Origin: Flavihumibacter fluvii
Lineage (GTDB): Bacteria; Bacteroidota; Bacteroidia; Chitinophagales; Chitinophagaceae
Length of the DNA stretch: 64,000 nucleotides
Reading direction: 5' to 3'
NCBI RefSeq assembly: GCF_018595675.2
Contig: NZ_CP092333.1
Span: 124,001-188,000 of the forward strand
Each line of letters begins with the position of its first letter. Positions within the stretch are counted from its first letter, which is position 1. Positions 1 through 64,000 of the stretch are shown one piece after another. The notes beneath the pieces were generated by a model, which saw only the letters and a program-made list of their open reading frames with translations, was not told where the DNA came from and searched no databases. The position numbers and the translations under genes are program-made.

Positions 1-1034
1 TCACCGGTTTGTTTCACCATTGCCAGGGCTTCATCAATGGCCAGGTAACTGGCATTGCTCTTGGGCGAAGTAGCCAGGTAAATCGCACATTGTGATAAAA
101 TAATCCTGGCCTCCGGATGGCCGATCTTATTCACGGCGTCAAAGCAGGCATTTGCCAGTAAAATGGCATTGGGATTAGCATTGCCGATGTCCTCACTGGC
201 CAGTATGACCATCCTGCGCGCAATGAATTTTACATCTTCACCGCCTGCGATCATTCTTGCCAGCCAGTAAACTGCGGCATTCGGGTCGCTTCCGCGCATG
301 GATTTGATAAAGGCAGAAATGATATCATAATGTTGCTCGCCCTGCTTATCATACATCGCCACTTTTTGCTGAGCCACCTGCATCACCAGTTCATTGGTCA
401 CTACCAGCGGTTGTTTACCTCCGCCTGATTGTGCTACCAGTTCAAGGAGATTAAGCAACTTACGGGCATCACCACCCGAAATGCTGATCAGTGCGGCAGT
501 TTCTTTTAATTCGATCGACTGCTCCCTGAGCCATTCATCTTTCTCAATGGCATGCTGCAATAAATTTTCTAATGCTTTTTCATCCAGTGGTTTCAACACA
601 TATACCTGGCACCTGCTCAGCAAGGCACTGTTCACTTCAAAGGAGGGATTCTCTGTGGTTGCTCCGATCAGGGTAATGGTTCCTTTTTCCACTGCGCCTA
701 ATAGTGCATCCTGTTGCGATTTATTGAAGCGGTGGATCTCATCAATGAACAGTATCGCTTTCTCCTGGCTGCGGGCTGATTCTATCACCTCCCGCATATC
801 CTTTACGCCGGATGAAATGGCGCTTAACGTATAAAAAGGGGTATCAAGGGTATGGGCGATGATATTGGCAATGGTAGTCTTACCGACTCCGGGCGGACCC
901 CATAATATCATGGAGGGCACTACACCCTGGTCAATCGCTTTGCGTAGTATACTGCCTTTGCCTGTAAGGTGTTCCTGCCCGGTCAGATCATCGAGGGATT
1001 TTGGCCTGAGCCGTTCTGCAAGTGGTGGTGGCAT
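1..1034 (-). CDS. rarA: Replication-associated recombination protein RarA (MgsA/WRNIP1 family AAA+ ATPase), C-terminus cut by window edge
   Basis: Clamp-loader-like AAA+ ATPase that acts at stalled replication forks. The minus-strand frame reads [17 protein letters not shown], then a Walker A loop (GPPGVGKTT, about residue 50), a Walker B/DEIH-type motif ([10 protein letters not shown]), a sensor region ([19 protein letters not shown]) and the C-terminal half typical of the family ([26 protein letters not shown]). The ATG at 1034 is the only start after an in-frame TGA upstream. About 344 residues lie in the window, so the last 80 or so residues of a usual 420-440 residue protein are missing at the left edge. 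The gene follows the transglutaminase gene on the same strand with about 50 bases between them. The family assignment is secure from the motifs. Confidence 0.95.
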
Positions 1035-1086
1035 TCGTTCTGGTTGTATGGCAAAGCTATTGAAATTGCTTTGGCCCCGGAAAGAA

Positions 1087-2031
1087 TCACTGCTGCTGCA
1101 TGGTCACATCTCCTTCGGCCTTTTGGTATGCCAGTGTCTCCTGCACAACTGGCGTTTTGACCATCGTTCTTTCCTCAACATGGTGGCCGTCTTCATACCC
1201 AATGGAAACCATTACGTACAGTTTCTGCAACGCGGGACCTTTAAATGTTCCCTTAACCGGTGAACAGTCCGTGAAATTCCGGCCTACAGCCAGCTTCACA
1301 TGTGTATTCGTTACCCAGATATTATTGGTAGGATCAATTCCTGCCCAGCCATAACCCGGGATCCAGCTTTCGACCCAGGCATGTGTAGCACCTTCACCGC
1401 GAAGTCCGTCCTTATTCGGGCAAATATAACCGCTCACATACCTGCTCGGAATCTTAAGTGTCCTCAACACCTGCAGCATGACATGGGCAAAATCCTGGCA
1501 TACACCCGAATGGTGTTCAATGATTTCATCTACAGTTGTTTCAATATCCGTAATGCCCTTAATATAACTGAAATGCTGGTAGATAAACTGGCAACAATCC
1601 TGTACAGTAGCAGCCACACTTTTCCAGGGCTGGTAGATCTGCCGCACAATATCATCTATAGCATCCTGGTTCCTGATCGGATCTGCTTTTGTCAATTCCA
1701 ACAGGGAAATATCCAGCTGGACTTCCGCATGTAAACTTTCGAAACCGGTATTGAAATTCAGCCGCCGGTCAAGGTCCATGATAGTCCTGACCACCAGTTT
1801 ACTTTCGATCACCAGTTCTGTATGCGCTGCCGGAAGGTTGAAAATTCCGGCCTTATTTCCCCAGTAATCTATATAGGTCTGCAATTCGGGTTGGCCGGTG
1901 ATTACAAGTTCATGCAGCAGCACTTCCTGTTCATCACATTGGTAAGGGAAAATGCGGATATCATTGACGCTTTCTGTAACGGTGCGATCGTATTCGTAAC
2001 TGGTAATATGATGTATTCTGAACGTTGGCAT
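1087..2031 (-). CDS. Transglutaminase-like cysteine peptidase family protein (bacterial transglutaminase N-terminal region plus core)
   Basis: A 314-residue protein with no signal peptide, so probably cytoplasmic. The N-terminal 90 residues match the beta-rich region found ahead of bacterial transglutaminase cores (FRIHHITSYEYDRTV). The core carries the catalytic triad Cys178 (HSGVCQDFAH), His217 (THAWVESW) and Asp233 (GIDPTNN), all intact. It is the last gene of a three-gene minus-strand set after the alpha-E gene (8 bases apart) and the ATP-grasp gene. That trio recurs in many bacteria, and comparative genomics has predicted it to make or process a peptide or amide-linked compound. The true reaction (peptidase, amidase or transglutaminase) cannot be read from the sequence. 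Confidence 0.9.
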   Translation of the reverse strand: MPTFRIHHITSYEYDRTVTESVNDIRIFPYQCDEQEVLLHELVITGQPELQTYIDYWGNKAGIFNLPAAHTELVIESKLVVRTIMDLDRRLNFNTGFESLHAEVQLDISLLELTKADPIRNQDAIDDIVRQIYQPWKSVAATVQDCCQFIYQHFSYIKGITDIETTVDEIIEHHSGVCQDFAHVMLQVLRTLKIPSRYVSGYICPNKDGLRGEGATHAWVESWIPGYGWAGIDPTNNIWVTNTHVKLAVGRNFTDCSPVKGTFKGPALQKLYVMVSIGYEDGHHVEERTMVKTPVVQETLAYQKAEGDVTMQQQ

Positions 2032-2039
2032 AAGGCAAC

Positions 2040-2981
2040 TTAAGCGTATGAGAAGAATAAATGGCTGAGCTGGTGGTTAAAATGAAAAAGATCTGTTTTC
2101 ACTTCGTGAAGGTATGCCTGAACACCTTTTTCCTGCAACATTTTCATGTCTGCATATTCTACCTTGCTATGCAGCCTGCCGAAATTTTTCTGCAGGCTCA
2201 GGGCCTCATCACTCTGGTTGCGCTGGATCACTTTCACCAGGTAAAACCCAATCCGGTCAAGGCAATAAATGACCGACCTGGTGAATTGCTTATTGAACAA
2301 AACCTGGTCGGCTACATTCTGGTTATAATTGGTGCTGCGGTAGTTTTTTAAATGTAATTCATAACCTGATAAGGATAATAGCAAATTTCGCCAATAGAGG
2401 ATATCGCGCGAATGGGTCAGTTCATAACCAGATTCAGCAAAATTCCTGTCTGACAATTCCAAGGTAATGATACATCGTTCAATGAATTTGCCGAGTGCCA
2501 TGAAATTCCAGCCCATGTTCCGTGGCATGGTACTGTCGGTCACTCCATTGAAATGGATCAACTGGGTGCCAAGTTGCTCCAGTACCGATAAAGTGTCATT
2601 TCGCATGATCCTTTGTTGCAGGAGTGGATTATTGATAAGATGGTAGATCTGGTTCACCTGCTCCCAGACTTCCTTGGTGATGTGATCCTGGGCACCCCGG
2701 GCATTTTCCCGCGCCTTGATCACCATCACCCTGATGGCATTGGTGTTCTCACTGTCATAGATCAGGTGCTGCACCAGTGCTAGCGGGTTTTGTTCCATAT
2801 GTACCCTTTTTTCTTCTTCAGCACTGCTGAACATGGCCGATAACTGGCGCCAGTGCAAGGCATTATAATCGCCTTTATCGAGCGATAATGTATAGTTGGT
2901 ATGCAGGGTGCGTAATATGGCATCCGTTCTCTCGAGGTACCTGTTTAACCAGAATAGGGAATCAGCAATTCTACTAAGCAT
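2040..2981 (-). CDS. Alpha-E domain-containing protein (DUF403)
   Basis: A 313-residue all-helical protein of the alpha-E (DUF403) family. It opens with the hallmark MLSRIADSLFWLNRYLERTD and has the usual WxxLLLSLSGYE-type helices. No catalytic residues are known for the family. It sits between the circularly permuted ATP-grasp gene (about 27 bases upstream) and the transglutaminase gene (8 bases downstream), the standard order for this operon, and is thought to be an accessory partner of the ATP-grasp ligase. No signal peptide or membrane segment is visible. The length is normal for the family. Confidence 0.92.
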   Translation of the reverse strand: MLSRIADSLFWLNRYLERTDAILRTLHTNYTLSLDKGDYNALHWRQLSAMFSSAEEEKRVHMEQNPLALVQHLIYDSENTNAIRVMVIKARENARGAQDHITKEVWEQVNQIYHLINNPLLQQRIMRNDTLSVLEQLGTQLIHFNGVTDSTMPRNMGWNFMALGKFIERCIITLELSDRNFAESGYELTHSRDILYWRNLLLSLSGYELHLKNYRSTNYNQNVADQVLFNKQFTRSVIYCLDRIGFYLVKVIQRNQSDEALSLQKNFGRLHSKVEYADMKMLQEKGVQAYLHEVKTDLFHFNHQLSHLFFSYA

Positions 2982-3008
2982 ATGTTTCTTGTAATGATCA
3001 ATATTTTA

Positions 3009-4460
3009 TTATCCATTGTTGAGTACCCAGGTGTCTTTACTGCCACCGCCCTGGGATGAGTTCACAACCAGTGAACCTTCTCTAAGAGCCACCCGTGTTA
3101 ACCCGCCGGGGATGATTTTAATGCCACCCGGACCGCATAATGCAAAAGGCCGCAGGTCCACATGCCTGGGCTCAAATCGGTTATTCAGGAAACAGGGCGC
3201 AGTGGATAATTTAATAATGGGTTGGGCAATATAATTACGGGGATCGGCATTTACAGAGTTGATCATGGTATTGATCTCGTGGTCCGTTGCACTATTACCC
3301 ATCAGCATACCATACCCACCTGACTGGTTTGTCCGCTTGATCACCATATTGTGGATATTCCTGAAGGTGAACTCACGGGAATCCATATCCGCCATTTGGT
3401 AAGTTGGCACATTCGGTAAAATAGGCTCTTCATTCAGGTAATACCGGATCATCGCAGGCACATAGGCATAAACGGCTTTATCATCAGCCACGCCGTTGCC
3501 AATGGCATTCACCAGGGCTACATTGCCTTTGCGGTAAGCACCCAGTATTCCCGGAATACCCAGGGCGCTGTCGGGCCTGAAAACCAAAGGATCCATGTAT
3601 TCATCATCAATGCGGCGATAGATCACATCAACCTGTTGTAGTCCCATGGTGGTCTTCATATACACTTTATGGTTGTCTACCATCAGGTCGCGGCCCTCTA
3701 CCAACGGTATACCCATGGTACGGGCCAGGAAGGTATGTTCATAATAAGCAGAATTGAATACCCCCGGGGTCAGTAACACCACAGTTGGGTTCGCCAATTG
3801 CCTTGGTGCCAGTGACACCAGTATGTTATATAATTCAAGCGGATAATTGTTCACCATTTTTACCTGGTTGGCAGATAGCAGGTCGGGAAAAAGGCGCTTG
3901 GTTACTTCGCGGTTTTCCAGCATATAAGACACGCCGGAAGGGGTACGCAGGTTGTCTTCCAGCACATAATAGGTGCCATCATTGCCCCTGATCAGGTCTA
4001 TGCCGGAAATATGCACGAAAATGTCAAAGGGGACCTTTATGCCATACACCTCGCGGGCGTACTGCGGACAGGACGCAATAAGTTCGGCAGGAATGATACT
4101 GTCTTTCAGGATTTCCTGCCTGGAATAGATATCCTTTAAAAAAAGGTTGAGGGCCTTCAGGCGCTGGCTGATGCCGGCTTCAATATGCGACCACTCATGA
4201 CCCGGGATAATCCTTGGGATGATATCGAAGGGAAAGATCCGCTCGATTCCTTCATTATCACTGTACACCGTGAAGGTAATACCTTGGTTTAAAAATAATT
4301 CCCCGGCCAGCTGGTCCTTGCCCGAAAGGGTTGAAGCAGATAGCTGGTTGAGGGTCTCAAAAACCTGTTGGTACTGGGGCCGGATGCTGCCATCCGCGCA
4401 CATTTCATCCCATGAATCGGGTATCATGCAGTAATCACTGAATACAGTCCTGTCTGTCAT
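3009..4460 (-). CDS. Circularly permuted type 2 ATP-grasp protein (DUF404/DUF407)
   Basis: A 483-residue predicted amide/peptide-bond-forming ligase. It has the N-terminal DUF404-type region (GITFTVYSDNEGIERIFPFD), then GIDLIRGNDGTYYVLEDNLRTPSGVSYMLENR-like sequence, of which the LEDNLRTPSGVSY part is a family signature, and a C-terminal DUF407 region ending in GGLTRVALREGSLVVNSSQGGGSKDTWV. Homologs are 470-490 residues, so it is full length. First gene of the operon with the alpha-E and transglutaminase genes. The substrate is unknown: family knowledge supports ATP-dependent ligation, and the coupling to a transglutaminase-fold protein suggests that a peptide-like product is made and then processed. 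Confidence 0.92.
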   Translation of the reverse strand: MTDRTVFSDYCMIPDSWDEMCADGSIRPQYQQVFETLNQLSASTLSGKDQLAGELFLNQGITFTVYSDNEGIERIFPFDIIPRIIPGHEWSHIEAGISQRLKALNLFLKDIYSRQEILKDSIIPAELIASCPQYAREVYGIKVPFDIFVHISGIDLIRGNDGTYYVLEDNLRTPSGVSYMLENREVTKRLFPDLLSANQVKMVNNYPLELYNILVSLAPRQLANPTVVLLTPGVFNSAYYEHTFLARTMGIPLVEGRDLMVDNHKVYMKTTMGLQQVDVIYRRIDDEYMDPLVFRPDSALGIPGILGAYRKGNVALVNAIGNGVADDKAVYAYVPAMIRYYLNEEPILPNVPTYQMADMDSREFTFRNIHNMVIKRTNQSGGYGMLMGNSATDHEINTMINSVNADPRNYIAQPIIKLSTAPCFLNNRFEPRHVDLRPFALCGPGGIKIIPGGLTRVALREGSLVVNSSQGGGSKDTWVLNNG

Positions 4461-4480
4461 AAGCTGTGGTTATACAATAA

Positions 4481-4521
4481 AAAACGAGTTGTTGCCTCAA
4501 TGAGGGCAAGCAACTCGTTTT
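4481..4521 (-). terminator. Rho-independent terminator of the aspS operon
   Basis: An 11-base stem AAAACGAGTTG (4481-4491) pairs with CAACTCGTTTT (4511-4521), with further pairing inside (TTGCC/GGCAA). Read on the minus strand the hairpin is followed by a T-rich run (CGTTTTTTATTG). It lies about 25 bases past the stop of the small membrane protein gene. Confidence 0.8.
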
Positions 4522-4545
4522 CCTAATGTACACAATATTTAGTTC

Positions 4546-5061
4546 CTAACCTTCAGGATCAGGTGGAATTTGAAAAGCATCTGCATGTTGCTGGATAAGT
4601 CGAAAACTGATATACACATGAACCAGTAATAAAATACTGTATACCAGCAGGAAACGCAGGAGGTAATGCATGAAGGAAAGCATCAGTGTTTCCATGCCTT
4701 CTACGCTGGCTTTCTGCATCTCCATGGCCTGCTCAGTGATTTCATTCAGCATCGCCGGGTTCATAATAAGGGAAAGGCTCTGTACCCCGACTAATCCGGC
4801 AAACGCAATTGTACCATAACCGTTCACCTTGATCAGGTCCCGAAGGGCCGGTTTGCAGTACAGGTGGGCATCGATGCCGCGGGTGAGGAAACGCCAGCTG
4901 CTGTAAGTATACATCACGACACAGGCTACCAGAAAAACCGGTAATAACAGGATGGGGTTAGCCATAGCCGCCATGATCATCGTGAGCAGCATCAGGGCCA
5001 TAAAGCCGCCTATGGCAAAAAGGATATAGGTCAGTATGCGGTAAAAACCAAGGTTCTTCAT
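4546..5061 (-). CDS. Small multi-pass membrane protein, Bacteroidota-type (DUF5362-like)
   Basis: A 171-residue protein with about four hydrophobic segments: two close together near residues 8-55 (a TYILFAIGGFMALMLL-type helix, then PILLLPVFLVACVVMYTY), one around residues 85-105 and one near the C-terminus (FLLVYSILLLVHVYISF). No catalytic motif is visible. The start lies 4 bases after the aspS stop, so the two are almost certainly co-transcribed, and a strong terminator follows. It resembles small membrane proteins of unknown function (DUF5362 type) common in Bacteroidota; this match is from memory of the pattern. No role in tRNA charging is implied. Confidence 0.7.
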   Translation of the reverse strand: MKNLGFYRILTYILFAIGGFMALMLLTMIMAAMANPILLLPVFLVACVVMYTYSSWRFLTRGIDAHLYCKPALRDLIKVNGYGTIAFAGLVGVQSLSLIMNPAMLNEITEQAMEMQKASVEGMETLMLSFMHYLLRFLLVYSILLLVHVYISFRLIQQHADAFQIPPDPEG

Positions 5062-5065
5062 TCGC

Positions 5066-6895
5066 TTATGCTTGTGGTTGTATGCGGATACTCAGTTCCA
5101 CCAATTGTTTTTCATCGATGGATGCCGGGGCGTCAAGCATTACATCGCGGCCGCTGTTGTTTTTCGGGAAGGCAATGAAATCACGGATGCTTTCACTTCC
5201 GCCCAGGATGGCGCATAAACGGTCGAAACCGAAGGCCAGTCCGCCATGTGGTGGTGCACCATATTCAAATGCCCCCAGCAGGAAACCAAATTTATGCAAG
5301 GCTTCTTCCTTACTCATGCCCAGGGCGTCAAACATTTTCTCCTGTAATTCACGCTGGTAAATCCGGATAGAACCGCCACCGATCTCATTTCCATTCAATA
5401 CCATATCATAAGCATTGGCCTTGATATTGGCATAGGGGTGGTTGAGATAATCAGCCGCATTGGTAATCGTTGGGTCATTGCCTATCATCACAGGTATATG
5501 ATCTGGCTTGGGTGAGGTAAATGGATGGTGCCTGGCCACCCAGCGGTTTTCTTCTTCCGCATATTCAAAAAGCGGGAAATCAAGAACCCATAACAATTTG
5601 AATTCATCCTTACGGCGCAGTCCCAGCCTTTCGCCCATTTCGAGGCGGAGTTCACTGGTGGCTTTACGGGTGCGCTCTTCCCTTCCTGCCAGTATTAATA
5701 TAAGGTCACCGGCTTCTGCACCACAAAGGGTAGCCAGGTTCTTTAGTCTTGTTTCGTCAAAGAATTTGTCGGCGCTGCTTTTAAAGGTTCCGTCTGCATT
5801 GCATTTGATGAAGACCAGCCCGTTCATCCCGATCTGCGGCCTTTTCACCCATTCTGTAAGTTCGTCCGTTTGCTTACGGGTATATTCACTGCATCCGGGA
5901 ACAACGATGGCGAGAACAGTTTCTGCACCGGTAAACACCTTAAAATCGCTGGCTTCAAAAATGGCCTGGGCGGCAAGGTTGCCGGTCTGGCCTTCAAAAA
6001 CAGTTTTCAGGTTGATGAGCTCCATGCCGAACCGGATATCGGGTTTGTCATTTCCATACCGGAGCATGGCATCATTCCAGGTCATACGCTGAACAACATC
6101 AGTGTAGTCAATATTTTTTACATCCTTGAAAATTTGCTTGATAAGTCCTTCGAACATGACCAGGATATCTTCCTGGGCAACAAAACTCATTTCACAGTCG
6201 ATCTGCGTAAACTCAGGCTGGCGGTCTGCCCTGAGGTCTTCGTCCCGGAAGCATTTTACAATCTGGTAATAGCGGTCGTATCCGCTTACCATCAGCAATT
6301 GCTTGAAGGTTTGCGGACTCTGGGGCAGGGCATAAAATTGGCCCGAATTCATGCGTGATGGCACCACAAAATCACGGGCTCCTTCCGGGGTCGATTTGAT
6401 CAGGAAGGGTGTTTCTATATCCATGAAATTGTGCTCGTGCAGGTAGTTGCGGGCCGAGCGGTTGACCGCATACCTCAGTTCTATATTGCGTTTTACTGCG
6501 TTGCGCCGAAGGTCGAGGTAACGGTATTTCATCCGAAGGTCGTCTCCACCGTCTGTGTCATCCTGGATGGTAAAGGGCGGTGTTGCGGCCTTATTTAATA
6601 TGGTAAAGCCTTCGACTTCAATTTCAATATCACCGGTGGGTATATTGGGGTTCTTATTGCTTCTTTCTACAACTTTTCCGGTCACCTGCAGCACAAATTC
6701 ACGGCCCAGGGGCTGTTCGTCAAGGTCCTGGTTTAAGGCTTCCCCGAACAATAATTGTGTGATGCCATAGCGGTCGCGAAGGTCCACAAATGTGATGCTT
6801 CCAAATTTCCTGACAGTCTGTACCCAGCCTGCCAGCGTTACCTGTTGATCGCGGTGATCCGCCCTTAATTCCCCGCAGGTATGCGTTCTGTACAT
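5066..6895 (-). CDS. aspS: Aspartate--tRNA ligase
   Basis: Class IIb aminoacyl-tRNA synthetase of about 609 residues that charges tRNA-Asp (or also tRNA-Asn). It has an N-terminal OB-fold anticodon-binding domain ([14 protein letters not shown], then [19 protein letters not shown]), motif 2 ([19 protein letters not shown]), a bacterial-type GAD insertion, and motif 3 (GLAFGFDRL) near the C-terminus. The frame stays open to 7012, but the family's conserved [10 protein letters not shown] start corresponds to the ATG at 6895, and a TAnnTTTG -7 element at 6930-6937 supports it. The gene leads an operon with the membrane protein gene that begins 4 bases after its stop. Confidence 0.97.
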
Positions 6896-6929
6896 AGCAA
6901 TGCTTGTTTTCGGTCTTTTAAATGAGGGG

Positions 6930-6937
6930 CAAAGGTA
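6930..6937 (-). promoter_or_regulatory. Candidate -7 element for aspS
   Basis: On the minus strand this reads TACCTTTG, a perfect match to the Bacteroidota -7 consensus TAnnTTTG, about 35 bases before the chosen aspS start. No good TTTG is seen at the expected -33 spacing, so the call is moderate. Confidence 0.4.
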
Positions 6938-7175
6938 AACTAAATACTGAAGTATGGTTCCCGGGCTAGTAATTATACTAAAACTGCGTGAAAATTCCCT
7001 AAACCATTGCATTCTTCAATAACTCTCTTTAACTTGTAACAGATTCCATTTTACCCAGCCTTACCTCGTATTTAATCCGTACAATCTCCTACGCAGAAAG
7101 ACCTGATGATCATCCATAACTGTGTCTAACCAGCATGAACAATGCTATGATTTTCTTACTCACAAAAAAGACCTT

Positions 7176-7976
7176 ATGGAAATCGTATTCATCTGTTTGC
7201 TGGTGTTTTGTACCGTGTTCACTTTCGATTTTTTACACGGACGCCTGCAAAAATTCTTCCTCTACCGTCGCCGGCAGGGCTTTGAGCAGCACGAAACATA
7301 TTTTCGTTCCCTCATTTCCTCCAATATCCGGTATTTCAACAAGGTTGACCTGGAGACACAACACAAATGGCTGTTCCGTACTTACCTTTTTTACCGTTCC
7401 AAGAAATTCCATTATGTGGGTGTCGAAAAGACCGATGAGATGCCGATCCTTATTAGCGCTACAGCAGCACAACTGACGCTTGGACTGGAGAACTTTTCCC
7501 TCAATTATTTCCATGATATCTATGTGTTACAGCATGACTATCATTACGGATATTATTCCCTGCCGTTTATGGGCCATGTTGACTCATCCGGCATTTACCT
7601 GTCCTGGGATAATTTCCTGCAAGGAATCAGGAGCGCACACGACAGCAGTAATGTAGGCTTGCATGAAATGGCCCATGCCTTGGCATATGTGAACTTTATC
7701 ACCAAGACCGACGAGGATAAACATTTTAAAAAGGAATTCCACCAGTATTCAAAAGTGGCCCGCCCGGTTTACCAGGATATGCAGCGCGGCCGCAAAACAA
7801 TTCTGGGCGATTACGCCGCTACCAACTACCATGAATTCTGGGCGGTGAGTGTCGAAGTATTTTTTGAAAACCCGGTTCGGATGCGCCACGAATTGCCTGA
7901 GTTGTATGCTGCAATGGCCCGCCTGTTGAAACAGGATCCGCACAAGGTACTGGTGACCAGCCTGGCGGCTGCCTGA
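7176..7976 (+). CDS. MtfA-like zinc-dependent peptidase
   Basis: Zinc metallopeptidase of the MtfA (Mlc titration factor A) family, about 266 residues. The HExxH site is HEMAH at residues 163-167 counted from the chosen start, followed by a downstream glutamate region (NYHEFWAVSVEVFFENP) typical of the family. The N-terminus (MEIVFICLLVFCTVFTF) is one hydrophobic anchor, as in most Bacteroidota members. The frame could start with GTG at 7122, but the ATG at 7176 begins directly at the membrane segment and is preferred. In enterobacteria MtfA binds the Mlc repressor; there is no sign of that here, so only the peptidase role is inferred. The gene converges with the Crp/Fnr gene, with 7 bases between their stops. 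Confidence 0.88.
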   Translation: MEIVFICLLVFCTVFTFDFLHGRLQKFFLYRRRQGFEQHETYFRSLISSNIRYFNKVDLETQHKWLFRTYLFYRSKKFHYVGVEKTDEMPILISATAAQLTLGLENFSLNYFHDIYVLQHDYHYGYYSLPFMGHVDSSGIYLSWDNFLQGIRSAHDSSNVGLHEMAHALAYVNFITKTDEDKHFKKEFHQYSKVARPVYQDMQRGRKTILGDYAATNYHEFWAVSVEVFFENPVRMRHELPELYAAMARLLKQDPHKVLVTSLAAA

Positions 7977-7983
7977 TGCAGGG

Positions 7984-8679
7984 TCAGCCTTCCTGTTCAG
8001 TCATTATGCGCTCAAGGCTGGCCGTATTGGTAATGCGGAAGTTTTTACCATTTTTTTCTACCAGGTGCTGGTTGGTGAATTCCTGGAAGGTACGGAACAC
8101 CGTTTCATAAGTGGTGCCGATATAGGAGGCCAGGTCCTGTTGTGATATCGTGATATCGATAAAACCATCCGCGGTTGTCCCGAATTTTTTTTGTAGCAGC
8201 AGCAGGGCATAAGCTAGTCTGCCTTTTACTGGCATATGAACCAGGTAACGCATTTTTCTTTCCGATTCCTGAAGTTCACGTGCAAAGAATAACATCAGCT
8301 CATAGGTGAGTCCATGGTTAACATGCAAAGAACTCAGGAAAAAATCTAAAGGGATAAAACAAATGGAACTATCCTGAAGGGCCATTCCGGAAACAGGGTA
8401 AATGGGCTCATTACCGAGGCCCCTGTGTCCAATGATATCACCATCTTTGGCAAAGCGCAGGATCAGCTCCTTGTCTGCATCCCACTGCTTAACCACTTTG
8501 ACAAGTCCCTGGTTGATAAAGAATATTCCCTGTACCGGATCGCCTTCCTTAAAAATCAATTCACCTTTTTTTACATTCCGGGTTTTTTTATGGACTTCGA
8601 TTGCTGGCAGCCAGTCTTTCAGGCAGCCCCGGCAAAAAAAACAACTGTTCAGGTCACAATCTTTCTTATTCCTTTTCAT
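7984..8679 (-). CDS. Crp/Fnr family transcriptional regulator with N-terminal cysteine cluster
   Basis: A 231-residue regulator: a cyclic-nucleotide-binding-type beta barrel (residues about 30-145, including KKGELIFKEGDPVQGIFFINQG) and a C-terminal Crp-type winged helix (ISQQDLASYIGTTYETVFRTF). The N-terminus carries four cysteines, C8, C13, C16 and C19 (CDLNSCFFCRGC), resembling in idea but not spacing the iron-sulfur ligands of FNR. The start overlaps the 3' end of cobA by 14 bases, so the two form one transcript, and the nitrate/nitrite genes begin on the other side of cobA. This context suggests control of the island by oxygen, redox state or nitric oxide. The sensing mode is inference. 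Confidence 0.9.
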   Translation of the reverse strand: MKRNKKDCDLNSCFFCRGCLKDWLPAIEVHKKTRNVKKGELIFKEGDPVQGIFFINQGLVKVVKQWDADKELILRFAKDGDIIGHRGLGNEPIYPVSGMALQDSSICFIPLDFFLSSLHVNHGLTYELMLFFARELQESERKMRYLVHMPVKGRLAYALLLLQKKFGTTADGFIDITISQQDLASYIGTTYETVFRTFQEFTNQHLVEKNGKNFRITNTASLERIMTEQEG

Positions 8680-9442
8680 CCCGATAAAAATAGGCCTTTT
8701 CTCCCACGGTATGGACCCAATCCGCGGGCCGGAGCCTTACAACTTCTCCGATCACAATGACCGCCGGATTTTCAATACCTGCATAGGCAGCCCTAAAAAC
8801 AATATCACGGACAGTGCCGGTAATCATTTTCTCTGACTGGGTAGTGCCATTCTGGATAATGGCCACCGGCGTTGAATCCTTGCCGTTAGTAGAGAAAATT
8901 TCCATTATGGTTTCCAGTTTACTCATTGCCATCAACAGGATGACTGTTGCCGTTGATTTTGCAGCAAGGGCAATATCTGGTGAGATATCGCCGCTGCGGG
9001 TAGTCCCTGTGGTCACCCAGAAACTTTCACTGATACCCCGGGCGGTTAATGGGATCATCTGGCTGGCTGGAACTGCTAATGCGCTGGAAATGCCAGGCAC
9101 AATGCTAACGGGGATACCTGCCGCTCTTGCCGCTTCAATTTCTTCCTGGGCCCGGCCAAACACAAAGGGGTCACCACCTTTTAGGCGAACCACATTGCCG
9201 CAGGCCAATGCTTTTTCAATCATCAGGTCATTGATTTCCTGTTGTGACAGGGCATGACAACCAAAGCGCTTTCCGACAAAGACCTGCTCGCTGCCTGGCC
9301 GGCAGTGGACCAGCAATTCCGGGTTGGCCAGGGCATCATATAAGATGACAGCTGCCTGTTGCAAAGCCTTAATGGCTTTCAGGGTGATAAGTTCAGGGTC
9401 GCCCGGACCGGCACCAACAAGGGAGATCTTAGGCTGTATCAT
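8666..9442 (-). CDS. cobA: Uroporphyrinogen-III C-methyltransferase (SUMT)
   Basis: A 258-residue tetrapyrrole methylase that puts two methyl groups from S-adenosylmethionine on uroporphyrinogen III to give precorrin-2, the precursor of sirohaem. Visible motifs are the N-terminal VGAGPGDPELIT, the LKGGDPFVFGRAQEE region and PGISSALAVPA. The length matches stand-alone SUMT, so the dehydrogenase/ferrochelatase half (as in CysG) is not here and must be supplied elsewhere. Sirohaem is the cofactor of NirB, encoded divergently 200 bases away. It shares a transcript with the Crp/Fnr gene through a 14-base overlap. Confidence 0.96.
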   Translation of the reverse strand: MIQPKISLVGAGPGDPELITLKAIKALQQAAVILYDALANPELLVHCRPGSEQVFVGKRFGCHALSQQEINDLMIEKALACGNVVRLKGGDPFVFGRAQEEIEAARAAGIPVSIVPGISSALAVPASQMIPLTARGISESFWVTTGTTRSGDISPDIALAAKSTATVILLMAMSKLETIMEIFSTNGKDSTPVAIIQNGTTQSEKMITGTVRDIVFRAAYAGIENPAVIVIGEVVRLRPADWVHTVGEKAYFYRDEKE

Positions 9443-9644
9443 ATATTATAAATAATGAAATGTGATTAATTATAATAAAATTTCATTGTAAATATAAACA
9501 AAACACCTTAATTTCATGATAGAAGTAATATTTAATGCAGTATTTACGATTAAATCTTGGTTTAAACATTACATATACTTTTTGATAATTTGATTGCTTG
9601 CCATAGTTACTTTCATCAATTGACGCGTTTTAAAAAAGCATCGT
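9443..9644. promoter_or_regulatory. AT-rich divergent promoter region between cobA and nirB
   Basis: About 200 very AT-rich bases separate the cobA and nirB starts. On the plus strand a CTTG (9556-9559) followed after 16 bases by TACTTTTTG (9576-9584) resembles a Bacteroidota promoter with one extra base in the -7 box. The motif ATTTCAT occurs at 9480-9486 and 9511-9517, with an inverted copy ATGAAAT at 9455-9461, giving a 7-base inverted repeat close to the cobA start. No canonical TTGAT-N4-ATCAA FNR site was found. A regulator would be expected to bind here, but the exact operator is not established. Confidence 0.4.
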
Positions 9645-12146
9645 ATGAGAATTGTAATTATTGGCAATGGCATGGTGGGCTATAAATTCTGTGAGAAACT
9701 GCTGGCTTCGCCCCTGGCATACCGGTTTCAACTGACCGTTTTCGGGGAAGAAACAAGGCCTGCTTACGACCGGGTACACCTCAGCGAATTTTTTTCCGGT
9801 AAATCTGCAGAGGACCTTTCCTTAGCCCCGGCCCAATGGTATTTAGATAACGGTATCCAGCTGTATTTATCCGATCCCATTATTCAGATTGACAGAACTG
9901 CCAAAACCATAAGATCCCACCAGGGACTGTCCGTACCCTATGATTACCTGGTAATGGCCACCGGCTCAGCTGCTTTTGTTCCGGCTATTCCCGGGGTTGA
10001 AAAAGACGGGGTCTTCATTTACCGCACCATCGAAGACCTGGAAGCCATGTGCAACTGGGCACCAAAAGCAAAAAAAGCAGCAGTGATCGGTGGCGGGCTT
10101 CTCGGCCTGGAAGCTGCCAAAGCCCTGATTGACCTGGGCATTTCCGACACCCATATCATTGAATTTGCTCCGCGGCTGATGCCCCGCCAGATTGATGCGG
10201 CCGGTTCGTCTATTCTGGAAACCCGGCTTACAGCGCTTGGACTGGCTATCCATACCCAAAAAAACACCAGCAGCATTGATGGTGATGGCGCCATAACCGC
10301 GCTCAGTTTTACCGATGGGGAAAAACTGGCGGTGGATATGCTGGTTATTTCTGCCGGTATTAAACCCCGGGATGAACTGGCCAGGGCAGCTGAATTGCAG
10401 GTCGGCGCACGCGGCGGTATCGTAGTGAATGAAAAACTGCTGACCAGTGATCCATTTATTTTCGCCATCGGCGAATGCGCACTTTATAATGAAATGATCT
10501 ACGGCCTGGTAGCCCCGGGTTATGAAATGGCCGATGTCGTCGTAAACTTCCTTAACGGGGGTACTAAATCTTTTACGGGTTTTGATATGAGTACCAAACT
10601 GAAACTGATCGGAAATGATGTGGCCAGTTTCGGGGATCCCTTTATAACTGGTGACCATGTACGTACTATCGTAATGGAAGACAATTTGAAAGGCACTTAC
10701 AAACGGATCAATATCTCGGCGGATGGTAAGGTACTGCTGGGTGGTATTCTTATTGGTGATGCCAATGCTTACAACATGTTATTGCAAACCTGTAAAAATA
10801 AACTGGCCCTTCCCCCCAATGCTGAAGACCTGATCATGGGGCCACGTAATGGTGGAGAAGATACAGGTGCCGGAGTTACATCGCTTCCGGATGAAGCCCT
10901 GATCTGCAGTTGTGAAAGTATCAGTAAAGCGGCCATTTGCGCTTCTGTTACAGATTCGGGCTGCGAAACAGTCGATGCGGTTAAAAAATGCACCAAAGCC
11001 GGAACCGGTTGCGGTGGATGCCTGCCCATGGTCAAAGACCTGGTGGTGTACACCATGAAATCGCAGGGCAAATATATCCGCAATGTTTTGTGTGAACACT
11101 TTCCTTACAGCCGCCAGGAATTATTCGACCTGGTGAAAATCCATGACCTCAAATCTTATGATGAAGTACTCGATAAACTGGGCTCCGGTCATGGTTGTGA
11201 AATGTGCAAACCACCAGTCGCTTCAATCTTAGCCAGCCTCTGGGGAGAGATGATCCTGCAAAAAGGAAACGCTACGGCACAGGACAGCAATGACAGGTTC
11301 CTGGCCAATATTCAAAAAGGGGGTACCTATTCCGTGGTGCCGCGTATACCCGGCGGGGAAATAACTCCCGATAAACTTATTGTCATTGGCGAAGTCGCAA
11401 AAAAATACCAGCTCTATACAAAAATTACAGGCGGACAAAGAATTGACCTGTTTGGCGCACACCTTTCTGACCTTCCAAAGATCTGGGAGGAACTTATAGC
11501 TGCCGGATTTGAAAGCGGTCATGCTTATGGTAAAGCCCTAAGGACAGTGAAAAGTTGTGTTGGCAGTACCTGGTGTCGTTTTGGTCTGCACGACTCCGTT
11601 AGTTATGCCATCAGGGTGGAAGAACGGTACCGTGGATTAAGGGCACCGCATAAAATAAAATCCGGGGTAAGTGGCTGTATCCGCGAATGCGCAGAAGCAC
11701 AATCCAAGGATTTCGGCATCATCGCAACAGAAAAAGGGTGGAACCTTTATGTCTGTGGTAATGGTGGTTCCAAACCTCAGCATGCTGTTTTGCTGGCCAC
11801 AGACCTTGATTCGGATACCTGTCTCCGTTATATAGACAGGTTCCTGATGTTTTATATTAAAACCGCCGACCCATTGGCAAGGACCGCCACCTGGCTCAAT
11901 AAAATGGAAGGCGGCATCGAATATCTCCGCAATGTAGTGGTGAATGATAGCCTGGGTATGGCCGCTGATTGGGAAGCAGAAATGCAGACCCTGGTTGATA
12001 GCTATGAATGTGAATGGAAAGCTGCTGTTGAAAACCCGGAGATCAGGAAACGCTTTTCCCATTTTGTTAATGCACCGGAAGATAAAGATCCTTCTGTCCA
12101 GTTTGCCACCATGCGCGACCAGAAACGCGCTGTAGAGTGGAAATAA
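9645..12146 (+). CDS. nirB: NADH-dependent nitrite reductase, large subunit
   Basis: Cytoplasmic sirohaem nitrite reductase (833 residues) reducing nitrite to ammonium with NAD(P)H. Order of domains: FAD-binding (IVIIGNGMVGYKF, residue 3 on), NAD-binding (AVIGGGLLGLEAAKAL, about 146), a BFD-like [2Fe-2S] region (CSC at 421-423, C456 and C459), a second cysteine-bearing linker (C518, C521), then the ferredoxin-like half and the sirohaem/[4Fe-4S] domain with both ligand pairs present: C638-x5-C644 and C678-x3-C682. All expected cofactor ligands are intact and the length is normal. It is followed by nirD, and a porin, a nitrate transporter and a nitrate reductase continue on the same strand. Confidence 0.97.
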   Translation: MRIVIIGNGMVGYKFCEKLLASPLAYRFQLTVFGEETRPAYDRVHLSEFFSGKSAEDLSLAPAQWYLDNGIQLYLSDPIIQIDRTAKTIRSHQGLSVPYDYLVMATGSAAFVPAIPGVEKDGVFIYRTIEDLEAMCNWAPKAKKAAVIGGGLLGLEAAKALIDLGISDTHIIEFAPRLMPRQIDAAGSSILETRLTALGLAIHTQKNTSSIDGDGAITALSFTDGEKLAVDMLVISAGIKPRDELARAAELQVGARGGIVVNEKLLTSDPFIFAIGECALYNEMIYGLVAPGYEMADVVVNFLNGGTKSFTGFDMSTKLKLIGNDVASFGDPFITGDHVRTIVMEDNLKGTYKRINISADGKVLLGGILIGDANAYNMLLQTCKNKLALPPNAEDLIMGPRNGGEDTGAGVTSLPDEALICSCESISKAAICASVTDSGCETVDAVKKCTKAGTGCGGCLPMVKDLVVYTMKSQGKYIRNVLCEHFPYSRQELFDLVKIHDLKSYDEVLDKLGSGHGCEMCKPPVASILASLWGEMILQKGNATAQDSNDRFLANIQKGGTYSVVPRIPGGEITPDKLIVIGEVAKKYQLYTKITGGQRIDLFGAHLSDLPKIWEELIAAGFESGHAYGKALRTVKSCVGSTWCRFGLHDSVSYAIRVEERYRGLRAPHKIKSGVSGCIRECAEAQSKDFGIIATEKGWNLYVCGNGGSKPQHAVLLATDLDSDTCLRYIDRFLMFYIKTADPLARTATWLNKMEGGIEYLRNVVVNDSLGMAADWEAEMQTLVDSYECEWKAAVENPEIRKRFSHFVNAPEDKDPSVQFATMRDQKRAVEWK

Positions 12147-12217
12147 TATCTCCCGATTGTTTGCCCAAACAGGGTGGGGTGAAAGGCCCCATCCTTTTAA
12201 CATCCAAAACTAACACC

Positions 12218-12604
12218 ATGATACAAACTAACACGATTAACTGGAATTTAGCCTGCTCCGTTCAGGATGTTCCTTCCAACGGCGGGGTATGTGTTAAGAT
12301 CAATGACATGCAGGTTGCCTTGTTCCATTTTGCCCGCCTCGATAAATGGTATGCCACACAGAATGAATGTCCGCATCGGCGCCAGATGGCCCTGAGCCGT
12401 GGCCTTATCGGTACGCAGGGAGAAATTCCTAAGGTGGCCTGCCCCTTCCACAAAAAAACATTTTCACTAGAAAGCGGTGAATGCCTGAACGGTGATGAAT
12501 GTACTATTACAGTATATGACGTGAAAGTGGAAGGTGATCATGTATATATAGGGATACCCGCTGCAGGGGAAACAGACCCGCCTGAAGAAAACCACTTGAA
12601 CTAA
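12218..12604 (+). CDS. nirD: Nitrite reductase small subunit (Rieske-type)
   Basis: About 128 residues with a Rieske-like fold. It has CPHR (residues about 48-51) and CPFHK about 25 residues on, close to the C-x-H...C-x2-H pattern of a Rieske [2Fe-2S] site, so unlike many NirD proteins it may bind a cluster. The frame is open from 12137, overlapping nirB, but homologous sequence begins with IQTNTINWNLACSVQDVP, so the ATG at 12218 is chosen. It lies 71 bases after nirB and is expected to pair with it in nitrite reduction. Confidence 0.92.
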   Translation: MIQTNTINWNLACSVQDVPSNGGVCVKINDMQVALFHFARLDKWYATQNECPHRRQMALSRGLIGTQGEIPKVACPFHKKTFSLESGECLNGDECTITVYDVKVEGDHVYIGIPAAGETDPPEENHLN

Positions 12605-12616
12605 TTAAAATAAAAA

Positions 12617-12646
12617 CCCCGGTCGAAATGGAAGCTCGCGCCGGGG
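12617..12646 (+). other. Intercistronic hairpin between nirD and the porin gene
   Basis: CCCCGG (12617-12622) and CCGGGG (12641-12646) can form a short GC-rich stem 12 bases after the nirD stop. No T-run follows, so it looks more like an mRNA-processing or partial attenuation structure than a full terminator. Confidence 0.35.
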
Positions 12647-12692
12647 CTGGGTGATTTTAAATTGACAAACAACCTAAAACCAACACAAACTT

Positions 12693-14276
12693 ATGCAGAA
12701 ATGGACAAAAAATCTTCGGCTATTATTGACGCTTACCTGTGCATTGGTCGCATCGGTCAGTACTGCCCAGTTTACATTATTCGGTCAACTGAGAACGCGT
12801 ACCGAAGTGCGTAACGGTCTGGGCAATCTTGTTCCTAAAGGCGCACAGGCAGCAGTATTCACCTCCCAGCGAACCAGGCTGAGTCTGGGGTACAAATGGG
12901 ACCGGATAAATTTCGGTATAGCTATCCAGGATGTGCGTGTTTGGGGCCAGGACGCCTCCTCCATATCGAATGCAGACGGTAACAGGCTAATGTTGCATGA
13001 GGGCTGGGCCGATATCACACTGGCGAATAAAGCCGATTCAACAATTACATTCAGATGGGTTGACCAGCTCTCTCTTAAAGTTGGCCGGCAGGAACTGAAT
13101 TATGATGACGTTCGCCTGGTTGGAAACCTCGACTGGCTGCAACAGGCCCGCCGCCATGATATGGCTTTATTGAAAATGTTACACAAAGGCTGGCAGGTAA
13201 ACCTTGGTTATGCATTTGGCCAGAATACTGATGCATTCGGATATACCGGAACTACCTATGTACCCGGTAACGTTGTGCCTTATGTGAAAAATTCGGAAGG
13301 TGTACTGGTTCCTACGCCGGCAGGTTTGGTCCCGCTTTCCGCCGGTGGCAGCGTTGCCAATAACAGCAGCAAAAACGGCTCGCCGGTTTTTCTGAATCCA
13401 CCGAATACCAATGCAGCCAGCCAGGCATATAAATCCTTCACAAGTTTATATATCAGCAAAACATTCAAACAAACAAAATTCTCTGCCTTATACTTTAACG
13501 ACCGGTTTGGCAAATATGCCATCGATTCAGTTTTCTCAGATGGCGGTATCGTTTATGGAAGACGATTTACGAAAACTTCGGCTACTGATCCGTTTGATTA
13601 TGCCGGTGTAAGTAGCAGGTTTACCTATGGTTTAATGATCAACCAAGCTTTTGGTAATGAAAAGGGCTTTGGGAAAGTGGCCATACAAACCGCCTATTAT
13701 CAGCAATCCGGGAAGAATCGTGATGGAGTTGCACTCAATGCCTACCATTTTACGCTTGCTGCTACCTATATGAAAGGGAAAATGAGTATTACACCTGGCT
13801 TTGATGTATTATCGGGTAACGATGCGGGTTCACCATCTGGAAAAGACAATCGTTTCGATCCCTTATATGGAACGCCACACAAGCACTGGGGTTCAATGGA
13901 TTATTTCTACGTAGGAACTGGTTCTCCTGCCGGTGGCCTGAATAATTTCTATATCAAGACAAAATACACCGGCAAAGCTTTGGCGGCAGGTGTTGACATA
14001 CACAGTTTCTCACTCAATAAAAATATGTTGAAAGCCAATGGTGAAACAATCGGTAAAAAACTGGGAACGGAAATTGACCTGCTCCTGAATTACAACCTGA
14101 ATAAGATCACCAATCTCGAACTCGGCTATAGCCTGATGGCTGCCACCAATAGTATGCCTTTTGCAAAAGGCCAGGCACTTACAGACCAGGCTGCCAGTAA
14201 TTACCGGAAATCCGGTACATGGTTCTACGCCATGCTGCGGATCAGTCCCGAATTCTTTAATTCAAAATCTAATTAA
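12693..14276 (+). CDS. Outer-membrane porin-like protein (alginate export/AlgE-type beta barrel)
   Basis: A 527-residue secreted protein. The signal peptide LLLTLTCALVASVSTAQ ends with a typical Bacteroidota ...AQ cleavage site. The mature part is rich in aromatic/glycine beta-strands (FGQLRTRTEVRN, KVGRQELNYDDVRLVGNLDW, TFALAATYMKG-like strands), and the R-x-R and VGRQELNY motifs are those of the alginate-export porin family. In this place, between nirBD and narK, an outer-membrane channel for nitrate or nitrite is the most sensible role; alginate transport is not suggested by any neighbour. The substrate is inference from context only. Confidence 0.82.
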   Translation: MQKWTKNLRLLLTLTCALVASVSTAQFTLFGQLRTRTEVRNGLGNLVPKGAQAAVFTSQRTRLSLGYKWDRINFGIAIQDVRVWGQDASSISNADGNRLMLHEGWADITLANKADSTITFRWVDQLSLKVGRQELNYDDVRLVGNLDWLQQARRHDMALLKMLHKGWQVNLGYAFGQNTDAFGYTGTTYVPGNVVPYVKNSEGVLVPTPAGLVPLSAGGSVANNSSKNGSPVFLNPPNTNAASQAYKSFTSLYISKTFKQTKFSALYFNDRFGKYAIDSVFSDGGIVYGRRFTKTSATDPFDYAGVSSRFTYGLMINQAFGNEKGFGKVAIQTAYYQQSGKNRDGVALNAYHFTLAATYMKGKMSITPGFDVLSGNDAGSPSGKDNRFDPLYGTPHKHWGSMDYFYVGTGSPAGGLNNFYIKTKYTGKALAAGVDIHSFSLNKNMLKANGETIGKKLGTEIDLLLNYNLNKITNLELGYSLMAATNSMPFAKGQALTDQAASNYRKSGTWFYAMLRISPEFFNSKSN

Positions 14277-14286
14277 AAACTTCAAC

Positions 14287-15597
14287 ATGCTGCAAGATTC
14301 ATTCAACCAACCGCTTACAAAGCTCAAAATATTTTCTCTGAAGGGTGTCCAAATGAAGACCTTTCACATTACCTGGCTCACATTTTTTGTTTGTTTTTTC
14401 GCCTGGTTTGGGGTCGCTCCGCTTATGCCTCTGATCAGCGAACAACTTCATCTCTCTAAAGCCCAAAAAGGAAATATCGGGATCGCCGCAGTTTCTGCGA
14501 CCATCATTGCACGGCTTATTATCGGAAAACTCTGCGATACCTGGGGACCCCGGAAAACCTATACCACCTTACTGGTACTTTGTTCCATACCGGTCATGTT
14601 TATCGGGTTGAGTAATAGTTATGTCAGCTTCCTGCTGTTTCGGCTGGCCATTGGCGTTATTGGAGCTTCCTTCGTGCTTACACAGTACCATACTTCAGTG
14701 ATGTTTGCACCGAATATTAAGGGAACTGCCAATGCAGTGGCCGGTGGCTGGGGGAATACCGGTGGCGGAGCTACCCAGATCATGATGCCGCTGATCGCTG
14801 CAGGAATGGTGGCACTCGGTTGGGTGAGCAAGGAAGACTCCTGGCGCCTGGCCATGGTTATTCCAGGTGTGATGTTACTGGTGATGGCATTCCTGTACTA
14901 TCGCTATACACAGGATACCCCCGCCGGAAATTTTGAAGATATTCCAAGGGATCCCGCACAAAAAAAGGAAAACTCCTTCCTGCTTGCAGCAAAAGATTAC
15001 CGCACCTGGGTGCTTACCATTGCCTATGCTGCCTGTTTTGGGGTTGAGATCACGGTAGATAATTACGCAGCTTCCTTCTTTCATGACGATTTTAAAGCCA
15101 GCCTGATCATGGCCGGATTACTGGCCAGTATTTTTGGTTGGCTGAATGTATTTGCCCGTGCTATGGGTGGCATTGTTTCTGATAAAGTGGGAAGGCGTTT
15201 TGGATTTTCCGGTAAGATCAACCTGTTAACCGCTTTACTAATCCTCGAAGGGATAGGTATTATCTGGTTTGCTATGGCTGGTGCACTGGCATTGGCGATC
15301 TTCCTGATGTTTTTCTTTGGCCTTTGCCTGAAAATGGCCAATGGCGCAACTTACAGCATCGTTCCGTTTATCAATCCGAAAGCTATTGGCAGTGTGGCTG
15401 GTATTGTTGGTGCCGGTGGTAATATAGGTGCAATGGCCATTGGATTCCTGTTTAAAGCACTACCCTATAACCAGGCTTTTTTATACCTGGGTTTTGGTGT
15501 GCTGGGTATTGGAATGGTGGTTCTTGCATTCAGGCTGATGTCAAAAGAAGAGACTGTTGAAAAAGTTGAAATCGAAACAATAGCGGTTCGCGCATAA
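14287..15597 (+). CDS. narK: Nitrate/nitrite transporter, MFS NarK/NNP family
   Basis: A 436-residue inner-membrane transporter with about 12 hydrophobic segments. It has the N-terminal FSLKGVQMKTFHITWLTFF lead-in of NNP transporters, RLIIGKLCDTWGPRK between helices 2 and 3, the first nitrate signature (AVAGGWGNTGGG) and the second (GIVGAGGNIGAMA) with their glycine-rich helices, as in NarK and NrtP. The frame is open from 14161, overlapping the porin gene, but ATG at 14287 fits homologous starts and leaves a 10-base gap after the porin stop. It would bring nitrate in for the reductase encoded 3 bases downstream. Confidence 0.95.
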   Translation: MLQDSFNQPLTKLKIFSLKGVQMKTFHITWLTFFVCFFAWFGVAPLMPLISEQLHLSKAQKGNIGIAAVSATIIARLIIGKLCDTWGPRKTYTTLLVLCSIPVMFIGLSNSYVSFLLFRLAIGVIGASFVLTQYHTSVMFAPNIKGTANAVAGGWGNTGGGATQIMMPLIAAGMVALGWVSKEDSWRLAMVIPGVMLLVMAFLYYRYTQDTPAGNFEDIPRDPAQKKENSFLLAAKDYRTWVLTIAYAACFGVEITVDNYAASFFHDDFKASLIMAGLLASIFGWLNVFARAMGGIVSDKVGRRFGFSGKINLLTALLILEGIGIIWFAMAGALALAIFLMFFFGLCLKMANGATYSIVPFINPKAIGSVAGIVGAGGNIGAMAIGFLFKALPYNQAFLYLGFGVLGIGMVVLAFRLMSKEETVEKVEIETIAVRA

Positions 15598-15600
15598 AAT

Positions 15601-18600
15601 ATGAAACAAACGTTCAAAACAACCTGTTGTTACTGTGGTGTTGGCTGCGGTGTGCTGATAAATAAGGATGACCAGGGCAAGCTGACAGTTACCGGTGATC
15701 CTGAGCACCCGGTCAACCAAGGCATGCTTTGTTCGAAAGGAATGAACCTGCACCATACCATTTCGGACCTGTCCGACAGGTTATTGTACCCTGAAATGCG
15801 TTATGGCAGGAATCTTCCCCGGCAAAGGGTTTCATGGGATACAGCATTGGAACGGATTGCTGCCGCATTTGCTGCATTGATCAAAAAATACGGACCGGAT
15901 TCGGTAGCATTTTATGCTTCCGGACAATGCCTGACCGAAGAATATTATGTGATCAATAAACTGATCAAAGGGTTTATTGGCAGTAATAATATCGATACCA
16001 ATTCCCGGCTCTGTATGAGTTCTGCCGTGGTTGGCTACAAAATGAGCCTCGGTGAAGACAGTGTTCCGGTTTGTTATGATGATATCGAATTGGCAGATTG
16101 CATTTTCGTTGCCGGGGCAAATCCAGCCTGGTGCCATCCGATTTTATGGAGAAGGGTAGAGGCTGCAAAGGCTGCTAACCCTAATTTGAAGATCATTCTT
16201 TCAGATCCACGGGCTACACAATCTTCAGCACTGGCTGATTGTTTCCTTCAAATCAATCCTGGTACCGATATCACCCTGCACCATGCCATTGGGCGCTGCC
16301 TGATTGAAGCCGGTGATGTGGATATGCTGTTCATCAAAGACCACACGGAGGGCTTTGATCATTACCGGGAAACAGTATTTGTTCGGTCCCTTGAACAGGC
16401 TGCTGACATTTGTGGAATTACAGTGTCTGAAATTCAACAGGCAGCAGCTTATATTGGCGGGGCCAAAGCCTTCCTGTCTATGTGGACCATGGGCTTGAAC
16501 CAGAGTGTGGTTGGGGTACAGAAAAACTTATCTCTTATCAACCTGAACCTGATCACCGGCCAGATCGGTAAGCCAGGTGCCGGACCCTTTTCGCTCACCG
16601 GGCAACCCAATGCCATGGGTGGAAGGGAAGTTGGCGGTTTATCTAATCTTTTACCGGCACACCGTAATCTTTCGGATAGCCAACACCGCAAAGAAGTGCA
16701 GGAATTCTGGGGGTCCGGGCCAATTTCTCCCAATCCAGGGTTAACTGCCACTGAAATGTTTGAAGCGCTGCACGATGGTCGCCTGAAAGCGATCTGGATC
16801 ATCTGCACCAATCCGCTTGTCAGTTTGCCTGATTCAAGGATGGTTGAACTGGCGTTACAAAAGGCCCGGTTCGTGGTGGTACAGGACATCAGTAATAAAC
16901 CTGAAACCCTGCAATATGCTGATGTGGTTTTGCCAGCTGCAGGTTATACGGAAAAGACCGGTACCATGACAAATGCCGAAAGAAGGATCAGCCTGCTTGA
17001 GAAGATTATTGACCCGCCAGGGGAAGCGTTGCCAGATGCTGAGATCATCTGTCGCTTTGCTAAAAAAATGGGCTTTCCTGGTTTCGACTATGCATCCCCG
17101 GAAGCTATTTATAAAGAACATGTTGCGCTCACAAAAAATACCAGCATTGATATCAGTGCCCTTGATTATGAATTGATCCGGTCGAATCACACGGTGCAGT
17201 GGCCTTATGGCATTGCCGGCAATATGACAGGTACACCCAGGTTGTTCACCGATAAAAAATTCCATACACTTTCAGGCCGGGCCAGGTTGCATGGGTTCCC
17301 TGACGATAATACAAGTGAACCTGTTTCGCCGGCCTTTCCCCTGGTGCTTACTACAGGAAGGATCCGTGACCAATGGCATACCATGACCAAAACCGGTAAG
17401 GTGAACCGGTTGAAACAACATATCTCCCAGGCCTTTATTGAGATCCATCCGGATGATGCCAGGTCAAGGTCCATCAGGGATGGCGATCTGGTAGAAATTA
17501 ACAGTGCCAGGGGTGAGGTTAGGGTAAAAGCAAAACTTTCACCAACGATTAAGAAAGGCGTTGTATTCCTGCCCATGCATTGGGGTAAATTATTGAATAA
17601 TGACCTCAATCGCGCCAATAACCTGACAAGTAACCTGGTGGATCCACTTAGTAAGGAACCTGATTTTAAATTCTCTGTCGTTCAGGTGAAGAAATACGGA
17701 TATGCTGCAAAAAAAATCATTGTAATTGGTGCAGGTGCAGGTGCCTGCGGCTTTGTGAAATCTTACCGGGCACTCAATACACGCGATGAGATCCAGGTTT
17801 TCAGCAAAGAAGATTTCCCATTTTATAACCGGGTCTTATTGCCAGACTATATAAGCGGCGCACTGCCCTGGTATAACCTGGTAAAAATGACCGATGCGGA
17901 GGAACTGGAGTATAATATTCGGTTACACAGGGGTGTTAGCATCGTGGAAGTGGATCGTGAACATAAAATTGTCCTGGATAGCCTGGGCAGGCGGCATTCT
18001 TATGATGTCCTCATTATGGCCACCGGCAGCAGGGCCGCTATGCTTAAAGAACTTCCCGAAATTCCCGGCATTTTCAGCATGCGCAGCAGGGCTGATGCTG
18101 ATGCCTTTAAAAGTCATATTGATGCAAACAAGGGCACAGTGGTCATTGTTGGTGGTGGTTTATTGGGAATTGAATTGGCGGCCTCTCTCCGCGAAGTCGG
18201 TGTTGCCGTTACCATTATCCAGCGGATCTCGCGGCTGATGGACCGGCAACTCGATCCACTGGGTAGCCAGTTGTTACACGATGAGCTGGTTAGTAAGGGT
18301 GTGGATATTTATTACAATGATGAAATTGAACGTTGTTTTGGTAATGAATACATTAAAGGTATCCGCCTCAAGAGCGGATTGCTGATCGACTGCAAGGCCC
18401 TTGTAGTGGCTATCGGAACAGCACCCAATATTGAATTGGCAAAGGAATCGGGTGTGCTCTGTAAAAGGGGCGTGGTGGTAAATGAATACCTGCAGACCAG
18501 TGACCCGGCTATCTTTGCTATTGGCGAGATCGCAGAATTCAAAGGATTCTTATACGGCATTACAGCCGCAGCAGAGCAACAGGCTGAAATCGTTGCCGCT

Positions 18601-19098
18601 TATTTGTCCGGCGATATTTCTACATATTACGATGGTTCCTTACTGATGAATATACTTAAGATGCATGGCACAGACCTTTGTTCCCTTGGACTGGCTGAAT
18701 GTCCCGATGAACCTGGCTATGAAGAAGTCATTTTCATTGATAAAGCGAAGCGGTATTATAAAAAATGCATTATTCATAACGACCGCCTGGTGGGTGCCAT
18801 ACTGATTGGTGATAAGGCTGAATTCCTTGAATTCAGGGACCTGATCCAGAATAAACTTGAGCTTAGTGAAAAACGGCTTCAATTGCTTCGGTCTGGGAAA
18901 AAAACCGAACCTGTGATCGGAAAACTGATCTGTAGTTGTGGCGGTGTTGGTGAAGGCAATATTACCTCAAAAATTGACCAGGGTTGTACTGACCTTGTAC
19001 AGTTGTGTCAATTGTCAGGGGCCGGAATGGGCTGTGGCAGCTGCCGGAGTGAAGTGAAATCTATTCTTTCCGAAAAACTGAGTTTAACCTTAATATAA
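15601..19098 (+). CDS. Assimilatory nitrate reductase: molybdopterin catalytic module fused to FAD/NAD(P)H reductase and BFD iron-sulfur module
   Basis: A 1165-residue three-part protein. Residues 1 to about 700 are a Mo-bis-MGD nitrate reductase of the NarB/NasA type with its N-terminal [4Fe-4S] ligands C9-x2-C12-x3-C16 and C44, the GxxTGQxNAMGGREVGG region (about 335-345) and a C-terminal MopB dinucleotide-binding domain (PLVLTTGRIRDQWHTMT). Residues about 705-1090 are a NirB-like FAD reductase with two dinucleotide loops (IVIGAGAGACGF about 707; VIVGGGLLGIELAASL about 848). The last 55 residues are a BFD-like [2Fe-2S] domain (CSCGGVGEGN ... CGSC). It would take electrons from NAD(P)H and reduce nitrate without separate partners. 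Its stop overlaps the next start by one base (TAATG). Confidence 0.93.
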   Translation: MKQTFKTTCCYCGVGCGVLINKDDQGKLTVTGDPEHPVNQGMLCSKGMNLHHTISDLSDRLLYPEMRYGRNLPRQRVSWDTALERIAAAFAALIKKYGPDSVAFYASGQCLTEEYYVINKLIKGFIGSNNIDTNSRLCMSSAVVGYKMSLGEDSVPVCYDDIELADCIFVAGANPAWCHPILWRRVEAAKAANPNLKIILSDPRATQSSALADCFLQINPGTDITLHHAIGRCLIEAGDVDMLFIKDHTEGFDHYRETVFVRSLEQAADICGITVSEIQQAAAYIGGAKAFLSMWTMGLNQSVVGVQKNLSLINLNLITGQIGKPGAGPFSLTGQPNAMGGREVGGLSNLLPAHRNLSDSQHRKEVQEFWGSGPISPNPGLTATEMFEALHDGRLKAIWIICTNPLVSLPDSRMVELALQKARFVVVQDISNKPETLQYADVVLPAAGYTEKTGTMTNAERRISLLEKIIDPPGEALPDAEIICRFAKKMGFPGFDYASPEAIYKEHVALTKNTSIDISALDYELIRSNHTVQWPYGIAGNMTGTPRLFTDKKFHTLSGRARLHGFPDDNTSEPVSPAFPLVLTTGRIRDQWHTMTKTGKVNRLKQHISQAFIEIHPDDARSRSIRDGDLVEINSARGEVRVKAKLSPTIKKGVVFLPMHWGKLLNNDLNRANNLTSNLVDPLSKEPDFKFSVVQVKKYGYAAKKIIVIGAGAGACGFVKSYRALNTRDEIQVFSKEDFPFYNRVLLPDYISGALPWYNLVKMTDAEELEYNIRLHRGVSIVEVDREHKIVLDSLGRRHSYDVLIMATGSRAAMLKELPEIPGIFSMRSRADADAFKSHIDANKGTVVIVGGGLLGIELAASLREVGVAVTIIQRISRLMDRQLDPLGSQLLHDELVSKGVDIYYNDEIERCFGNEYIKGIRLKSGLLIDCKALVVAIGTAPNIELAKESGVLCKRGVVVNEYLQTSDPAIFAIGEIAEFKGFLYGITAAAEQQAEIVAAYLSGDISTYYDGSLLMNILKMHGTDLCSLGLAECPDEPGYEEVIFIDKAKRYYKKCIIHNDRLVGAILIGDKAEFLEFRDLIQNKLELSEKRLQLLRSGKKTEPVIGKLICSCGGVGEGNITSKIDQGCTDLVQLCQLSGAGMGCGSCRSEVKSILSEKLSLTLI

Positions 19099-19586
19099 TG
19101 GATACGATCAATTATTTTTTATTTGAAACTGATTTCGTTGAGGATAATATCCGCTGCATTCCCATGGTGGTTCGTATGAAGCTAGACCTGGTTGGCATAA
19201 AAATGTCTCTGGCTGCATGGAGTCGATGTACTGCTGCTCAAAGAAAAGAACTGGTTGATGCCGCTTGTAAAACATCTTCAGAAAAATGGCAATTTGCTAA
19301 ACTGACCGAAAAAGTAATCCGTACAATTACCGGTGAACCTCCCGTTTTGATTGCTGTTGAAAAGAATCAATTCTGGGAAGACCTCGCCGAAGTGCCCGAA
19401 CCTTTGGTAAAGCAGGCCGCTTTATACGGTTTAACCATTTCAGTTGTACAATGGCAAGCACTGACCCCATTGCAAAGATTCGCCCTGGTGAAATTGTGCA
19501 GGCCCGGACACGAGAACAGGAATTTCCCATTTGCCATGCAGGAATTCGGATTAGCTGAACACCTGCCCATCAATGCATTGTTATGA
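19098..19586 (+). CDS. Nitrate reductase associated protein (NRAP family)
   Basis: A 162-residue small soluble protein matching the nitrate-reductase-associated family best known in cyanobacteria. Hallmarks are FLFETDFVEDNIRCIPMVVRMKLDL-type sequence near the N-terminus (F-E-x-D-F, RCIPM, R-x-KLDLxGIK) and LxxWSR. Family members sit beside narB-type nitrate reductase genes and are thought to help the enzyme, but the mechanism is unknown. It overlaps the nitrate reductase stop by one base and the next gene by 4 bases (ATGA), so translation is coupled in this run. Confidence 0.88.
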   Translation: MDTINYFLFETDFVEDNIRCIPMVVRMKLDLVGIKMSLAAWSRCTAAQRKELVDAACKTSSEKWQFAKLTEKVIRTITGEPPVLIAVEKNQFWEDLAEVPEPLVKQAALYGLTISVVQWQALTPLQRFALVKLCRPGHENRNFPFAMQEFGLAEHLPINALL

Positions 19587-21037
19587 AAGATTATAAACTG
19601 ATCGTTATTAATTTTAAAGGCGGAATCATTTCCCCCGGCGACCTGTTTTATATGCTGACTGCTGCCCAGAAAGCCGGCGTAATGACCGTTAAATTTGGAC
19701 TTCGCCAGCAATTGTTCCTGGAACTGGCGCCGGAATCCTTTGAATGGATGACCCATAAGTTGGCACAACTGAAAATAAATTTTCAAACCCGCCTGGATGA
19801 TCGCCCCAATATTGTCAGTTCATACCCGGCAGAAGGAATTTTTATTACCAATACCTGGTTAAGTGAAGGCGTTTACAAGGATGTTTTCGACAATTTTGAT
19901 TTTCATCCGCGTCTTAAAGTTAATATTTGTGATAGTAAACAAAGCTTTACACCCATGCTCACCGGGAATATCAATTGGGTGGCTGACCCGGTGATACCCC
20001 ATTATTGGAATTGCCTCATCCGTTTTCCCAGGACTAATAAAATTTACGAATCCCGGCACCTGGTGTATACCAATGACCTGGCCAGGATGACCAGCCATAT
20101 TGAATCTATTATCATCGATCAAAAACCATTATTTTACCGGGATGGAGAACCCGTTGGCGAATTACTCTTTGCCCAGGTTCTTTCTACATCCTACCTGGTC
20201 AAACCCGCTAATGCAGCATTTGTGCTGCCCAGTTATAACCTGCCTTATTATGAAGGTTTGAACCGGTATAATAATAAATACTGGTTGGGTATTTACCGGC
20301 GGGATGAATCCTTCCCGATTGATTTTCTGATTGACACCTGTCTTTTGTGCCTCGAAATGAAGATTGGCCAGCTCTGTGCCACGCCCTGGAAATCTATTAT
20401 TATCAAAAGTATTGATGAAAAAAACCGCATGGACTGGAATGCGCTGCTCAATAAATACCAGGTGAATGTGCGTCACGCTGCGAATGAATTAAATTTCCAG
20501 GTCGAAGACAATTGTGCTGCAGGTCTCGCCCTGAAACAGTTCCTCGTTAAATCCCTGAATGAGGCAGACATCCGGACTTTCGGGATCTGCTTTGGAATTA
20601 AGACAAGGCGGAAATCGGAAGTATTCAGTAGTATCCTGGTAAGAAGGAAACCCTGGTTCTCGATTTTTGGTCTTGGCTTTTTTCATACCTATGATATCTT
20701 GTGTGCTGATGAATTCAACCCGAACAAAAGAACAGGTTTTGTTTTCAGTAAGAATAACCCTAAGTGGGTATTGGCTGAGCAATTAAGAAGGGCCGTGGTT
20801 GCCTATTACCATCAGTTAAAAGGGATGGCTACAGAAAAATCTGAACACATGCCAAAAAAAGAGCTGTTGGCGACACCTGTCATGGTATACCAATGCGCTA
20901 CTTGTCTATCAGTTTATGACCGGCAGGACACGCCCTTTGAAGAGGTTGATGCCAGTTATTGCTGCCCTTTATGCGAATCACCTAAAGATGGATTTAAAAA
21001 AACAGACCAGCAGGCATTGGGTTTACTGCCCGTTTAG
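19583..21037 (+). CDS. Sulfite/nitrite-reductase-like protein lacking iron-sulfur/sirohaem ligands, with C-terminal rubredoxin domain
   Basis: 484 residues. The first 70 residues look like a nitrite/sulfite reductase ferredoxin-like half domain (INFKGGIISPGDLFYMLTAA, then TVKFGLRQQLFLE), and a second such half lies about residues 265-315 (IGQLCATPWKSIIIK). The C-x5-C and C-x3-C pairs that hold the [4Fe-4S]-sirohaem centre are not seen between or after the halves. The last 50 residues are a rubredoxin: C438-x2-C441 and C461-x2-C464 with YDRQDTPFEEV between. It overlaps the NRAP gene by 4 bases, so it belongs to the nitrate reductase operon. It may pass electrons to nitrate or nitrite reductase or act in assembly; this is inference. 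Its 3' end overlaps mobA convergently by 15 bases. Confidence 0.8.
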   Translation: MKDYKLIVINFKGGIISPGDLFYMLTAAQKAGVMTVKFGLRQQLFLELAPESFEWMTHKLAQLKINFQTRLDDRPNIVSSYPAEGIFITNTWLSEGVYKDVFDNFDFHPRLKVNICDSKQSFTPMLTGNINWVADPVIPHYWNCLIRFPRTNKIYESRHLVYTNDLARMTSHIESIIIDQKPLFYRDGEPVGELLFAQVLSTSYLVKPANAAFVLPSYNLPYYEGLNRYNNKYWLGIYRRDESFPIDFLIDTCLLCLEMKIGQLCATPWKSIIIKSIDEKNRMDWNALLNKYQVNVRHAANELNFQVEDNCAAGLALKQFLVKSLNEADIRTFGICFGIKTRRKSEVFSSILVRRKPWFSIFGLGFFHTYDILCADEFNPNKRTGFVFSKNNPKWVLAEQLRRAVVAYYHQLKGMATEKSEHMPKKELLATPVMVYQCATCLSVYDRQDTPFEEVDASYCCPLCESPKDGFKKTDQQALGLLPV

Positions 21038-21616
21038 GTCTGCATGGGAATTGAAGTTTTTAAAAGCGGCTGCATAATGATCGGGTACTGGTTGCAGGTC
21101 ACAATTTAGTTTAGCTATCAGGTATTTCATGCTATGCCTTTCTAATTGCCCGGCTTGTAGTAAGTCATAAACTTTGCGGAGCCCCTTACTGCAATATATA
21201 CCGCATAATGGTTCCGGTTCACCATGGGTGGTCCATAAATAGGCATCAAATCCAGGCTGATTGGAATAAGTTGTAGCCAGTGCTTCCAGGATAGCCGGGT
21301 CCATCTGTTGCAGGTCGCAGGCCAGTACAAAGAGGTCTGCTTCCGGAAACTTTTCATGTATGCTTAATAGGCCACAAACAGGCCCGTGAATCCCTAACTC
21401 CAGGTTATCCGGAACAAGCTGGTCGGGGGGGAAGAATGCAGTGAATGTTTCCATCTGCTGGTCATTTACTGAAATCAGCACCTTGCCAGAGAGGAACTTA
21501 AGCAGCGATACACTATGCTGCATCCAGTTGCCGGTTTCTGATGGCAGCAAGGCTTTATCGCTTCCCATCCGGCTGCTCTGGCCACCACAAAACACGACTG
21601 CCTGTAATTTGATCAT
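21023..21616 (-). CDS. mobA: Molybdenum cofactor guanylyltransferase
   Basis: A 197-residue nucleotidyltransferase that joins GMP to molybdopterin to make the MGD cofactor used by the nitrate reductase upstream. The N-terminal signature is AVVFCGGQSSRMGSDKALL (G-G-x-S-x-RMG-x-DK) and the metal-binding part is LACDLQQMDP, with a GEPEPLCGIY region as in MobA. The length is normal. It is transcribed towards the rubredoxin gene, sharing 15 bases at the 3' ends, and follows the SelW-like gene by 5 bases. Confidence 0.93.
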   Translation of the reverse strand: MIKLQAVVFCGGQSSRMGSDKALLPSETGNWMQHSVSLLKFLSGKVLISVNDQQMETFTAFFPPDQLVPDNLELGIHGPVCGLLSIHEKFPEADLFVLACDLQQMDPAILEALATTYSNQPGFDAYLWTTHGEPEPLCGIYCSKGLRKVYDLLQAGQLERHSMKYLIAKLNCDLQPVPDHYAAAFKNFNSHADLNGQ

Positions 21617-21621
21617 GGTCT

Positions 21622-21900
21622 TTATTGTTTATCAGAGTGCCCGAGATTTTTTTGTGGATTGATGATGTCACGCACCATTTGCTTGATGATTTTGATGTCT
21701 TCAAATCCGCCATTTGTTTTCCTGTCGAAAATTTCCCTGCCACCTATGCGAATGGCATATTTCCCATTTTCTTCGCTGGGTTCCAGGGTAACTGATTTAA
21801 GGTCACCATCAAAAGTAGTGAGCAGTTCCTGCGCCATGTAGGCAGCACGCAATAACCAGTGGCATTTGGGGCAATATTCGATAGTGATGTTTTGTTTCAT
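21622..21900 (-). CDS. SelT/SelW/SelH family (Rdx-type) thioredoxin-like protein, cysteine form
   Basis: A 92-residue protein with C10-x2-C13 (YCPKCHWLLRAAYMAQEL) near the N-terminus, followed by the short beta-alpha-beta fold of the Rdx family and an IxxRKTNGGFEDIKIIKQ-type C-terminal helix. In selenoprotein W one of these cysteines is selenocysteine; here both are ordinary cysteine codons. It starts an operon with mobA (5 bases apart). A redox role is inferred from the family; a link with molybdenum cofactor is only suggested by position. Confidence 0.85.
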   Translation of the reverse strand: MKQNITIEYCPKCHWLLRAAYMAQELLTTFDGDLKSVTLEPSEENGKYAIRIGGREIFDRKTNGGFEDIKIIKQMVRDIINPQKNLGHSDKQ

Positions 21901-21963
21901 GGTTGAGCTTTCTTTAATAAATTTACAATACGGAAACCAGGGATAATCAACTAGATTTAAACA

Positions 21964-22761
21964 ATGTTAGAAGTCAGCGAATTATTTATCTATCCCATTA
22001 AATCTTTAGGCGGCATCGCGGTTCAACAGACATTCCTGACAGACCGTGGCTTTCAATACGACCGCCGCTGGTTATTGGTCGATGACAATAACATTTTCCT
22101 CACCCAGCGCGATAATCCTAAAATGGCCCTCCTGCAAACGGTTTTGGGCGATACTGGTTTGTCGGTTTTTCAAAAGCATAATCCCAATCAAAGCCTGCAC
22201 ATTCCTTTTGATTTGATGAGTACTGAAACAGTTTCAGTCACCATTTGGGAAGATACCTGCTTGGCCCAACTGGTGAACCCGGAAGTGGATCAATGGTTTT
22301 CCCAGGCATTGAATATGAATTGTCACCTGGTATATATGCCCGATCATTCACGCCGGGAAGTTGACCCCAGGTATGCCACCCAAAATGAGCTCACCAGCTT
22401 TTCTGATGGTTATCCAACCCTCATCATCGGGCAGGCTTCCCTTGACGACCTGAATGCCCGGTTGCCAACACCAGTTCCCATAAACCGCTTTCGCCCGAAT
22501 ATAGTATTTACCGGCGGCCAGCCCTACGAAGAAGATAAATTGACTGCTTTTCAGATTAAAGGGATCAATTTTTCCGGCGTCAAACTTTGCGGCCGCTGTA
22601 TGATTACAACCATCAACCAGGAAACCGCAGAGACTGGTAAAGATCCACTGAGAACCCTTGCCGGTTACAGGTTACAAAATAACAATGTAATGTTTGGCAT
22701 GAACCTGTTACATGAAGGAACCGGATGGATCAGTGTGGGTGACCTGCTTATTCAGCATTAG
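21964..22761 (+). CDS. MOSC domain-containing protein (mARC/YcbX type)
   Basis: 265 residues: an N-terminal MOSC beta-barrel (VSELFIYPIKSLGGIAV, then RGFQYDRRWLLVD) and a C-terminal MOSC domain with the conserved cysteine region LCGRCMITTINQETAETGKDPLRTLAGYR in which C-x-R-C precedes the T-x-D/N motif. Family members such as YcbX and mARC bind sulfurated molybdenum cofactor and reduce N-hydroxylated compounds. It lies next to mobA and the nitrate reductase, in keeping with shared use of molybdenum cofactor. The last 14 bases overlap convergently with the next gene. Confidence 0.92.
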   Translation: MLEVSELFIYPIKSLGGIAVQQTFLTDRGFQYDRRWLLVDDNNIFLTQRDNPKMALLQTVLGDTGLSVFQKHNPNQSLHIPFDLMSTETVSVTIWEDTCLAQLVNPEVDQWFSQALNMNCHLVYMPDHSRREVDPRYATQNELTSFSDGYPTLIIGQASLDDLNARLPTPVPINRFRPNIVFTGGQPYEEDKLTAFQIKGINFSGVKLCGRCMITTINQETAETGKDPLRTLAGYRLQNNNVMFGMNLLHEGTGWISVGDLLIQH

Positions 22762-23176
22762 CAATATTGACGGCCACCTCCGACACTTCCAGGTTTACCA
22801 TCACCGTTTTCTGGTGCCTGATTTCATTTGGCCGTATGAGCAGGTAATAAGCTGCAATAAAGATGAAGCCAATGCTGAACGGAATGATTGCATAGTAGCG
22901 CAACGTATCATCCACCCCCATAAACTCCACGATCATCCAGTAACAGTTGGCGGTGATCCAAAACAAAACCGCCAGGTTGTGGTATAATTCTGACTTTAAT
23001 TTCCGGGTCTGCCAGGTGATCAAAATCGCCACCGTTAATGTGGGGAAAATCATGAGTATGCCCAATGGTCTCCATAGCATCGCCCAACTCATGTCCTTAA
23101 TTAACCAGAATACAATGTGCAGATTTTCGATCTTCCGGAACTTTTCCGGAATGGAGTACATGCGGTTGCTTTCCAT
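22748..23176 (-). CDS. Small membrane protein of unknown function
   Basis: A 142-residue protein with about four hydrophobic segments (near residues 22-32, 36-54, 66-84 and 93-112: AMLWRPLGILMIFPTLTVAI, LAVLFWITANCYWMIVEFMG, AIIPFSIGFIFIAAYYLLI) and charged linkers. No known motif was recognised. It overlaps the 3' end of the MOSC gene by 14 bases on the opposite strand and stands about 95 bases from the FAD oxidoreductase gene. It is kept because it is long for its place, has coherent membrane topology and fills an otherwise gene-free gap. Confidence 0.7.
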   Translation of the reverse strand: MESNRMYSIPEKFRKIENLHIVFWLIKDMSWAMLWRPLGILMIFPTLTVAILITWQTRKLKSELYHNLAVLFWITANCYWMIVEFMGVDDTLRYYAIIPFSIGFIFIAAYYLLIRPNEIRHQKTVMVNLEVSEVAVNIANAE

Positions 23177-23270
23177 TTACTACATAAAAGAAGTTTGAAA
23201 CCATTTGCTTCCCGAAGGATAGCCTTAGCCGGGCAAAAATAGGTATTTATATGGCACTGGCGGGCTTCTG

Positions 23271-24353
23271 TTATACCACCGATAAAATCCGGGAAAACCT
23301 GCCCAGTCCGGCTTCTGCCTCAATCATACTGCCGTTCACCAGGTGGTCAGCCAGTTGTTTGGCCATCCATGGCGCCAGCGAGCAGCCCTTGGTCCCCATA
23401 CCATTCAGGATGCCCACCTGTGGCTGCTGCGGATGCATGCCAACAAATGGGCGGCGCTCGATATTAGCCGGACGGATCCCTGCCCAGTGGTCTTCTGCCG
23501 TAAAGGGCAGTTTCAGCCAGTTGCTGACCTGGTGGATGGTCCTTTTTCGAAATGCTTCACTCGGCTGCTCATCAGTGTATTCATTATCGTAGGTAGAGCC
23601 AGCCCAAAAATAGGCTGCATCTGTTCGCTGGTTAGCATGCGGGTAGGGTACCAGCGACAATCCTTTTTTGTAAATATGATCGGGGGAGAGGCCCTCTATT
23701 CTTAACAATAGTGCCTCGCCTTTATTTGGCGCAAATGGTAACCGGCTGAAGTATGGATAGTTCAGGCTGTTTACCCCATCACAAAAAATAATACGGTTGG
23801 CCTTGATGTCTTTATATTCCACTTTCCCGTTCGCCAGTGACAATGCTGCAATATCAAAGTATTGATTGTACAGTATACCTTTTCCCCGGAGCCGCTGCTG
23901 CCATTTTTTGAGCAGGTGATTCAGGTCGATCAGCAAAGCCGGATGGATACTGCCTAATCCAAAAGGCATATCAAAAATTGCTGCCCATTGTTCATTATCT
24001 GTAACCGGACTGAGGTATTGGCCTAAATCGGGCAATCTTTTGTTAAAGGCATCCCGCATTTGTGCCGTCGGGAAACTATGTAAAACATCAACGCTTTTGA
24101 TGCATTCGATACCCAGCTCCCCGCCGATTTCAGTATAGGTGTCCGTGCAGAAATCTAATAGAAATTGAGCCAGCCAGGTTTCTGCCAGGGCTCTCCCGGT
24201 TACAGGATTGATCACTCCTGAAGCAATGCGGGATGAACTCATCGGCCTGTCTTCATCAATGATGATGAATTCCCGGCCCGCTTTTTCCAACCAATAACTC
24301 AGCCATGTTCCGCACAGTCCCTGCCCGATTATGAGCGTATCCGTTTGTACCAT
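23271..24353 (-). CDS. FAD-dependent oxidoreductase (DAO family)
   Basis: A 360-residue flavoprotein of the D-amino acid oxidase fold. The N-terminal dinucleotide loop is TLIIGQGLCGTWLSYWL (G-x-G-x2-G), followed by EFIIIDEDRP; the SRIASGVINPVTGRAL stretch and the C-terminal WAGIRPANIERRPFVG and NGMGTKGCSLAPW regions match glycine-oxidase-like and MnmC-C-like members. The substrate cannot be told; an amine or amino acid is usual for the fold. No signal peptide. It starts 2 bases after the stop of the large alpha-2-macroglobulin gene, so they are probably co-transcribed, although no functional link is evident. Confidence 0.9.
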   Translation of the reverse strand: MVQTDTLIIGQGLCGTWLSYWLEKAGREFIIIDEDRPMSSSRIASGVINPVTGRALAETWLAQFLLDFCTDTYTEIGGELGIECIKSVDVLHSFPTAQMRDAFNKRLPDLGQYLSPVTDNEQWAAIFDMPFGLGSIHPALLIDLNHLLKKWQQRLRGKGILYNQYFDIAALSLANGKVEYKDIKANRIIFCDGVNSLNYPYFSRLPFAPNKGEALLLRIEGLSPDHIYKKGLSLVPYPHANQRTDAAYFWAGSTYDNEYTDEQPSEAFRKRTIHQVSNWLKLPFTAEDHWAGIRPANIERRPFVGMHPQQPQVGILNGMGTKGCSLAPWMAKQLADHLVNGSMIEAEAGLGRFSRILSVV

Positions 24354-24355
24354 AC

Positions 24356-27300
24356 TTATTCCACACTGATTTTAATGCCTTCTGAATGACTGGTGAACTC
24401 GGGTGCATACATACACTGAACGGTACTGATGCCATTGCTGAATACTCCTGCATGTGAAACAAACAATCCATATTCCATCACATAGGTTCCCTTTGGTAAA
24501 TAGCTGATGAAAAAATTCGTGCTGGCATCACGAGTACTTTCATAATAGCCCAATCCACCCTGCCACTTATAACTACTTAATACACTTACCGGTTCCAGTG
24601 AACTGGCGCGCATATCTTTCACATGTACATATTCCATGGACCGGTCTGTTGTTAATTCAATCCGCACGGTAACCTTATCACCCACCTGCAAGGTAGCGCC
24701 TTCACCAACCGGCTCCAAAACCGGACCGGCCTTGGAAGCTTTTTGCACCATCACTTGTTTTTTTAATCGTAATGGGCCTGCCGATGCTGTGATCTTTTCC
24801 AGGCTCTCAAAATATTGCCAGTACACCGCTCCCCAGACTGGTTGTTGTGTGTTAGCTCCCTGGGCCTGCTGCACATTCAAGGTGATTTTTCCCATTTCAG
24901 GAAACACACCGGTGCCCGGGATTTGCTTCTGGTAATACCCGCTTCCGGCTTCAGTTTTATCTGCGCGGACGGTAGTGTTGGTACCTAACTGTACACTCAC
25001 CACAGGCTCGGCTTCCAGCCAGTTATCGCCTTTCAGTAAAAGCGCATAACAGGCATCTGCAGTCGATTTTGTGGAGGTCCAGTGATTGGTTTGTTTGTTG
25101 CGTAATAGCCAGGTTTTTAATGCGCCAACGGTTTTGTCATTCCCACGTATTGCACTGAACGCTTCAATCAGTAAGGCCTGCGTTTCAATTGGCGCATCCT
25201 GCCAGTAATATGCAGCAACATTGTCTTTCCAGTACATTCCCAGTTCATCATGTATGATGGCGCTTTGCTCCAGGGATTTCAAAATACTTTCAGCAGTGAA
25301 TTTATCTCCTGTGCGGAACAAGGCCAACGCTATCATACCCCTGGCCATACGATTTCCCTTGATCCAGTTTTGCTGGATTTCTTTACGGTAATGGTTAGCT
25401 GCAGGCAGGATTGTTCCGGCTATGCCTTTCTCAGGAAAGAAGCTGCGCATATAATGGTACTGCACAGCATAATAATTCAGGTGATTAACAGTGGTGGTTT
25501 TTTTATCGCGCCTGTCATAGTCTTCTTTGATGCGTGCATCGAGGTAAGGAAGGGCTTTATCCACGATCTGCATCAGTTGTGGCAGGTCCTTCGGAAGCAC
25601 ACCTAACTGTTTCAGGTGTCCTATGCCCGTTACGATGTATTGGGTGATATAGCGGTCATCTGGACCACCCTTAAACCAACTGAATCCACCATTCGGGGCT
25701 TGCAGCTCAACCAGTTGGGCTGCAAGCTTACTGCGGTTGGCAGCCAGTTGCACAAGATTGAATAACTGTGCGATATTCCTTTTTTGCGCGGCTTCTGATT
25801 TTGCGGCCAATACCCAGGGTGTTTCTTCCAGCAGCACTTGTTTTAAACCCTGGTTCTTCTGGAGGTTGCTGAGCAGGGCACTTGTGTCTTTTGTATTCCA
25901 TTGCTCAAGGATCGATCTGATCCTGGGCAGCCGGTCTACGATGCTTGCTGCCAGCAGGTTGCCATACAAACGGTTGAAACTTTGTTCTGCGCATTCATAC
26001 GGATAATCGGCCAGGTACGTGAGTGCCTGCACGGCATACCAGGCCGGGTTTGAAGTATATTCTACAGTGAGCGACCGGTTACTTAATGTTTCACTGCCAC
26101 CGCTTTGGGTTAGTTTTTTAAAGTCATAGTTTTTAATGCCACTGCCATTAATATAGAAGGGGAGGGACTCAGTGACCAGTTGCCGGTTACTGAGAACAGG
26201 AAGTACCGCTTCTTCGCCATCACTGAAATTTCCTGAGCGGGCAATGATCTTATAGGTTAACACTTTATCAAAAAGGAAAGGCACTTCAACCGGGAATTTC
26301 ACCACCTCACTGCTGCCTGCTGCTACGGTAAAATACTGGTTGGGAAAGAAATTATTGAACCAGCCATCGATCGGTTGGTTGGTGGTGGCGTCAATGAGCT
26401 GTAATTCTGCTTGCCCGGTCATCTCCTTGTCACTCAGGTTCACCACCTTGGTGGTGACTTCGAGGCGATCACCTTCTCGCAGGAACCGTGGCATATTCGG
26501 TTGCACCATCAACTCTTTTTGCGTGAGGATAGTTTTTTGCAGGGTACCCATGGAGAGGTCAGCGCTATGCGCTAATATTTGCCATTTCCAGGTCGTGAGC
26601 GCTTCAGGCATGGTGAAGCTGAAGGTATATTGGCCTTCAGTATCGGCTTGCAATTGCGGGAAGAAGAAAGCTGTCTCCCGGAAGTCTTTGCGGGTAGCTG
26701 TGCCGGAATTTGATAAAGGGACTGGTTCTACTATTTTGCTGCCAGTTATTTCTTCATTATTTTTTTCTCCGTCTCCCGGAGCGCCCTTTTTCTTAGTGGA
26801 ATAGGCGCTTACTATTACTTCTTTTTTTGAATCATCAGCCATTGGTGCTGCCATCGTTATTCTTGATTTTTCATACAACATGCTTCTTTCAAATCCCTGG
26901 TTCCTGGCTGTAATCAATTCATCATAATCCTTTTCTTTTACTTCTGCCAAATCTGGCACCGGAGCATTGTTTATTGATCCCACATTAGTAAAACAAACAT
27001 TCGCTTCCCAGTTTTCCCGGTTCCAATATAATGGCCAAAGCGAAGGCAGGCTCCATTGGTGGGGAGCAAACTGGTCAAGCGAAGCATCATACATACTGGT
27101 CAGTAATTCAGCTGCTACTTTTTCACCTTTATTCCCTTTGATGCGGACCGACCATTTTTCCTCACTTCCCGGTAGGGTCTTATCGCGGTAACTACTTACT
27201 TCAATATCGAGTTCCATATTCAGCCAGGGTACGGCAATACCATGCTGCACGGAATAGAAACGATTGTCTTTTACGAAAAAATGCATCCAGGCCATACCAC

Positions 27301-30300
27301 CCCGATCACCTTCCGTTGCAGTGAGTGATTCGTTAAGGATAGAATTATCAAGACCCTGTATGGTAAACTTTCCGGAAAAGGATACCTGTGATGCTGTCAA
27401 CGGGTCGTAGCTGGCGTTTTCTCTTTGTTGGATGACGTATACCTTGCCGGCACTGCTGCCCAGGGTGATATGGGCCGTTTCGCCAGGTTGCAAAACCTGC
27501 TTGTCCTGCAGGGTCGTTAAATAGGCGGGAACCGGCAATTGCCTGGCCCTGGTATCCACGAGGTAAACAGTGGCAAAATCCTTTACAGTATCACCATAAC
27601 GGTCAACAGTAGTGGCTATTACCTTATACCAACCCGCACCTGGTTTATTAAGATCTACAGGCAATTTGCCTGAAACTGCTGTGGTGATGGTCGTATTCCA
27701 TATTTCCGTACCTGTTTTCCAGCTTGCCGGATCAGCTTCCGTTGCATATTCATCATTCGGGAAGTATTGTACAAATTCTTTTTCAGTGAATATATATTGA
27801 TCTGGCTTTGCCCACAGCCTGTTGCGCACCAGCCTGCCGGGTGATAACAAGGGAAGGATTGATACATTGACTTTCGCTGCTTCAAAACTGCCACTGATAT
27901 TTTGGGTGGTGATACTGAACTGCCTGAAACTATCCAGGGCCATCACTTGTGCAGGGATACCGATTTTCACCTGCAGGGCTTTATAGGAAACCGGGATGAT
28001 TGTGCTGGCGCTGCGGGTCTCCCCATTCAGGTCCGTCACATCCACACTGACTTCATAATCAAACACCGGATCAGTGCTTTTATCGAGTTGTTCATCGGGA
28101 ATAGCCAGGAAGGGGATACTGAAACTGCCATCTGCAGCAGTCACCAGTTTGCCATGGGTAATCTCCTGGGAAGCTCTCTTGGGCATGGGCTTCCAGTATG
28201 CCCGCCACGGATACAAAAACCTTGCATTTCGGGTGACCCTGTAGGTGAGGCTGGCCCCATTGATCACATTACCTGCATAGGCTTTGGCAAATCCTTTTAC
28301 AGTTACACTGTCATTTACCCGGTAGGTGCCTTTCTGCTGCTCATATTCCACAAAAAACTTCGGTCGTTTATATTCCTCCACCCTGAACCCGGCCTGGCCA
28401 TGCAACATGGGGTCTTCCAGCCGGAACCCACCGGTAAGGCCGGTTTCCGGGATGTTAAAACTGCCGCTATAAGATCCATACAGGTTGGTAAATACTTTTA
28501 CTGAATCAATCTTTTCTCCATTGGCATTGTAAAGGTTCACTACGGTTGGTATCCCTGCGTATACTTTATTTTTCTTGCTGTCTGCATCCCTGGTTATTGC
28601 AATGCCTTTAAAATACAGGGTTTGCCCCGGACGGTAAATACTTCTGTCAGTGAAAAAAAATACCCTCGCATACTTTAATGCTTCGATGGCTTGTTTTTTT
28701 GATTTCTCCGCAGTTGGCGAATACATATATAAGTATTCTTCATCCTCCAGGAACAGCCGGTCATCTTTATAATTGACCTCCAGTAAAAGGTTGCTGCTTT
28801 TTTGCAGGTCATTGAAATGCAGGTAGCCTTCCTCGCTGGTGATATACCTGCTGCCTTTGGCAGGAATATTTTTCCGCGTCTGGTAATCATATTGCCGCAA
28901 CCAGGTTTGCACCCCGGCTTTTGCCAGTGGCTGCCCGGATGCACGGTGCAGGAAGAAAAAATCATTCCCGCGTTTTACATAACTGATATTGGATACATGA
29001 AATCGGGCGGCTGCCAGGTGGGTATTGTCCAGGTTAAAATCATTGTTGCTGCCGGCCAATAAAATATATTCCCCAATTGGTAAACCATCCACTTTGAGCT
29101 CAACGCTATGCTTTTGGTAATCGTTGGTGGAAGGTAGGTTTTGCTCCCACGCCTTTATCGGATTTTCTTTCAGTAGCAATTGCCATTCCGCTGTATCAAA
29201 GTAGCGGCCGTCCTCAAACAATGATTTCCTTAGGCCCTCATTGATCCTTACCAGCCTGAAATGCACTGCTTGTAAATTTCGCCATCCTGTGAGGCTGCGG
29301 AAGGGTTGTCCAGGCAGGTTCACTTTTTCAATGGTCAGGTCCAGGCTGGGCTGCCTGATCTCCTGTAACAGGTTATAACAATTGGCATAACCTTCACTGT
29401 CTTTTTTAGTAAGGGTTACTTTTTCACATATGGCTAAAGCGCGGACATAATCAGCTGGTTCCTTGTCCATATAAGAACGGGCCAGTAAATAAGCTGCCTG
29501 GTCGGCACCTGCGGTTCCTTCATACCTTTTGTGAATATCTTCCAGCGCTTTTTGGTAAGCGGATTTTTTCCCGGCCATTATACCATTGTCATGCATATAA
29601 CTTATACGGCTCAGGTCAGCATCCAGCAGGGCCGCCGGATTTTTATCGGACAGGTGGAATTTCAGGATATCCTGGTATAGTTGGACCGCTTTGAAATAGT
29701 GGTCACCTGGTTGCTCTGCCTTAAACCTGTGCTGCGAAAATTCTGCGGCTGGTGCCAGTAATTTTTCGGACTGCAAAGTGAATGCATCTTCAGCCAGGTT
29801 TTCACCCTCCCTTCCTTGCATGTAATAATCCAATGCTTTCCAGGCGATCAAATCATATAGTGTCGGCCTTAACTGCCGTACATTCCCTTTTTCAATTACC
29901 GGGTCAAACCTGGTCAGGTCGGTATGCTGTAATACAGTCGCCTCTTTTAGCGCGGCGGTAAATTCGTTGCTGATGGCTTCATGAAAATCGGCCACGCCCC
30001 ATGAACGGATATTTTCCTTCTGGTAATTCCGCGTGGCTGTCTGGTCATAGAGTTCCCAGCGATGGTTATTGTAATACGTATTGTAATAATCTGCCAGCAG
30101 GCTGTGGAAAATAGCACTGGTTGCCCCTTTGGTGGATGCACTGGCTTTTTTATAAGCAGCTATGACCAGGGTGTCACTGAACTCTTCTAATTGCTCCTGT
30201 AATTCCATCCTGTATACCAGCGCCTTAATCTGCTGGGCCTCTTGTTTTTCGGCTACTGCCTTTTTATATAATTTGTTCACTTCGGTCAGGGCAGACCGGT

Positions 30301-30451
30301 AGAGCCCTTTTTTCTGGACTAGCGAATCTATCCTGGTCCACCAGCTCGTATAATTGGCGGGCTTCATGTTTTGGGCATATATAGCGGATGAAAAGAATAC
30401 GGAGATAAAAAAGAAAATAAGAATGCCGGTTGTCTGGCGCATAAGGCTCAT
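24356..30451 (-). CDS. Bacterial alpha-2-macroglobulin family protein with intact thioester motif
   Basis: A very large secreted protein (about 2030 residues) of the bacterial alpha-2-macroglobulin family, which traps proteases in the periplasm or at the cell surface. The N-terminus has a signal peptide (ILIFFFISVFFSSAIYAQ) and no lipobox cysteine. After a helical TPR-like region of about 350 residues comes the MG2 start (FFFTDRSIYRPGQTLYF, about residue 615), several beta-rich macroglobulin domains, an alpha-2-macroglobulin core (ETAFFFPQLQ...TTWKWQILAHS), and the thioester loop YPYECAEQSF with Cys about 1493 and C-x-E-Q intact. The frame is open to 30469; ATG at 30451 or 30442 fits the signal peptide best. 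Escherichia coli pairs such genes with pbpC; here the downstream partner is a FAD oxidoreductase. Confidence 0.93.
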   Translation of the reverse strand: MSLMRQTTGILIFFFISVFFSSAIYAQNMKPANYTSWWTRIDSLVQKKGLYRSALTEVNKLYKKAVAEKQEAQQIKALVYRMELQEQLEEFSDTLVIAAYKKASASTKGATSAIFHSLLADYYNTYYNNHRWELYDQTATRNYQKENIRSWGVADFHEAISNEFTAALKEATVLQHTDLTRFDPVIEKGNVRQLRPTLYDLIAWKALDYYMQGREGENLAEDAFTLQSEKLLAPAAEFSQHRFKAEQPGDHYFKAVQLYQDILKFHLSDKNPAALLDADLSRISYMHDNGIMAGKKSAYQKALEDIHKRYEGTAGADQAAYLLARSYMDKEPADYVRALAICEKVTLTKKDSEGYANCYNLLQEIRQPSLDLTIEKVNLPGQPFRSLTGWRNLQAVHFRLVRINEGLRKSLFEDGRYFDTAEWQLLLKENPIKAWEQNLPSTNDYQKHSVELKVDGLPIGEYILLAGSNNDFNLDNTHLAAARFHVSNISYVKRGNDFFFLHRASGQPLAKAGVQTWLRQYDYQTRKNIPAKGSRYITSEEGYLHFNDLQKSSNLLLEVNYKDDRLFLEDEEYLYMYSPTAEKSKKQAIEALKYARVFFFTDRSIYRPGQTLYFKGIAITRDADSKKNKVYAGIPTVVNLYNANGEKIDSVKVFTNLYGSYSGSFNIPETGLTGGFRLEDPMLHGQAGFRVEEYKRPKFFVEYEQQKGTYRVNDSVTVKGFAKAYAGNVINGASLTYRVTRNARFLYPWRAYWKPMPKRASQEITHGKLVTAADGSFSIPFLAIPDEQLDKSTDPVFDYEVSVDVTDLNGETRSASTIIPVSYKALQVKIGIPAQVMALDSFRQFSITTQNISGSFEAAKVNVSILPLLSPGRLVRNRLWAKPDQYIFTEKEFVQYFPNDEYATEADPASWKTGTEIWNTTITTAVSGKLPVDLNKPGAGWYKVIATTVDRYGDTVKDFATVYLVDTRARQLPVPAYLTTLQDKQVLQPGETAHITLGSSAGKVYVIQQRENASYDPLTASQVSFSGKFTIQGLDNSILNESLTATEGDRGGMAWMHFFVKDNRFYSVQHGIAVPWLNMELDIEVSSYRDKTLPGSEEKWSVRIKGNKGEKVAAELLTSMYDASLDQFAPHQWSLPSLWPLYWNRENWEANVCFTNVGSINNAPVPDLAEVKEKDYDELITARNQGFERSMLYEKSRITMAAPMADDSKKEVIVSAYSTKKKGAPGDGEKNNEEITGSKIVEPVPLSNSGTATRKDFRETAFFFPQLQADTEGQYTFSFTMPEALTTWKWQILAHSADLSMGTLQKTILTQKELMVQPNMPRFLREGDRLEVTTKVVNLSDKEMTGQAELQLIDATTNQPIDGWFNNFFPNQYFTVAAGSSEVVKFPVEVPFLFDKVLTYKIIARSGNFSDGEEAVLPVLSNRQLVTESLPFYINGSGIKNYDFKKLTQSGGSETLSNRSLTVEYTSNPAWYAVQALTYLADYPYECAEQSFNRLYGNLLAASIVDRLPRIRSILEQWNTKDTSALLSNLQKNQGLKQVLLEETPWVLAAKSEAAQKRNIAQLFNLVQLAANRSKLAAQLVELQAPNGGFSWFKGGPDDRYITQYIVTGIGHLKQLGVLPKDLPQLMQIVDKALPYLDARIKEDYDRRDKKTTTVNHLNYYAVQYHYMRSFFPEKGIAGTILPAANHYRKEIQQNWIKGNRMARGMIALALFRTGDKFTAESILKSLEQSAIIHDELGMYWKDNVAAYYWQDAPIETQALLIEAFSAIRGNDKTVGALKTWLLRNKQTNHWTSTKSTADACYALLLKGDNWLEAEPVVSVQLGTNTTVRADKTEAGSGYYQKQIPGTGVFPEMGKITLNVQQAQGANTQQPVWGAVYWQYFESLEKITASAGPLRLKKQVMVQKASKAGPVLEPVGEGATLQVGDKVTVRIELTTDRSMEYVHVKDMRASSLEPVSVLSSYKWQGGLGYYESTRDASTNFFISYLPKGTYVMEYGLFVSHAGVFSNGISTVQCMYAPEFTSHSEGIKISVE

Positions 30452-30556
30452 TTTAATACAAGTTATCAAAAAGGATACAGATGCAGGATGCAGTAAAGGC
30501 CAGAATTACATACGGTACAAAAAACGAAGGGCCACCTTAACGTTTTATTGATGAAA

Positions 30557-30582
30557 AAAGCCGCTCTCATAGGAGCGGCTTT
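30557..30582 (-). terminator. Terminator of the first T9SS protein gene
   Basis: Perfect 10-base stem AAAGCCGCTC (30557-30566) and GAGCGGCTTT (30573-30582) with a 6-base loop. On the minus strand six Ts follow. It is 20 bases past the stop of the gene at 30603. Confidence 0.9.
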
Positions 30583-30602
30583 CTATATAGCGTGATGCGT
30601 TT

Positions 30603-32645
30603 TTATTGTTTAATGAAACGGCCAGTAATAGTCTCCTCTCCATTCTTCAGTTGTAGGATGTACTGACCGCCCGCTAACCGGCTAACATTCAGGCGGTATA
30701 CCTGGCTGCCTGTTCCGATATTCAGGTTTTGAGATAAAACTTTCCTTCCCAGCAGGTCAATAATATCAACACTGCTTTGTTTTTGCCGGTTGCTGCTGAT
30801 GAGCAGGTTGAGCTGGCTCGTTGTTACAGTAGGATACAGGTTATCGAGGGCAAAATGCGTGCCACCCAGATTAACCTTCAATGTCTTTGTGTAGGTCACT
30901 TTTTTATTTTCATCAGTGATCTTGATGCGGTAATAACTTTCCGGTTTATTTGGTGTAGCATCTATGAAACTGTATTCGGCTTCACCAACCGCACTGACAG
31001 GTATTGTGGCAATTTTCTCAAAATCGGTTTTGCCATTACTATTTCGTTGCACTTCAAAATAAGCTGACATATCTGTAGCAACCCCCGTCCAGTTTAATCG
31101 CACCTGCCCGTTATAAGGCACTGCTGTAAAATTGCGGGAAAGGAGCGGGAGGGAGAAGTTTAATTGTGCTATTGCAAATAAGTTTTGAACACCATTTGTA
31201 AGTGATATTCCTGTTGGTGTTACAAAAAAATTAGTTGTATTGTTTCCAGCACCGGCTACTGCAGCAGCCCAGCTCGTTGTATATCTTCCAAATCCAAGTT
31301 GTCCATCAGGAAGTGTGTTGAAAACCGATCCTTCCAAGGGTGCTTCCCAGCCAAAGGTGAGTTGAACTAGCTTAGCAGCCGCGCCACTCACCTGGACATC
31401 CCAGATGGCGTCAACTATTGGTGCCTTGTAAGTTAAAGGTCCTCCGGGTTGCGCATTTGTAGTTGCTCCTTCAAATACAGCCACAGTAAATGTTCTCGTA
31501 CCGCCACTATTTGCAGAATTTACTGTTACAGGCAGGTAGTTGGCTGCCGAACCAATGGGGTATATAAAAGTGCTGTTTTGATTCTGGGGCCTGGATACAT
31601 CGCTGGTTGGGCCAAGTTGAATATAACCGGCTGTTCCTGCATTGAAAATAGCAGTACCTGCATTAAGGATCAAATCACCACCATCCGATAACAATGTAAT
31701 ACTGCTGTTACTTTGTAAATTAATACTTCCTTGTACGTTAAAGTCCTGGCCCGGACTGTTTAAATTGATAGAACTATTATCGATATTCAGTTCAGCAGCT
31801 CCTGCACCAGCACCTGGTGCATCCCCTGTTTGATTTAATATTGCACCAGTTCCTGTGAAGTTAATTGTACTGTTGGTCATATCAACATCATCACTGACGA
31901 TATTCATTACTCCGCCAGTTCCTGAAAAGGCCACATTTAAAGTGCTTCCTGTAGCACCTGCCATAGTAAAAGCATCGGTCGTACTGCTATTTCCTATATT
32001 GAAAGTACGGTTGTTACCAGAAAATGTCACATTGAGGGTGCTATTGGTTAAGGTTTGGTCGTCAGTGATGGTTATATTTCCTGAAGCTGTAATTGTGAGG
32101 TTACTGGTATTCAGGTTGAAATCGGTTACCGACAGATCAGTATTTGTAATTGTCAGGGCGTTGGCTATAGTTAAGCCGGTACCTCCAAATGTAAAATTAT
32201 TCGTGCCATTTCCTACCAGGACGAGGTTTTTGAAATTATGGTTCTCGAACCAGTTTCCAAAGCTCGGATTTGTGCTTCTTTCAATTCTTACAGTCGATAA
32301 ACCTGAGCCATAGTCAAAATCAAAAGGACTCCCGCCCCCGCCACTTAAAATACCCCCTCTGACAATAATCGTATAATTATTATTCGAAGTGAAGTTGACA
32401 TTGGAATTCATGCTCCAGGTATCGCCTGTTTCAATTGTAATTTCGTTGTCATTGGCAAAATTGAATGCTGCAGGTGTGACTGTTGCAGCTACCCAGGTGG
32501 TTCCATTGTAGCGTTCCCAACCGGAAATGTCTTCCATGGTTACAGTTACAGAACCAACATTACTTGTGCGGTAATCATTAAGTGTTTGGGCTTGCAGGAG
32601 CTGGATAGAAAAAAAACAAATAAAAACCGTGAAAATTCTTTTCAT
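30603..32645 (-). CDS. T9SS-secreted surface protein with beta-helix-like repeats and C-terminal sorting domain (paralog A)
   Basis: 680 residues. Signal peptide MKRIFTVFICFFSIQLLQAQ; then about 350 residues rich in N, T, S, G with recurring 'NSTxNxxFxG' strands that look like a right-handed beta-helix; a middle domain; a fibronectin-III-like segment (about 515-595, RLNWTGVATDMSAYFEVQR ... YYRIKITD); and a C-terminal type IX sorting domain (LYPTVTTSQLNLLISS ... GGQYILQL ... GRFIKQ). It would be exported through Sec and T9SS and fixed to or released from the surface. Paralog B lies directly upstream on the same strand and shares the whole layout. The ligand or role is unknown; adhesion is a guess. 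Confidence 0.88.
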   Translation of the reverse strand: MKRIFTVFICFFSIQLLQAQTLNDYRTSNVGSVTVTMEDISGWERYNGTTWVAATVTPAAFNFANDNEITIETGDTWSMNSNVNFTSNNNYTIIVRGGILSGGGGSPFDFDYGSGLSTVRIERSTNPSFGNWFENHNFKNLVLVGNGTNNFTFGGTGLTIANALTITNTDLSVTDFNLNTSNLTITASGNITITDDQTLTNSTLNVTFSGNNRTFNIGNSSTTDAFTMAGATGSTLNVAFSGTGGVMNIVSDDVDMTNSTINFTGTGAILNQTGDAPGAGAGAAELNIDNSSINLNSPGQDFNVQGSINLQSNSSITLLSDGGDLILNAGTAIFNAGTAGYIQLGPTSDVSRPQNQNSTFIYPIGSAANYLPVTVNSANSGGTRTFTVAVFEGATTNAQPGGPLTYKAPIVDAIWDVQVSGAAAKLVQLTFGWEAPLEGSVFNTLPDGQLGFGRYTTSWAAAVAGAGNNTTNFFVTPTGISLTNGVQNLFAIAQLNFSLPLLSRNFTAVPYNGQVRLNWTGVATDMSAYFEVQRNSNGKTDFEKIATIPVSAVGEAEYSFIDATPNKPESYYRIKITDENKKVTYTKTLKVNLGGTHFALDNLYPTVTTSQLNLLISSNRQKQSSVDIIDLLGRKVLSQNLNIGTGSQVYRLNVSRLAGGQYILQLKNGEETITGRFIKQ

Positions 32646-32700
32646 GAGCGAGACTTGTCTTGGTATTCAAAAAATATTGATGGTAGTCTCGTAGGGGGGA

Positions 32701-32729
32701 CAAATGGTATTGCTTATTACAGGTGCAAA
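32701..32729 (-). promoter_or_regulatory. Candidate promoter of T9SS paralog A
   Basis: Minus strand: TTTG (complement of 32726-32729), 16 bases, then TACCATTTG (complement of 32701-32709), close to the Bacteroidota promoter form with one extra base in the -7 box. It lies 56 bases before the ATG. A 7-base inverted repeat (CGAGACT 32649-32655, AGTCTCG 32685-32691) falls in the predicted leader. Confidence 0.35.
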
Positions 32730-32753
32730 ACTAGGGAAGCCTGACGATATGGC

Positions 32754-32788
32754 AAGGGTTTTAATAAAAAATATAGGAGTAAACCCTT
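32754..32788. repeat. Inverted repeat between the two T9SS genes
   Basis: AAGGGTTT (32754-32761) and AAACCCTT (32781-32788) flank 19 AT-rich bases. It sits upstream of the candidate promoter of paralog A and downstream of neither gene's terminator stem; it could be an operator or a cruciform. Little else is seen in the roughly 298-base gap apart from the terminator and promoter listed. Confidence 0.4.
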
Positions 32789-32892
32789 ATTTAAATTGGA
32801 TATGCATGCTTTTTGACTGAATTTTCGACAGAACACAACTAAAAGTACTCGTTCGGTCAATGAACTAAGCAATGCTTATTGGATGGTAAATT

Positions 32893-32928
32893 AAAAAAAG
32901 CCGCTCCCTTAAGGGAGCGGCTTTTTTT
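32893..32928 (-). terminator. Terminator of T9SS paralog B
   Basis: A perfect 18-base palindromic arm pair, AAAAAAAGCCGCTCCCTT (32893-32910) with its complement (32911-32928), giving a long GC-core stem and a T-run on the minus strand. The GCCGCTC core is the same as in the terminator of paralog A. Confidence 0.9.
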
Positions 32929-32944
32929 AATGCGTATTGGTTAC

Positions 32945-34945
32945 TTATTGTTTGATAAATCGGCCATTGATGGTTTCGGCACCGCTATTCAGCAGCAGAA
33001 AATATTGTCCGCCGGCCAGCTGGCTGACATTCAGGGTATATGACTGGCTGCCCGTGCCTATAGTCAGGTTTTTTACCATTACTGTCCGGCCCTGCTGGTC
33101 TATTACATTCACCTTTACCTGCTTTTGCCTGGTACTACTGATGAGCAGGTTCAGCTGGCTTGTTGTTACAGTTGGATAAATGGTATTGAGGGTGAAATAA
33201 TTGCCCGACAGGTTTACCTTAAGGGTCTTGGTGTACGACACTCTATTCAGTTCATCAATTATCCTGATGCGGTAATACCCTTCTGGTTGTATCGGACTGG
33301 CATCTGCATATTGGTATTTGGCCTCCCCGACTGCGCTTACAGGGATAGTTGCTAACTTGGCAAACTTGCCATTAAGGGTGCTGCTGCGTTCTACCTCGAA
33401 ATAAGCTGTACTATGTGTAGCTACACCTATCCAATCCAATTTCACCTGGCCATTTATTGGAATAGCGGTAAAGTTGCGGGAGAGTAAGGGTAGTGAAAAA
33501 CTTAGTTGTGCTATTGCGAAGGAATTTGATGTTGCATTGAGTAAGGAAATCGAGTTTGTTGTGAATGTGTTGGCACTATTATCTCCCGTTCCGGCTGCTG
33601 CGGGGCTCCAGCTCGATGATGCAGTATTATATGATCCGATTCCCACCTGTGCATCGCCTAAGCCATTGAATACAGTGCCTTCCAGTCCATTTTGCCATTC
33701 GAAAGTTAGTGTAACATCTTTCGGGGTAACCCCATCTTGTTGTATTGTCCATATTGCATCAACAATGGGCGGTTTATAGGATGATGGCCCGCCCGGTTGT
33801 GCATTTGTTGAAGCACCCTGGAAAACGCCTACTGTATAAACCGGGTTACTGCCGGAATTTGTTGAATTAATAGTTACTGGAAGGTAGGTGGTGGAAGTGC
33901 CTATCGGGAAAAAGAAATTAGTATTTACGTTGATCTGCCTTGAAACGGTACTGGTTGGACTTAAATGGATATAATTGGTTGAATTCCCTGCTATGGTTTC
34001 CCCGTTATCTAATAAAAGCTGGCCATTTGCGCCAAGCAGTGTAATGGAACTGTTATTGGAAAATGTCGTTATGCTTTCATCGATATCAAATACCTGGTTG
34101 TCGCCATTCAGGTTTATACTGCTGTTGTTCAAAGTGATATTTTCATCGCTGCCGCTGATCTGGGTAAGATCTGCATAGTTCCCGTTGAGGTTAAAACTAC
34201 TGTTGGTTAGCGACATTATACCATTGACATTGAAGTCCCCGTCATTTGTATTGTTTGCGGTACTTAGAAATGATGCATTAATGGTACTCCCGGTCATGGT
34301 CAGGTCATCTCCTATATCAACAAATCCATTGTTCCCGGTAAAGTTAAAGTTAATGGTACTATTATTCAGGGTTACATCATCATCCAATGTAATTGTAGTG
34401 TTGTTGGCGGTTGTATTGAATGTCAACACAGTATTAGTTAATACAAGGTCATCATCCACATCAATTCTTGATGTAAATGTTGGGGAAAATGTACCACTTG
34501 TAGCTAAAAATTCAAGGTCGGAAAAATTATGATTTTGAAATATGTTCCCATAGTTCACAACGCCGGTATTTTCGAAACGGACTAGTGTATTGCCATTGCC
34601 GTAGTCAATTGCATACGGAGTGCCAGCCCCCGATTGGGTCACTGTCCCCCTGATAACAAAAGTGAAATCATTATTGGAACTAAAATTTGCCGTGGCAGCT
34701 ATATTCAAGGTATGCCCAACTTCAAGTGTTATCGTGTTATTGTCGCCAAAATTAAATCCGTTAGGCGCAGTAACAGCATTCACCCACTCATTAATATTGG
34801 GTCCACCGGGTGGATTCCAGTACCGTTGCCAATTGGTGTTGCTATTTAAGGTGACATTACCGACCGAGCGGTAATCATTTACGGTCTGGGCCTGTAGTGC
34901 GTGAATAGAAAAAAGGCATAGTAAAAGGGTAGAAAATGTTTTCAT
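32945..34945 (-). CDS. T9SS-secreted surface protein with beta-helix-like repeats and C-terminal sorting domain (paralog B)
   Basis: About 666 residues. The frame is open from 35080, but the ATG at 34945 starts a clean signal peptide (MKTFSTLLLCLFSIHALQAQ), so that start is chosen. Same order as paralog A: N/T-rich beta-helix-like region with recurring 'NNSTINxN' and 'DDxTLNNS' strands, middle domain (PIVDAIWTIQQDGVTPKD), fibronectin-III-like segment (KLDWIGVATHSTAYFEVER ... YYRIRIIDE) and a type IX sorting domain (IYPTVTTSQLNLLISS ... GGQYFLLL ... GRFIKQ). The C-terminal 180 residues are nearly identical in pattern to paralog A, pointing to a recent tandem duplication with faster change in the repeat region. 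Confidence 0.87.
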   Translation of the reverse strand: MKTFSTLLLCLFSIHALQAQTVNDYRSVGNVTLNSNTNWQRYWNPPGGPNINEWVNAVTAPNGFNFGDNNTITLEVGHTLNIAATANFSSNNDFTFVIRGTVTQSGAGTPYAIDYGNGNTLVRFENTGVVNYGNIFQNHNFSDLEFLATSGTFSPTFTSRIDVDDDLVLTNTVLTFNTTANNTTITLDDDVTLNNSTINFNFTGNNGFVDIGDDLTMTGSTINASFLSTANNTNDGDFNVNGIMSLTNSSFNLNGNYADLTQISGSDENITLNNSSINLNGDNQVFDIDESITTFSNNSSITLLGANGQLLLDNGETIAGNSTNYIHLSPTSTVSRQINVNTNFFFPIGTSTTYLPVTINSTNSGSNPVYTVGVFQGASTNAQPGGPSSYKPPIVDAIWTIQQDGVTPKDVTLTFEWQNGLEGTVFNGLGDAQVGIGSYNTASSSWSPAAAGTGDNSANTFTTNSISLLNATSNSFAIAQLSFSLPLLSRNFTAIPINGQVKLDWIGVATHSTAYFEVERSSTLNGKFAKLATIPVSAVGEAKYQYADASPIQPEGYYRIRIIDELNRVSYTKTLKVNLSGNYFTLNTIYPTVTTSQLNLLISSTRQKQVKVNVIDQQGRTVMVKNLTIGTGSQSYTLNVSQLAGGQYFLLLNSGAETINGRFIKQ

Positions 34946-35061
34946 GTACGAGTTTTGTCGCGTTTTCAAAAAGTAATAGTGAACGGGATCAATAGGTATT
35001 GGACAAAACTTTTCAGGGGATAATTGGAAAGGAGGGTCAACAGAATGCCACAAAATAGAAA

Positions 35062-35085
35062 AGGCATTGCAATAATGCAATGCCT
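35062..35085 (-). terminator. Terminator of sucD
   Basis: Stem AGGCATTGC (35062-35070) with GCAATGCCT (35077-35085), 6-base loop, followed on the minus strand by a T-rich stretch (TTTTCTATTTT). It lies 23 bases past the sucD stop. Confidence 0.85.
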
Positions 35086-35107
35086 CTTTAAATTTTTCGA
35101 TGAACGG

Positions 35108-35980
35108 CTATTTTTTAACGACTTCTGCCATCCTTTTGCCAATATCTGCCGGACTTTTCACCACATATATCCCGCATTCTTCCATGATTTTCATTTTTGC
35201 TGCTGCAGTATCATCGGCACCGCCCACAATGGCACCCGCATGACCCATCCTTCTGCCAGGAGGCGCAGTTTGTCCGGCAATAAAACCAACTACTGGTTTT
35301 GTTCCATGTTCCTTTATCCACCTGGCCGCTTCTGCTTCCATACCACCACCAATCTCTCCAATCATAACAATGGCATCTGTTTCCGGATCATTCATGAGCA
35401 ACTCCACAGCCTCCCGGGTAGTTGTTCCAATGATCGGATCCCCACCTATTCCTATTGCAGTCGTAACGCCTAATCCGGCCTTCGCCAGCTGGTCTGCTGC
35501 CTCATACGTCAATGTGCCGCTTTTTGATATGATACCGATCTTACCAGGTACAAAAATACTTCCGGGCATAATGCCCACTTTACATTCGCCGGCAGTGATC
35601 ACACCCGGGCAATTTGGCCCGACCAACCGGGTTTTCTTGCCTTGCAGGAAATGCTTGGCTTTCACCATGTCCTGTACAGGTATGCCTTCTGTAATACAAA
35701 CCACCAGTTCAATACCGGCATCAGCAGCTTCCATAATGGCATCGGCTGCAAACGCAGGCGGTACAAATATGATCGAAACATTGGCACCAGTTGTTTTAAC
35801 CGCATCGGCCACCGTATTAAAAACCGGACGGTCCAAATGGGAGCTGCCTCCTTTCCCCGGCGTAACACCACCTACTACATTGGTTCCATAATCCAGCATC
35901 TGCGTGGCATGAAAGGTGCCTTCTGTTCCGGTAAAACCCTGAACCAGCACTTTGGACTGACTATTTAGTAAAACACTCAT
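35108..35980 (-). CDS. sucD: Succinate--CoA ligase, alpha subunit
   Basis: A 290-residue subunit that forms succinyl-CoA or its reverse in the citric acid cycle. It has the N-terminal CoA-binding domain ([33 protein letters not shown]), the ligase domain with [20 protein letters not shown], the [14 protein letters not shown] segment, and the phosphorylated histidine in [12 protein letters not shown]. Normal length. The beta subunit gene sucC is not next to it, which is common in Bacteroidota. It has its own promoter-like element and a terminator, so it looks monocistronic. Confidence 0.97.
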
Positions 35981-36027
35981 TTGACTTGTATTTTTTGTAG
36001 CGATGGCCTGTGACGGCGAATAGGGGG

Positions 36028-36057
36028 CAAAACTAAAGCAAAATGTGGAAAAACAAA
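36028..36057 (-). promoter_or_regulatory. Candidate sucD promoter
   Basis: Minus strand: TTTG (complement of 36054-36057), 18 bases, then TAGTTTTG (complement of 36028-36035), a perfect match to the TAnnTTTG -7 box with near-ideal spacing. It predicts a leader of about 40 bases before the sucD ATG. Confidence 0.55.
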
Positions 36058-36067
36058 GCGGACCAGG

Positions 36068-36880
36068 TTATTTAATCATCTCATCCATATTGCGGTTATT
36101 ATCAATCTTTCCGGTTTGCTCCAGCATGCGCATATCCTTGGCATCTTTCAGGAATTCCGACGCAAAAATAAAATCGTTCAGGCGCTGGTTTTTGCTGAAA
36201 ATAATCTCCTTGTTATTCCCTTCCCATTCCTTATTGCCCTGGTACATATAGATGATCTTGTCTCCAATCTCCATCACACTGTTCATGTCATGGGTGTTGA
36301 TCACAGTGGTCGTATTGAATTCCAGGGTAAGCTCCTTGATCAGCTTATCGATCACTAATGAAGTCTGCGGGTCAAGACCCGAATTGGGTTCATCACAAAA
36401 AAGGTATTTCGGATTCAGCACTACCGCCCGGGCAATGCCCACCCTCTTTTTCATCCCGCCGCTGATCTCTGCCGGGAATTTCTTATTCGTGTCTTTCAGG
36501 TTCACCCTGTCCAGCACTTCATTCACGCGCTTTCTCTTCTGTAAAAGGCTCCAGTCCGTAAACATATCTAATGGAAACTGGATGTTTTGCTCCACTGTTA
36601 AACTGTCGAACAGCGCCGATCCCTGGAACAGCATTCCGATCTCTTTCCTGATCTCTTTGCGGTGTTCATCATCCATCTGGGTAAAATCCTGGCCATCATC
36701 ATATAAGATCTGCCCACTGTCCGGTTCAAACAGACCCACCAGGCATTTCATAAATACCGTTTTTCCGCTCCCGCTCGAACCAATGATCAGGTTACATTTA
36801 CCTGTTTCCATGGTGGCACTCACATCACTGATCACCACTTTGTCTCCAAACCCTTTTACAATATTTTTTACTTCGATCAT
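36068..36880 (-). CDS. mlaF: ABC transporter ATP-binding protein, MlaF-type
   Basis: A 270-residue ATPase of the lipid-transport (Mla/MCE) class. Walker A is GSSGSGKTVFMKCL (about residue 33), then a Q-loop (MLFQGSALFDSLTVEQN), the signature SGGMKKRVGIARA, Walker B (YLFCDEPNSGLDP) and the H-loop (INTHDMNS). The SGGMKKR form and the LFDSLTV stretch are typical of MlaF. It follows the MlaE-type permease gene by 9 bases. A substrate-binding MCE protein is not in the window. The likely role is phospholipid trafficking between membranes. Confidence 0.9.
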   Translation of the reverse strand: MIEVKNIVKGFGDKVVISDVSATMETGKCNLIIGSSGSGKTVFMKCLVGLFEPDSGQILYDDGQDFTQMDDEHRKEIRKEIGMLFQGSALFDSLTVEQNIQFPLDMFTDWSLLQKRKRVNEVLDRVNLKDTNKKFPAEISGGMKKRVGIARAVVLNPKYLFCDEPNSGLDPQTSLVIDKLIKELTLEFNTTTVINTHDMNSVMEIGDKIIYMYQGNKEWEGNNKEIIFSKNQRLNDFIFASEFLKDAKDMRMLEQTGKIDNNRNMDEMIK

Positions 36881-36889
36881 ATTGGCTGA

Positions 36890-37627
36890 TTATAGTAGGA
36901 TGGCCGCTAGTACATAATCTGCAAATAAGATCAGTACGCAACTCACGACCACCGATTTTGTGCTGGCCCTTCCAATTTCAAGGGCACCGCCCTCAACATG
37001 GTAACCATAAAATGCCGGCACACTGGATATAATAAACGAAAATACATAGGCTTTCACCATGGCAAAGAATACATTATAGGGAAGGAAGCTGTTTAATAGT
37101 CCCTTATCAAAATCTGTATTGGATAGTATTCCGGTGGCCGTTCCTGCGATCCTGCCACCCCAGATGCCTAATCCGGCTGAGATCACTACCAGCATCGGGA
37201 TCACCACCAAAGCCGCTACAATTTTGGGTAATACCAGGTAGGTCTTGGTATTGATCCCCATGATCTCCAATGCATCGATCTGCTCACTCACCCGCATATT
37301 GCCTAACTCACTCGCAATCTTACTGCCAACCACACCCGCCAGGACGATACAAACCAGGGTAGGCGCAAATTCCAGCAATACCGTATCCCGCACAATCTGC
37401 GCAATGGATGATTTGGGGATCAGCGGACTCACCAGCTGGTAAGCCGTTTGCAAGGTGGATACCGCACCCATAAACACAGAAATGATCACCACTATACCCA
37501 ATGACCCAATGCCGATATCATTGCACTGGTGCATAAACTCTTTCCAATATACTTTCCTGTTCTCCGGCTTGGAGAACATGCCTTTCAACATCAGGATATA
37601 CCGGCCAAACTCAGTAAAAAATTTCAT
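36890..37627 (-). CDS. mlaE: ABC transporter permease, MlaE family
   Basis: About 245 residues with five to six hydrophobic helices. The family signature is ASELGNMRVSEQIDALEIMG, followed by the LVLPKIVAALVVIPMLV helix. The frame is open from 37675, but MKFFTEFGRY at 37627 is the natural start. It is transcribed with the ATPase gene (9 bases apart) and lies about 50 bases after the maeB stop on the same strand, so all three could share a transcript. Confidence 0.9.
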   Translation of the reverse strand: MKFFTEFGRYILMLKGMFSKPENRKVYWKEFMHQCNDIGIGSLGIVVIISVFMGAVSTLQTAYQLVSPLIPKSSIAQIVRDTVLLEFAPTLVCIVLAGVVGSKIASELGNMRVSEQIDALEIMGINTKTYLVLPKIVAALVVIPMLVVISAGLGIWGGRIAGTATGILSNTDFDKGLLNSFLPYNVFFAMVKAYVFSFIISSVPAFYGYHVEGGALEIGRASTKSVVVSCVLILFADYVLAAILL

Positions 37628-37675
37628 GCTTATGGACTTGCTGCGTAAAATACAATTTATTTGGCTGGACGTCAA

Positions 37676-40021
37676 TTACATGTCCCGCGATACCTTTTTA
37701 AACTTTTTCCACCACTTCGATTTGGTGACGATTTCCTGTGTGGGGGTTTTGGCGCATTTCATTTGCGCATCGATCACTGCCACCAATGCCATATTAAAGA
37801 TGCTCCTTACCGAACTGCCTAATTGCAGGACATGCACCGGCTTTTTGATGCCCAGTAATATTGGCCCGATTGCATCCGCGCCACCCACTTCCTTCAGCAG
37901 GTTGTAGGCAACGTTACCCGCAGCGAGGTTGGGGAAGATCAGTGTATTTACATCCTGGTCAACCAACTCACTGAACGGATAGTTCTCTTTCAGGATCTCT
38001 TTGTTAAAAGCAATATTGGCCTGCATCTCACCATCCACCATCAATGATGGATGCCGCTCTTTTACCAGCCTGCGCGCATCAGACACCAGCCTGGCTTCCG
38101 GTGAAGCACTACTGCCAAAATTGGAGTAGCTCATCATCGCAATCCTTGGGGTCAGGTTGAAATTGCGTACTTCTTTAGCGACCAGTAGCGTTATTTCTGC
38201 CAGCTCCTCTGCGGTCGGATTGAAATTTACCGTGGTGTCTGCAAGGAATAGCGGCCCCTTTTTTGTTAATAAAAGATACATGCCGGCGATCTTTTTTACG
38301 CCGTCTTCTGTACCAATTACCTGGATGGCGGGCCTGATAGTCTCGTCATAATTCCTCGTTAATCCAGATATCATGGCATCGGCATCACCGGTCTCCACCA
38401 TCATACAGCCAAAATAATTGCGGTCTTTCATCATCTTGAAAGACTCATATTTATTCATGCCCTTACGTTGCCGCTTCTGGAAAAATAACTGCGAATACAT
38501 CCTTCGTTTCTCCTCCTGGTCATCACTTCGCGGATCAATAATGGGAATAGTATCGAGATCAATATTATTTTCCGCTGCAATGGATTTGATTTTTTTCTCA
38601 TCCCCTAACAGGATGGGATAGGCGACGCCTTCTTCAAATATGATCTGCGCTGCTTTCAGGATCTTGAGGTTATCGGCTTCTGCAAATACCAGCCGCTTCG
38701 GGTTTCCACGGGCTTTACTTCCCAGTACCCGCATCAACTGGTTGTCTAGCCCAAGCCTGCGGTTCAGTTCAAGAGCATAGGCATTCCAGTCAGAAATGGT
38801 CGTCATAGCTACTCCACTGTCTATGGCCGCCTTTGCTACAGCTGGGGCAACGGTGCTTAATAACCTCGGATCAAGTGGTTTGGGTATGATATAGGTCGGG
38901 CCAAAACTGATGTTCTTTTCATTATAGGCAAGGTTCACAATTTCAGGAACCGGACCCTTCGCCAGTTCGGCCAAAGCATGGACGGCGGCCAGTTTCATGG
39001 CTTCATTGATCTGCCTTGCCCGCACATCCAGGGCACCCCTGAAAATAAATGGGAACCCCAGTACATTATTGACCTGGTTGGGATAATCGCTTCGGCCCGT
39101 TGCCATGATGATATCTTTTCTTGCTCCAACGGCTATTTCATAGGCTATTTCCGGATCCGGGTTGGCCATAGCAAACACGATCGGGTTTTTGGCCATGCTT
39201 TTCACCATTTCCGCATCCACTACATTGGCAACGCTTAATCCCAGGAATACATCCGCTTCCTTTAAGGCCTTTGCTAATGTCCAGTCTGCCGATTTAACGG
39301 CAAATGGCAATCTGTCCGGGCCAAGGTCGGTCCTGTCCTTATGTAAAACGCCATCCTTGTCAAATACAATAAAATTCTCATGGCGGGCTCCCAACGAGAT
39401 ATATAATTTAATGCAGGCCATCGCTGCCGCACCTGCACCGTTGATCACAAACCGCACTTTTTCGATTTTCTTCTTTTGAAGCTCAAGTGCATTCAATAGG
39501 GCTGCCGAACTGATGATGGCCGTTCCGTGCTGGTCATCATGCATCACCGGGATGTTCAGCTGTTTCTTTAATTCCTGCTCTATATAAAAACACTCCGGGG
39601 CCTTGATGTCTTCCAGGTTAATGCCACCAAATGTTGGCTCCAGCGCTTTGACGATCTCTACAAATTTTACGGGGTCTTTTTCATTCACCTCTATATCAAA
39701 TACATCGATATCTGCAAAAATCTTAAACAGTACCGCTTTCCCTTCCATGACTGGTTTGCTGGCTTCCGGACCTATATCTCCCAGGCCCAGCACCGCTGTG
39801 CCATTACTGATCACCGCTACTAGGTTGCCTTTTGCGGTGTATTTGTACACATTTTCGCGGTTGGCGGCAATCTCTTTACAAGGTTCGGCAACACCCGGAC
39901 TATAAGCTAGTGATAAATCACGTTGGGTTTTTGCTTCTTTCGTAGGAACCACTTCAATTTTACCGGGCTTCCCCTTGGCATGGTATTCCAGGGCTTCCGA
40001 TCGTCTGGTTTCTTTACTCAT
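37676..40021 (-). CDS. maeB: NADP-dependent malic enzyme (with C-terminal phosphotransacetylase-like domain)
   Basis: 781 residues. The first 420 are malic enzyme: [33 protein letters not shown], the metal-binding [12 protein letters not shown] and NAD(P)-binding [15 protein letters not shown]. The last 330 are a phosphate-acetyltransferase-like domain ([17 protein letters not shown] ... [25 protein letters not shown]), as in MaeB-type hybrid enzymes, where it regulates rather than catalyses. It converts malate to pyruvate and CO2 with NADPH. Normal length for the hybrid form. It is divergent from the ABC operon at 40127. Confidence 0.96.
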
Positions 40022-40058
40022 AGGGCTGCAAAGTACGAAATGCCGTTTTGCAAATAAT

Positions 40059-40089
40059 TTTGGTTGATAAAGAATAATCTGTATACTTG
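40059..40089 (+). promoter_or_regulatory. Promoter of the ABC-GntR operon
   Basis: TTTG (40059-40062), exactly 19 bases, then TATACTTG (40082-40089), one mismatch from TAnnTTTG. The ATG of the first gene is at 40127, so the leader would be about 30 bases. The -7 box runs straight into the GTAC repeats. Confidence 0.6.
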
Positions 40090-40116
40090 TACTGTATTAG
40101 TACATTAGTACACTAA
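40088..40116 (+). promoter_or_regulatory. Candidate operator for the YtrA-type GntR repressor (GTAC repeats)
   Basis: TGTACT (40088-40093) and AGTACA (40099-40104) form a perfect inverted repeat around 5 bases. The 8-mer TTAGTACA is repeated in tandem (40097-40104, 40105-40112), and TTAGT-AC-ACTAA (40105-40116) is a second inverted repeat. The cluster overlaps the end of the -7 box and the predicted start of transcription, the place for a repressor. The GntR gene is third in the operon, so autoregulation is the natural reading (inference). Confidence 0.5.
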
Positions 40117-40126
40117 AGCATTAGAC

Positions 40127-40957
40127 ATGATTCAGATTAAAGACCTCCATTATAGTTACGGGAGCAAGCCTGTTTTTTCGGGGTTGTCGCTGGAACTGCA
40201 CCCTGGGCATATATATGGACTACTTGGTAAAAACGGTACAGGTAAATCAACCCTGCTGCGCACCATCGGCGGATTGCTCTTTCCCAGGCAGGGTAGTATA
40301 CAGGTCTTAGGCTACAATCCCGGAAAACGCCAGCCAGATTTCCTGCGCCAGGTTTTTATGGTTCCGGAAGAGTTCTATTTTCCCAATATTTCCATCAAGG
40401 CCTTTGTCGCCGGAAATGCACCTTTTTACCCGAATTACAGCCAGGAGCAATTCGATCGGTACCTGCAGGAGTTTTCCATTCCACTGGACCAGCTTCTCCA
40501 GGAAATGAGTTATGGCCAGAAGAAAAAACTGCTCATCAGTTTTGCCCTGGCCTGCAATACACCGGTATTGTTGATGGATGAACCTACAAACGGCCTCGAT
40601 ATTATGAGCAAGAGCCAGTTCCGCAAGGTGATGGCCGGCGCGGTGGCTGATAATAAATGTATCCTCATCAGTACCCACCAGGTGAAAGACCTCGAAAACC
40701 TGATCGATCGTATCACCATTATTGATGAAGGAAATATTCTCTTCGACCAAACGGTTGACCGCATTTGTAACCGTTTAAACTTTAAGATTTCCTTCGACAG
40801 CGATGAGATCAGGACAGCTATTTACCAGGAAACTTCCCTGAAAGGCAACGCAATCATTACTTCTAATAATGAAGAAGAAGATAGTCGCATTGACCTTGAA
40901 ATGCTCTATAAGGCCATCGTCACCAATAAAGAAGCAGTGCATGCTGCTTTCAAATAG
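40127..40957 (+). CDS. ABC transporter ATP-binding protein
   Basis: A 276-residue ATPase: Walker A GLLGKNGTGKSTLLRTI (about residue 34), signature-like LQEMSYGQKKKLLISFALA, Walker B PVLLMDEPTNGLD and H-loop ISTHQVKDL. The YGQKKK form of the signature and the short C-terminal tail resemble ATPases of YtrB/EcsA type found with YtrA regulators. First gene of a plus-strand operon with a membrane partner 24 bases downstream and a GntR regulator after it. The substrate is unknown; cell-envelope stress or drug export is usual for this type. Confidence 0.92.
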   Translation: MIQIKDLHYSYGSKPVFSGLSLELHPGHIYGLLGKNGTGKSTLLRTIGGLLFPRQGSIQVLGYNPGKRQPDFLRQVFMVPEEFYFPNISIKAFVAGNAPFYPNYSQEQFDRYLQEFSIPLDQLLQEMSYGQKKKLLISFALACNTPVLLMDEPTNGLDIMSKSQFRKVMAGAVADNKCILISTHQVKDLENLIDRITIIDEGNILFDQTVDRICNRLNFKISFDSDEIRTAIYQETSLKGNAIITSNNEEEDSRIDLEMLYKAIVTNKEAVHAAFK

Positions 40958-40981
40958 TTATTCAAACCAAAACCTTCTTAC

Positions 40982-41788
40982 ATGAACAGCTCGTTCAGTT
41001 TTCAAAGACTTTTCCTGCTCATCCGCAAGCAATGGGCAGAAAACAACCGGTTTTACGGCCTGGCTACGCTTGCCTTACTGGGCGTGATGGCCATGGTGTT
41101 TATTATTTTCTGGATAATGATGGACCATCCTTATTATCGTGAAGACCACACCCTGTCCATTTATTTTGTTGGACTCTTCCTGCTGGGTTGTCTTTTTGCC
41201 AGTACTTCTTTCCAGGCACTCGGTGAAAAAGAAAAAGGCCAGTATTGGTTGAGCCTGCCCGCAACACATGCAGAGAAACTGGTTACAGTCATCCTGTTTA
41301 GTACGGTGCTGTTCTTTGTGGTCTATACAGCCTGCTTTCTGCTGGTTAAATGGCTGGCCTTATCCTATGTTCAATTCAGGATGCATTCGGTTCCCATTAT
41401 AGAGTACCAAAAAATTGATTGGACGAAAAATGTTTCAATTGTTGTACCCTATTTGTTACTGTGTTTCATGGCTGTCCAGGCACTTTTCCTGCTGGGATCC
41501 ATTTACTTCAGGAAGTATGCTTATGTGAAAACGATTATCCTGGGTGCCTGCTTTTTCGGGGCTTATGTCTTTGTTATGTTCAAGATGTATAACGGTTTTC
41601 TTCCTGAAAACTACCATTGGGAGGTCTATAGGGTGGTCTTCAATAATTTTCCGGATAATAACGGTATTTATCACCAGTATTCATTCGGGGAAACGTTTAA
41701 CCAGGTTTTGCTGGCCATCGTAAAATGGATCTGGGCACCGGTATTCTGGGTGATCGCATGGTTCCGGCTTCGCGAAAAAGAAATCTAA
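40982..41788 (+). CDS. ABC-2-like membrane subunit of the GntR-linked transporter
   Basis: A 268-residue membrane protein with about six hydrophobic segments (GLATLALLGVMAMVFIIFWI, IYFVGLFLLGCLFASTSF, VTVILFSTVLFFVVYTACFL, VPYLLLCFMAVQALFLLG, TIILGACFFGAYVFVMF and a final one near IVKWIWAPVFWVIAWF). No enzyme motif is seen. A segment GEKEKGQYWLSLPATHAEKL between helices 2 and 3 is common in permease partners of YtrB-type ATPases. Its position directly after the ATPase gene makes it the transport partner. Confidence 0.82.
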   Translation: MNSSFSFQRLFLLIRKQWAENNRFYGLATLALLGVMAMVFIIFWIMMDHPYYREDHTLSIYFVGLFLLGCLFASTSFQALGEKEKGQYWLSLPATHAEKLVTVILFSTVLFFVVYTACFLLVKWLALSYVQFRMHSVPIIEYQKIDWTKNVSIVVPYLLLCFMAVQALFLLGSIYFRKYAYVKTIILGACFFGAYVFVMFKMYNGFLPENYHWEVYRVVFNNFPDNNGIYHQYSFGETFNQVLLAIVKWIWAPVFWVIAWFRLREKEI

Positions 41789-41812
41789 TGATCACCAACA
41801 ACAAAAAAAATT

Positions 41813-42190
41813 ATGCAATTCAATAATAACGGCCAGGCAATTTACCTGCAGATCGTTGACTATATCTGCGAAAAGATTTTGCTGGGTGAATACAAAGCTG
41901 AGGATAAGATTCCCAGTGTGCGGGAACTGGCCATGCAACTGGAAGTTAATCCCAATACTGTAGCCAGGGCTTACGAGCTGTTACGCCAGCAACAATTGAT
42001 CTTCGATAAAAGGGGCATCGGGTATTTCATTTCGGATGAAGCAAAATCCATTGCACTCACTTACCGAAAGCAGGAATTTTCGGAAAAAGAATTACCCGCA
42101 TTGTTCCGCATCATGTTTATGCTGGGTATGGAACCTAAAGACCTTTCCCCTGCCTATGAGAATTTTAAAAACAAACACGCAGCTGCTTAA
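41813..42190 (+). CDS. GntR family transcriptional regulator, YtrA subfamily
   Basis: A 125-residue protein: a winged helix-turn-helix (IYLQIVDYICEKILLGEY, then IPSVRELAMQLEVNPNTVARAYELL) and a short C-terminal helical tail, the size of YtrA-type GntR proteins that lack a large effector domain. IPSVRELA and NPNTVxRAY are family hallmarks. It lies 24 bases after the membrane subunit gene and very likely represses its own operon through the GTAC repeats at 40088-40116. Confidence 0.93.
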   Translation: MQFNNNGQAIYLQIVDYICEKILLGEYKAEDKIPSVRELAMQLEVNPNTVARAYELLRQQQLIFDKRGIGYFISDEAKSIALTYRKQEFSEKELPALFRIMFMLGMEPKDLSPAYENFKNKHAAA

Positions 42191-42200
42191 CTTTTTTAAT

Positions 42201-42929
42201 ATGAAAACAAGTAACCGAATTTTGCTTGGACTGATTACCATCCTTGTTCTCCTTCCCGTGCTGATGCTATGGGGATTCAGGAATAAAATTGCCACAAATG
42301 ATTTTACTGTTGAAAAATACGGTTGGTCTGTCAATTCGAATAAGGAGATGCCGTTGACAGCTTCCAGGTTCATCAAATTACAGGCACCCGACAGTACGGA
42401 TATGCACTGCCAGTTGATGTTTGGTGGCAATGACCATTACCAGCTAAATAGATATGACACGGACGACAGCCTGGCTGTAATACAAGTTGCGGATACCTTA
42501 TTTTTTCGATTCATACCCGCTGCCCGTGAAGTTGGTAACCATGAAAATCCGGAATTGTATTTTAATCTCTATTTATCAGCTGCCCCGCCAATTTTTGCTG
42601 ACGGTGTAGATATTTCGGTTGATTCGATGGGCCGTGCTGATTCCCTGCAGGTGCACCTTGTAAATAATAGTAGTATCGACCTGGGTAATGATGTATCGCG
42701 GGATAAGCAGATTCAATATGGTAATATTTCAGTTACTGCAGATAATAGCAAGATCACTTTATACCCTAAGCTCAATATGCAGTCCTTGAACGTAACACTA
42801 ACCGGGAACGCTTCGCTGGATATTGATAAGGAGGCGAAAATCGGTAAAGTATCGGGCACGGTATCACCTAACGCAATGGTTAATGGACCGGCCAGTTATA
42901 TGTACCAGCTGTTATTTGATCATAATTAA
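42201..42929 (+). CDS. Membrane-anchored protein of unknown function, possibly DUF2807-like
   Basis: About 242 residues. The ATG at 42201 is chosen because it starts an N-terminal membrane anchor or uncleaved signal (LLGLITILVLLPVLMLWGF); the frame is open further upstream but overlaps the GntR gene. The rest is beta-rich with repeating LQVHLVNNSSIDLG, ISVTADNSKITLYP and LNVTLTGNASLDI strands, similar to the beta-helix-like autotransporter-adhesin-type domain (DUF2807); that match is tentative. It follows the GntR gene by 10 bases, so it is part of the ABC operon and may sense or stabilise the envelope. Its stop overlaps the M20 gene by 4 bases. Confidence 0.75.
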   Translation: MKTSNRILLGLITILVLLPVLMLWGFRNKIATNDFTVEKYGWSVNSNKEMPLTASRFIKLQAPDSTDMHCQLMFGGNDHYQLNRYDTDDSLAVIQVADTLFFRFIPAAREVGNHENPELYFNLYLSAAPPIFADGVDISVDSMGRADSLQVHLVNNSSIDLGNDVSRDKQIQYGNISVTADNSKITLYPKLNMQSLNVTLTGNASLDIDKEAKIGKVSGTVSPNAMVNGPASYMYQLLFDHN

Positions 42930-44110
42930 ACCGTTGCTGATGCGCCGAGCCAGGCCATGATGCCCATGCCGGTTTCTATCGCCGATTCATCTATATTAAA
43001 AGTGGGGGTATGTACGCCGGAAACAATTCCTTTTTCCGCGTTCATGACACCAAGCCGGAAAAAACAGCCCGGCACCTGTTGGGTATAGTAGCCGAAATCT
43101 TCAGCACCCATTCGGATCTCGGTTTCCCCAACATTGTTTTCTCCCATATAGGTTTGGGCCAGGGCTTTGGCCGTCACGTGAAGGCGCTCATTGTTATACA
43201 CCGATGGGTAACCGATATCGATATGACAATCCACTTCAGCACCCATGCTATGTGCGGTGCCTTCTACAATCTTGCGGATCAGTTCATGTGCCCTGAAACG
43301 CCATTTTTCATCCATAGCCCTGAAAGTACCCATCAGCTTAACTTCACTTGGAATGACATTCGTAGTATGCCCGCCCTGGAAGGAAGTGATCGACAACACC
43401 GAAGCCATCTGGGGCTCCCGGTTCCTGCTGATTACCTGCTGTAAGGCGATAATGATATGTGAAGCCACGAGAATTGTATCGGCAGTGTATTGCGGTGCTG
43501 CGGCATGTCCGCCTTTACTCCGGACAGTAATATAAATTTCATCTGCGCTCGCCATTACTTTTCCTTCCCTGAAACTCAACTGGCCAACCTGCAATTGCGG
43601 ATGGACGTGTAATCCAAAAATTGCAGCCGGACGTGGATTGTCCAGTACCCCGTCCCTGATCATAAGGCTTGCGCCGCCCGGGTTTTTTTCTTCACCGGGT
43701 TGGAATATCAATTTCACGGTACCCGACCATTGGGCTTTCAGTTCCTGTAAAATCCTGGCTGCACCTAGAAGGCAGGTGGTATGTACATCATGGCCACAGG
43801 CATGCATTATTCCGGGCCGTGTAGAAACATAAGGGATATCATTTGCTTCCTGGATCGGCAGGGCATCCATGTCGGCGCGCAAGGCAACTATCCGTGATGA
43901 AGGATCATTACCCTCTATGAGGCCGACCACACCCGTTTCCGCCATAGTCGTATAAGGAATACCCATTCCGCGCAATTGTTGCTGCACATATGCACTGGTT
44001 TCAAATTCCTGGTAACTTAATTCGGGATGGGCATGCAAATGACGCCGGATGCCAATAAACTGATCTGCATAAGCTGCGGCCAACTGCCGGATACTTTGGG
44101 GTAATGACAT
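42926..44110 (-). CDS. M20 family metallo-amidohydrolase (amino-acid N-acyl hydrolase type)
   Basis: A 394-residue peptidase/amidohydrolase. The N-terminus IGIRRHLHAHPELSYQEFET is the M20D signature. Metal ligands seen include C105, H107 and H110 (MHACGHDVHTTCLLG), the catalytic E140-E141 (QPGEEKNPGGAS) and H168-region GLHVHPQ, with a C-terminal GAEDFGYYTQQVPGCFFRLG. Similar to IAA-amino acid hydrolase, hippurate hydrolase and N-acetyl-diaminopimelate deacetylase types; the true substrate cannot be chosen. No signal peptide, so cytoplasmic. It is convergent with the previous gene (4-base overlap). Confidence 0.93.
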   Translation of the reverse strand: MSLPQSIRQLAAAYADQFIGIRRHLHAHPELSYQEFETSAYVQQQLRGMGIPYTTMAETGVVGLIEGNDPSSRIVALRADMDALPIQEANDIPYVSTRPGIMHACGHDVHTTCLLGAARILQELKAQWSGTVKLIFQPGEEKNPGGASLMIRDGVLDNPRPAAIFGLHVHPQLQVGQLSFREGKVMASADEIYITVRSKGGHAAAPQYTADTILVASHIIIALQQVISRNREPQMASVLSITSFQGGHTTNVIPSEVKLMGTFRAMDEKWRFRAHELIRKIVEGTAHSMGAEVDCHIDIGYPSVYNNERLHVTAKALAQTYMGENNVGETEIRMGAEDFGYYTQQVPGCFFRLGVMNAEKGIVSGVHTPTFNIDESAIETGMGIMAWLGASATV

Positions 44111-44124
44111 GGGGCAAAGATAGA

Positions 44125-44215
44125 GGTAAACGGTAAACGGTAAACAGTAAACGGTAAACGGTGAGGGGAATCAAATAGGTTCTTCCCGTTCACCGTTTAC
44201 TGTTTACCGTTCACC
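44125..44215. repeat. Heptamer repeat array forming a long inverted repeat
   Basis: Left arm: six consecutive 7-base units of GGTAAAC type (44125-44166, the fourth being AGTAAAC and the last GGTGAGG). Right arm: four units in the opposite sense (44188-44215). Units 2-5 on the left pair with the four on the right with only two differences, giving 28-base arms around 28 bases. It fills the gap between the SPOR and M20 genes and could terminate or process the transcript. Related arrays occur at 56937-56985 and 57788-57815. Confidence 0.85.
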
Positions 44216-44229
44216 ATTCAATTCTCTCC

Positions 44230-44655
44230 CTACTCACTGCTCTTATCCGGATTCACTTCCACTGTATCGTTAACGATAAATAAATTTTGGCTGAATTCCT
44301 TGCTCAACTGCCGTTGCACTTGTTCAGCATCCTTCCTGTTGATAAAATTCCCCACCCTGAGGCGGAAATAAGGAGCCTGGTACAAGAGGTAGGCCTTTAA
44401 TTCAGGATATAATGTATATACTTTGGTCTTTGCCTGGATGGCTGCATTCCTGTCGGTGGTATTGATCACCTGTATCCTGAATCCCGGGGAATTCCTGCGC
44501 GATTCGCGGGAGGTTGCTTCATTGATCTCTACCTGTTTTTTAACGAGCAGGTCTATCCGCGGATCTTTATGCACAGCAACGGTCGTTGAATCGACCTGGG
44601 CAAACGCACCCGGGGAAAGGAAAACAATAGCGGCAAATAACAGATAATGTCTCAT
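44230..44655 (-). CDS. SPOR domain-containing secreted protein
   Basis: A 141-residue protein with a signal peptide (LLFAAIVFLSPGAFAQ) and a C-terminal SPOR domain (about residues 55-125: GFRIQVINTTDRNAAIQAK and YFRLRVGNFINRKDAE). SPOR domains bind peptidoglycan that has lost its stem peptides, so a periplasmic role at septa or the cell wall is likely. It lies 34 bases after deoC on the same strand, with the inverted heptamer array immediately downstream. Confidence 0.88.
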   Translation of the reverse strand: MRHYLLFAAIVFLSPGAFAQVDSTTVAVHKDPRIDLLVKKQVEINEATSRESRRNSPGFRIQVINTTDRNAAIQAKTKVYTLYPELKAYLLYQAPYFRLRVGNFINRKDAEQVQRQLSKEFSQNLFIVNDTVEVNPDKSSE

Positions 44656-44689
44656 ATGATGTATAAATCAAATTTCCCGCCAATTTTTT

Positions 44690-45364
44690 TTAATAGTTCG
44701 CCAATTGGTGATCCGGCGCGCCCGTTACAATGGCCACACTGGCACTGCATCCCAGTCGCGAAGCTCCTGCGTCGACCAATGCCTTTGCAAAGGCATAATC
44801 CCGGATGCCCCCCGAGGCTTTAATTTTAACACTTTCCGGTAAATGCTTTTTCATCAGGTGAACCGCTTCCAGGCTGGCCCCTTTTTCGGCATATCCTGTT
44901 GACGTTTTCATATAATCGATGCCTAATCCACCCAACTTCTCACAGCACCGGATTATTTCCTCATCACTCAGGATACCAGACTCGATGATTACTTTCAGCA
45001 GCCGTCCTTTATTATGGCAGACTTCCCGCAACAGGCTCACCTCTTTCTGGATATAAGCCCAGTCATTCTGGCGCAGGGCAATCAGGTTGATCACCATATC
45101 AATTTCATGCGCGCCATCCACAACTGCCAGGATAGTTTCAGCCACTTTTGCCTCTGTGACCGAATACCCAAAAGGGAAGCCGGTGACCGTGGCTATTTTT
45201 ACGGATGTCGGGGCCAGGATGGTGGCCACCCTTTTTACAAATGGCGGGGGAATACAAACTGCGGGAAATCCATATTGAACGGCTTCGGAACACAATCGCT
45301 CAATTTCTGAAATGGTGGTTGTTGGTTTAAGGACCGTATGGTCAATACATTCGGCGATATTCAT
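44690..45364 (-). CDS. deoC: Deoxyribose-phosphate aldolase
   Basis: A 224-residue class I aldolase that splits 2-deoxyribose 5-phosphate into acetaldehyde and glyceraldehyde 3-phosphate. It has the N-terminal IDHTVLKPTTT, the VTGFPFGYS and EIDMVINL stretches, the Schiff-base lysine in MKTSTGYAEKGAS and the second lysine in IKASGGIRD. Length is normal for the short bacterial form. It starts close to the divergent amidohydrolase gene (86 bases apart) and is followed by the SPOR gene. Confidence 0.96.
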   Translation of the reverse strand: MNIAECIDHTVLKPTTTISEIERLCSEAVQYGFPAVCIPPPFVKRVATILAPTSVKIATVTGFPFGYSVTEAKVAETILAVVDGAHEIDMVINLIALRQNDWAYIQKEVSLLREVCHNKGRLLKVIIESGILSDEEIIRCCEKLGGLGIDYMKTSTGYAEKGASLEAVHLMKKHLPESVKIKASGGIRDYAFAKALVDAGASRLGCSASVAIVTGAPDHQLANY

Positions 45365-45450
45365 ATATAAAGGCCGTTGGTAAAATTCGGTAATCTAAGT
45401 TAGGCCATTTACTTATATTCGGCCAACACACGATTAAAACACACACATTC

Positions 45451-48400
45451 ATGAGAAAATTTCTGCACCCGGCATCGGGTAGGGGGCTGATGCTATTGAT
45501 CACCGCCCTCTTCCTGGTGTCCCTCACGTATGCACAACCGACATTCCCGGTGAATGGCATCAGCGGTGAAAAACCGACGACCTATGCTTTCACCAATGCA
45601 ACAATTATCACTAATGAAAAAACAACCTTACCCGTTGCCACTCTATTGGTGAAAGATGGCAGGATCATCGCTGCCGGAACCAATGTATCTATTCCAAAAG
45701 ATGCCATGGTAGTGGATTGCAAAGGGAAATTCATTTATCCATCTTTCATTGACGTATATAGCGATTATGGTATGCCTGCTGTTGAACGGCAGCCAAGGGC
45801 GTTTAATTACAGCGCCCCGGCCCAGCTGACCTCTACCCAGAAAGGGGCTTATGGCTGGAACCAGGCCATCCGAAGCGATGTTTCTGCGGCTGCAATTTTT
45901 GTGGCTGATGACAGCAAGGCCAAACAATTGCGTGACCTTGGTTTTGGTACCGTGCTCACCCACCAGAAAGATGGTATCGCCCGCGGGACCGGCGCCCTGG
46001 TTACCCTGGCTAATGAAAAGGAAAATAAAGTGATCCTTAAGGAAAAAGCGGCAGCGCATTATTCTTTTAGCAAGGGTTCTTCCACCCAAAGTTATCCGGG
46101 TAGTTTGATGGGTGCTATCGCGCTGCTGCGGCAGACTTTCATCGACGCTAAATGGTATACGACCAATACAGAAAAGGAGGGACTGAACCTCACACTGAAA
46201 GCCTGGAATGACAATCTTTCCCTGCCACAGGTGTTTGAAGCCAATGATAAATGGAATGACCTCCGCGCTGATAAAATCGGCGATGAATTTGGCGTGCAAT
46301 ATATTATCAAGGCTGGCGGCAACGAATACCAGCGCATGGAAGACATGGTCGCTTCAAAAGCTGGTTTTATCCTGCCCCTGAACTTCCCCCTTGCTATGGA
46401 TGTGGAAGACCCGAATGATGCCCGCTTCGTAGCGCTGGCCGATCTGAAACACTGGGAACTGGCCCCCACCAATCCCGCTGCTTTTGAAAAAGCCAATATC
46501 CCGTTTTGCCTCAGCACCGCGGACCTGAAAGATGCCAAACAATTTACGGCCAACCTCAGGAAAGCGATTGAATATGGATTGAGTGAATCTAAAGCACTGG
46601 AAGCGCTTACCCGCACTCCGGCCACTTTATTGGGCATATACAACCAGGTGGGCAGCCTCGAACCCGGCAAATGGGCCAATTTTATTATTACCTCCGGCCC
46701 GGTCTTCAATGAAAAAACCATCATTTTCCAGAACTGGATCCAGGGTGAGAAATATGCCCTGAATGAATCAGGCTGGTCTTCTTCATCCGGACAATACAAT
46801 CTTGCCCTGGTGTCTGAAAAGGGCACTTCTAATTATACGCTTGACCTGAAATCCAACAGCAGCGCCAACATAATCGGCAAAGACACCATTGCCGCCAAGA
46901 TCAGCAATGATGGCAAGCTGGTTCGGTTGAGCTTCCCAGAGAGTAAGTTATCAAAGAAAACGATCCGCTTAAGCGGCGTAAATAACAGCGGCCAATGGCA
47001 GGGTACCGGTGAAGATGGTGCCGGCACCAAACTGATGTGGACCGCCACCTTAACAAAATCAACCTCGCCAAAGGAAGACAGCACCAAAAAGAAACCGGTC
47101 CCCGAGCTGGGAAAGGTCACCTATCCTTTCAATGCATATGGATTTGAGACTATGCCACAACAACAATCCCTACTCATCAGGAATGCTACGGTCTGGACCA
47201 ATGAAAAGGAAGGCAAACTCGAGGGTGTTGATGTATTGGTGAAAAACGGCAAGATCGCTGCAGTTGGTAAGGGACTTCCGGACGGCGGTGCTACTATCGT
47301 TGATGGCACCGGGAAACACCTGACTGCCGGGGTTATAGACGAACATTCCCATATCGCTGCGGCCTCCATTAATGAAGGTGCACAATCGGTTACTTCTGAG
47401 GTTCGCATAGCCGACAACCTTTACCCGGATGATATCAATATCTACCGCCAGTTAAGCGGCGGTGTCACATCTTCCCATATCCTGCATGGCTCCGCCAATA
47501 CGATCGGTGGACAAACCCAATTGATCAAATTACGCTGGGGTGCCAATGCAGATGGATTGAAATTTGCTAACTGGGACCCTTTCATCAAATTCGCCCTTGG
47601 TGAGAATGTGAAACGTACAGGCGCCTCACAAAACAATCGCTTCCCGGATAGCCGCATGGGGGTGGAAGAGGTCCTGGCAGATGCGTTCAACCGTGCCCGT
47701 GATTATGAAAACTCCATCAGGGCCATAACCGGTTCAGCAGGTGGCAAAAAAGGCGCAGCTGCCGTAAACCCATTTACCACGGTACGCCGCGATCTTGAAC
47801 TCGATGCACTCGTGGAGATCCTGAATAAGAAAAGGTTCATCACCTGTCACTCTTATGTGCAGAGTGAGATCACTTCGGCCATGCGGGTAGGGGATAAGTA
47901 TGGTTTCAGCTTCAATACATTTACCCATATCCTTGAAGGCTATAAAGTGGCGGATAAAATGAAAGCCCATGGTGCCAATGCATCCAGCTTCAGTGATTGG
48001 TGGAATTATAAAATGGAAGTGGTGGATGCTATTCCCTATAATGCTGCCATCATGCAAAAGGTTGGTCTGAATGTGGCCATCAATTCCGATGATGCTGAGA
48101 TGGCCCGCCGCCTGAACCAGGAAGCCGCCAAAAGCGTGAAATACGGCGGGATGCCTGAAGAGGACGCGCTTAAGATGGTTACCCTCAACCCGGCGAAAAT
48201 GCTGCATGTGGATGACCGGGTTGGTAGTATTAAAGTGGGCAAGGATGCGGACCTGGTACTATGGTCCGATAACCCGCTGAGTATTTATGCAAAAGCAGAA
48301 AAGACTATTGTGGACGGCATCATATATTTCGACCGGGAGAAGGACAAGGACTTGCGTGTTAAGATTGCTGCTGAAAGAAGCCGCCTTATACAGAAAATGA

Positions 48401-48534
48401 TGGGGGAGAAGAAAGGTGGTGCGGCAGTCCAGCCTGCCCAGGCCAGCATGGAACTGATGCATTCCTGCAGCGATCACAGCCATAACCATGGTTTACTGGT
48501 GATTGATGCCGACGAAACAATTGCAAACAATTAA
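45451..48534 (+). CDS. Secreted tandem amidohydrolase protein; first domain degenerate, second with intact HxH
   Basis: 1027 residues with a signal peptide (LITALFLVSLTYAQ). Two amidohydrolase (imidazolonepropionase/dihydroorotase-like) units: residues about 45-460, where the usual HxH strand reads IDVYSDYG and lacks histidines, and about 570-990, where H632-S-H634 (IDEHSHIAAAS), CHSYVQSE (histidine ligand), THILEGYK and NSDDAEM supply metal ligands. The C-terminus has a His/Cys-rich tail (SCSDHSHNHG). Such proteins are Bacteroidota-typical and called amidohydrolase or prolidase-like; the substrate is unknown. The next gene, another degenerate member, starts 10 bases after the stop. Confidence 0.9.
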   Translation: MRKFLHPASGRGLMLLITALFLVSLTYAQPTFPVNGISGEKPTTYAFTNATIITNEKTTLPVATLLVKDGRIIAAGTNVSIPKDAMVVDCKGKFIYPSFIDVYSDYGMPAVERQPRAFNYSAPAQLTSTQKGAYGWNQAIRSDVSAAAIFVADDSKAKQLRDLGFGTVLTHQKDGIARGTGALVTLANEKENKVILKEKAAAHYSFSKGSSTQSYPGSLMGAIALLRQTFIDAKWYTTNTEKEGLNLTLKAWNDNLSLPQVFEANDKWNDLRADKIGDEFGVQYIIKAGGNEYQRMEDMVASKAGFILPLNFPLAMDVEDPNDARFVALADLKHWELAPTNPAAFEKANIPFCLSTADLKDAKQFTANLRKAIEYGLSESKALEALTRTPATLLGIYNQVGSLEPGKWANFIITSGPVFNEKTIIFQNWIQGEKYALNESGWSSSSGQYNLALVSEKGTSNYTLDLKSNSSANIIGKDTIAAKISNDGKLVRLSFPESKLSKKTIRLSGVNNSGQWQGTGEDGAGTKLMWTATLTKSTSPKEDSTKKKPVPELGKVTYPFNAYGFETMPQQQSLLIRNATVWTNEKEGKLEGVDVLVKNGKIAAVGKGLPDGGATIVDGTGKHLTAGVIDEHSHIAAASINEGAQSVTSEVRIADNLYPDDINIYRQLSGGVTSSHILHGSANTIGGQTQLIKLRWGANADGLKFANWDPFIKFALGENVKRTGASQNNRFPDSRMGVEEVLADAFNRARDYENSIRAITGSAGGKKGAAAVNPFTTVRRDLELDALVEILNKKRFITCHSYVQSEITSAMRVGDKYGFSFNTFTHILEGYKVADKMKAHGANASSFSDWWNYKMEVVDAIPYNAAIMQKVGLNVAINSDDAEMARRLNQEAAKSVKYGGMPEEDALKMVTLNPAKMLHVDDRVGSIKVGKDADLVLWSDNPLSIYAKAEKTIVDGIIYFDREKDKDLRVKIAAERSRLIQKMMGEKKGGAAVQPAQASMELMHSCSDHSHNHGLLVIDADETIANN

Positions 48535-48544
48535 AGAATCAACC

Positions 48545-49849
48545 ATGAAAATGTATGTATATAAAATGATCATCGCCCTGCTTTTTTCCACGGCAGTATT
48601 TGCGCAGGAAACAGTGTACCCGGCCAAACCTTACGCCGGCCTCCTGTTTATTAAGAACGCTATTGTACATGTTGGAAACGGCCAGGTATTGGAGAACGTC
48701 ACCATACAGGTGAACAATGGCAAGATTGAAAAGATCGGCAAGGACCTGCCCATCCCTATGGACGATGTAAAAGTATTTGATGTAAAAGGCCATCACGTTT
48801 ACCCCGGATTGATCCTTTCCGGTTCTTTACTTGGACTGGTAGAAGTGAACAGTGTGCGGGCAACGATCGACCATACCGAAATTGGCAATTTTAATCCGTC
48901 TATCCGTTCCATTGTGGCTTATAATACTGATTCAAAAGTGATCAATACCTTAAGGAGTAATGGAATTTTGCTGGCGAATATTACACCGCAGGGCGGACTG
49001 ATCAGCGGCTCTTCATCGGTGGTACAACTGGATGCCTGGAACTATGAAGACGCAGCGTATAAGTTGGATAATGGTATCCACCTCAATATGCCTTCTTTGT
49101 TGGTCCGGCCTAATGCATCCGGCGGCGGTCCTGCAGTACCCGCAGTTGACCCTGTAAAAAAGAGCCTGGAAGATATCGAAGGGATCAAAGCGTTTTTCAG
49201 GGAGGCCCAGGCGTATTCCAATGAAACAAAACATACGGCGACCAACCTGAAATACGAAGCTGTAAAAGGTTTGTTCAACAAGTCGCAGAAGTTGTTTGTG
49301 CATTGCGATATTGTAAAGGAAATGCTGGTGGCCGTTGATTTTGCCAAAGACTTCGGGATGGATGTGGTGATCGTGGGCGGTAGTGAAAGCTATCAGCTTG
49401 CCCCGCTTTTAAAGGCGAATAATATTGCCGTGATCCTGAACCAGATGCATAGTTTGCCTACACTCGCTGATGACGATGTTGACCAGCCGTATAAAGCCGC
49501 TACTGCTTTACAGCAGGCTGGTGTTTTATATGCGATCAACGATGAGGATGGCCAGACCCGCGGAAGGAACCTGCCCTTTAATGCCGGGACTGCCGCTGCA
49601 TATGGCATTACCAAAGAACAGGCTTTACAGGCGATCACCCTGAATGCTGCTACCATACTGGGAATAGGTGATCGTACCGGTTCGCTTGAACCTGGTAAGG
49701 ATGCCAATATCGTCGTAAGTGAAGGCGATATCCTGGATATGCGGACCAGTATCATCACGCATGCATTTATCCAGGGCCGGCTTATTGACCTGACGGATAA
49801 ACACAAACAATTATACGAGCGCTATAAGCAGAAATACGATATTAAATAA
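48545..49849 (+). CDS. Secreted amidohydrolase-like protein lacking the HxH metal site
   Basis: About 434 residues. The frame is open from 48503, but ATG at 48545 gives the signal peptide (MIIALLFSTAVFAQ), so it is preferred; the stop of the previous gene is 10 bases upstream. The fold is that of composite-domain amidohydrolases (LLFIKNAIVHVGNGQVLENVTIQV at the N-terminus and the PGKDANIVVSEGD end), yet the strand that normally has HxH reads HHVYPGLILSGSLLG and no substitute ligands are evident. It probably pairs with the larger protein encoded just before, as a structural or regulatory partner (inference). Confidence 0.87.
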   Translation: MKMYVYKMIIALLFSTAVFAQETVYPAKPYAGLLFIKNAIVHVGNGQVLENVTIQVNNGKIEKIGKDLPIPMDDVKVFDVKGHHVYPGLILSGSLLGLVEVNSVRATIDHTEIGNFNPSIRSIVAYNTDSKVINTLRSNGILLANITPQGGLISGSSSVVQLDAWNYEDAAYKLDNGIHLNMPSLLVRPNASGGGPAVPAVDPVKKSLEDIEGIKAFFREAQAYSNETKHTATNLKYEAVKGLFNKSQKLFVHCDIVKEMLVAVDFAKDFGMDVVIVGGSESYQLAPLLKANNIAVILNQMHSLPTLADDDVDQPYKAATALQQAGVLYAINDEDGQTRGRNLPFNAGTAAAYGITKEQALQAITLNAATILGIGDRTGSLEPGKDANIVVSEGDILDMRTSIITHAFIQGRLIDLTDKHKQLYERYKQKYDIK

Positions 49850-49862
49850 TTACTAAAGCAAT

Positions 49863-49900
49863 TGAAACGTGGAAGCCAAACTTCCACGTTTCAGTTTTTA
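49863..49900 (+). terminator. Terminator after the amidohydrolase pair
   Basis: Perfect 13-base stem TGAAACGTGGAAG (49863-49875) and CTTCCACGTTTCA (49881-49893), loop CCAAA, followed by GTTTTTA. It lies 14 bases after the stop at 49849. The rest of the gap to 50031 is AT-rich and holds a 12-base perfect palindrome GAAAGCGCTTTC at 49950-49961. Confidence 0.9.
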
Positions 49901-50030
49901 GTCCTATATTTATCCGGAAGGTTACCTTTTATGGTTTCCGGAATTAATTGAAAGCGCTTTCCCTAACATTGCTTGTTTATTAACGAGCAGCCATACAAAA
50001 AACATTTACTAACAAAAAAAATGTTATTGT

Positions 50031-50480
50031 ATGAAAAAGCAATTCCTCACCGCAGTTTCCTTACGTTTATTATTCGCTTCAGTAGTATTGGCCCCTGGTG
50101 CAACAGCATCCGCAACAGGCGTTAAAAGCAATGACTTTATGGTACGCCCGGTTTACAAGGTGGACAGCCTCATGGCTGTACAGCCCGAGATCCGGTACAT
50201 CGGGTATAACGAAGACTACTATTACTTTGAAGTACAGATCAGTAATCCATCCGCCAGTAAACTGGATATCGTGCTGACTGATAAGTCCACGAAAAACATA
50301 TTGTATACTGATTCATTTACAGACATTAATTACCTGAAAAAAGTGGCCATCCCGCGCGAGAATGTCCTGCTGCAATGGGATGTCACCAATAAGTCGATAA
50401 AAGGAAAAACCGGTCAGCGAACCTATTCGCTAAGCACAGCAGTAAAAATCAAAGAGGAAGTAAAAGTAACCCGGCTTTAA
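50031..50480 (+). CDS. Secreted protein of unknown function
   Basis: A 149-residue protein with a signal-like N-terminus (RLLFASVVLAPGATASATG). The mature part (about 120 residues) reads as an all-beta domain (IRYIGYNEDYYYFEVQISN, then ASKLDIVLTDKSTKNILYTDSF). No family recognised. It ends 10 bases before a perfect hairpin, so it is monocistronic. Bacteroidota carry many such small secreted beta proteins. Confidence 0.75.
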   Translation: MKKQFLTAVSLRLLFASVVLAPGATASATGVKSNDFMVRPVYKVDSLMAVQPEIRYIGYNEDYYYFEVQISNPSASKLDIVLTDKSTKNILYTDSFTDINYLKKVAIPRENVLLQWDVTNKSIKGKTGQRTYSLSTAVKIKEEVKVTRL

Positions 50481-50490
50481 GGTTTATGGA

Positions 50491-50527
50491 ATAGTTATTG
50501 TACCTGTTTAGGTACAATAACTATTTT
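50491..50527 (+). terminator. Perfect 15-base hairpin immediately upstream of the lipoprotein start
   Basis: ATAGTTATTGTACCT (50491-50505) and its complement (50510-50524), 4-base loop GTTT, followed by three Ts and then directly by the ATG at 50528. It should stop transcription from 50031 and would also place the next start at the foot of a strong stem in any read-through message. Confidence 0.8.
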
Positions 50528-50944
50528 ATGAAGTTCCTCAGACTGGCGTTTTTACTTGCCCTGCCTTTATTGACTATGCAGTTTGCCTGTTCAAAGTCCA
50601 ATGACAACTCAGGCAATAATCCACCATATACAAGTGGAACCTGGATCGTGCATTTATTTACAGACAGCGGTACAGACGAAACCAGCGATTTTGCAGGCTA
50701 TGATTTTGTATTTGCCACCGATGGTAAACTTACAGCCACGAAATCTGGCGTAACTACCACGGGTACCTGGTCTGCCCGTACGGATGACGGCAAGCAAAAG
50801 CTCGAACTGAACCTGGTTACTACTGATGCTGTATTGATGCAGGTCAATAATGATTGGATCATTCTCAGTTCTTCTTCTTCATTATTGGAACTGGGCGATG
50901 ATAATGGTGCTTCTGGTGAAGTCCTTCATTTTATGAAGAAATAA
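50528..50944 (+). CDS. Small putative lipoprotein
   Basis: 138 residues from the ATG at 50528, chosen because it starts a signal peptide (FLRLAFLLALPLLTMQFACSK) with a cysteine at about residue 21 that may be the lipid-anchor site; the lipobox is weak but Bacteroidota are permissive. The remainder is a beta-rich lipocalin-like pattern (GTWIVHLFTDSG, FVFATDGKLTATKSG, GTWSARTDDGKQKLELNL). Function unknown. A terminator-like hairpin lies directly before the start, so its promoter must be inside or just beyond that stem. Confidence 0.75.
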   Translation: MKFLRLAFLLALPLLTMQFACSKSNDNSGNNPPYTSGTWIVHLFTDSGTDETSDFAGYDFVFATDGKLTATKSGVTTTGTWSARTDDGKQKLELNLVTTDAVLMQVNNDWIILSSSSSLLELGDDNGASGEVLHFMKK

Positions 50945-50984
50945 TTCATTTTTTGCTATTAACTTAAGCAGCTAATTACTGCTT

Positions 50985-52181
50985 ATGTCTTCCCCAACGA
51001 TCCGGATTGGCGCCATTGATATCCTTCGTGCACTGACCATGCTCCTGATGATCTTCGTGAATGACCTCTGGTCACTCAAAGGCATTCCGGATTGGCTGGA
51101 ACATGTGCCTGCCGATGCAGATGGCATGGGCCTCGCAGATACAGTGTTTCCCGGCTTCCTGTTCATTGTAGGTATGTCTGTGCCTTTTGCCATAAGAAAC
51201 AGGCACCAGAAAGGCGACAGTAACTGGCTGGTCAGCTGGCATATTCTTAAAAGGAGTTTTGCCCTGTTAGTAATGGGCGTCTTCCTTGTGAATGGTGAGT
51301 ACATCAATAGTGCTGCAACAGGTTTGCCTGTATTGTGGTGGAATGTGTTGTCCTGCACCGGATTCATTTTACTCTGGAATAATTATCCGAAAAGCCTGCC
51401 CCGAACGGTGGTCATTATTTTACAGTCACTGGCTGCAGCAGTGCTACTGTATCTTGCGATTATTTTCCGGGGCGGTGAAGGGTCCTCTTTATCGCGTTTC
51501 TCCACCTGGTGGTGGGGGATACTCGGACTGATCGGATGGGCATATGGTGTATGCGCTTTGTTGTTTACCTGGTCAAACGGAAAAATCACCTGGCTGGCTG
51601 TAGGCTGGCTGGCCAGCCTTGCGCTTTGTTCGGCTAACCACCTGCAATGGTTGCCGCAGTCGGGTTTTTTCAGGCAGGTCATCAGTCCGGTTGGCGAAGG
51701 ATCAATGACCGCGTTTACCATCGGTGGCGCATTGGCGGCGGAGTTTTTCTGGAAGGAAAGCAACAAGCCCGGCTTCAAATTTTCAAAGCTGGTGCTGATT
51801 TTTGGAATCGCTGCCATCCTGCTTGCAGGTGCCGGATTTCTTTCCAGGCCTGAATGGGGGATTTCAAAAATGAGGGCAACGCCTTCGTGGGTATTGATCT
51901 GCTCTGCAATTATGCTGGTTTCCTTTTTATTCATTTACTGGCTGGTAGATATCCAACAGAAAAGCAATTGGTTCAGCCTGATCAAACCCGCCGGTACAGA
52001 AACCTTATTATGTTACCTGGTTCCCTATTATGCCTATGCGCTGGTTCAGCTGAACCACTTATGGTTACCCGACAGCCTGCTGACAGGCGGAATAGGCTTG
52101 CTGAAATCCCTGGCCTTTTCCTTATTGGTCATTATTATTGCCGGCTTACTTTCGAAGAAATGGATCAGGCTGAAGCTATAA
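50985..52181 (+). CDS. Multi-pass membrane protein of the DUF5009/HGSNAT-like (NagX-type) acyltransferase family
   Basis: 398 residues with about ten hydrophobic helices. The N-terminus RIGAIDILRALTMLLMIFVNDL and GMGLADTVFPGFLFIVGMSVPFA are the signature of the family related to heparan-alpha-glucosaminide N-acetyltransferase and NagX-like transporters. The family moves acetyl groups from CoA to sugars across the membrane or transports N-acetylated sugars; which applies here is unknown. It is followed by a bidirectional terminator, and no sugar-use gene is beside it. Confidence 0.87.
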   Translation: MSSPTIRIGAIDILRALTMLLMIFVNDLWSLKGIPDWLEHVPADADGMGLADTVFPGFLFIVGMSVPFAIRNRHQKGDSNWLVSWHILKRSFALLVMGVFLVNGEYINSAATGLPVLWWNVLSCTGFILLWNNYPKSLPRTVVIILQSLAAAVLLYLAIIFRGGEGSSLSRFSTWWWGILGLIGWAYGVCALLFTWSNGKITWLAVGWLASLALCSANHLQWLPQSGFFRQVISPVGEGSMTAFTIGGALAAEFFWKESNKPGFKFSKLVLIFGIAAILLAGAGFLSRPEWGISKMRATPSWVLICSAIMLVSFLFIYWLVDIQQKSNWFSLIKPAGTETLLCYLVPYYAYALVQLNHLWLPDSLLTGGIGLLKSLAFSLLVIIIAGLLSKKWIRLKL

Positions 52182-52183
52182 TA

Positions 52184-52209
52184 AAAAGGCCCCGGTTCAA
52201 GGGCCTTTT
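52184..52209. terminator. Bidirectional terminator between convergent genes
   Basis: AAAAGGCCC (52184-52192) pairs with GGGCCTTTT (52201-52209) around an 8-base loop, with A and T tracts on the two sides so it can end transcripts from both strands: the membrane protein gene and the small gene at 52215-52541. Confidence 0.85.
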
Positions 52210-52214
52210 ATTCT

Positions 52215-52541
52215 TTAAAAGCTATACCTGATTTGCAACCCCGCATTCCTGCCTGGCTCCATCACACCAATACTTTTGATCAGCGCTATATCATACAGGC
52301 GTTGGCCGACCCAAATTTCATGCCTGCCCTCTTTGTATGTATCAAATTCACGTTGGGGAATGGTGAGGTCGATCATCTCGCGGTTTCTTCGCGAAATATT
52401 CCTGTTTCGCCAGGTGCGGGAATATTGCAGTTTCACGAAACTGCGGTAAGCGGGTAATACGACCGGCCCTGATAGCATCAGGATATTCACTATGCCAAAC
52501 AGGCACAAAGAAATTTTACCAGGTATTTCCCGCTTACCCAA
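52215..52541 (-). CDS. Small protein of unknown function downstream of secA
   Basis: A 108-residue frame on the minus strand, starting 13 bases after the secA stop and ending at a bidirectional terminator. The N-terminal 30 residues have a signal- or anchor-like hydrophobic run (ISLCLFGIVNILMLSGPVVL). The C-terminal half, with REMIDLTIPQREFDTYKEG and HEIWVGQRLYDI, resembles short Bacteroidota proteins in which a small beta domain is described as 'EIWxxGxLYDI'. The evidence is coherent but modest, and it could be a chance open frame. Confidence 0.5.
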   Translation of the reverse strand: MGKREIPGKISLCLFGIVNILMLSGPVVLPAYRSFVKLQYSRTWRNRNISRRNREMIDLTIPQREFDTYKEGRHEIWVGQRLYDIALIKSIGVMEPGRNAGLQIRYSF

Positions 52542-52554
52542 GTGTCAGATGGAT

Positions 52555-55500
52555 TTACGCATTTGCACCGTGACAGTTTTTGTATTTTTTGCCGCTGCCG
52601 CATGGACAAGGATCATTCCGGCCCACTTTGGGTCCGACCCTGATTGGTTCCTGCACTGCCGGTGCGCCGCTGGGATTGTAATAATCATTCTGGTTGGCTG
52701 CATAGTCATCGCCGCGGGCGTCAATGTCTTCCTTATTCACCAGCAGCTTACTCATGTCTGTTTTTTCCTCACGGCCTTCCTTGATCAGTTCAGCGGGCTG
52801 CTGTTGTTCAATAGGAATTCCACTGTGGCATAAGAAAGAAACAATATCGCGGTTCACTTCACTATCCATTTTACGGAATAGTTCGAAAGCTTCCACTTTA
52901 TAGATCACCAGCGGGTCTTTCTGCTCGAGGTAGGCCGTCTGCACACTTTGCTTCAGGTCATCCATGGCACGCAGGTGCTCCTTCCAGGTATCGTCAATCA
53001 GGTTTAGGGTAATCGTTTTCTCCAGCGCATTTACCAGCTCGCGGCCATTACTGTCGAGTGTCCGGGCCATATTGCTCAATACATTGATGCCTTTCCGGCC
53101 ATCGGTGAATGGTACCACCACATTTTCGATATGTTGTCCCTGTGTTGTGCGGATATTCTGGAATACCGGAATGGCCTGCATTTTCAGGGAATCCATTTTT
53201 TGCTGGTAATTCTCTGTTGCTTCAGTATACAAACGTTCAGCCAGGGTCTGGTCATTGGATGACTTGAATTCCGCGGCCGTGATCCTGGTGTCTATACCAA
53301 AATTCACAATGACTGAAAGTTTGAAACCATCGAAATCTTCCTGCTCTTTAAAGGAACTGATCAGGCCTTCTGCCACGCCATAAAATGCGTTGTCCAGGTC
53401 AAGCGCCAGCCTTTCACCGAACAGGGCGTGCTGGCGTTTTTTATACACCACGTTCCGCTGTTTGTTCATCACGTCATCATATTCCAAAAGGCGCTTACGG
53501 ATGCCAAAGTTGTTTTCTTCTACTTTCTTCTGTGCACGTTCAATGCTCTTGGTGATCATGCTGTGCTGGATCACTTCACCTTCTTTGTAACCCATACGGT
53601 CCATGAGGGATGCAATGCGGTCACTGCCAAACATCCGCATCAGGTCATCTTCCATGGATACATAAAACTGTGAAGTACCCGGATCTCCCTGGCGACCGGC
53701 ACGACCCCGCAACTGGCGGTCAACACGACGGCTTTCATGGCGCTCCGTACCAATGATGGCTAATCCGCCTGCTTCTTTTACACCGGGCCCGAGTTTAATA
53801 TCAGTACCCCGGCCGGCCATATTGGTAGCAATAGTAATTGCACCCGGCAATCCGGCTTCGGCAACCACCTGCGCCTCACGGGCGTGCTGTTTTGCATTCA
53901 GTACGTTATGCGGGATCTTTTTCACCTGCAACATCCGGCTCAGTAATTCACTCACTTCTACAGAAGTGGTTCCCACCAGCACCGGACGCCCTGCTGCGCG
54001 TAATTTCTCGATATCATCAATTACTGCAGCATATTTTTCGCGCTTGGTTTTATATACAAGGTCCTGCTCATCTTTTCGGATGGCCGGTACATTGGTAGGG
54101 ATATTGACCACATCTAATTTGTAGATATCCCATAATTCTGCGGCTTCTGTTTCTGCCGTTCCGGTCATACCGGCCAGCTTATGGTACATCCTGAAATAGT
54201 TCTGCAGGGTTACCGTGGCATAGGTTTGCGTGGCCGCTTCGATCTTCACATTTTCCTTGGCTTCAATGGCCTGGTGTAAGCCATCGGAATAGCGGCGGCC
54301 TTCCATGATACGGCCAGTTTGCTCATCCACGATCTTTACCTGTCCATCGATCACCACATATTCCACATCCTTATCAAATAAGGTATAGGATTTCAGTAAT
54401 TGCTGCACGGTATGGATGCGGTCTGCCTTCAGGGTATATTCATTCAGTAATCCTTCCTTGCGGTGTAATTTGATATCCGGGGTGTCTGCACTGGCTTCAA
54501 TTTCTCCCAGCTTTACCGCAATATCCGGTAAAACAAAGAAGTCGGGATCTTCACCGGATTTGGTGATCATCTGGATACCCCGGTCGGTAAGGTCAACCGA
54601 ATTGTTTTTTTCATCAATATAGAAGAAGAGTTCTGCATCAACCTTTGGCATTTCCTTGGATTGGTCTGCCAGGTAATAGTTCTCCGATTTCTGCAATTTC
54701 ACCCGAACCCCCGGCTCACTTAAAAATTTGATCAGGGCGCTGGTCTTGGGCAATCCGCGGTAGGCGCGCATCAGGGCAAGTCCGCCATCTTTAGGGTCGT
54801 CATTCCCTTCCGCGATCTTCTTCCGCGCTTCATTCAGGAATTTATTCACTACCTGCTTCTGTGCTTCTACGAGTTGCAGTACGCGGGGCTTTAAGAGATG
54901 GTATTGTTGTTCATCACCGCGCGGAACCGGGCCCGAGATGATCAGTGGTGTACGGGCATCATCGATCAATACGGAGTCTACCTCATCTACCATGGCGAAA
55001 TGGTGTTTGCGTTGTACCATTTCATCCGGACTATGCACCATGTTATCCCGCAGGTAATCAAATCCGAATTCATTATTGGTGCCATAGGTGATGTCTGCAT
55101 GGTATGCCTTGCGCCGCTCTTCACTGTTGGGTTGGTGTTTGTCGATACAATCCACCGTGATACCGAGCCATTCAAAAATTGGTCCGTTCCATTCAGAGTC
55201 ACGGCGGGCAAGGTAGTCGTTCACCGTAACTATGTGTACGCCTTCGCCAGCCAATGCATTGAGGTAGGCCGGAAGGGTGGATACCAGGGTTTTACCTTCA
55301 CCTGTTGCCATCTCTGAAATCTTACCGGTATGCAGCACATAGCCACCGATCAGCTGTACATCATAGTGCACCATGTTCCAGGTAATGGCGCCACCACCGG
55401 CAGTCCAGGTATTGCTGAAATGGGTCTGATCATTCTCGATACGCACATAGTCCCGGCTCACGGCCAATTGGCGGTCCAGTTCTGTAACGCCGGAAACCAG

Positions 55501-55884
55501 TACGGCGTTTTGCGAAAAACGGCGGCCGGTTTCTTTCACGACTGCAAAGGCCTCGGCAGCTATTTCTTTCAGGATGGTCTCTATTTCCTCGTTTCTTTTT
55601 TTCTTCAGTTTGTCTACCTCCTGGTAGATATTGTCCTTGCTCACAAAATCGCTGAAAGAAAGCGCTTCCGCACTGGCATTCAATTGCTCTATTTCGGCAT
55701 TGATAGCCTGTAAGTGCTGCTGTATGCGGGCTTTAAATTCGGTGGTTTTTGCGCGTAGCTGGTCGTTTGTAAGAGATTGGTAAGCAACAAAATATTCGTT
55801 CACCTTGGCCACAATCGGCTGGATGACCTTCACATCTTTTTCAGATTTGCTTCCGCCGAATAACTTCTGGATAAAACCTAACAT
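52555..55884 (-). CDS. secA: Protein translocase subunit SecA
   Basis: A 1109-residue ATPase that drives preprotein export through SecYEG. Walker A is [17 protein letters not shown], the DEAD-like helicase motif [15 protein letters not shown], the preprotein-crosslinking region, motif [17 protein letters not shown] and [11 protein letters not shown], and at the C-terminus the SEC-C zinc-binding motif ([17 protein letters not shown]). The larger size compared with about 900 in Escherichia coli is usual for Bacteroidota and lies in insertions in the first half. It is divergent from atpG, and its leader carries an inverted repeat (55928-55971). Confidence 0.97.
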
Positions 55885-55927
55885 GTTATGGGTATTGTCT
55901 TTGAAATGAATCGATTAGGTGAATTTG

Positions 55928-55971
55928 CTGTCAATTTCCGGGCTACAAATCCATTTTGGTCAAATTGACAG
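55928..55971 (-). promoter_or_regulatory. Inverted repeat in the secA leader
   Basis: CTGTCAATTT (55928-55937) and AAATTGACAG (55962-55971) are perfect complements around 24 bases. A TACCTTTG -7-like element on the minus strand (55977-55984) would place transcription just upstream, so the stem would form at the 5' end of the roughly 85-base secA leader. Confidence 0.45.
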
Positions 55972-55998
55972 GGATGCAAAGGTAAGGAAAAGCCGGGC

Positions 55999-56029
55999 TT
56001 TGGAATTCCCCGGCATTCATTTACCTTTG
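55999..56029 (+). promoter_or_regulatory. Promoter of atpG
   Basis: TTTG (55999-56002), exactly 19 bases, then TACCTTTG (56022-56029): a complete match to the Bacteroidota promoter form TTTG-N19-TAnnTTTG. The atpG ATG is at 56052, giving a leader of about 15 bases. Confidence 0.7.
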
Positions 56030-56051
56030 CGCCAAATTTCTACACTACATT

Positions 56052-56933
56052 ATGTCAGGAGCATTGAAAGAGGTCCGTAACCGGATCAAATCCGTTCAAA
56101 GTACCCAGCAAATTACGAAGGCCATGAAAATGGTGAGTGCCGCTAAACTGCGCCGCGCGCAGGATGCCATCATCCAGATGCGTCCTTATGCCAATAAGCT
56201 GCAGGAAATGCTGAGCAATATTGTTAGTAATGCCGATGGTGAACTGGGCGGGGCCCTGGCCACTGAAAGGCCTGTGGAAAATGTACTGCTGATCGTGATC
56301 ACCAGCGACCGCGGACTGGCAGGTGCCTATAATGCGAACATCATTAAGGCTGCCAAAGCGGCAATTAATGAACATTACAGCAGCCAGTTTGCAAAGGGCA
56401 GGGTAACCATCTGGAATATTGGTAAAAAAGGGTACGAGTCCTTTTTAAAAGGCAATTACAGGGCCGATGCCACCTTCAAGGATATTTTCCTGAACCTGAC
56501 ATTTGAGAATGTCCAGGCCTGCGCCCAGGCTGCGGTTAAAGCCTTCCAGGAGAACCAGTTTGATGTGGTTGAAGTGGTGTATAGTGAGTTCAAGAATGCG
56601 GCCACCCAGCGTTTTGCAGTAGAGCGCTTCCTGCCTATCCCAAAGGTGAAGCCCGGTCCAAATACCAAGAAAAGTGATTTTATTTTCGAGCCCAATAAGG
56701 AAGAATTGATTGCGGAACTGATGCCGAAGATCCTGAATACCCAATTGTACAAAGCCGTACTGGATGCGAATGCCTCAGAGCACGGTGCCCGTATGACGGC
56801 CATGGATAAGGCTTCTGAGAATGCCAATGAATTGCTGCGTTCACTGAAGATCAGCTACAATCGTGCCCGCCAGGCGGCCATTACCACGGAACTTACGGAG
56901 ATTGTGAGTGGCGCTGCGGCATTGCAGGGGTGA
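56052..56933 (+). CDS. atpG: ATP synthase gamma subunit
   Basis: A 293-residue central-stalk subunit of F-type ATP synthase. The N-terminal KEVRNRIKSVQSTQQITKAMKMVSAAKL and the C-terminal MTAMDKASENANELLRSLKISYNRARQAAITTELTEIVSGAAAL are diagnostic. Its length is normal. No other ATP synthase gene lies beside it: on one side is secA and on the other an unknown protein, so it is separated from atpA and the rest. It has its own perfect promoter and a terminator at 57008-57040, so it looks monocistronic. Confidence 0.97.
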   Translation: MSGALKEVRNRIKSVQSTQQITKAMKMVSAAKLRRAQDAIIQMRPYANKLQEMLSNIVSNADGELGGALATERPVENVLLIVITSDRGLAGAYNANIIKAAKAAINEHYSSQFAKGRVTIWNIGKKGYESFLKGNYRADATFKDIFLNLTFENVQACAQAAVKAFQENQFDVVEVVYSEFKNAATQRFAVERFLPIPKVKPGPNTKKSDFIFEPNKEELIAELMPKILNTQLYKAVLDANASEHGARMTAMDKASENANELLRSLKISYNRARQAAITTELTEIVSGAAALQG

Positions 56934-56936
56934 GGG

Positions 56937-56985
56937 GGTAAACGGTAAACGGTGAACGGTGAACGGTAAACGGTGAACGGTGAAC
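56937..56985. repeat. Heptamer tandem repeat array downstream of atpG
   Basis: Seven consecutive 7-base units of GGTAAAC or GGTGAAC (order: A A G G A G G at the fourth base), starting 3 bases after the atpG stop. The same unit recurs at 44125-44215 and 57788-57815. Confidence 0.9.
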
Positions 56986-57007
56986 GGGGGATCTTATTAA
57001 TGATAGT

Positions 57008-57040
57008 AAAGCTACTGGTAAAAAACGGTAGCTTTTTTTT
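57008..57040 (+). terminator. Terminator of atpG
   Basis: AAAGCTAC (57008-57015) and GTAGCTTT (57028-57035), 12-base loop, followed by a run of Ts to 57040. It lies just past the heptamer array. Confidence 0.85.
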
Positions 57041-57153
57041 GCACCATATACAGCGATGGCTATAGGATGCTGCTGTCATATTGCTGTGAATAACGGCAAG
57101 AAAACGGCAAACGAAGGCCAAATAATATTTCTTATATTTAGGAAAACCATCCT

Positions 57154-57729
57154 ATGGCAAGGAATATTAATAATATCCTCATCAACCAAACCAGCGGAAA
57201 GATCGGCAAGCAGGTTGTCATGAAATCGCATAAAGGGGGAACGATCGTTACCCAGTACCCCGATCGCAGTAAAGTTGAACTATCCCTCCTGCAGCGAAAA
57301 AGCAATGGATTTTTCCGCCAGGCTGTTGCCTACGCACAGGAACTTATCAGTGATCCCATCCGCAAAGCGGAACTTGAAAAAAAGCTGAAATCCCGCAAAA
57401 AGACGGCCCACCAGGACCCTTACCATGCTGCTATTCAGGAGTTTATGTTAGCAAATGCCCGCCCCACACCAATGGCTGAAGCGGTGGAAATGATGCAACT
57501 CTACCAGCAGGCATTTCCATTGTCCGGGCGTCAGGCAATGGGAATTAAATACCTGGCTTTGGGCGAACTGCTTAGCAATGCTGCTTACCAGAACATCAAT
57601 AAAGTATCGAAGGCAACCGCCACCCGCGATCTGCAGGATTTGGTCAGCAGGGGGATCATTGCGCTCACCGGTAAAGGCGCCGGTGCAAAATATATACTGG
57701 TTCCGCTGCAAACAGATCCCCGCCCATAA
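57154..57729 (+). CDS. Bacteroidota small-domain protein fused to a Fic-type C-terminal winged helix
   Basis: 191 residues in two parts. Residues about 1-95 (INQTSGKIGKQVVMKSHKGG, IVTQYPDRSKVELSLLQR, FFRQAVAYAQELISDPIRKA) resemble a small family of unknown function found in Bacteroidota, usually as a stand-alone protein. Residues about 125-188 (RQAMGIKYLALGELLSNAAYQNI, VSKATATRDLQDLVSRGIIALTGKGAGAKYIL) match the winged helix that ends many Fic proteins, but the Fic catalytic motif HxFx(D/E)GNG is absent. A DNA-binding role is plausible. It is followed by 21-base tandem repeats that begin in its stop codon. Confidence 0.78.
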   Translation: MARNINNILINQTSGKIGKQVVMKSHKGGTIVTQYPDRSKVELSLLQRKSNGFFRQAVAYAQELISDPIRKAELEKKLKSRKKTAHQDPYHAAIQEFMLANARPTPMAEAVEMMQLYQQAFPLSGRQAMGIKYLALGELLSNAAYQNINKVSKATATRDLQDLVSRGIIALTGKGAGAKYILVPLQTDPRP

Positions 57730-57788
57730 TTGGCTCATTCTCCAAAATAAATGGCTCATTCCCGCCTATAATTGGCTCACCATCCCCG
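57726..57788. repeat. Three 21-base tandem repeats containing TGGCTCA
   Basis: ATAAT-TGGCTCA (or ATAAA-TGGCTCA) occurs at 57726, 57747 and 57768, exactly 21 bases apart, with less conserved tails of 9 bases. The first copy includes the TAA stop of the preceding gene. They abut a heptamer array and a DnaA-box pair. Confidence 0.8.
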
Positions 57789-57815
57789 TTTACCGTTCCC
57801 TGTTCACCGTTTACC
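57788..57815. repeat. Third heptamer repeat array, upstream of scpB
   Basis: Four 7-base units GTTTACC, GTTCCCT, GTTCACC, GTTTACC (the complement of GGTAAAC/GGTGAAC), the second being degenerate. It directly follows the 21-base repeats. Confidence 0.8.
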
Positions 57816-57819
57816 TCCC

Positions 57820-57838
57820 TTATCCACATTGTGGACAA
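57820..57838. promoter_or_regulatory. Inverted pair of DnaA-box-like sites upstream of scpB
   Basis: TTATCCACA (57820-57828) is an exact DnaA box; one base later TGTGGACAA (57830-57838) is an inverted TTGTCCACA, one base from the consensus. Together TCCACA-T-TGTGGA is a perfect palindrome. It lies 76 bases before the scpB ATG. Whether DnaA binds here is not shown. Confidence 0.5.
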
Positions 57839-57913
57839 CTCCATTTCCCTTTTTAACCATTTTGGACAAGCTTGCGGCATGTTGCTTGCTGCAATACCTA
57901 CAAAAGAAATACC

Positions 57914-58750
57914 ATGGATATCGGACATATCATCCCGCATATAGAAGCCCTGATCTTCGCCTCTGAAAAGCCTCTCGGGGCCCTGGAACTGACCGACCTG
58001 ATCAACCAGGCCTTCGGTTTCATGGAAGACAAGATCACCCTGGAACAGGTGGAATCGGGAATTGAAGGGATCGTGGAGAAATACCAGGCCGAATTCTATC
58101 CCTTTGAACTTCGCTTCAGCGGTGGCGGCTGGCAATTCCTGACCAAAAAGGATTTCCACAAAACGGTAGCCCAGCTGAATGGCGATAAATTCCTGAAACG
58201 CCTCAGCGGCGCTGCCATGGAAACCCTCGCCATCATTGCCTATAAACAACCGATCACAAAATCGGAGATCGAATCCATCCGTGGCGTGAGCGCGGACTAT
58301 AGTATCCAGAAACTGCTCGAAAAAGAACTGATCGTCATCAGTGGCCGGAATGAAGACATGCCCGGTAAACCGCTGGTATATGTCACCTCCCGCTCCTTCA
58401 TGGATTATTTCGGACTGAATGGCCCGGAAGACCTGCCACGCATCCGTGAAGTCCTTGCTGAGCAGGCTGTTGAACCCACCCAGATGGGCAACCAGCAGAT
58501 CCATGTCGCTAACGGCGATGACCAGTCTGTATCAGATACCCTGTTGATGGTAGACCCGAACTCTGTATTGCTGGTTAATGAAACCGGGGAATTACTGGAG
58601 GCCAGTTATTCAGAAGAAGAATTCACTGCAGAAATAGAACTGGAGGCTGGTGATGCTCCGGAGATACAGGACCAAACACCTGAAAATGAGCCCGGCCAGG
58701 ATGACGGGACCGGTGAATCCGGTTCTGATGATGATGAGCTGAACAACTAG
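57914..58750 (+). CDS. scpB: Segregation and condensation protein B, with acidic C-terminal extension
   Basis: About 278 residues. The kleisin-partner protein ScpB joins ScpA and SMC in chromosome compaction. Visible are the two winged helices (HIEALIFASEKPLGALELTDLI; then ETLAIIAYKQPITKSEIESIRGVSADYSIQKLLEKELI and GKPLVYVTSRSFMDYFGL). The frame opens at 57872, but MDIGHIIPHIEALIF at 57914 fits homologous starts. The last 75 residues or so are rich in Glu and Asp and form an acidic tail beyond the usual size of about 190-200. The upstream region holds three kinds of repeat and a DnaA-box pair. Confidence 0.95.
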   Translation: MDIGHIIPHIEALIFASEKPLGALELTDLINQAFGFMEDKITLEQVESGIEGIVEKYQAEFYPFELRFSGGGWQFLTKKDFHKTVAQLNGDKFLKRLSGAAMETLAIIAYKQPITKSEIESIRGVSADYSIQKLLEKELIVISGRNEDMPGKPLVYVTSRSFMDYFGLNGPEDLPRIREVLAEQAVEPTQMGNQQIHVANGDDQSVSDTLLMVDPNSVLLVNETGELLEASYSEEEFTAEIELEAGDAPEIQDQTPENEPGQDDGTGESGSDDDELNN

Positions 58751-58823
58751 TATTTGCGCAGAAAGGAGCGGATAATCGCCTGAGGCGGTGTATATTCGCC
58801 CCATTTTGCAAGCAAATACGATT

Positions 58824-60035
58824 ATGTCTTATCTATCAAACGAGGTTCTGGCACAACTCGCACAGGAATATGGTACACCGCTATACGTGTACAATGCTAA
58901 CCAGATCAGCGACCAGTACCATAAACTGAAGTCCGCTTTTGCCAACTGTAATGCCCGCTTTTTTTATGCCTGTAAGGCACTGAGCAATATCAATATTCTA
59001 AAGTATGTGGAGTCTTTAGGCGCATCACTGGATTGCGTCAGTATCAATGAAGTGAAACTTGGCCTCAAAGCCGGATTTACCCCCGACCGGATCCTGTTCA
59101 CGCCCAATTGCGTGGATTTTGCCGAAGTGGATGAAGGCAAGCAACTTGGCGTGAACCTCAACATCGATAATATTTCCATCCTGGAACAATTCGGCACAAA
59201 ATACGGCGGATCTTATCCTATTTGCATCCGGTTCAATCCGCATATCATGGGCGGTGGCAATTACAAAATATCTACCGGTCATATCGATAGCAAATTCGGG
59301 ATTTCCATTCACCAGATGCGCCATATTGAAAGGGTGGTGAAATCAACCGGATTACATGTTGCCGGCGTCCATATGCACACCGGCAGCGATATTAAGGATG
59401 TGAATGTATTCCTGCAGGGACTGGAAGTCATGTTTGAACTGGCAACACATTTTCCTGACCTCGAATTCATCGACCTGGGCAGCGGATTTAAAGTGCCTTA
59501 CCAGGAGGGCGATGTGGCCACTGATATCAACCTGCTTGGGGTAAAGGTGACCGAAGCCTTCAGGAACTTCGAAAAGGAAACCGGCAAACAGATCCAGGTC
59601 TGGTTTGAACCCGGAAAATTTCTCGTAAGCGAATCAGGTTATTTTGTGGTGAAGGCCAATGTGATCAAGCAAACTACTGCCACGGTCTTCGTGGGCGTGA
59701 ACAGCGGATTCAATCACCTCATCAGGCCAATGTTTTATGATGCCTACCATCGTATCAGCAATATCACCAACCCGAATGGCAGTGAAAGGATCTATACCGT
59801 TGTTGGGAATATCTGCGAGACAGACACATTTGCCTGGGACCGCACCCTGAATGAAGTGCGTGAAGGGGATTTCCTGGTTTTCTACAATGCCGGTGCCTAT
59901 GGGTTTGAAATGTCCTCCAATTTTAATTCCAGGCTCAAACCTGCTGAAGTAATGCTGATCGACGGCAAAGCCCACCTCATCCGCAAAGCTGATGTATTCG
60001 AAGACTTGCTGAAAAACCAGGTTGAAGTATTGTAA
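58824..60035 (+). CDS. lysA: Diaminopimelate decarboxylase
   Basis: A 403-residue PLP enzyme that makes lysine from meso-diaminopimelate. The PLP lysine is in RFFYACKALSN, followed by SLGASLDCVSINEVKLGLKAG, the HMHTGSDI histidine region, a glycine-rich phosphate-binding part (DLGSGFKVPY), VWFEPGKFLVSESGY and the C-terminal NICETDTF cysteine and AGAYGFEMSSNFNS. The frame opens at 58788, but ATG at 58824 (MSYLSNEVLAQLAQEYGTPLY) is the fitting start. A terminator follows at 60057. Confidence 0.95.
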   Translation: MSYLSNEVLAQLAQEYGTPLYVYNANQISDQYHKLKSAFANCNARFFYACKALSNINILKYVESLGASLDCVSINEVKLGLKAGFTPDRILFTPNCVDFAEVDEGKQLGVNLNIDNISILEQFGTKYGGSYPICIRFNPHIMGGGNYKISTGHIDSKFGISIHQMRHIERVVKSTGLHVAGVHMHTGSDIKDVNVFLQGLEVMFELATHFPDLEFIDLGSGFKVPYQEGDVATDINLLGVKVTEAFRNFEKETGKQIQVWFEPGKFLVSESGYFVVKANVIKQTTATVFVGVNSGFNHLIRPMFYDAYHRISNITNPNGSERIYTVVGNICETDTFAWDRTLNEVREGDFLVFYNAGAYGFEMSSNFNSRLKPAEVMLIDGKAHLIRKADVFEDLLKNQVEVL

Positions 60036-60056
60036 CTAACAAAGACCAATAAACGA

Positions 60057-60092
60057 AAATTCCCGGCAACTTACCTGCCGGGAATTTTTTTT
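60057..60092 (+). terminator. Terminator of lysA
   Basis: Perfect 12-base stem AAATTCCCGGCA (60057-60068) and TGCCGGGAATTT (60076-60087), 7-base loop, followed by Ts to 60092. The remaining 95 bases to the next gene show nothing further of note. Confidence 0.9.
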
Positions 60093-60187
60093 GCCCCACT
60101 GCAATCCGGAATCATCCATACTCCGTACCTACTGGTAATGAAACCATCATTTAAAAATCTGTTCCATTAACCATTAAACTATTTAGT

Positions 60188-60850
60188 ATGATGAGCAAAA
60201 CATCTGATGCGCTGTCCAGGCGCAGGTTCCTGGGCTATGCCGGTACAATGGCCGGGGTTGCAGCTTTTGCCGCATCCTGTAAAAAAAATGATGACCCAAT
60301 GCCCGATTATGGTGTTGATCTTGGCAGCGGGGATATTGGTATCCTGAATTATGCATTTGCGCTGGAACAATTGGAGGCTGCTTTCTACATGCAGGTGGCA
60401 ATGACGCCCTTCAGTGGCATCACACCTGCAGAGAATGCATTGCTGACCGATATCCGCGACCATGAGATCGCCCACCGTGAATTTTTTAAAACAGCACTCG
60501 GTGCAAACGCCATCACTACACTGGAATTTAATTTCAGTGCGATTAATTTCAGCAGTCGCGATAGTGTTCTCGCAACAGCAAAAGCTTTTGAAGACCTTGG
60601 TGTATCTGCGTATAATGGTGCCGGTAAGTTGATCGCCAATCCCGATTACCTCACGCTCGCCGGTAAGATTGTTTCCGTTGAAGCCCGGCATGCTGCTTAC
60701 ATCCGGGACCTCATCAGTAATGGCAGTTTCGCTGATAATTCGGTCATTGATGCGAATGGACTTGATACCAGCAGGATGCCGGCCGAAGTGTTATCCGCAG
60801 CTTCTGCCTATATCAGGACAAAAATCAATGGCAGCAGGCTGCCCCAATAA
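60188..60850 (+). CDS. Tat-type ferritin-like domain protein (putative lipoprotein), first of a pair
   Basis: 220 residues. The N-terminus (DALSRRRFLGYAG, then AAFAASCKK) combines a twin-arginine motif SRRRFL with a cysteine after a signal-like run, so it may be a Tat-exported lipoprotein. The body is a ferritin-like four-helix bundle: LEQLEAAFYM, HEIAHREFF (E-x2-H) and VEARHAAYIRDL (E-x2-H) supply diiron-type ligands, as in desiccation-related and Dps-like proteins of Bacteroidota. Its start lies 153 bases after lysA. The function is unknown; metal binding or stress is likely from the ligands. Confidence 0.85.
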   Translation: MMSKTSDALSRRRFLGYAGTMAGVAAFAASCKKNDDPMPDYGVDLGSGDIGILNYAFALEQLEAAFYMQVAMTPFSGITPAENALLTDIRDHEIAHREFFKTALGANAITTLEFNFSAINFSSRDSVLATAKAFEDLGVSAYNGAGKLIANPDYLTLAGKIVSVEARHAAYIRDLISNGSFADNSVIDANGLDTSRMPAEVLSAASAYIRTKINGSRLPQ

Positions 60851-60872
60851 TCATCACATTAAATCAAACACT

Positions 60873-61703
60873 ATGCAATTCAATAATATTATTAAAGAGA
60901 TCGCAGCAACCGATCCTGAGTTTCCTGGGCGTGTACATTCGCGTCGTTCAGCCATGCGTGAATTTGCCGGCCTGGGTGCGCGCATTTCATTGGCTGCAAT
61001 GCCTTTGTTCATCGGATCGGTGTTCAAAAAAGCATACGCGCAACCATCGATGGGCCCTGTCCTGGAGATCCTTAATTATGCGCTTACGCTGGAGTACCTG
61101 GAGTCAGAGTTTTATGCAACCGCTATCACCAAAGGCACTGCATTAATTCCAGCCGGACCAGCGACCAATGCCATTCAGACCATCAGCAACCATGAAGCTG
61201 CCCATGTCAGCTTTTTAAAGATGGCCATCACCGCTTCTGGTGGCGTACCGGTATCAAAACCAAATTTTGACTTTACCGCGAAAGGCACATTTGGGGATGT
61301 GTTCACCAACTATGCCACCTTCCTGGCTGTAGCGCAGACATTTGAAGACACCGGTGTCCGCGCTTATAAAGGAAGGGCCGCAGAATTAGTGAAAGGGGGT
61401 GACCTGCTGACTGCTGCTTTGAATATACATTCTGTGGAAGCGCGGCACGCTGCACATATCCGCCAGATGCGGAAGAACAATGGATTTGGTGATGTGAAAC
61501 CATGGATTACAGGAAAGGATTCCGGCATTGGTTCGGTCGTGCAAGCCAGTTATGATGGTGAAGACAATACCAGCCAGGCTGGTGTGAATATCGTAAATAT
61601 CAATGGCCAGGCGATCTCTGCTGCTGCCGCCTCTGAAGCCTTCGATGAAGGGCTTTCCAAAGACCAGGTACTAGCCATCGTTTCTCCATTTTTTGTGTCC
61701 TGA
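60873..61703 (+). CDS. Tat-type ferritin-like domain protein, second of a pair
   Basis: About 276 residues from the ATG at 60873; the frame is open from 60669 but that overlaps the previous gene deeply. A twin-arginine-like motif lies in HSRRSAMREFAG, followed by a hydrophobic segment and AYAQP cleavage site. The ferritin-like ligands mirror those of the first gene: LEYLESEFYATAI, HEAAHVSFLK and VEARHAAHIRQM. It starts 22 bases after the first gene's stop, so they form an operon. The C-terminus is longer, with about 60 residues rich in N, Q, S and A. Confidence 0.87.
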   Translation: MQFNNIIKEIAATDPEFPGRVHSRRSAMREFAGLGARISLAAMPLFIGSVFKKAYAQPSMGPVLEILNYALTLEYLESEFYATAITKGTALIPAGPATNAIQTISNHEAAHVSFLKMAITASGGVPVSKPNFDFTAKGTFGDVFTNYATFLAVAQTFEDTGVRAYKGRAAELVKGGDLLTAALNIHSVEARHAAHIRQMRKNNGFGDVKPWITGKDSGIGSVVQASYDGEDNTSQAGVNIVNINGQAISAAAASEAFDEGLSKDQVLAIVSPFFVS

Positions 61704-61726
61704 GGTCGGTTCGTTTACAGGTCCAG

Positions 61727-61751
61727 CCGTGCCGGAAGGCACGGTTTTTTT
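61727..61751 (+). terminator. Terminator of the ferritin-like pair
   Basis: CCGTGCC (61727-61733) and GGCACGG (61738-61744), GGAA tetraloop, then seven Ts. It ends 23 bases after the stop at 61703. Confidence 0.9.
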
Positions 61752-61814
61752 ATGTACTATTTGCTTAACTTGAGGAGTCGCACCTTATCAATTGAATTAA
61801 TTAAAAGTAGTGTT

Positions 61815-63434
61815 ATGCCTATCAGGATGGAAGATGATCCGCAGGATCCCCAGGAACAGTATAATGATAACAGTGGTGGCCGCGGCGGTGGTGGATTTCC
61901 TGGTGGCGGTGGTGGCGGTGGTGGGTTAATTGCCTTATTGCCCTTATTGCTTTCATTATTTAAAGGGAAGCGCATTTTCCTGCTGCTGATTATTGGCGGC
62001 ATATTGTATTTCGTGATGGGCAGGGGTGGGTGCAACATGGGTAGCGGCATTAGCGAGATCGCAAAACTGGCGACCGGCGGATTCCTTGATCCCCGCCAGT
62101 TTGAAAAGGCTGAAATATATGAACCACTGGCGGATGACAATACCAAAAACCCTTTGCCTGAAATGGCCAACCTGCAAAAGTTTGCACCGGCTGTGGGTAA
62201 CCAGGGTTCCCAGGGGAGTTGTGTTGCCTGGAGTAGTGCCTATGGTGCCCGGACGATCCTTGAAGCGTCAAAAACCGGGCAGGATCCCGATGCCCTGAAA
62301 TTCAGTCCGGCTTTTTTATACAACCAGATCGGCCTCGAAGGCTGCCAGGGTTCCTATATCATCAGGGCCATGGAGTTCATGACCAAACAAGGCGCTGTTC
62401 CTTATGATGAGTTTCCCTATACCGACCAGGATTGTTCACGTGTGCCCGACCCTAACCTGATCTCCAACGCAGCGCAGTTCAGGATGAAAGGATTTAACCG
62501 CTTGTCTGCCGGCGACCGCACAGACGCCATAGACCTGCGGGCCATTAAAGAAAACCTGGCCCAGGGTGCCCCTGTAGTGATCGGGATGATGGTTGGACAA
62601 AGTTTCATGCAGGATATGATGGGTAAGGACGTTTGGATCCCGGAGCAAGGCGATCGCAGTATGATGGGCTTTGGCGGTCATGCGATGTGTGTGGTGGGGT
62701 ACGACGACCGGAAATACGGCGGGTCATTTTTATTGATGAATAGCTGGGGGCCTGAGTGGGGTGTCAATGGGTTTGCCTGGATTCGCTATGCCGATTTTAA
62801 TTATTATGTACGTGAGGCCTATGGTGTAAATCCCATGCACGAAATGGGCGCCACTGCAAGTACGCCGCTGATCGGAGAAGTCGGGCTGGTGGAAATGGTG
62901 AATACCGGTAATAAGATGGAACCCAGGGGGTATATTCCGCTGCAACTCACTGCCGGCAACCGGTTTGTAACCAGCAGCCAGGTTAAAGTGGGTACAAAAT
63001 TCAAAATGGAAGTAAAGAACAGTGCAGAATGTTATATCTATGTGTTTGGCAAGGAAACTGACGGTACCAGCTATACGCTTTTCCCATATCCCAAACAGGA
63101 TGACCCAACGAAAACAAAATATTCGCCCTTTTGCGGCATCACCGGTTACCGGCTTTTCCCGAAAGATAAAAGCATGACGCCGGACAGCATTGGTACCAAA
63201 GACATGATCGCTGTAGTGATGAGTAAAAATCCGCTGGATTGGTATTCCGTCAATACCGCCATCAGCAGGAATCCGTCTACAGACTATGCCACCAGGTTAA
63301 ATGCAGCGCTTGGGGAAAACCTGCTGAAATCAGCACAATTCAATACCACGGCAAAAGGGACCATGAGCTTTTCAGGAAATACCAGCCCCAACCAGGTAAT
63401 GGCCTGTATTGTTGAAATCGATAAATCTAAATAA
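61815..63434 (+). CDS. Membrane-anchored papain-like (C1 family) cysteine peptidase with glycine-rich linker
   Basis: About 539 residues from the ATG at 61815 (the frame opens earlier, at 61752, within the terminator). After a charged start comes a glycine-rich stretch (about residues 20-40), then one membrane helix (FLLLIIGGILYFVMG), a linker, and the peptidase domain: catalytic C136 (QGSQGSCVAWSSAYG), H289 (GGHAMCVVGYDD) and N309 (LMNSWGPEWG), with the oxyanion glutamine ahead of the cysteine. A C-terminal region of about 200 residues is beta-rich (DUF4384-type in appearance, with YTLFPYPKQDD). Likely tethered in the inner membrane with the peptidase in the periplasm. Confidence 0.9.
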   Translation: MPIRMEDDPQDPQEQYNDNSGGRGGGGFPGGGGGGGGLIALLPLLLSLFKGKRIFLLLIIGGILYFVMGRGGCNMGSGISEIAKLATGGFLDPRQFEKAEIYEPLADDNTKNPLPEMANLQKFAPAVGNQGSQGSCVAWSSAYGARTILEASKTGQDPDALKFSPAFLYNQIGLEGCQGSYIIRAMEFMTKQGAVPYDEFPYTDQDCSRVPDPNLISNAAQFRMKGFNRLSAGDRTDAIDLRAIKENLAQGAPVVIGMMVGQSFMQDMMGKDVWIPEQGDRSMMGFGGHAMCVVGYDDRKYGGSFLLMNSWGPEWGVNGFAWIRYADFNYYVREAYGVNPMHEMGATASTPLIGEVGLVEMVNTGNKMEPRGYIPLQLTAGNRFVTSSQVKVGTKFKMEVKNSAECYIYVFGKETDGTSYTLFPYPKQDDPTKTKYSPFCGITGYRLFPKDKSMTPDSIGTKDMIAVVMSKNPLDWYSVNTAISRNPSTDYATRLNAALGENLLKSAQFNTTAKGTMSFSGNTSPNQVMACIVEIDKSK

Positions 63435-63440
63435 ACCATC

Positions 63441-63929
63441 ATGACAACCGGTGCCAAAGAATTTATTAGCCTGGTAAAGCATCCGGTAAAGTTCAGGTTG
63501 TTTTTATTGACTAAATTACCCAGTGCCTATTTTTCGGGGGTACGTGTAAAAAGTATCAGTGAAAGTTCCTGCGAAGTGGTAGTTCCGTATAAGTGGTTCT
63601 CAAAAAACCCTTTTCGGTCCACCTATTTCGCCTGCCTGTCGATGGCTGCAGAAATGAGTACTGGTGTGCTGGCGATGGCCAATACCTATAAAAGGAAGCC
63701 GGCTGTTTCTATGCTGGTGACCGCTGTTTCATCCTCGTATTTTAAGAAAGCTTCCGGAATAACCATATTTACGTGCGAAGATGGACCAGCTATTGCTGCA
63801 ACCATTGAAAAAGCAGTTACTAGCGGTGAGGGACAGACGATAATAGCAAAATCAGTTGGACGGAATAGCCAGGGTGAAGTTGTAGCTGAGTTTTTGATAA
63901 CCTGGTCCTTTAAATCAAAGAAATCATGA
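63441..63929 (+). CDS. DUF4442 hot-dog-fold protein
   Basis: A 162-residue protein of the DUF4442 group, a thioesterase-like hot-dog fold. Seen are KLPSAYFSGVRVKSISESSCEV, PFRSTYFACLSMAAEMSTG and SSYFKKASGITIFTCEDG. No catalytic residue can be assigned, and the substrate is unknown. It lies 7 bases after the peptidase gene and overlaps the next start by 4 bases (ATGA). Confidence 0.88.
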   Translation: MTTGAKEFISLVKHPVKFRLFLLTKLPSAYFSGVRVKSISESSCEVVVPYKWFSKNPFRSTYFACLSMAAEMSTGVLAMANTYKRKPAVSMLVTAVSSSYFKKASGITIFTCEDGPAIAATIEKAVTSGEGQTIIAKSVGRNSQGEVVAEFLITWSFKSKKS

Positions 63930-64000
63930 AAATCGCTTTCCACGGTGCTGCCAGGACTGTTACCGGTTCCAAGCACCTGCTTACTTTAAAGAATGGTAAA
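63926..64000 (+). CDS. MBL-fold (beta-CASP, RNA-processing type) metallohydrolase, N-terminus only
   Basis: The first 25 codons of a gene that runs off the right edge: MKIAFHGAARTVTGSKHLLT and then LKNGK. FxGAARxVTGSxHLL is the N-terminal hallmark of beta-CASP metallo-beta-lactamase proteins (YsH1-type RNases and exonucleases). Its start overlaps the DUF4442 stop by 4 bases. The catalytic HxHxDH part is outside the window. Confidence 0.8.
   Translation, partial: MKIAFHGAARTVTGSKHLLTLKNGK

Follow-up and report, generated by a model that had tools for sequence, protein, structure and literature searches.

A gene in the nitrate assimilation region of Flavihumibacter fluvii encodes a protein that joins a degenerate, two-half sulfite reductase (SiR) fold to a carboxyl-terminal rubredoxin. 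The window analyzed, a 64,000-nucleotide stretch of the genome, contains this gene as an intact open reading frame with an ATG start (19583..21037, plus strand, stop included; 484 aa). Computation reveals a protein that has kept its ancestral fold, lost the four cysteines of the catalytic center, and acquired a rubredoxin site; it is encoded behind a fused NADH-dependent nitrate reductase and is inherited together with it. We see about an even chance that the protein is a dedicated accessory of one clade (clade A) of this reductase in the Bacteroidota. The family thus appears to be an uncharacterized component of nitrate assimilation across the phylum, hidden under a "rubredoxin" annotation: this is the sole name that NCBI gives to a Spirosoma relative. 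Literature searches, which covered mainly papers outside subscription journals, found no paper on the family.

A vestigial reductase fold

Taken alone, the window protein matches two Pfam models below cut-off: Rubredoxin, 15.2 bits; and NIR_SIR_ferr, 12.7 bits (residues 7-47). Across the family the matches are strong: all 31 members match NIR_SIR_ferr (best E 1e-17), and 27 of 31 match Rubredoxin (best E 3e-17). The model search proposed by the first-pass annotation gave a divided answer, in that the ferredoxin half was found throughout, whereas the 4Fe-4S/sirohaem domain (PF01077, NIR_SIR) had no match at E 1 among the same 31 members. When the core (residues 1-415) was compared as a profile with a profile of true two-half sirohaem reductases, the two proved collinear over 383 columns (E 9e-9, score 75); control alignments, for which the profile was reversed or its columns were shuffled (eight times), scored 13-21.5. 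Foldseek comparison with the PDB placed SiR, NiR, or NirA enzymes in all of the top 31 positions (E 2e-9 to 8e-6), although the AlphaFold2 model used as query is weak (pLDDT 65, pTM 0.43). Together, these results confirm the original reading that the protein retains the nitrite/sulfite reductase fold.

Two ferredoxin-like and two sirohaem-domain halves can be traced in one chain, the arrangement of a sirohaem reductase, least clearly at residues 299-414. The first ferredoxin-like half (residues 5-70; 19595..19792, plus strand as for all parts of the gene) matches NIR_SIR_ferr and contains an FGxRQ motif (R41, Q42); R41 aligns with the arginine of TNRQ in Escherichia coli SiRHP. Profile alignment and conservation define the vestigial first sirohaem domain (residues 75-205; 19805..20197), with motifs PxxKxN (P109, K112, N114) and TGNIN (N131). 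The second ferredoxin-like half, with motifs TPWK (267-270) and RH (297-298), is conserved and lies at about residues 222-298 (20246..20476) rather than at 265-315 as first proposed. This segment superposes on its counterpart in maize SiR and in Mycobacterium tuberculosis NirA (Z 7.7-7.9, rmsd 2.4-2.7); when the second half of the protein was folded alone, model residues 17-93 fell on maize SiR residues 408-482 (Z 7.9, rmsd 2.4).

The vestigial second sirohaem domain (residues 299-414; 20477..20824) is delimited by profile alignment and conservation, and is the weakest and least certain of the fold assignments. VIA-align also related residues 299-418 to the anticodon-binding domains of tRNA synthetases (Z up to 8.8), a likeness that probably reflects a common alpha/beta arrangement. 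The rubredoxin (residues 434-475; 20882..21007), assigned by Pfam and structure match, has its two CxxC pairs (C438 and C441; C461 and C464) exactly as annotated. Nearly every full-length copy has this domain, and the four-cysteine set is complete in 92 of 99 rubredoxin-bearing relatives.

The CX5C and CX3C ligand pairs for the [4Fe-4S]-sirohaem center are missing from the second half in all 117 relatives aligned, while the NirB nitrite reductase of the same window (9645..12146, plus strand) keeps both (CVGSTWC and CIREC). The annotated loss of these ligands is thus general, and the alignment reveals no conserved catalytic cysteines. In contrast, the pocket persists: virtually every one of the 117 relatives has R41, Q42, N76, Q120, N131, Y238, R240, K270, E302, and K318, while 113 have K112 and 114 have N114. 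The family is a clear example of an enzyme fold without its catalytic center yet with a strongly conserved pocket.

A further CxxC motif (C253, C256; 20339..20350), overlooked in the first-pass annotation, is nearly invariant: C253 is present in 112 of the 117 relatives, and C256 in 116. No such pair occurs at the equivalent place in the true sirohaem reductase aligned to it. A strict metal site here is doubtful, because one or the other cysteine is missing from six of the 117.

Linkage to one reductase clade

The constant upstream neighbor is the fused NADH-dependent nitrate reductase (15601..19098, plus strand), which contains a molybdopterin catalytic part; an FAD/NADH part; Rubredoxin_C; and a BFD [2Fe-2S] domain. 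In the window, nitrate reductase, NirB-like FAD/NADH, and BFD modules form a single chain of 1165 aa. The gene for NarM (Nitr_red_assoc; 19098..19586, plus strand) intervenes. It overlaps the SiR-fold gene by four bases (ATGA, 19583-19586), and the reductase gene by just one (TAATG, 19096-19100), so that only the former is the 4-base overlap originally described for this operon. A convergent MobA-like gene (21023..21616, minus strand; named by eye) overlaps the 3' end of the SiR-fold gene by 15 bases, and is its conserved neighbor in Chitinophagaceae and Pedobacter. Farther along the window, a minus-strand open reading frame of 2037 aa (24356-30469) has, by eye, the look of an alpha-2-macroglobulin-type protein.

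Two samples were surveyed: 395 Bacteroidota genomes, phylum-wide; and Chitinophagaceae, where 44 further genomes have the full-length protein. Together they contain 75 full-length copies in 72 genomes. Seventy of the 75 lie directly behind a fused reductase gene on the same strand, 14-1137 bp downstream. Of the other five, two sit at broken contigs, and the remaining three are second copies, all from a single genus. These second copies (locus L167 of genome G401, and those in G492 and G561) have the rubredoxin and lie away from nitrate genes; that at L167 adjoins genes for RelA/SpoT and adenylosuccinate synthetase. Full-length copies away from nitrate genes are therefore rare, and the proposed tie to the fused reductase is supported. 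The companion link to NarM (also called NRAP) is not supported: NarM is rare in genomes carrying the family (4 of 69), yet common in Pedobacter loci.

In the 395-genome sample, the full-length protein occurs in 28 genomes, and the full-length fused reductase in these plus five others. The five carry a NirA-type enzyme instead of NirB, and lack the SiR-fold protein. The reductase tree separates the 28 from the five as clades A and B (support 100/100); presence of the SiR-fold protein tracks clade A, with no loss seen within it. Reductase and SiR-fold protein trees correlate across the 28 genomes (mirror-tree r 0.96, uncorrected for shared ancestry). Among the 44 further Chitinophagaceae genomes, 43 have the reductase and 43 have NirB; the two exceptions are different genomes, both with fragmented or incomplete assemblies. 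When NirB-bearing Chitinophagaceae are compared, the fused reductase accompanies NirB in 42 of 43 genomes with the SiR-fold protein versus 0 of 9 without. (The nine were chosen for extra sirohaem domains and for absence of the SiR-fold protein, so the comparison tests only reductase presence, and the informative part is 0 of 9.)

Clade A and clade B reductases share every cofactor cysteine: 9, 12, 16, and 44 for [4Fe-4S]; 138, the Mo ligand; and 1111, 1113, 1145, and 1148 in BFD, with roles as known for the family. Thus, no ligand difference between the clades points to a redox center that the SiR-fold protein would supply to clade A. Moreover, since the sister clade of five genomes keeps all of these ligands without the protein, this class of enzyme does not inherently depend on it.

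A short form without rubredoxin

Thirteen sequences of about 430-450 aa lack the rubredoxin and form one monophyletic clade (support 1.0). They retain the pocket residues and the CxxC corresponding to C253/C256, and none of their 13 loci has nitrate genes nearby. The 11 genomes with only the short form have neither NirB nor the fused reductase. This persistence means that the core has a use independent of the fused nitrate reductase, and its role may be wider.

In two genomes, the short form adjoins genes for sulfite reductase; SUMT; PBG deaminase; ALAD; precorrin-2 dehydrogenase; and a sulfite exporter. The sulfite reductases at loci L155 and L157 are 711-729 aa long, and that of L157 has a carboxyl-terminal match to the HEPN domain (27.3 bits; cut-off 22). 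Neighbors at the other loci are unrelated; in Ginsengibacter hankyongi (L022), for example, the short form gene directly follows the complex I (nuo) genes and precedes that for pyruvate phosphate dikinase. NIR_SIR proteins are encoded in 11 of the 13 short-form genomes versus 149 of 244 in the family. With these counts, and with most neighborhoods unrelated, we reject a general tie of the short form to sulfite reductase. Full-length, short, and absent states in sister clades provide ready-made comparisons for finding function.

Proposed role and known relatives

Near-constant placement directly behind one type of reductase suggests that the SiR-fold protein probably is a dedicated helper of that enzyme. 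In this model, the protein would bind the clade A reductase, and its vestigial pocket (R41, Q42, K112, N114, N131, Y238, R240, T267, K270, and E302) would hold a ligand, which may be an anion or a tetrapyrrole. The rubredoxin tail may exchange electrons with the FAD/NADH part of the reductase, a part that belongs to the rubredoxin reductase domain family. Indeed, the presence of Pyr_redox_2 and Rubredoxin_C (75.6 bits) in this part makes the reductase a possible electron donor, and the exchange plausible if unproven. Its function presumably would not be to reduce nitrite or sulfite, but to help in maturation, redox tuning, or product handling.

Of these functions, maturation is favored over simple electron carriage. 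A more specific version, which we hold tentatively, casts the protein as a maturation factor or chaperone for the Mo site or for folding of the fused reductase, in which the SiR fold would be no more than a scaffold for binding and the rubredoxin would sense redox state. Dedicated chaperones do serve assimilatory nitrate reductases elsewhere: the cyanobacterial enzyme needs NarM. The frequent MobA neighbor and the conserved C253/C256 pair fit such a function. NarJ is likewise the dedicated chaperone for assimilatory NasC in Paracoccus denitrificans (PMC6618116). However, the many conserved polar residues of the pocket suggest a ligand, beyond a mere scaffold; NarM is found alongside the SiR-fold protein, not as its substitute; and the short form exists without any fused nitrate reductase. 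An obligatory carrier, feeding electrons to the reductase through the rubredoxin, would account for the near-universal tail of full-length copies and the rubredoxin-reductase-like FAD domain of the partner. It is nonetheless unlikely: the reductase already has FAD along with [4Fe-4S] and BFD [2Fe-2S] ligands, the sister clade manages with the same set, and the large conserved core would be left unexplained.

Other explanations look beyond the nitrate reductase. It is rather unlikely that the SiR fold, deprived of its [4Fe-4S]-sirohaem center, has been re-used as a novel protein, active or ligand-binding, with the retained pocket and the new CxxC binding a tetrapyrrole or an anion or performing chemistry of their own. 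On this reading, the rubredoxin form would work for nitrate reductase, and the short form for some other pathway. We consider it improbable that the protein handles sirohaem or another tetrapyrrole (as carrier, insertase, or modifying enzyme) on behalf of sirohaem enzymes. The two short-form loci with tetrapyrrole genes, the alignment of R41 with the SiRHP arginine, and matches of some members to CobG (below) all point in this direction. Against it, NirB genomes without the fused reductase also are without the SiR-fold protein; one short-form genome (G410, 98% complete) encodes no sirohaem reductase whatever; and short-form neighbors are unrelated outside the two loci. Nor does the protein seem to fill a missing step in sirohaem synthesis, to judge from the precorrin-2 dehydrogenase step, for which almost every genome has the enzyme regardless. 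Least probable by far is a partnership with NirB, at the nitrite step. NirB does occur in exactly the 28 genomes of the phylum-wide sample that have the full-length protein, but this split reflects a single event in the reductase phylogeny, and so cannot decide between the two partners. The nine Chitinophagaceae genomes with NirB, and with neither the SiR-fold protein nor the fused reductase, largely refute it.

The helper of clade A reductase, as we prefer to see it, resembles several known systems in part. A search of plasmids for further relatives gave matches from Bacteroidota alone, and a search of viral contigs gave none. Like NarM and NarJ, the protein shares an operon with a cytoplasmic assimilatory nitrate reductase, as its gene linkage attests; unlike them, it co-occurs with NarM in few genomes, and no sequence similarity to either was found. 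CobG precorrin-3B synthase (TIGR02435) belongs to the same superfamily, and six family members match its model (best E 5e-6). However, the match is weak and confined to this minority, the window protein has no match to the curated model, and its gene lies among nitrate genes. The last 45 residues contain the two CxxC iron-ligand pairs of rubredoxin (PF00301), here as the tail of a 430-aa domain and missing from the short form. The closest likeness in architecture is to CysI, NirA, and plant NiR (PF03460 plus PF01077): these share the two-half fold, a TxRQ-type motif, and the collinear profile and fold match. From this common plan the SiR-fold protein departs in the loss of four sirohaem/[4Fe-4S] cysteines and of any PF01077 match, and in the gain of an extra CxxC and a rubredoxin tail.
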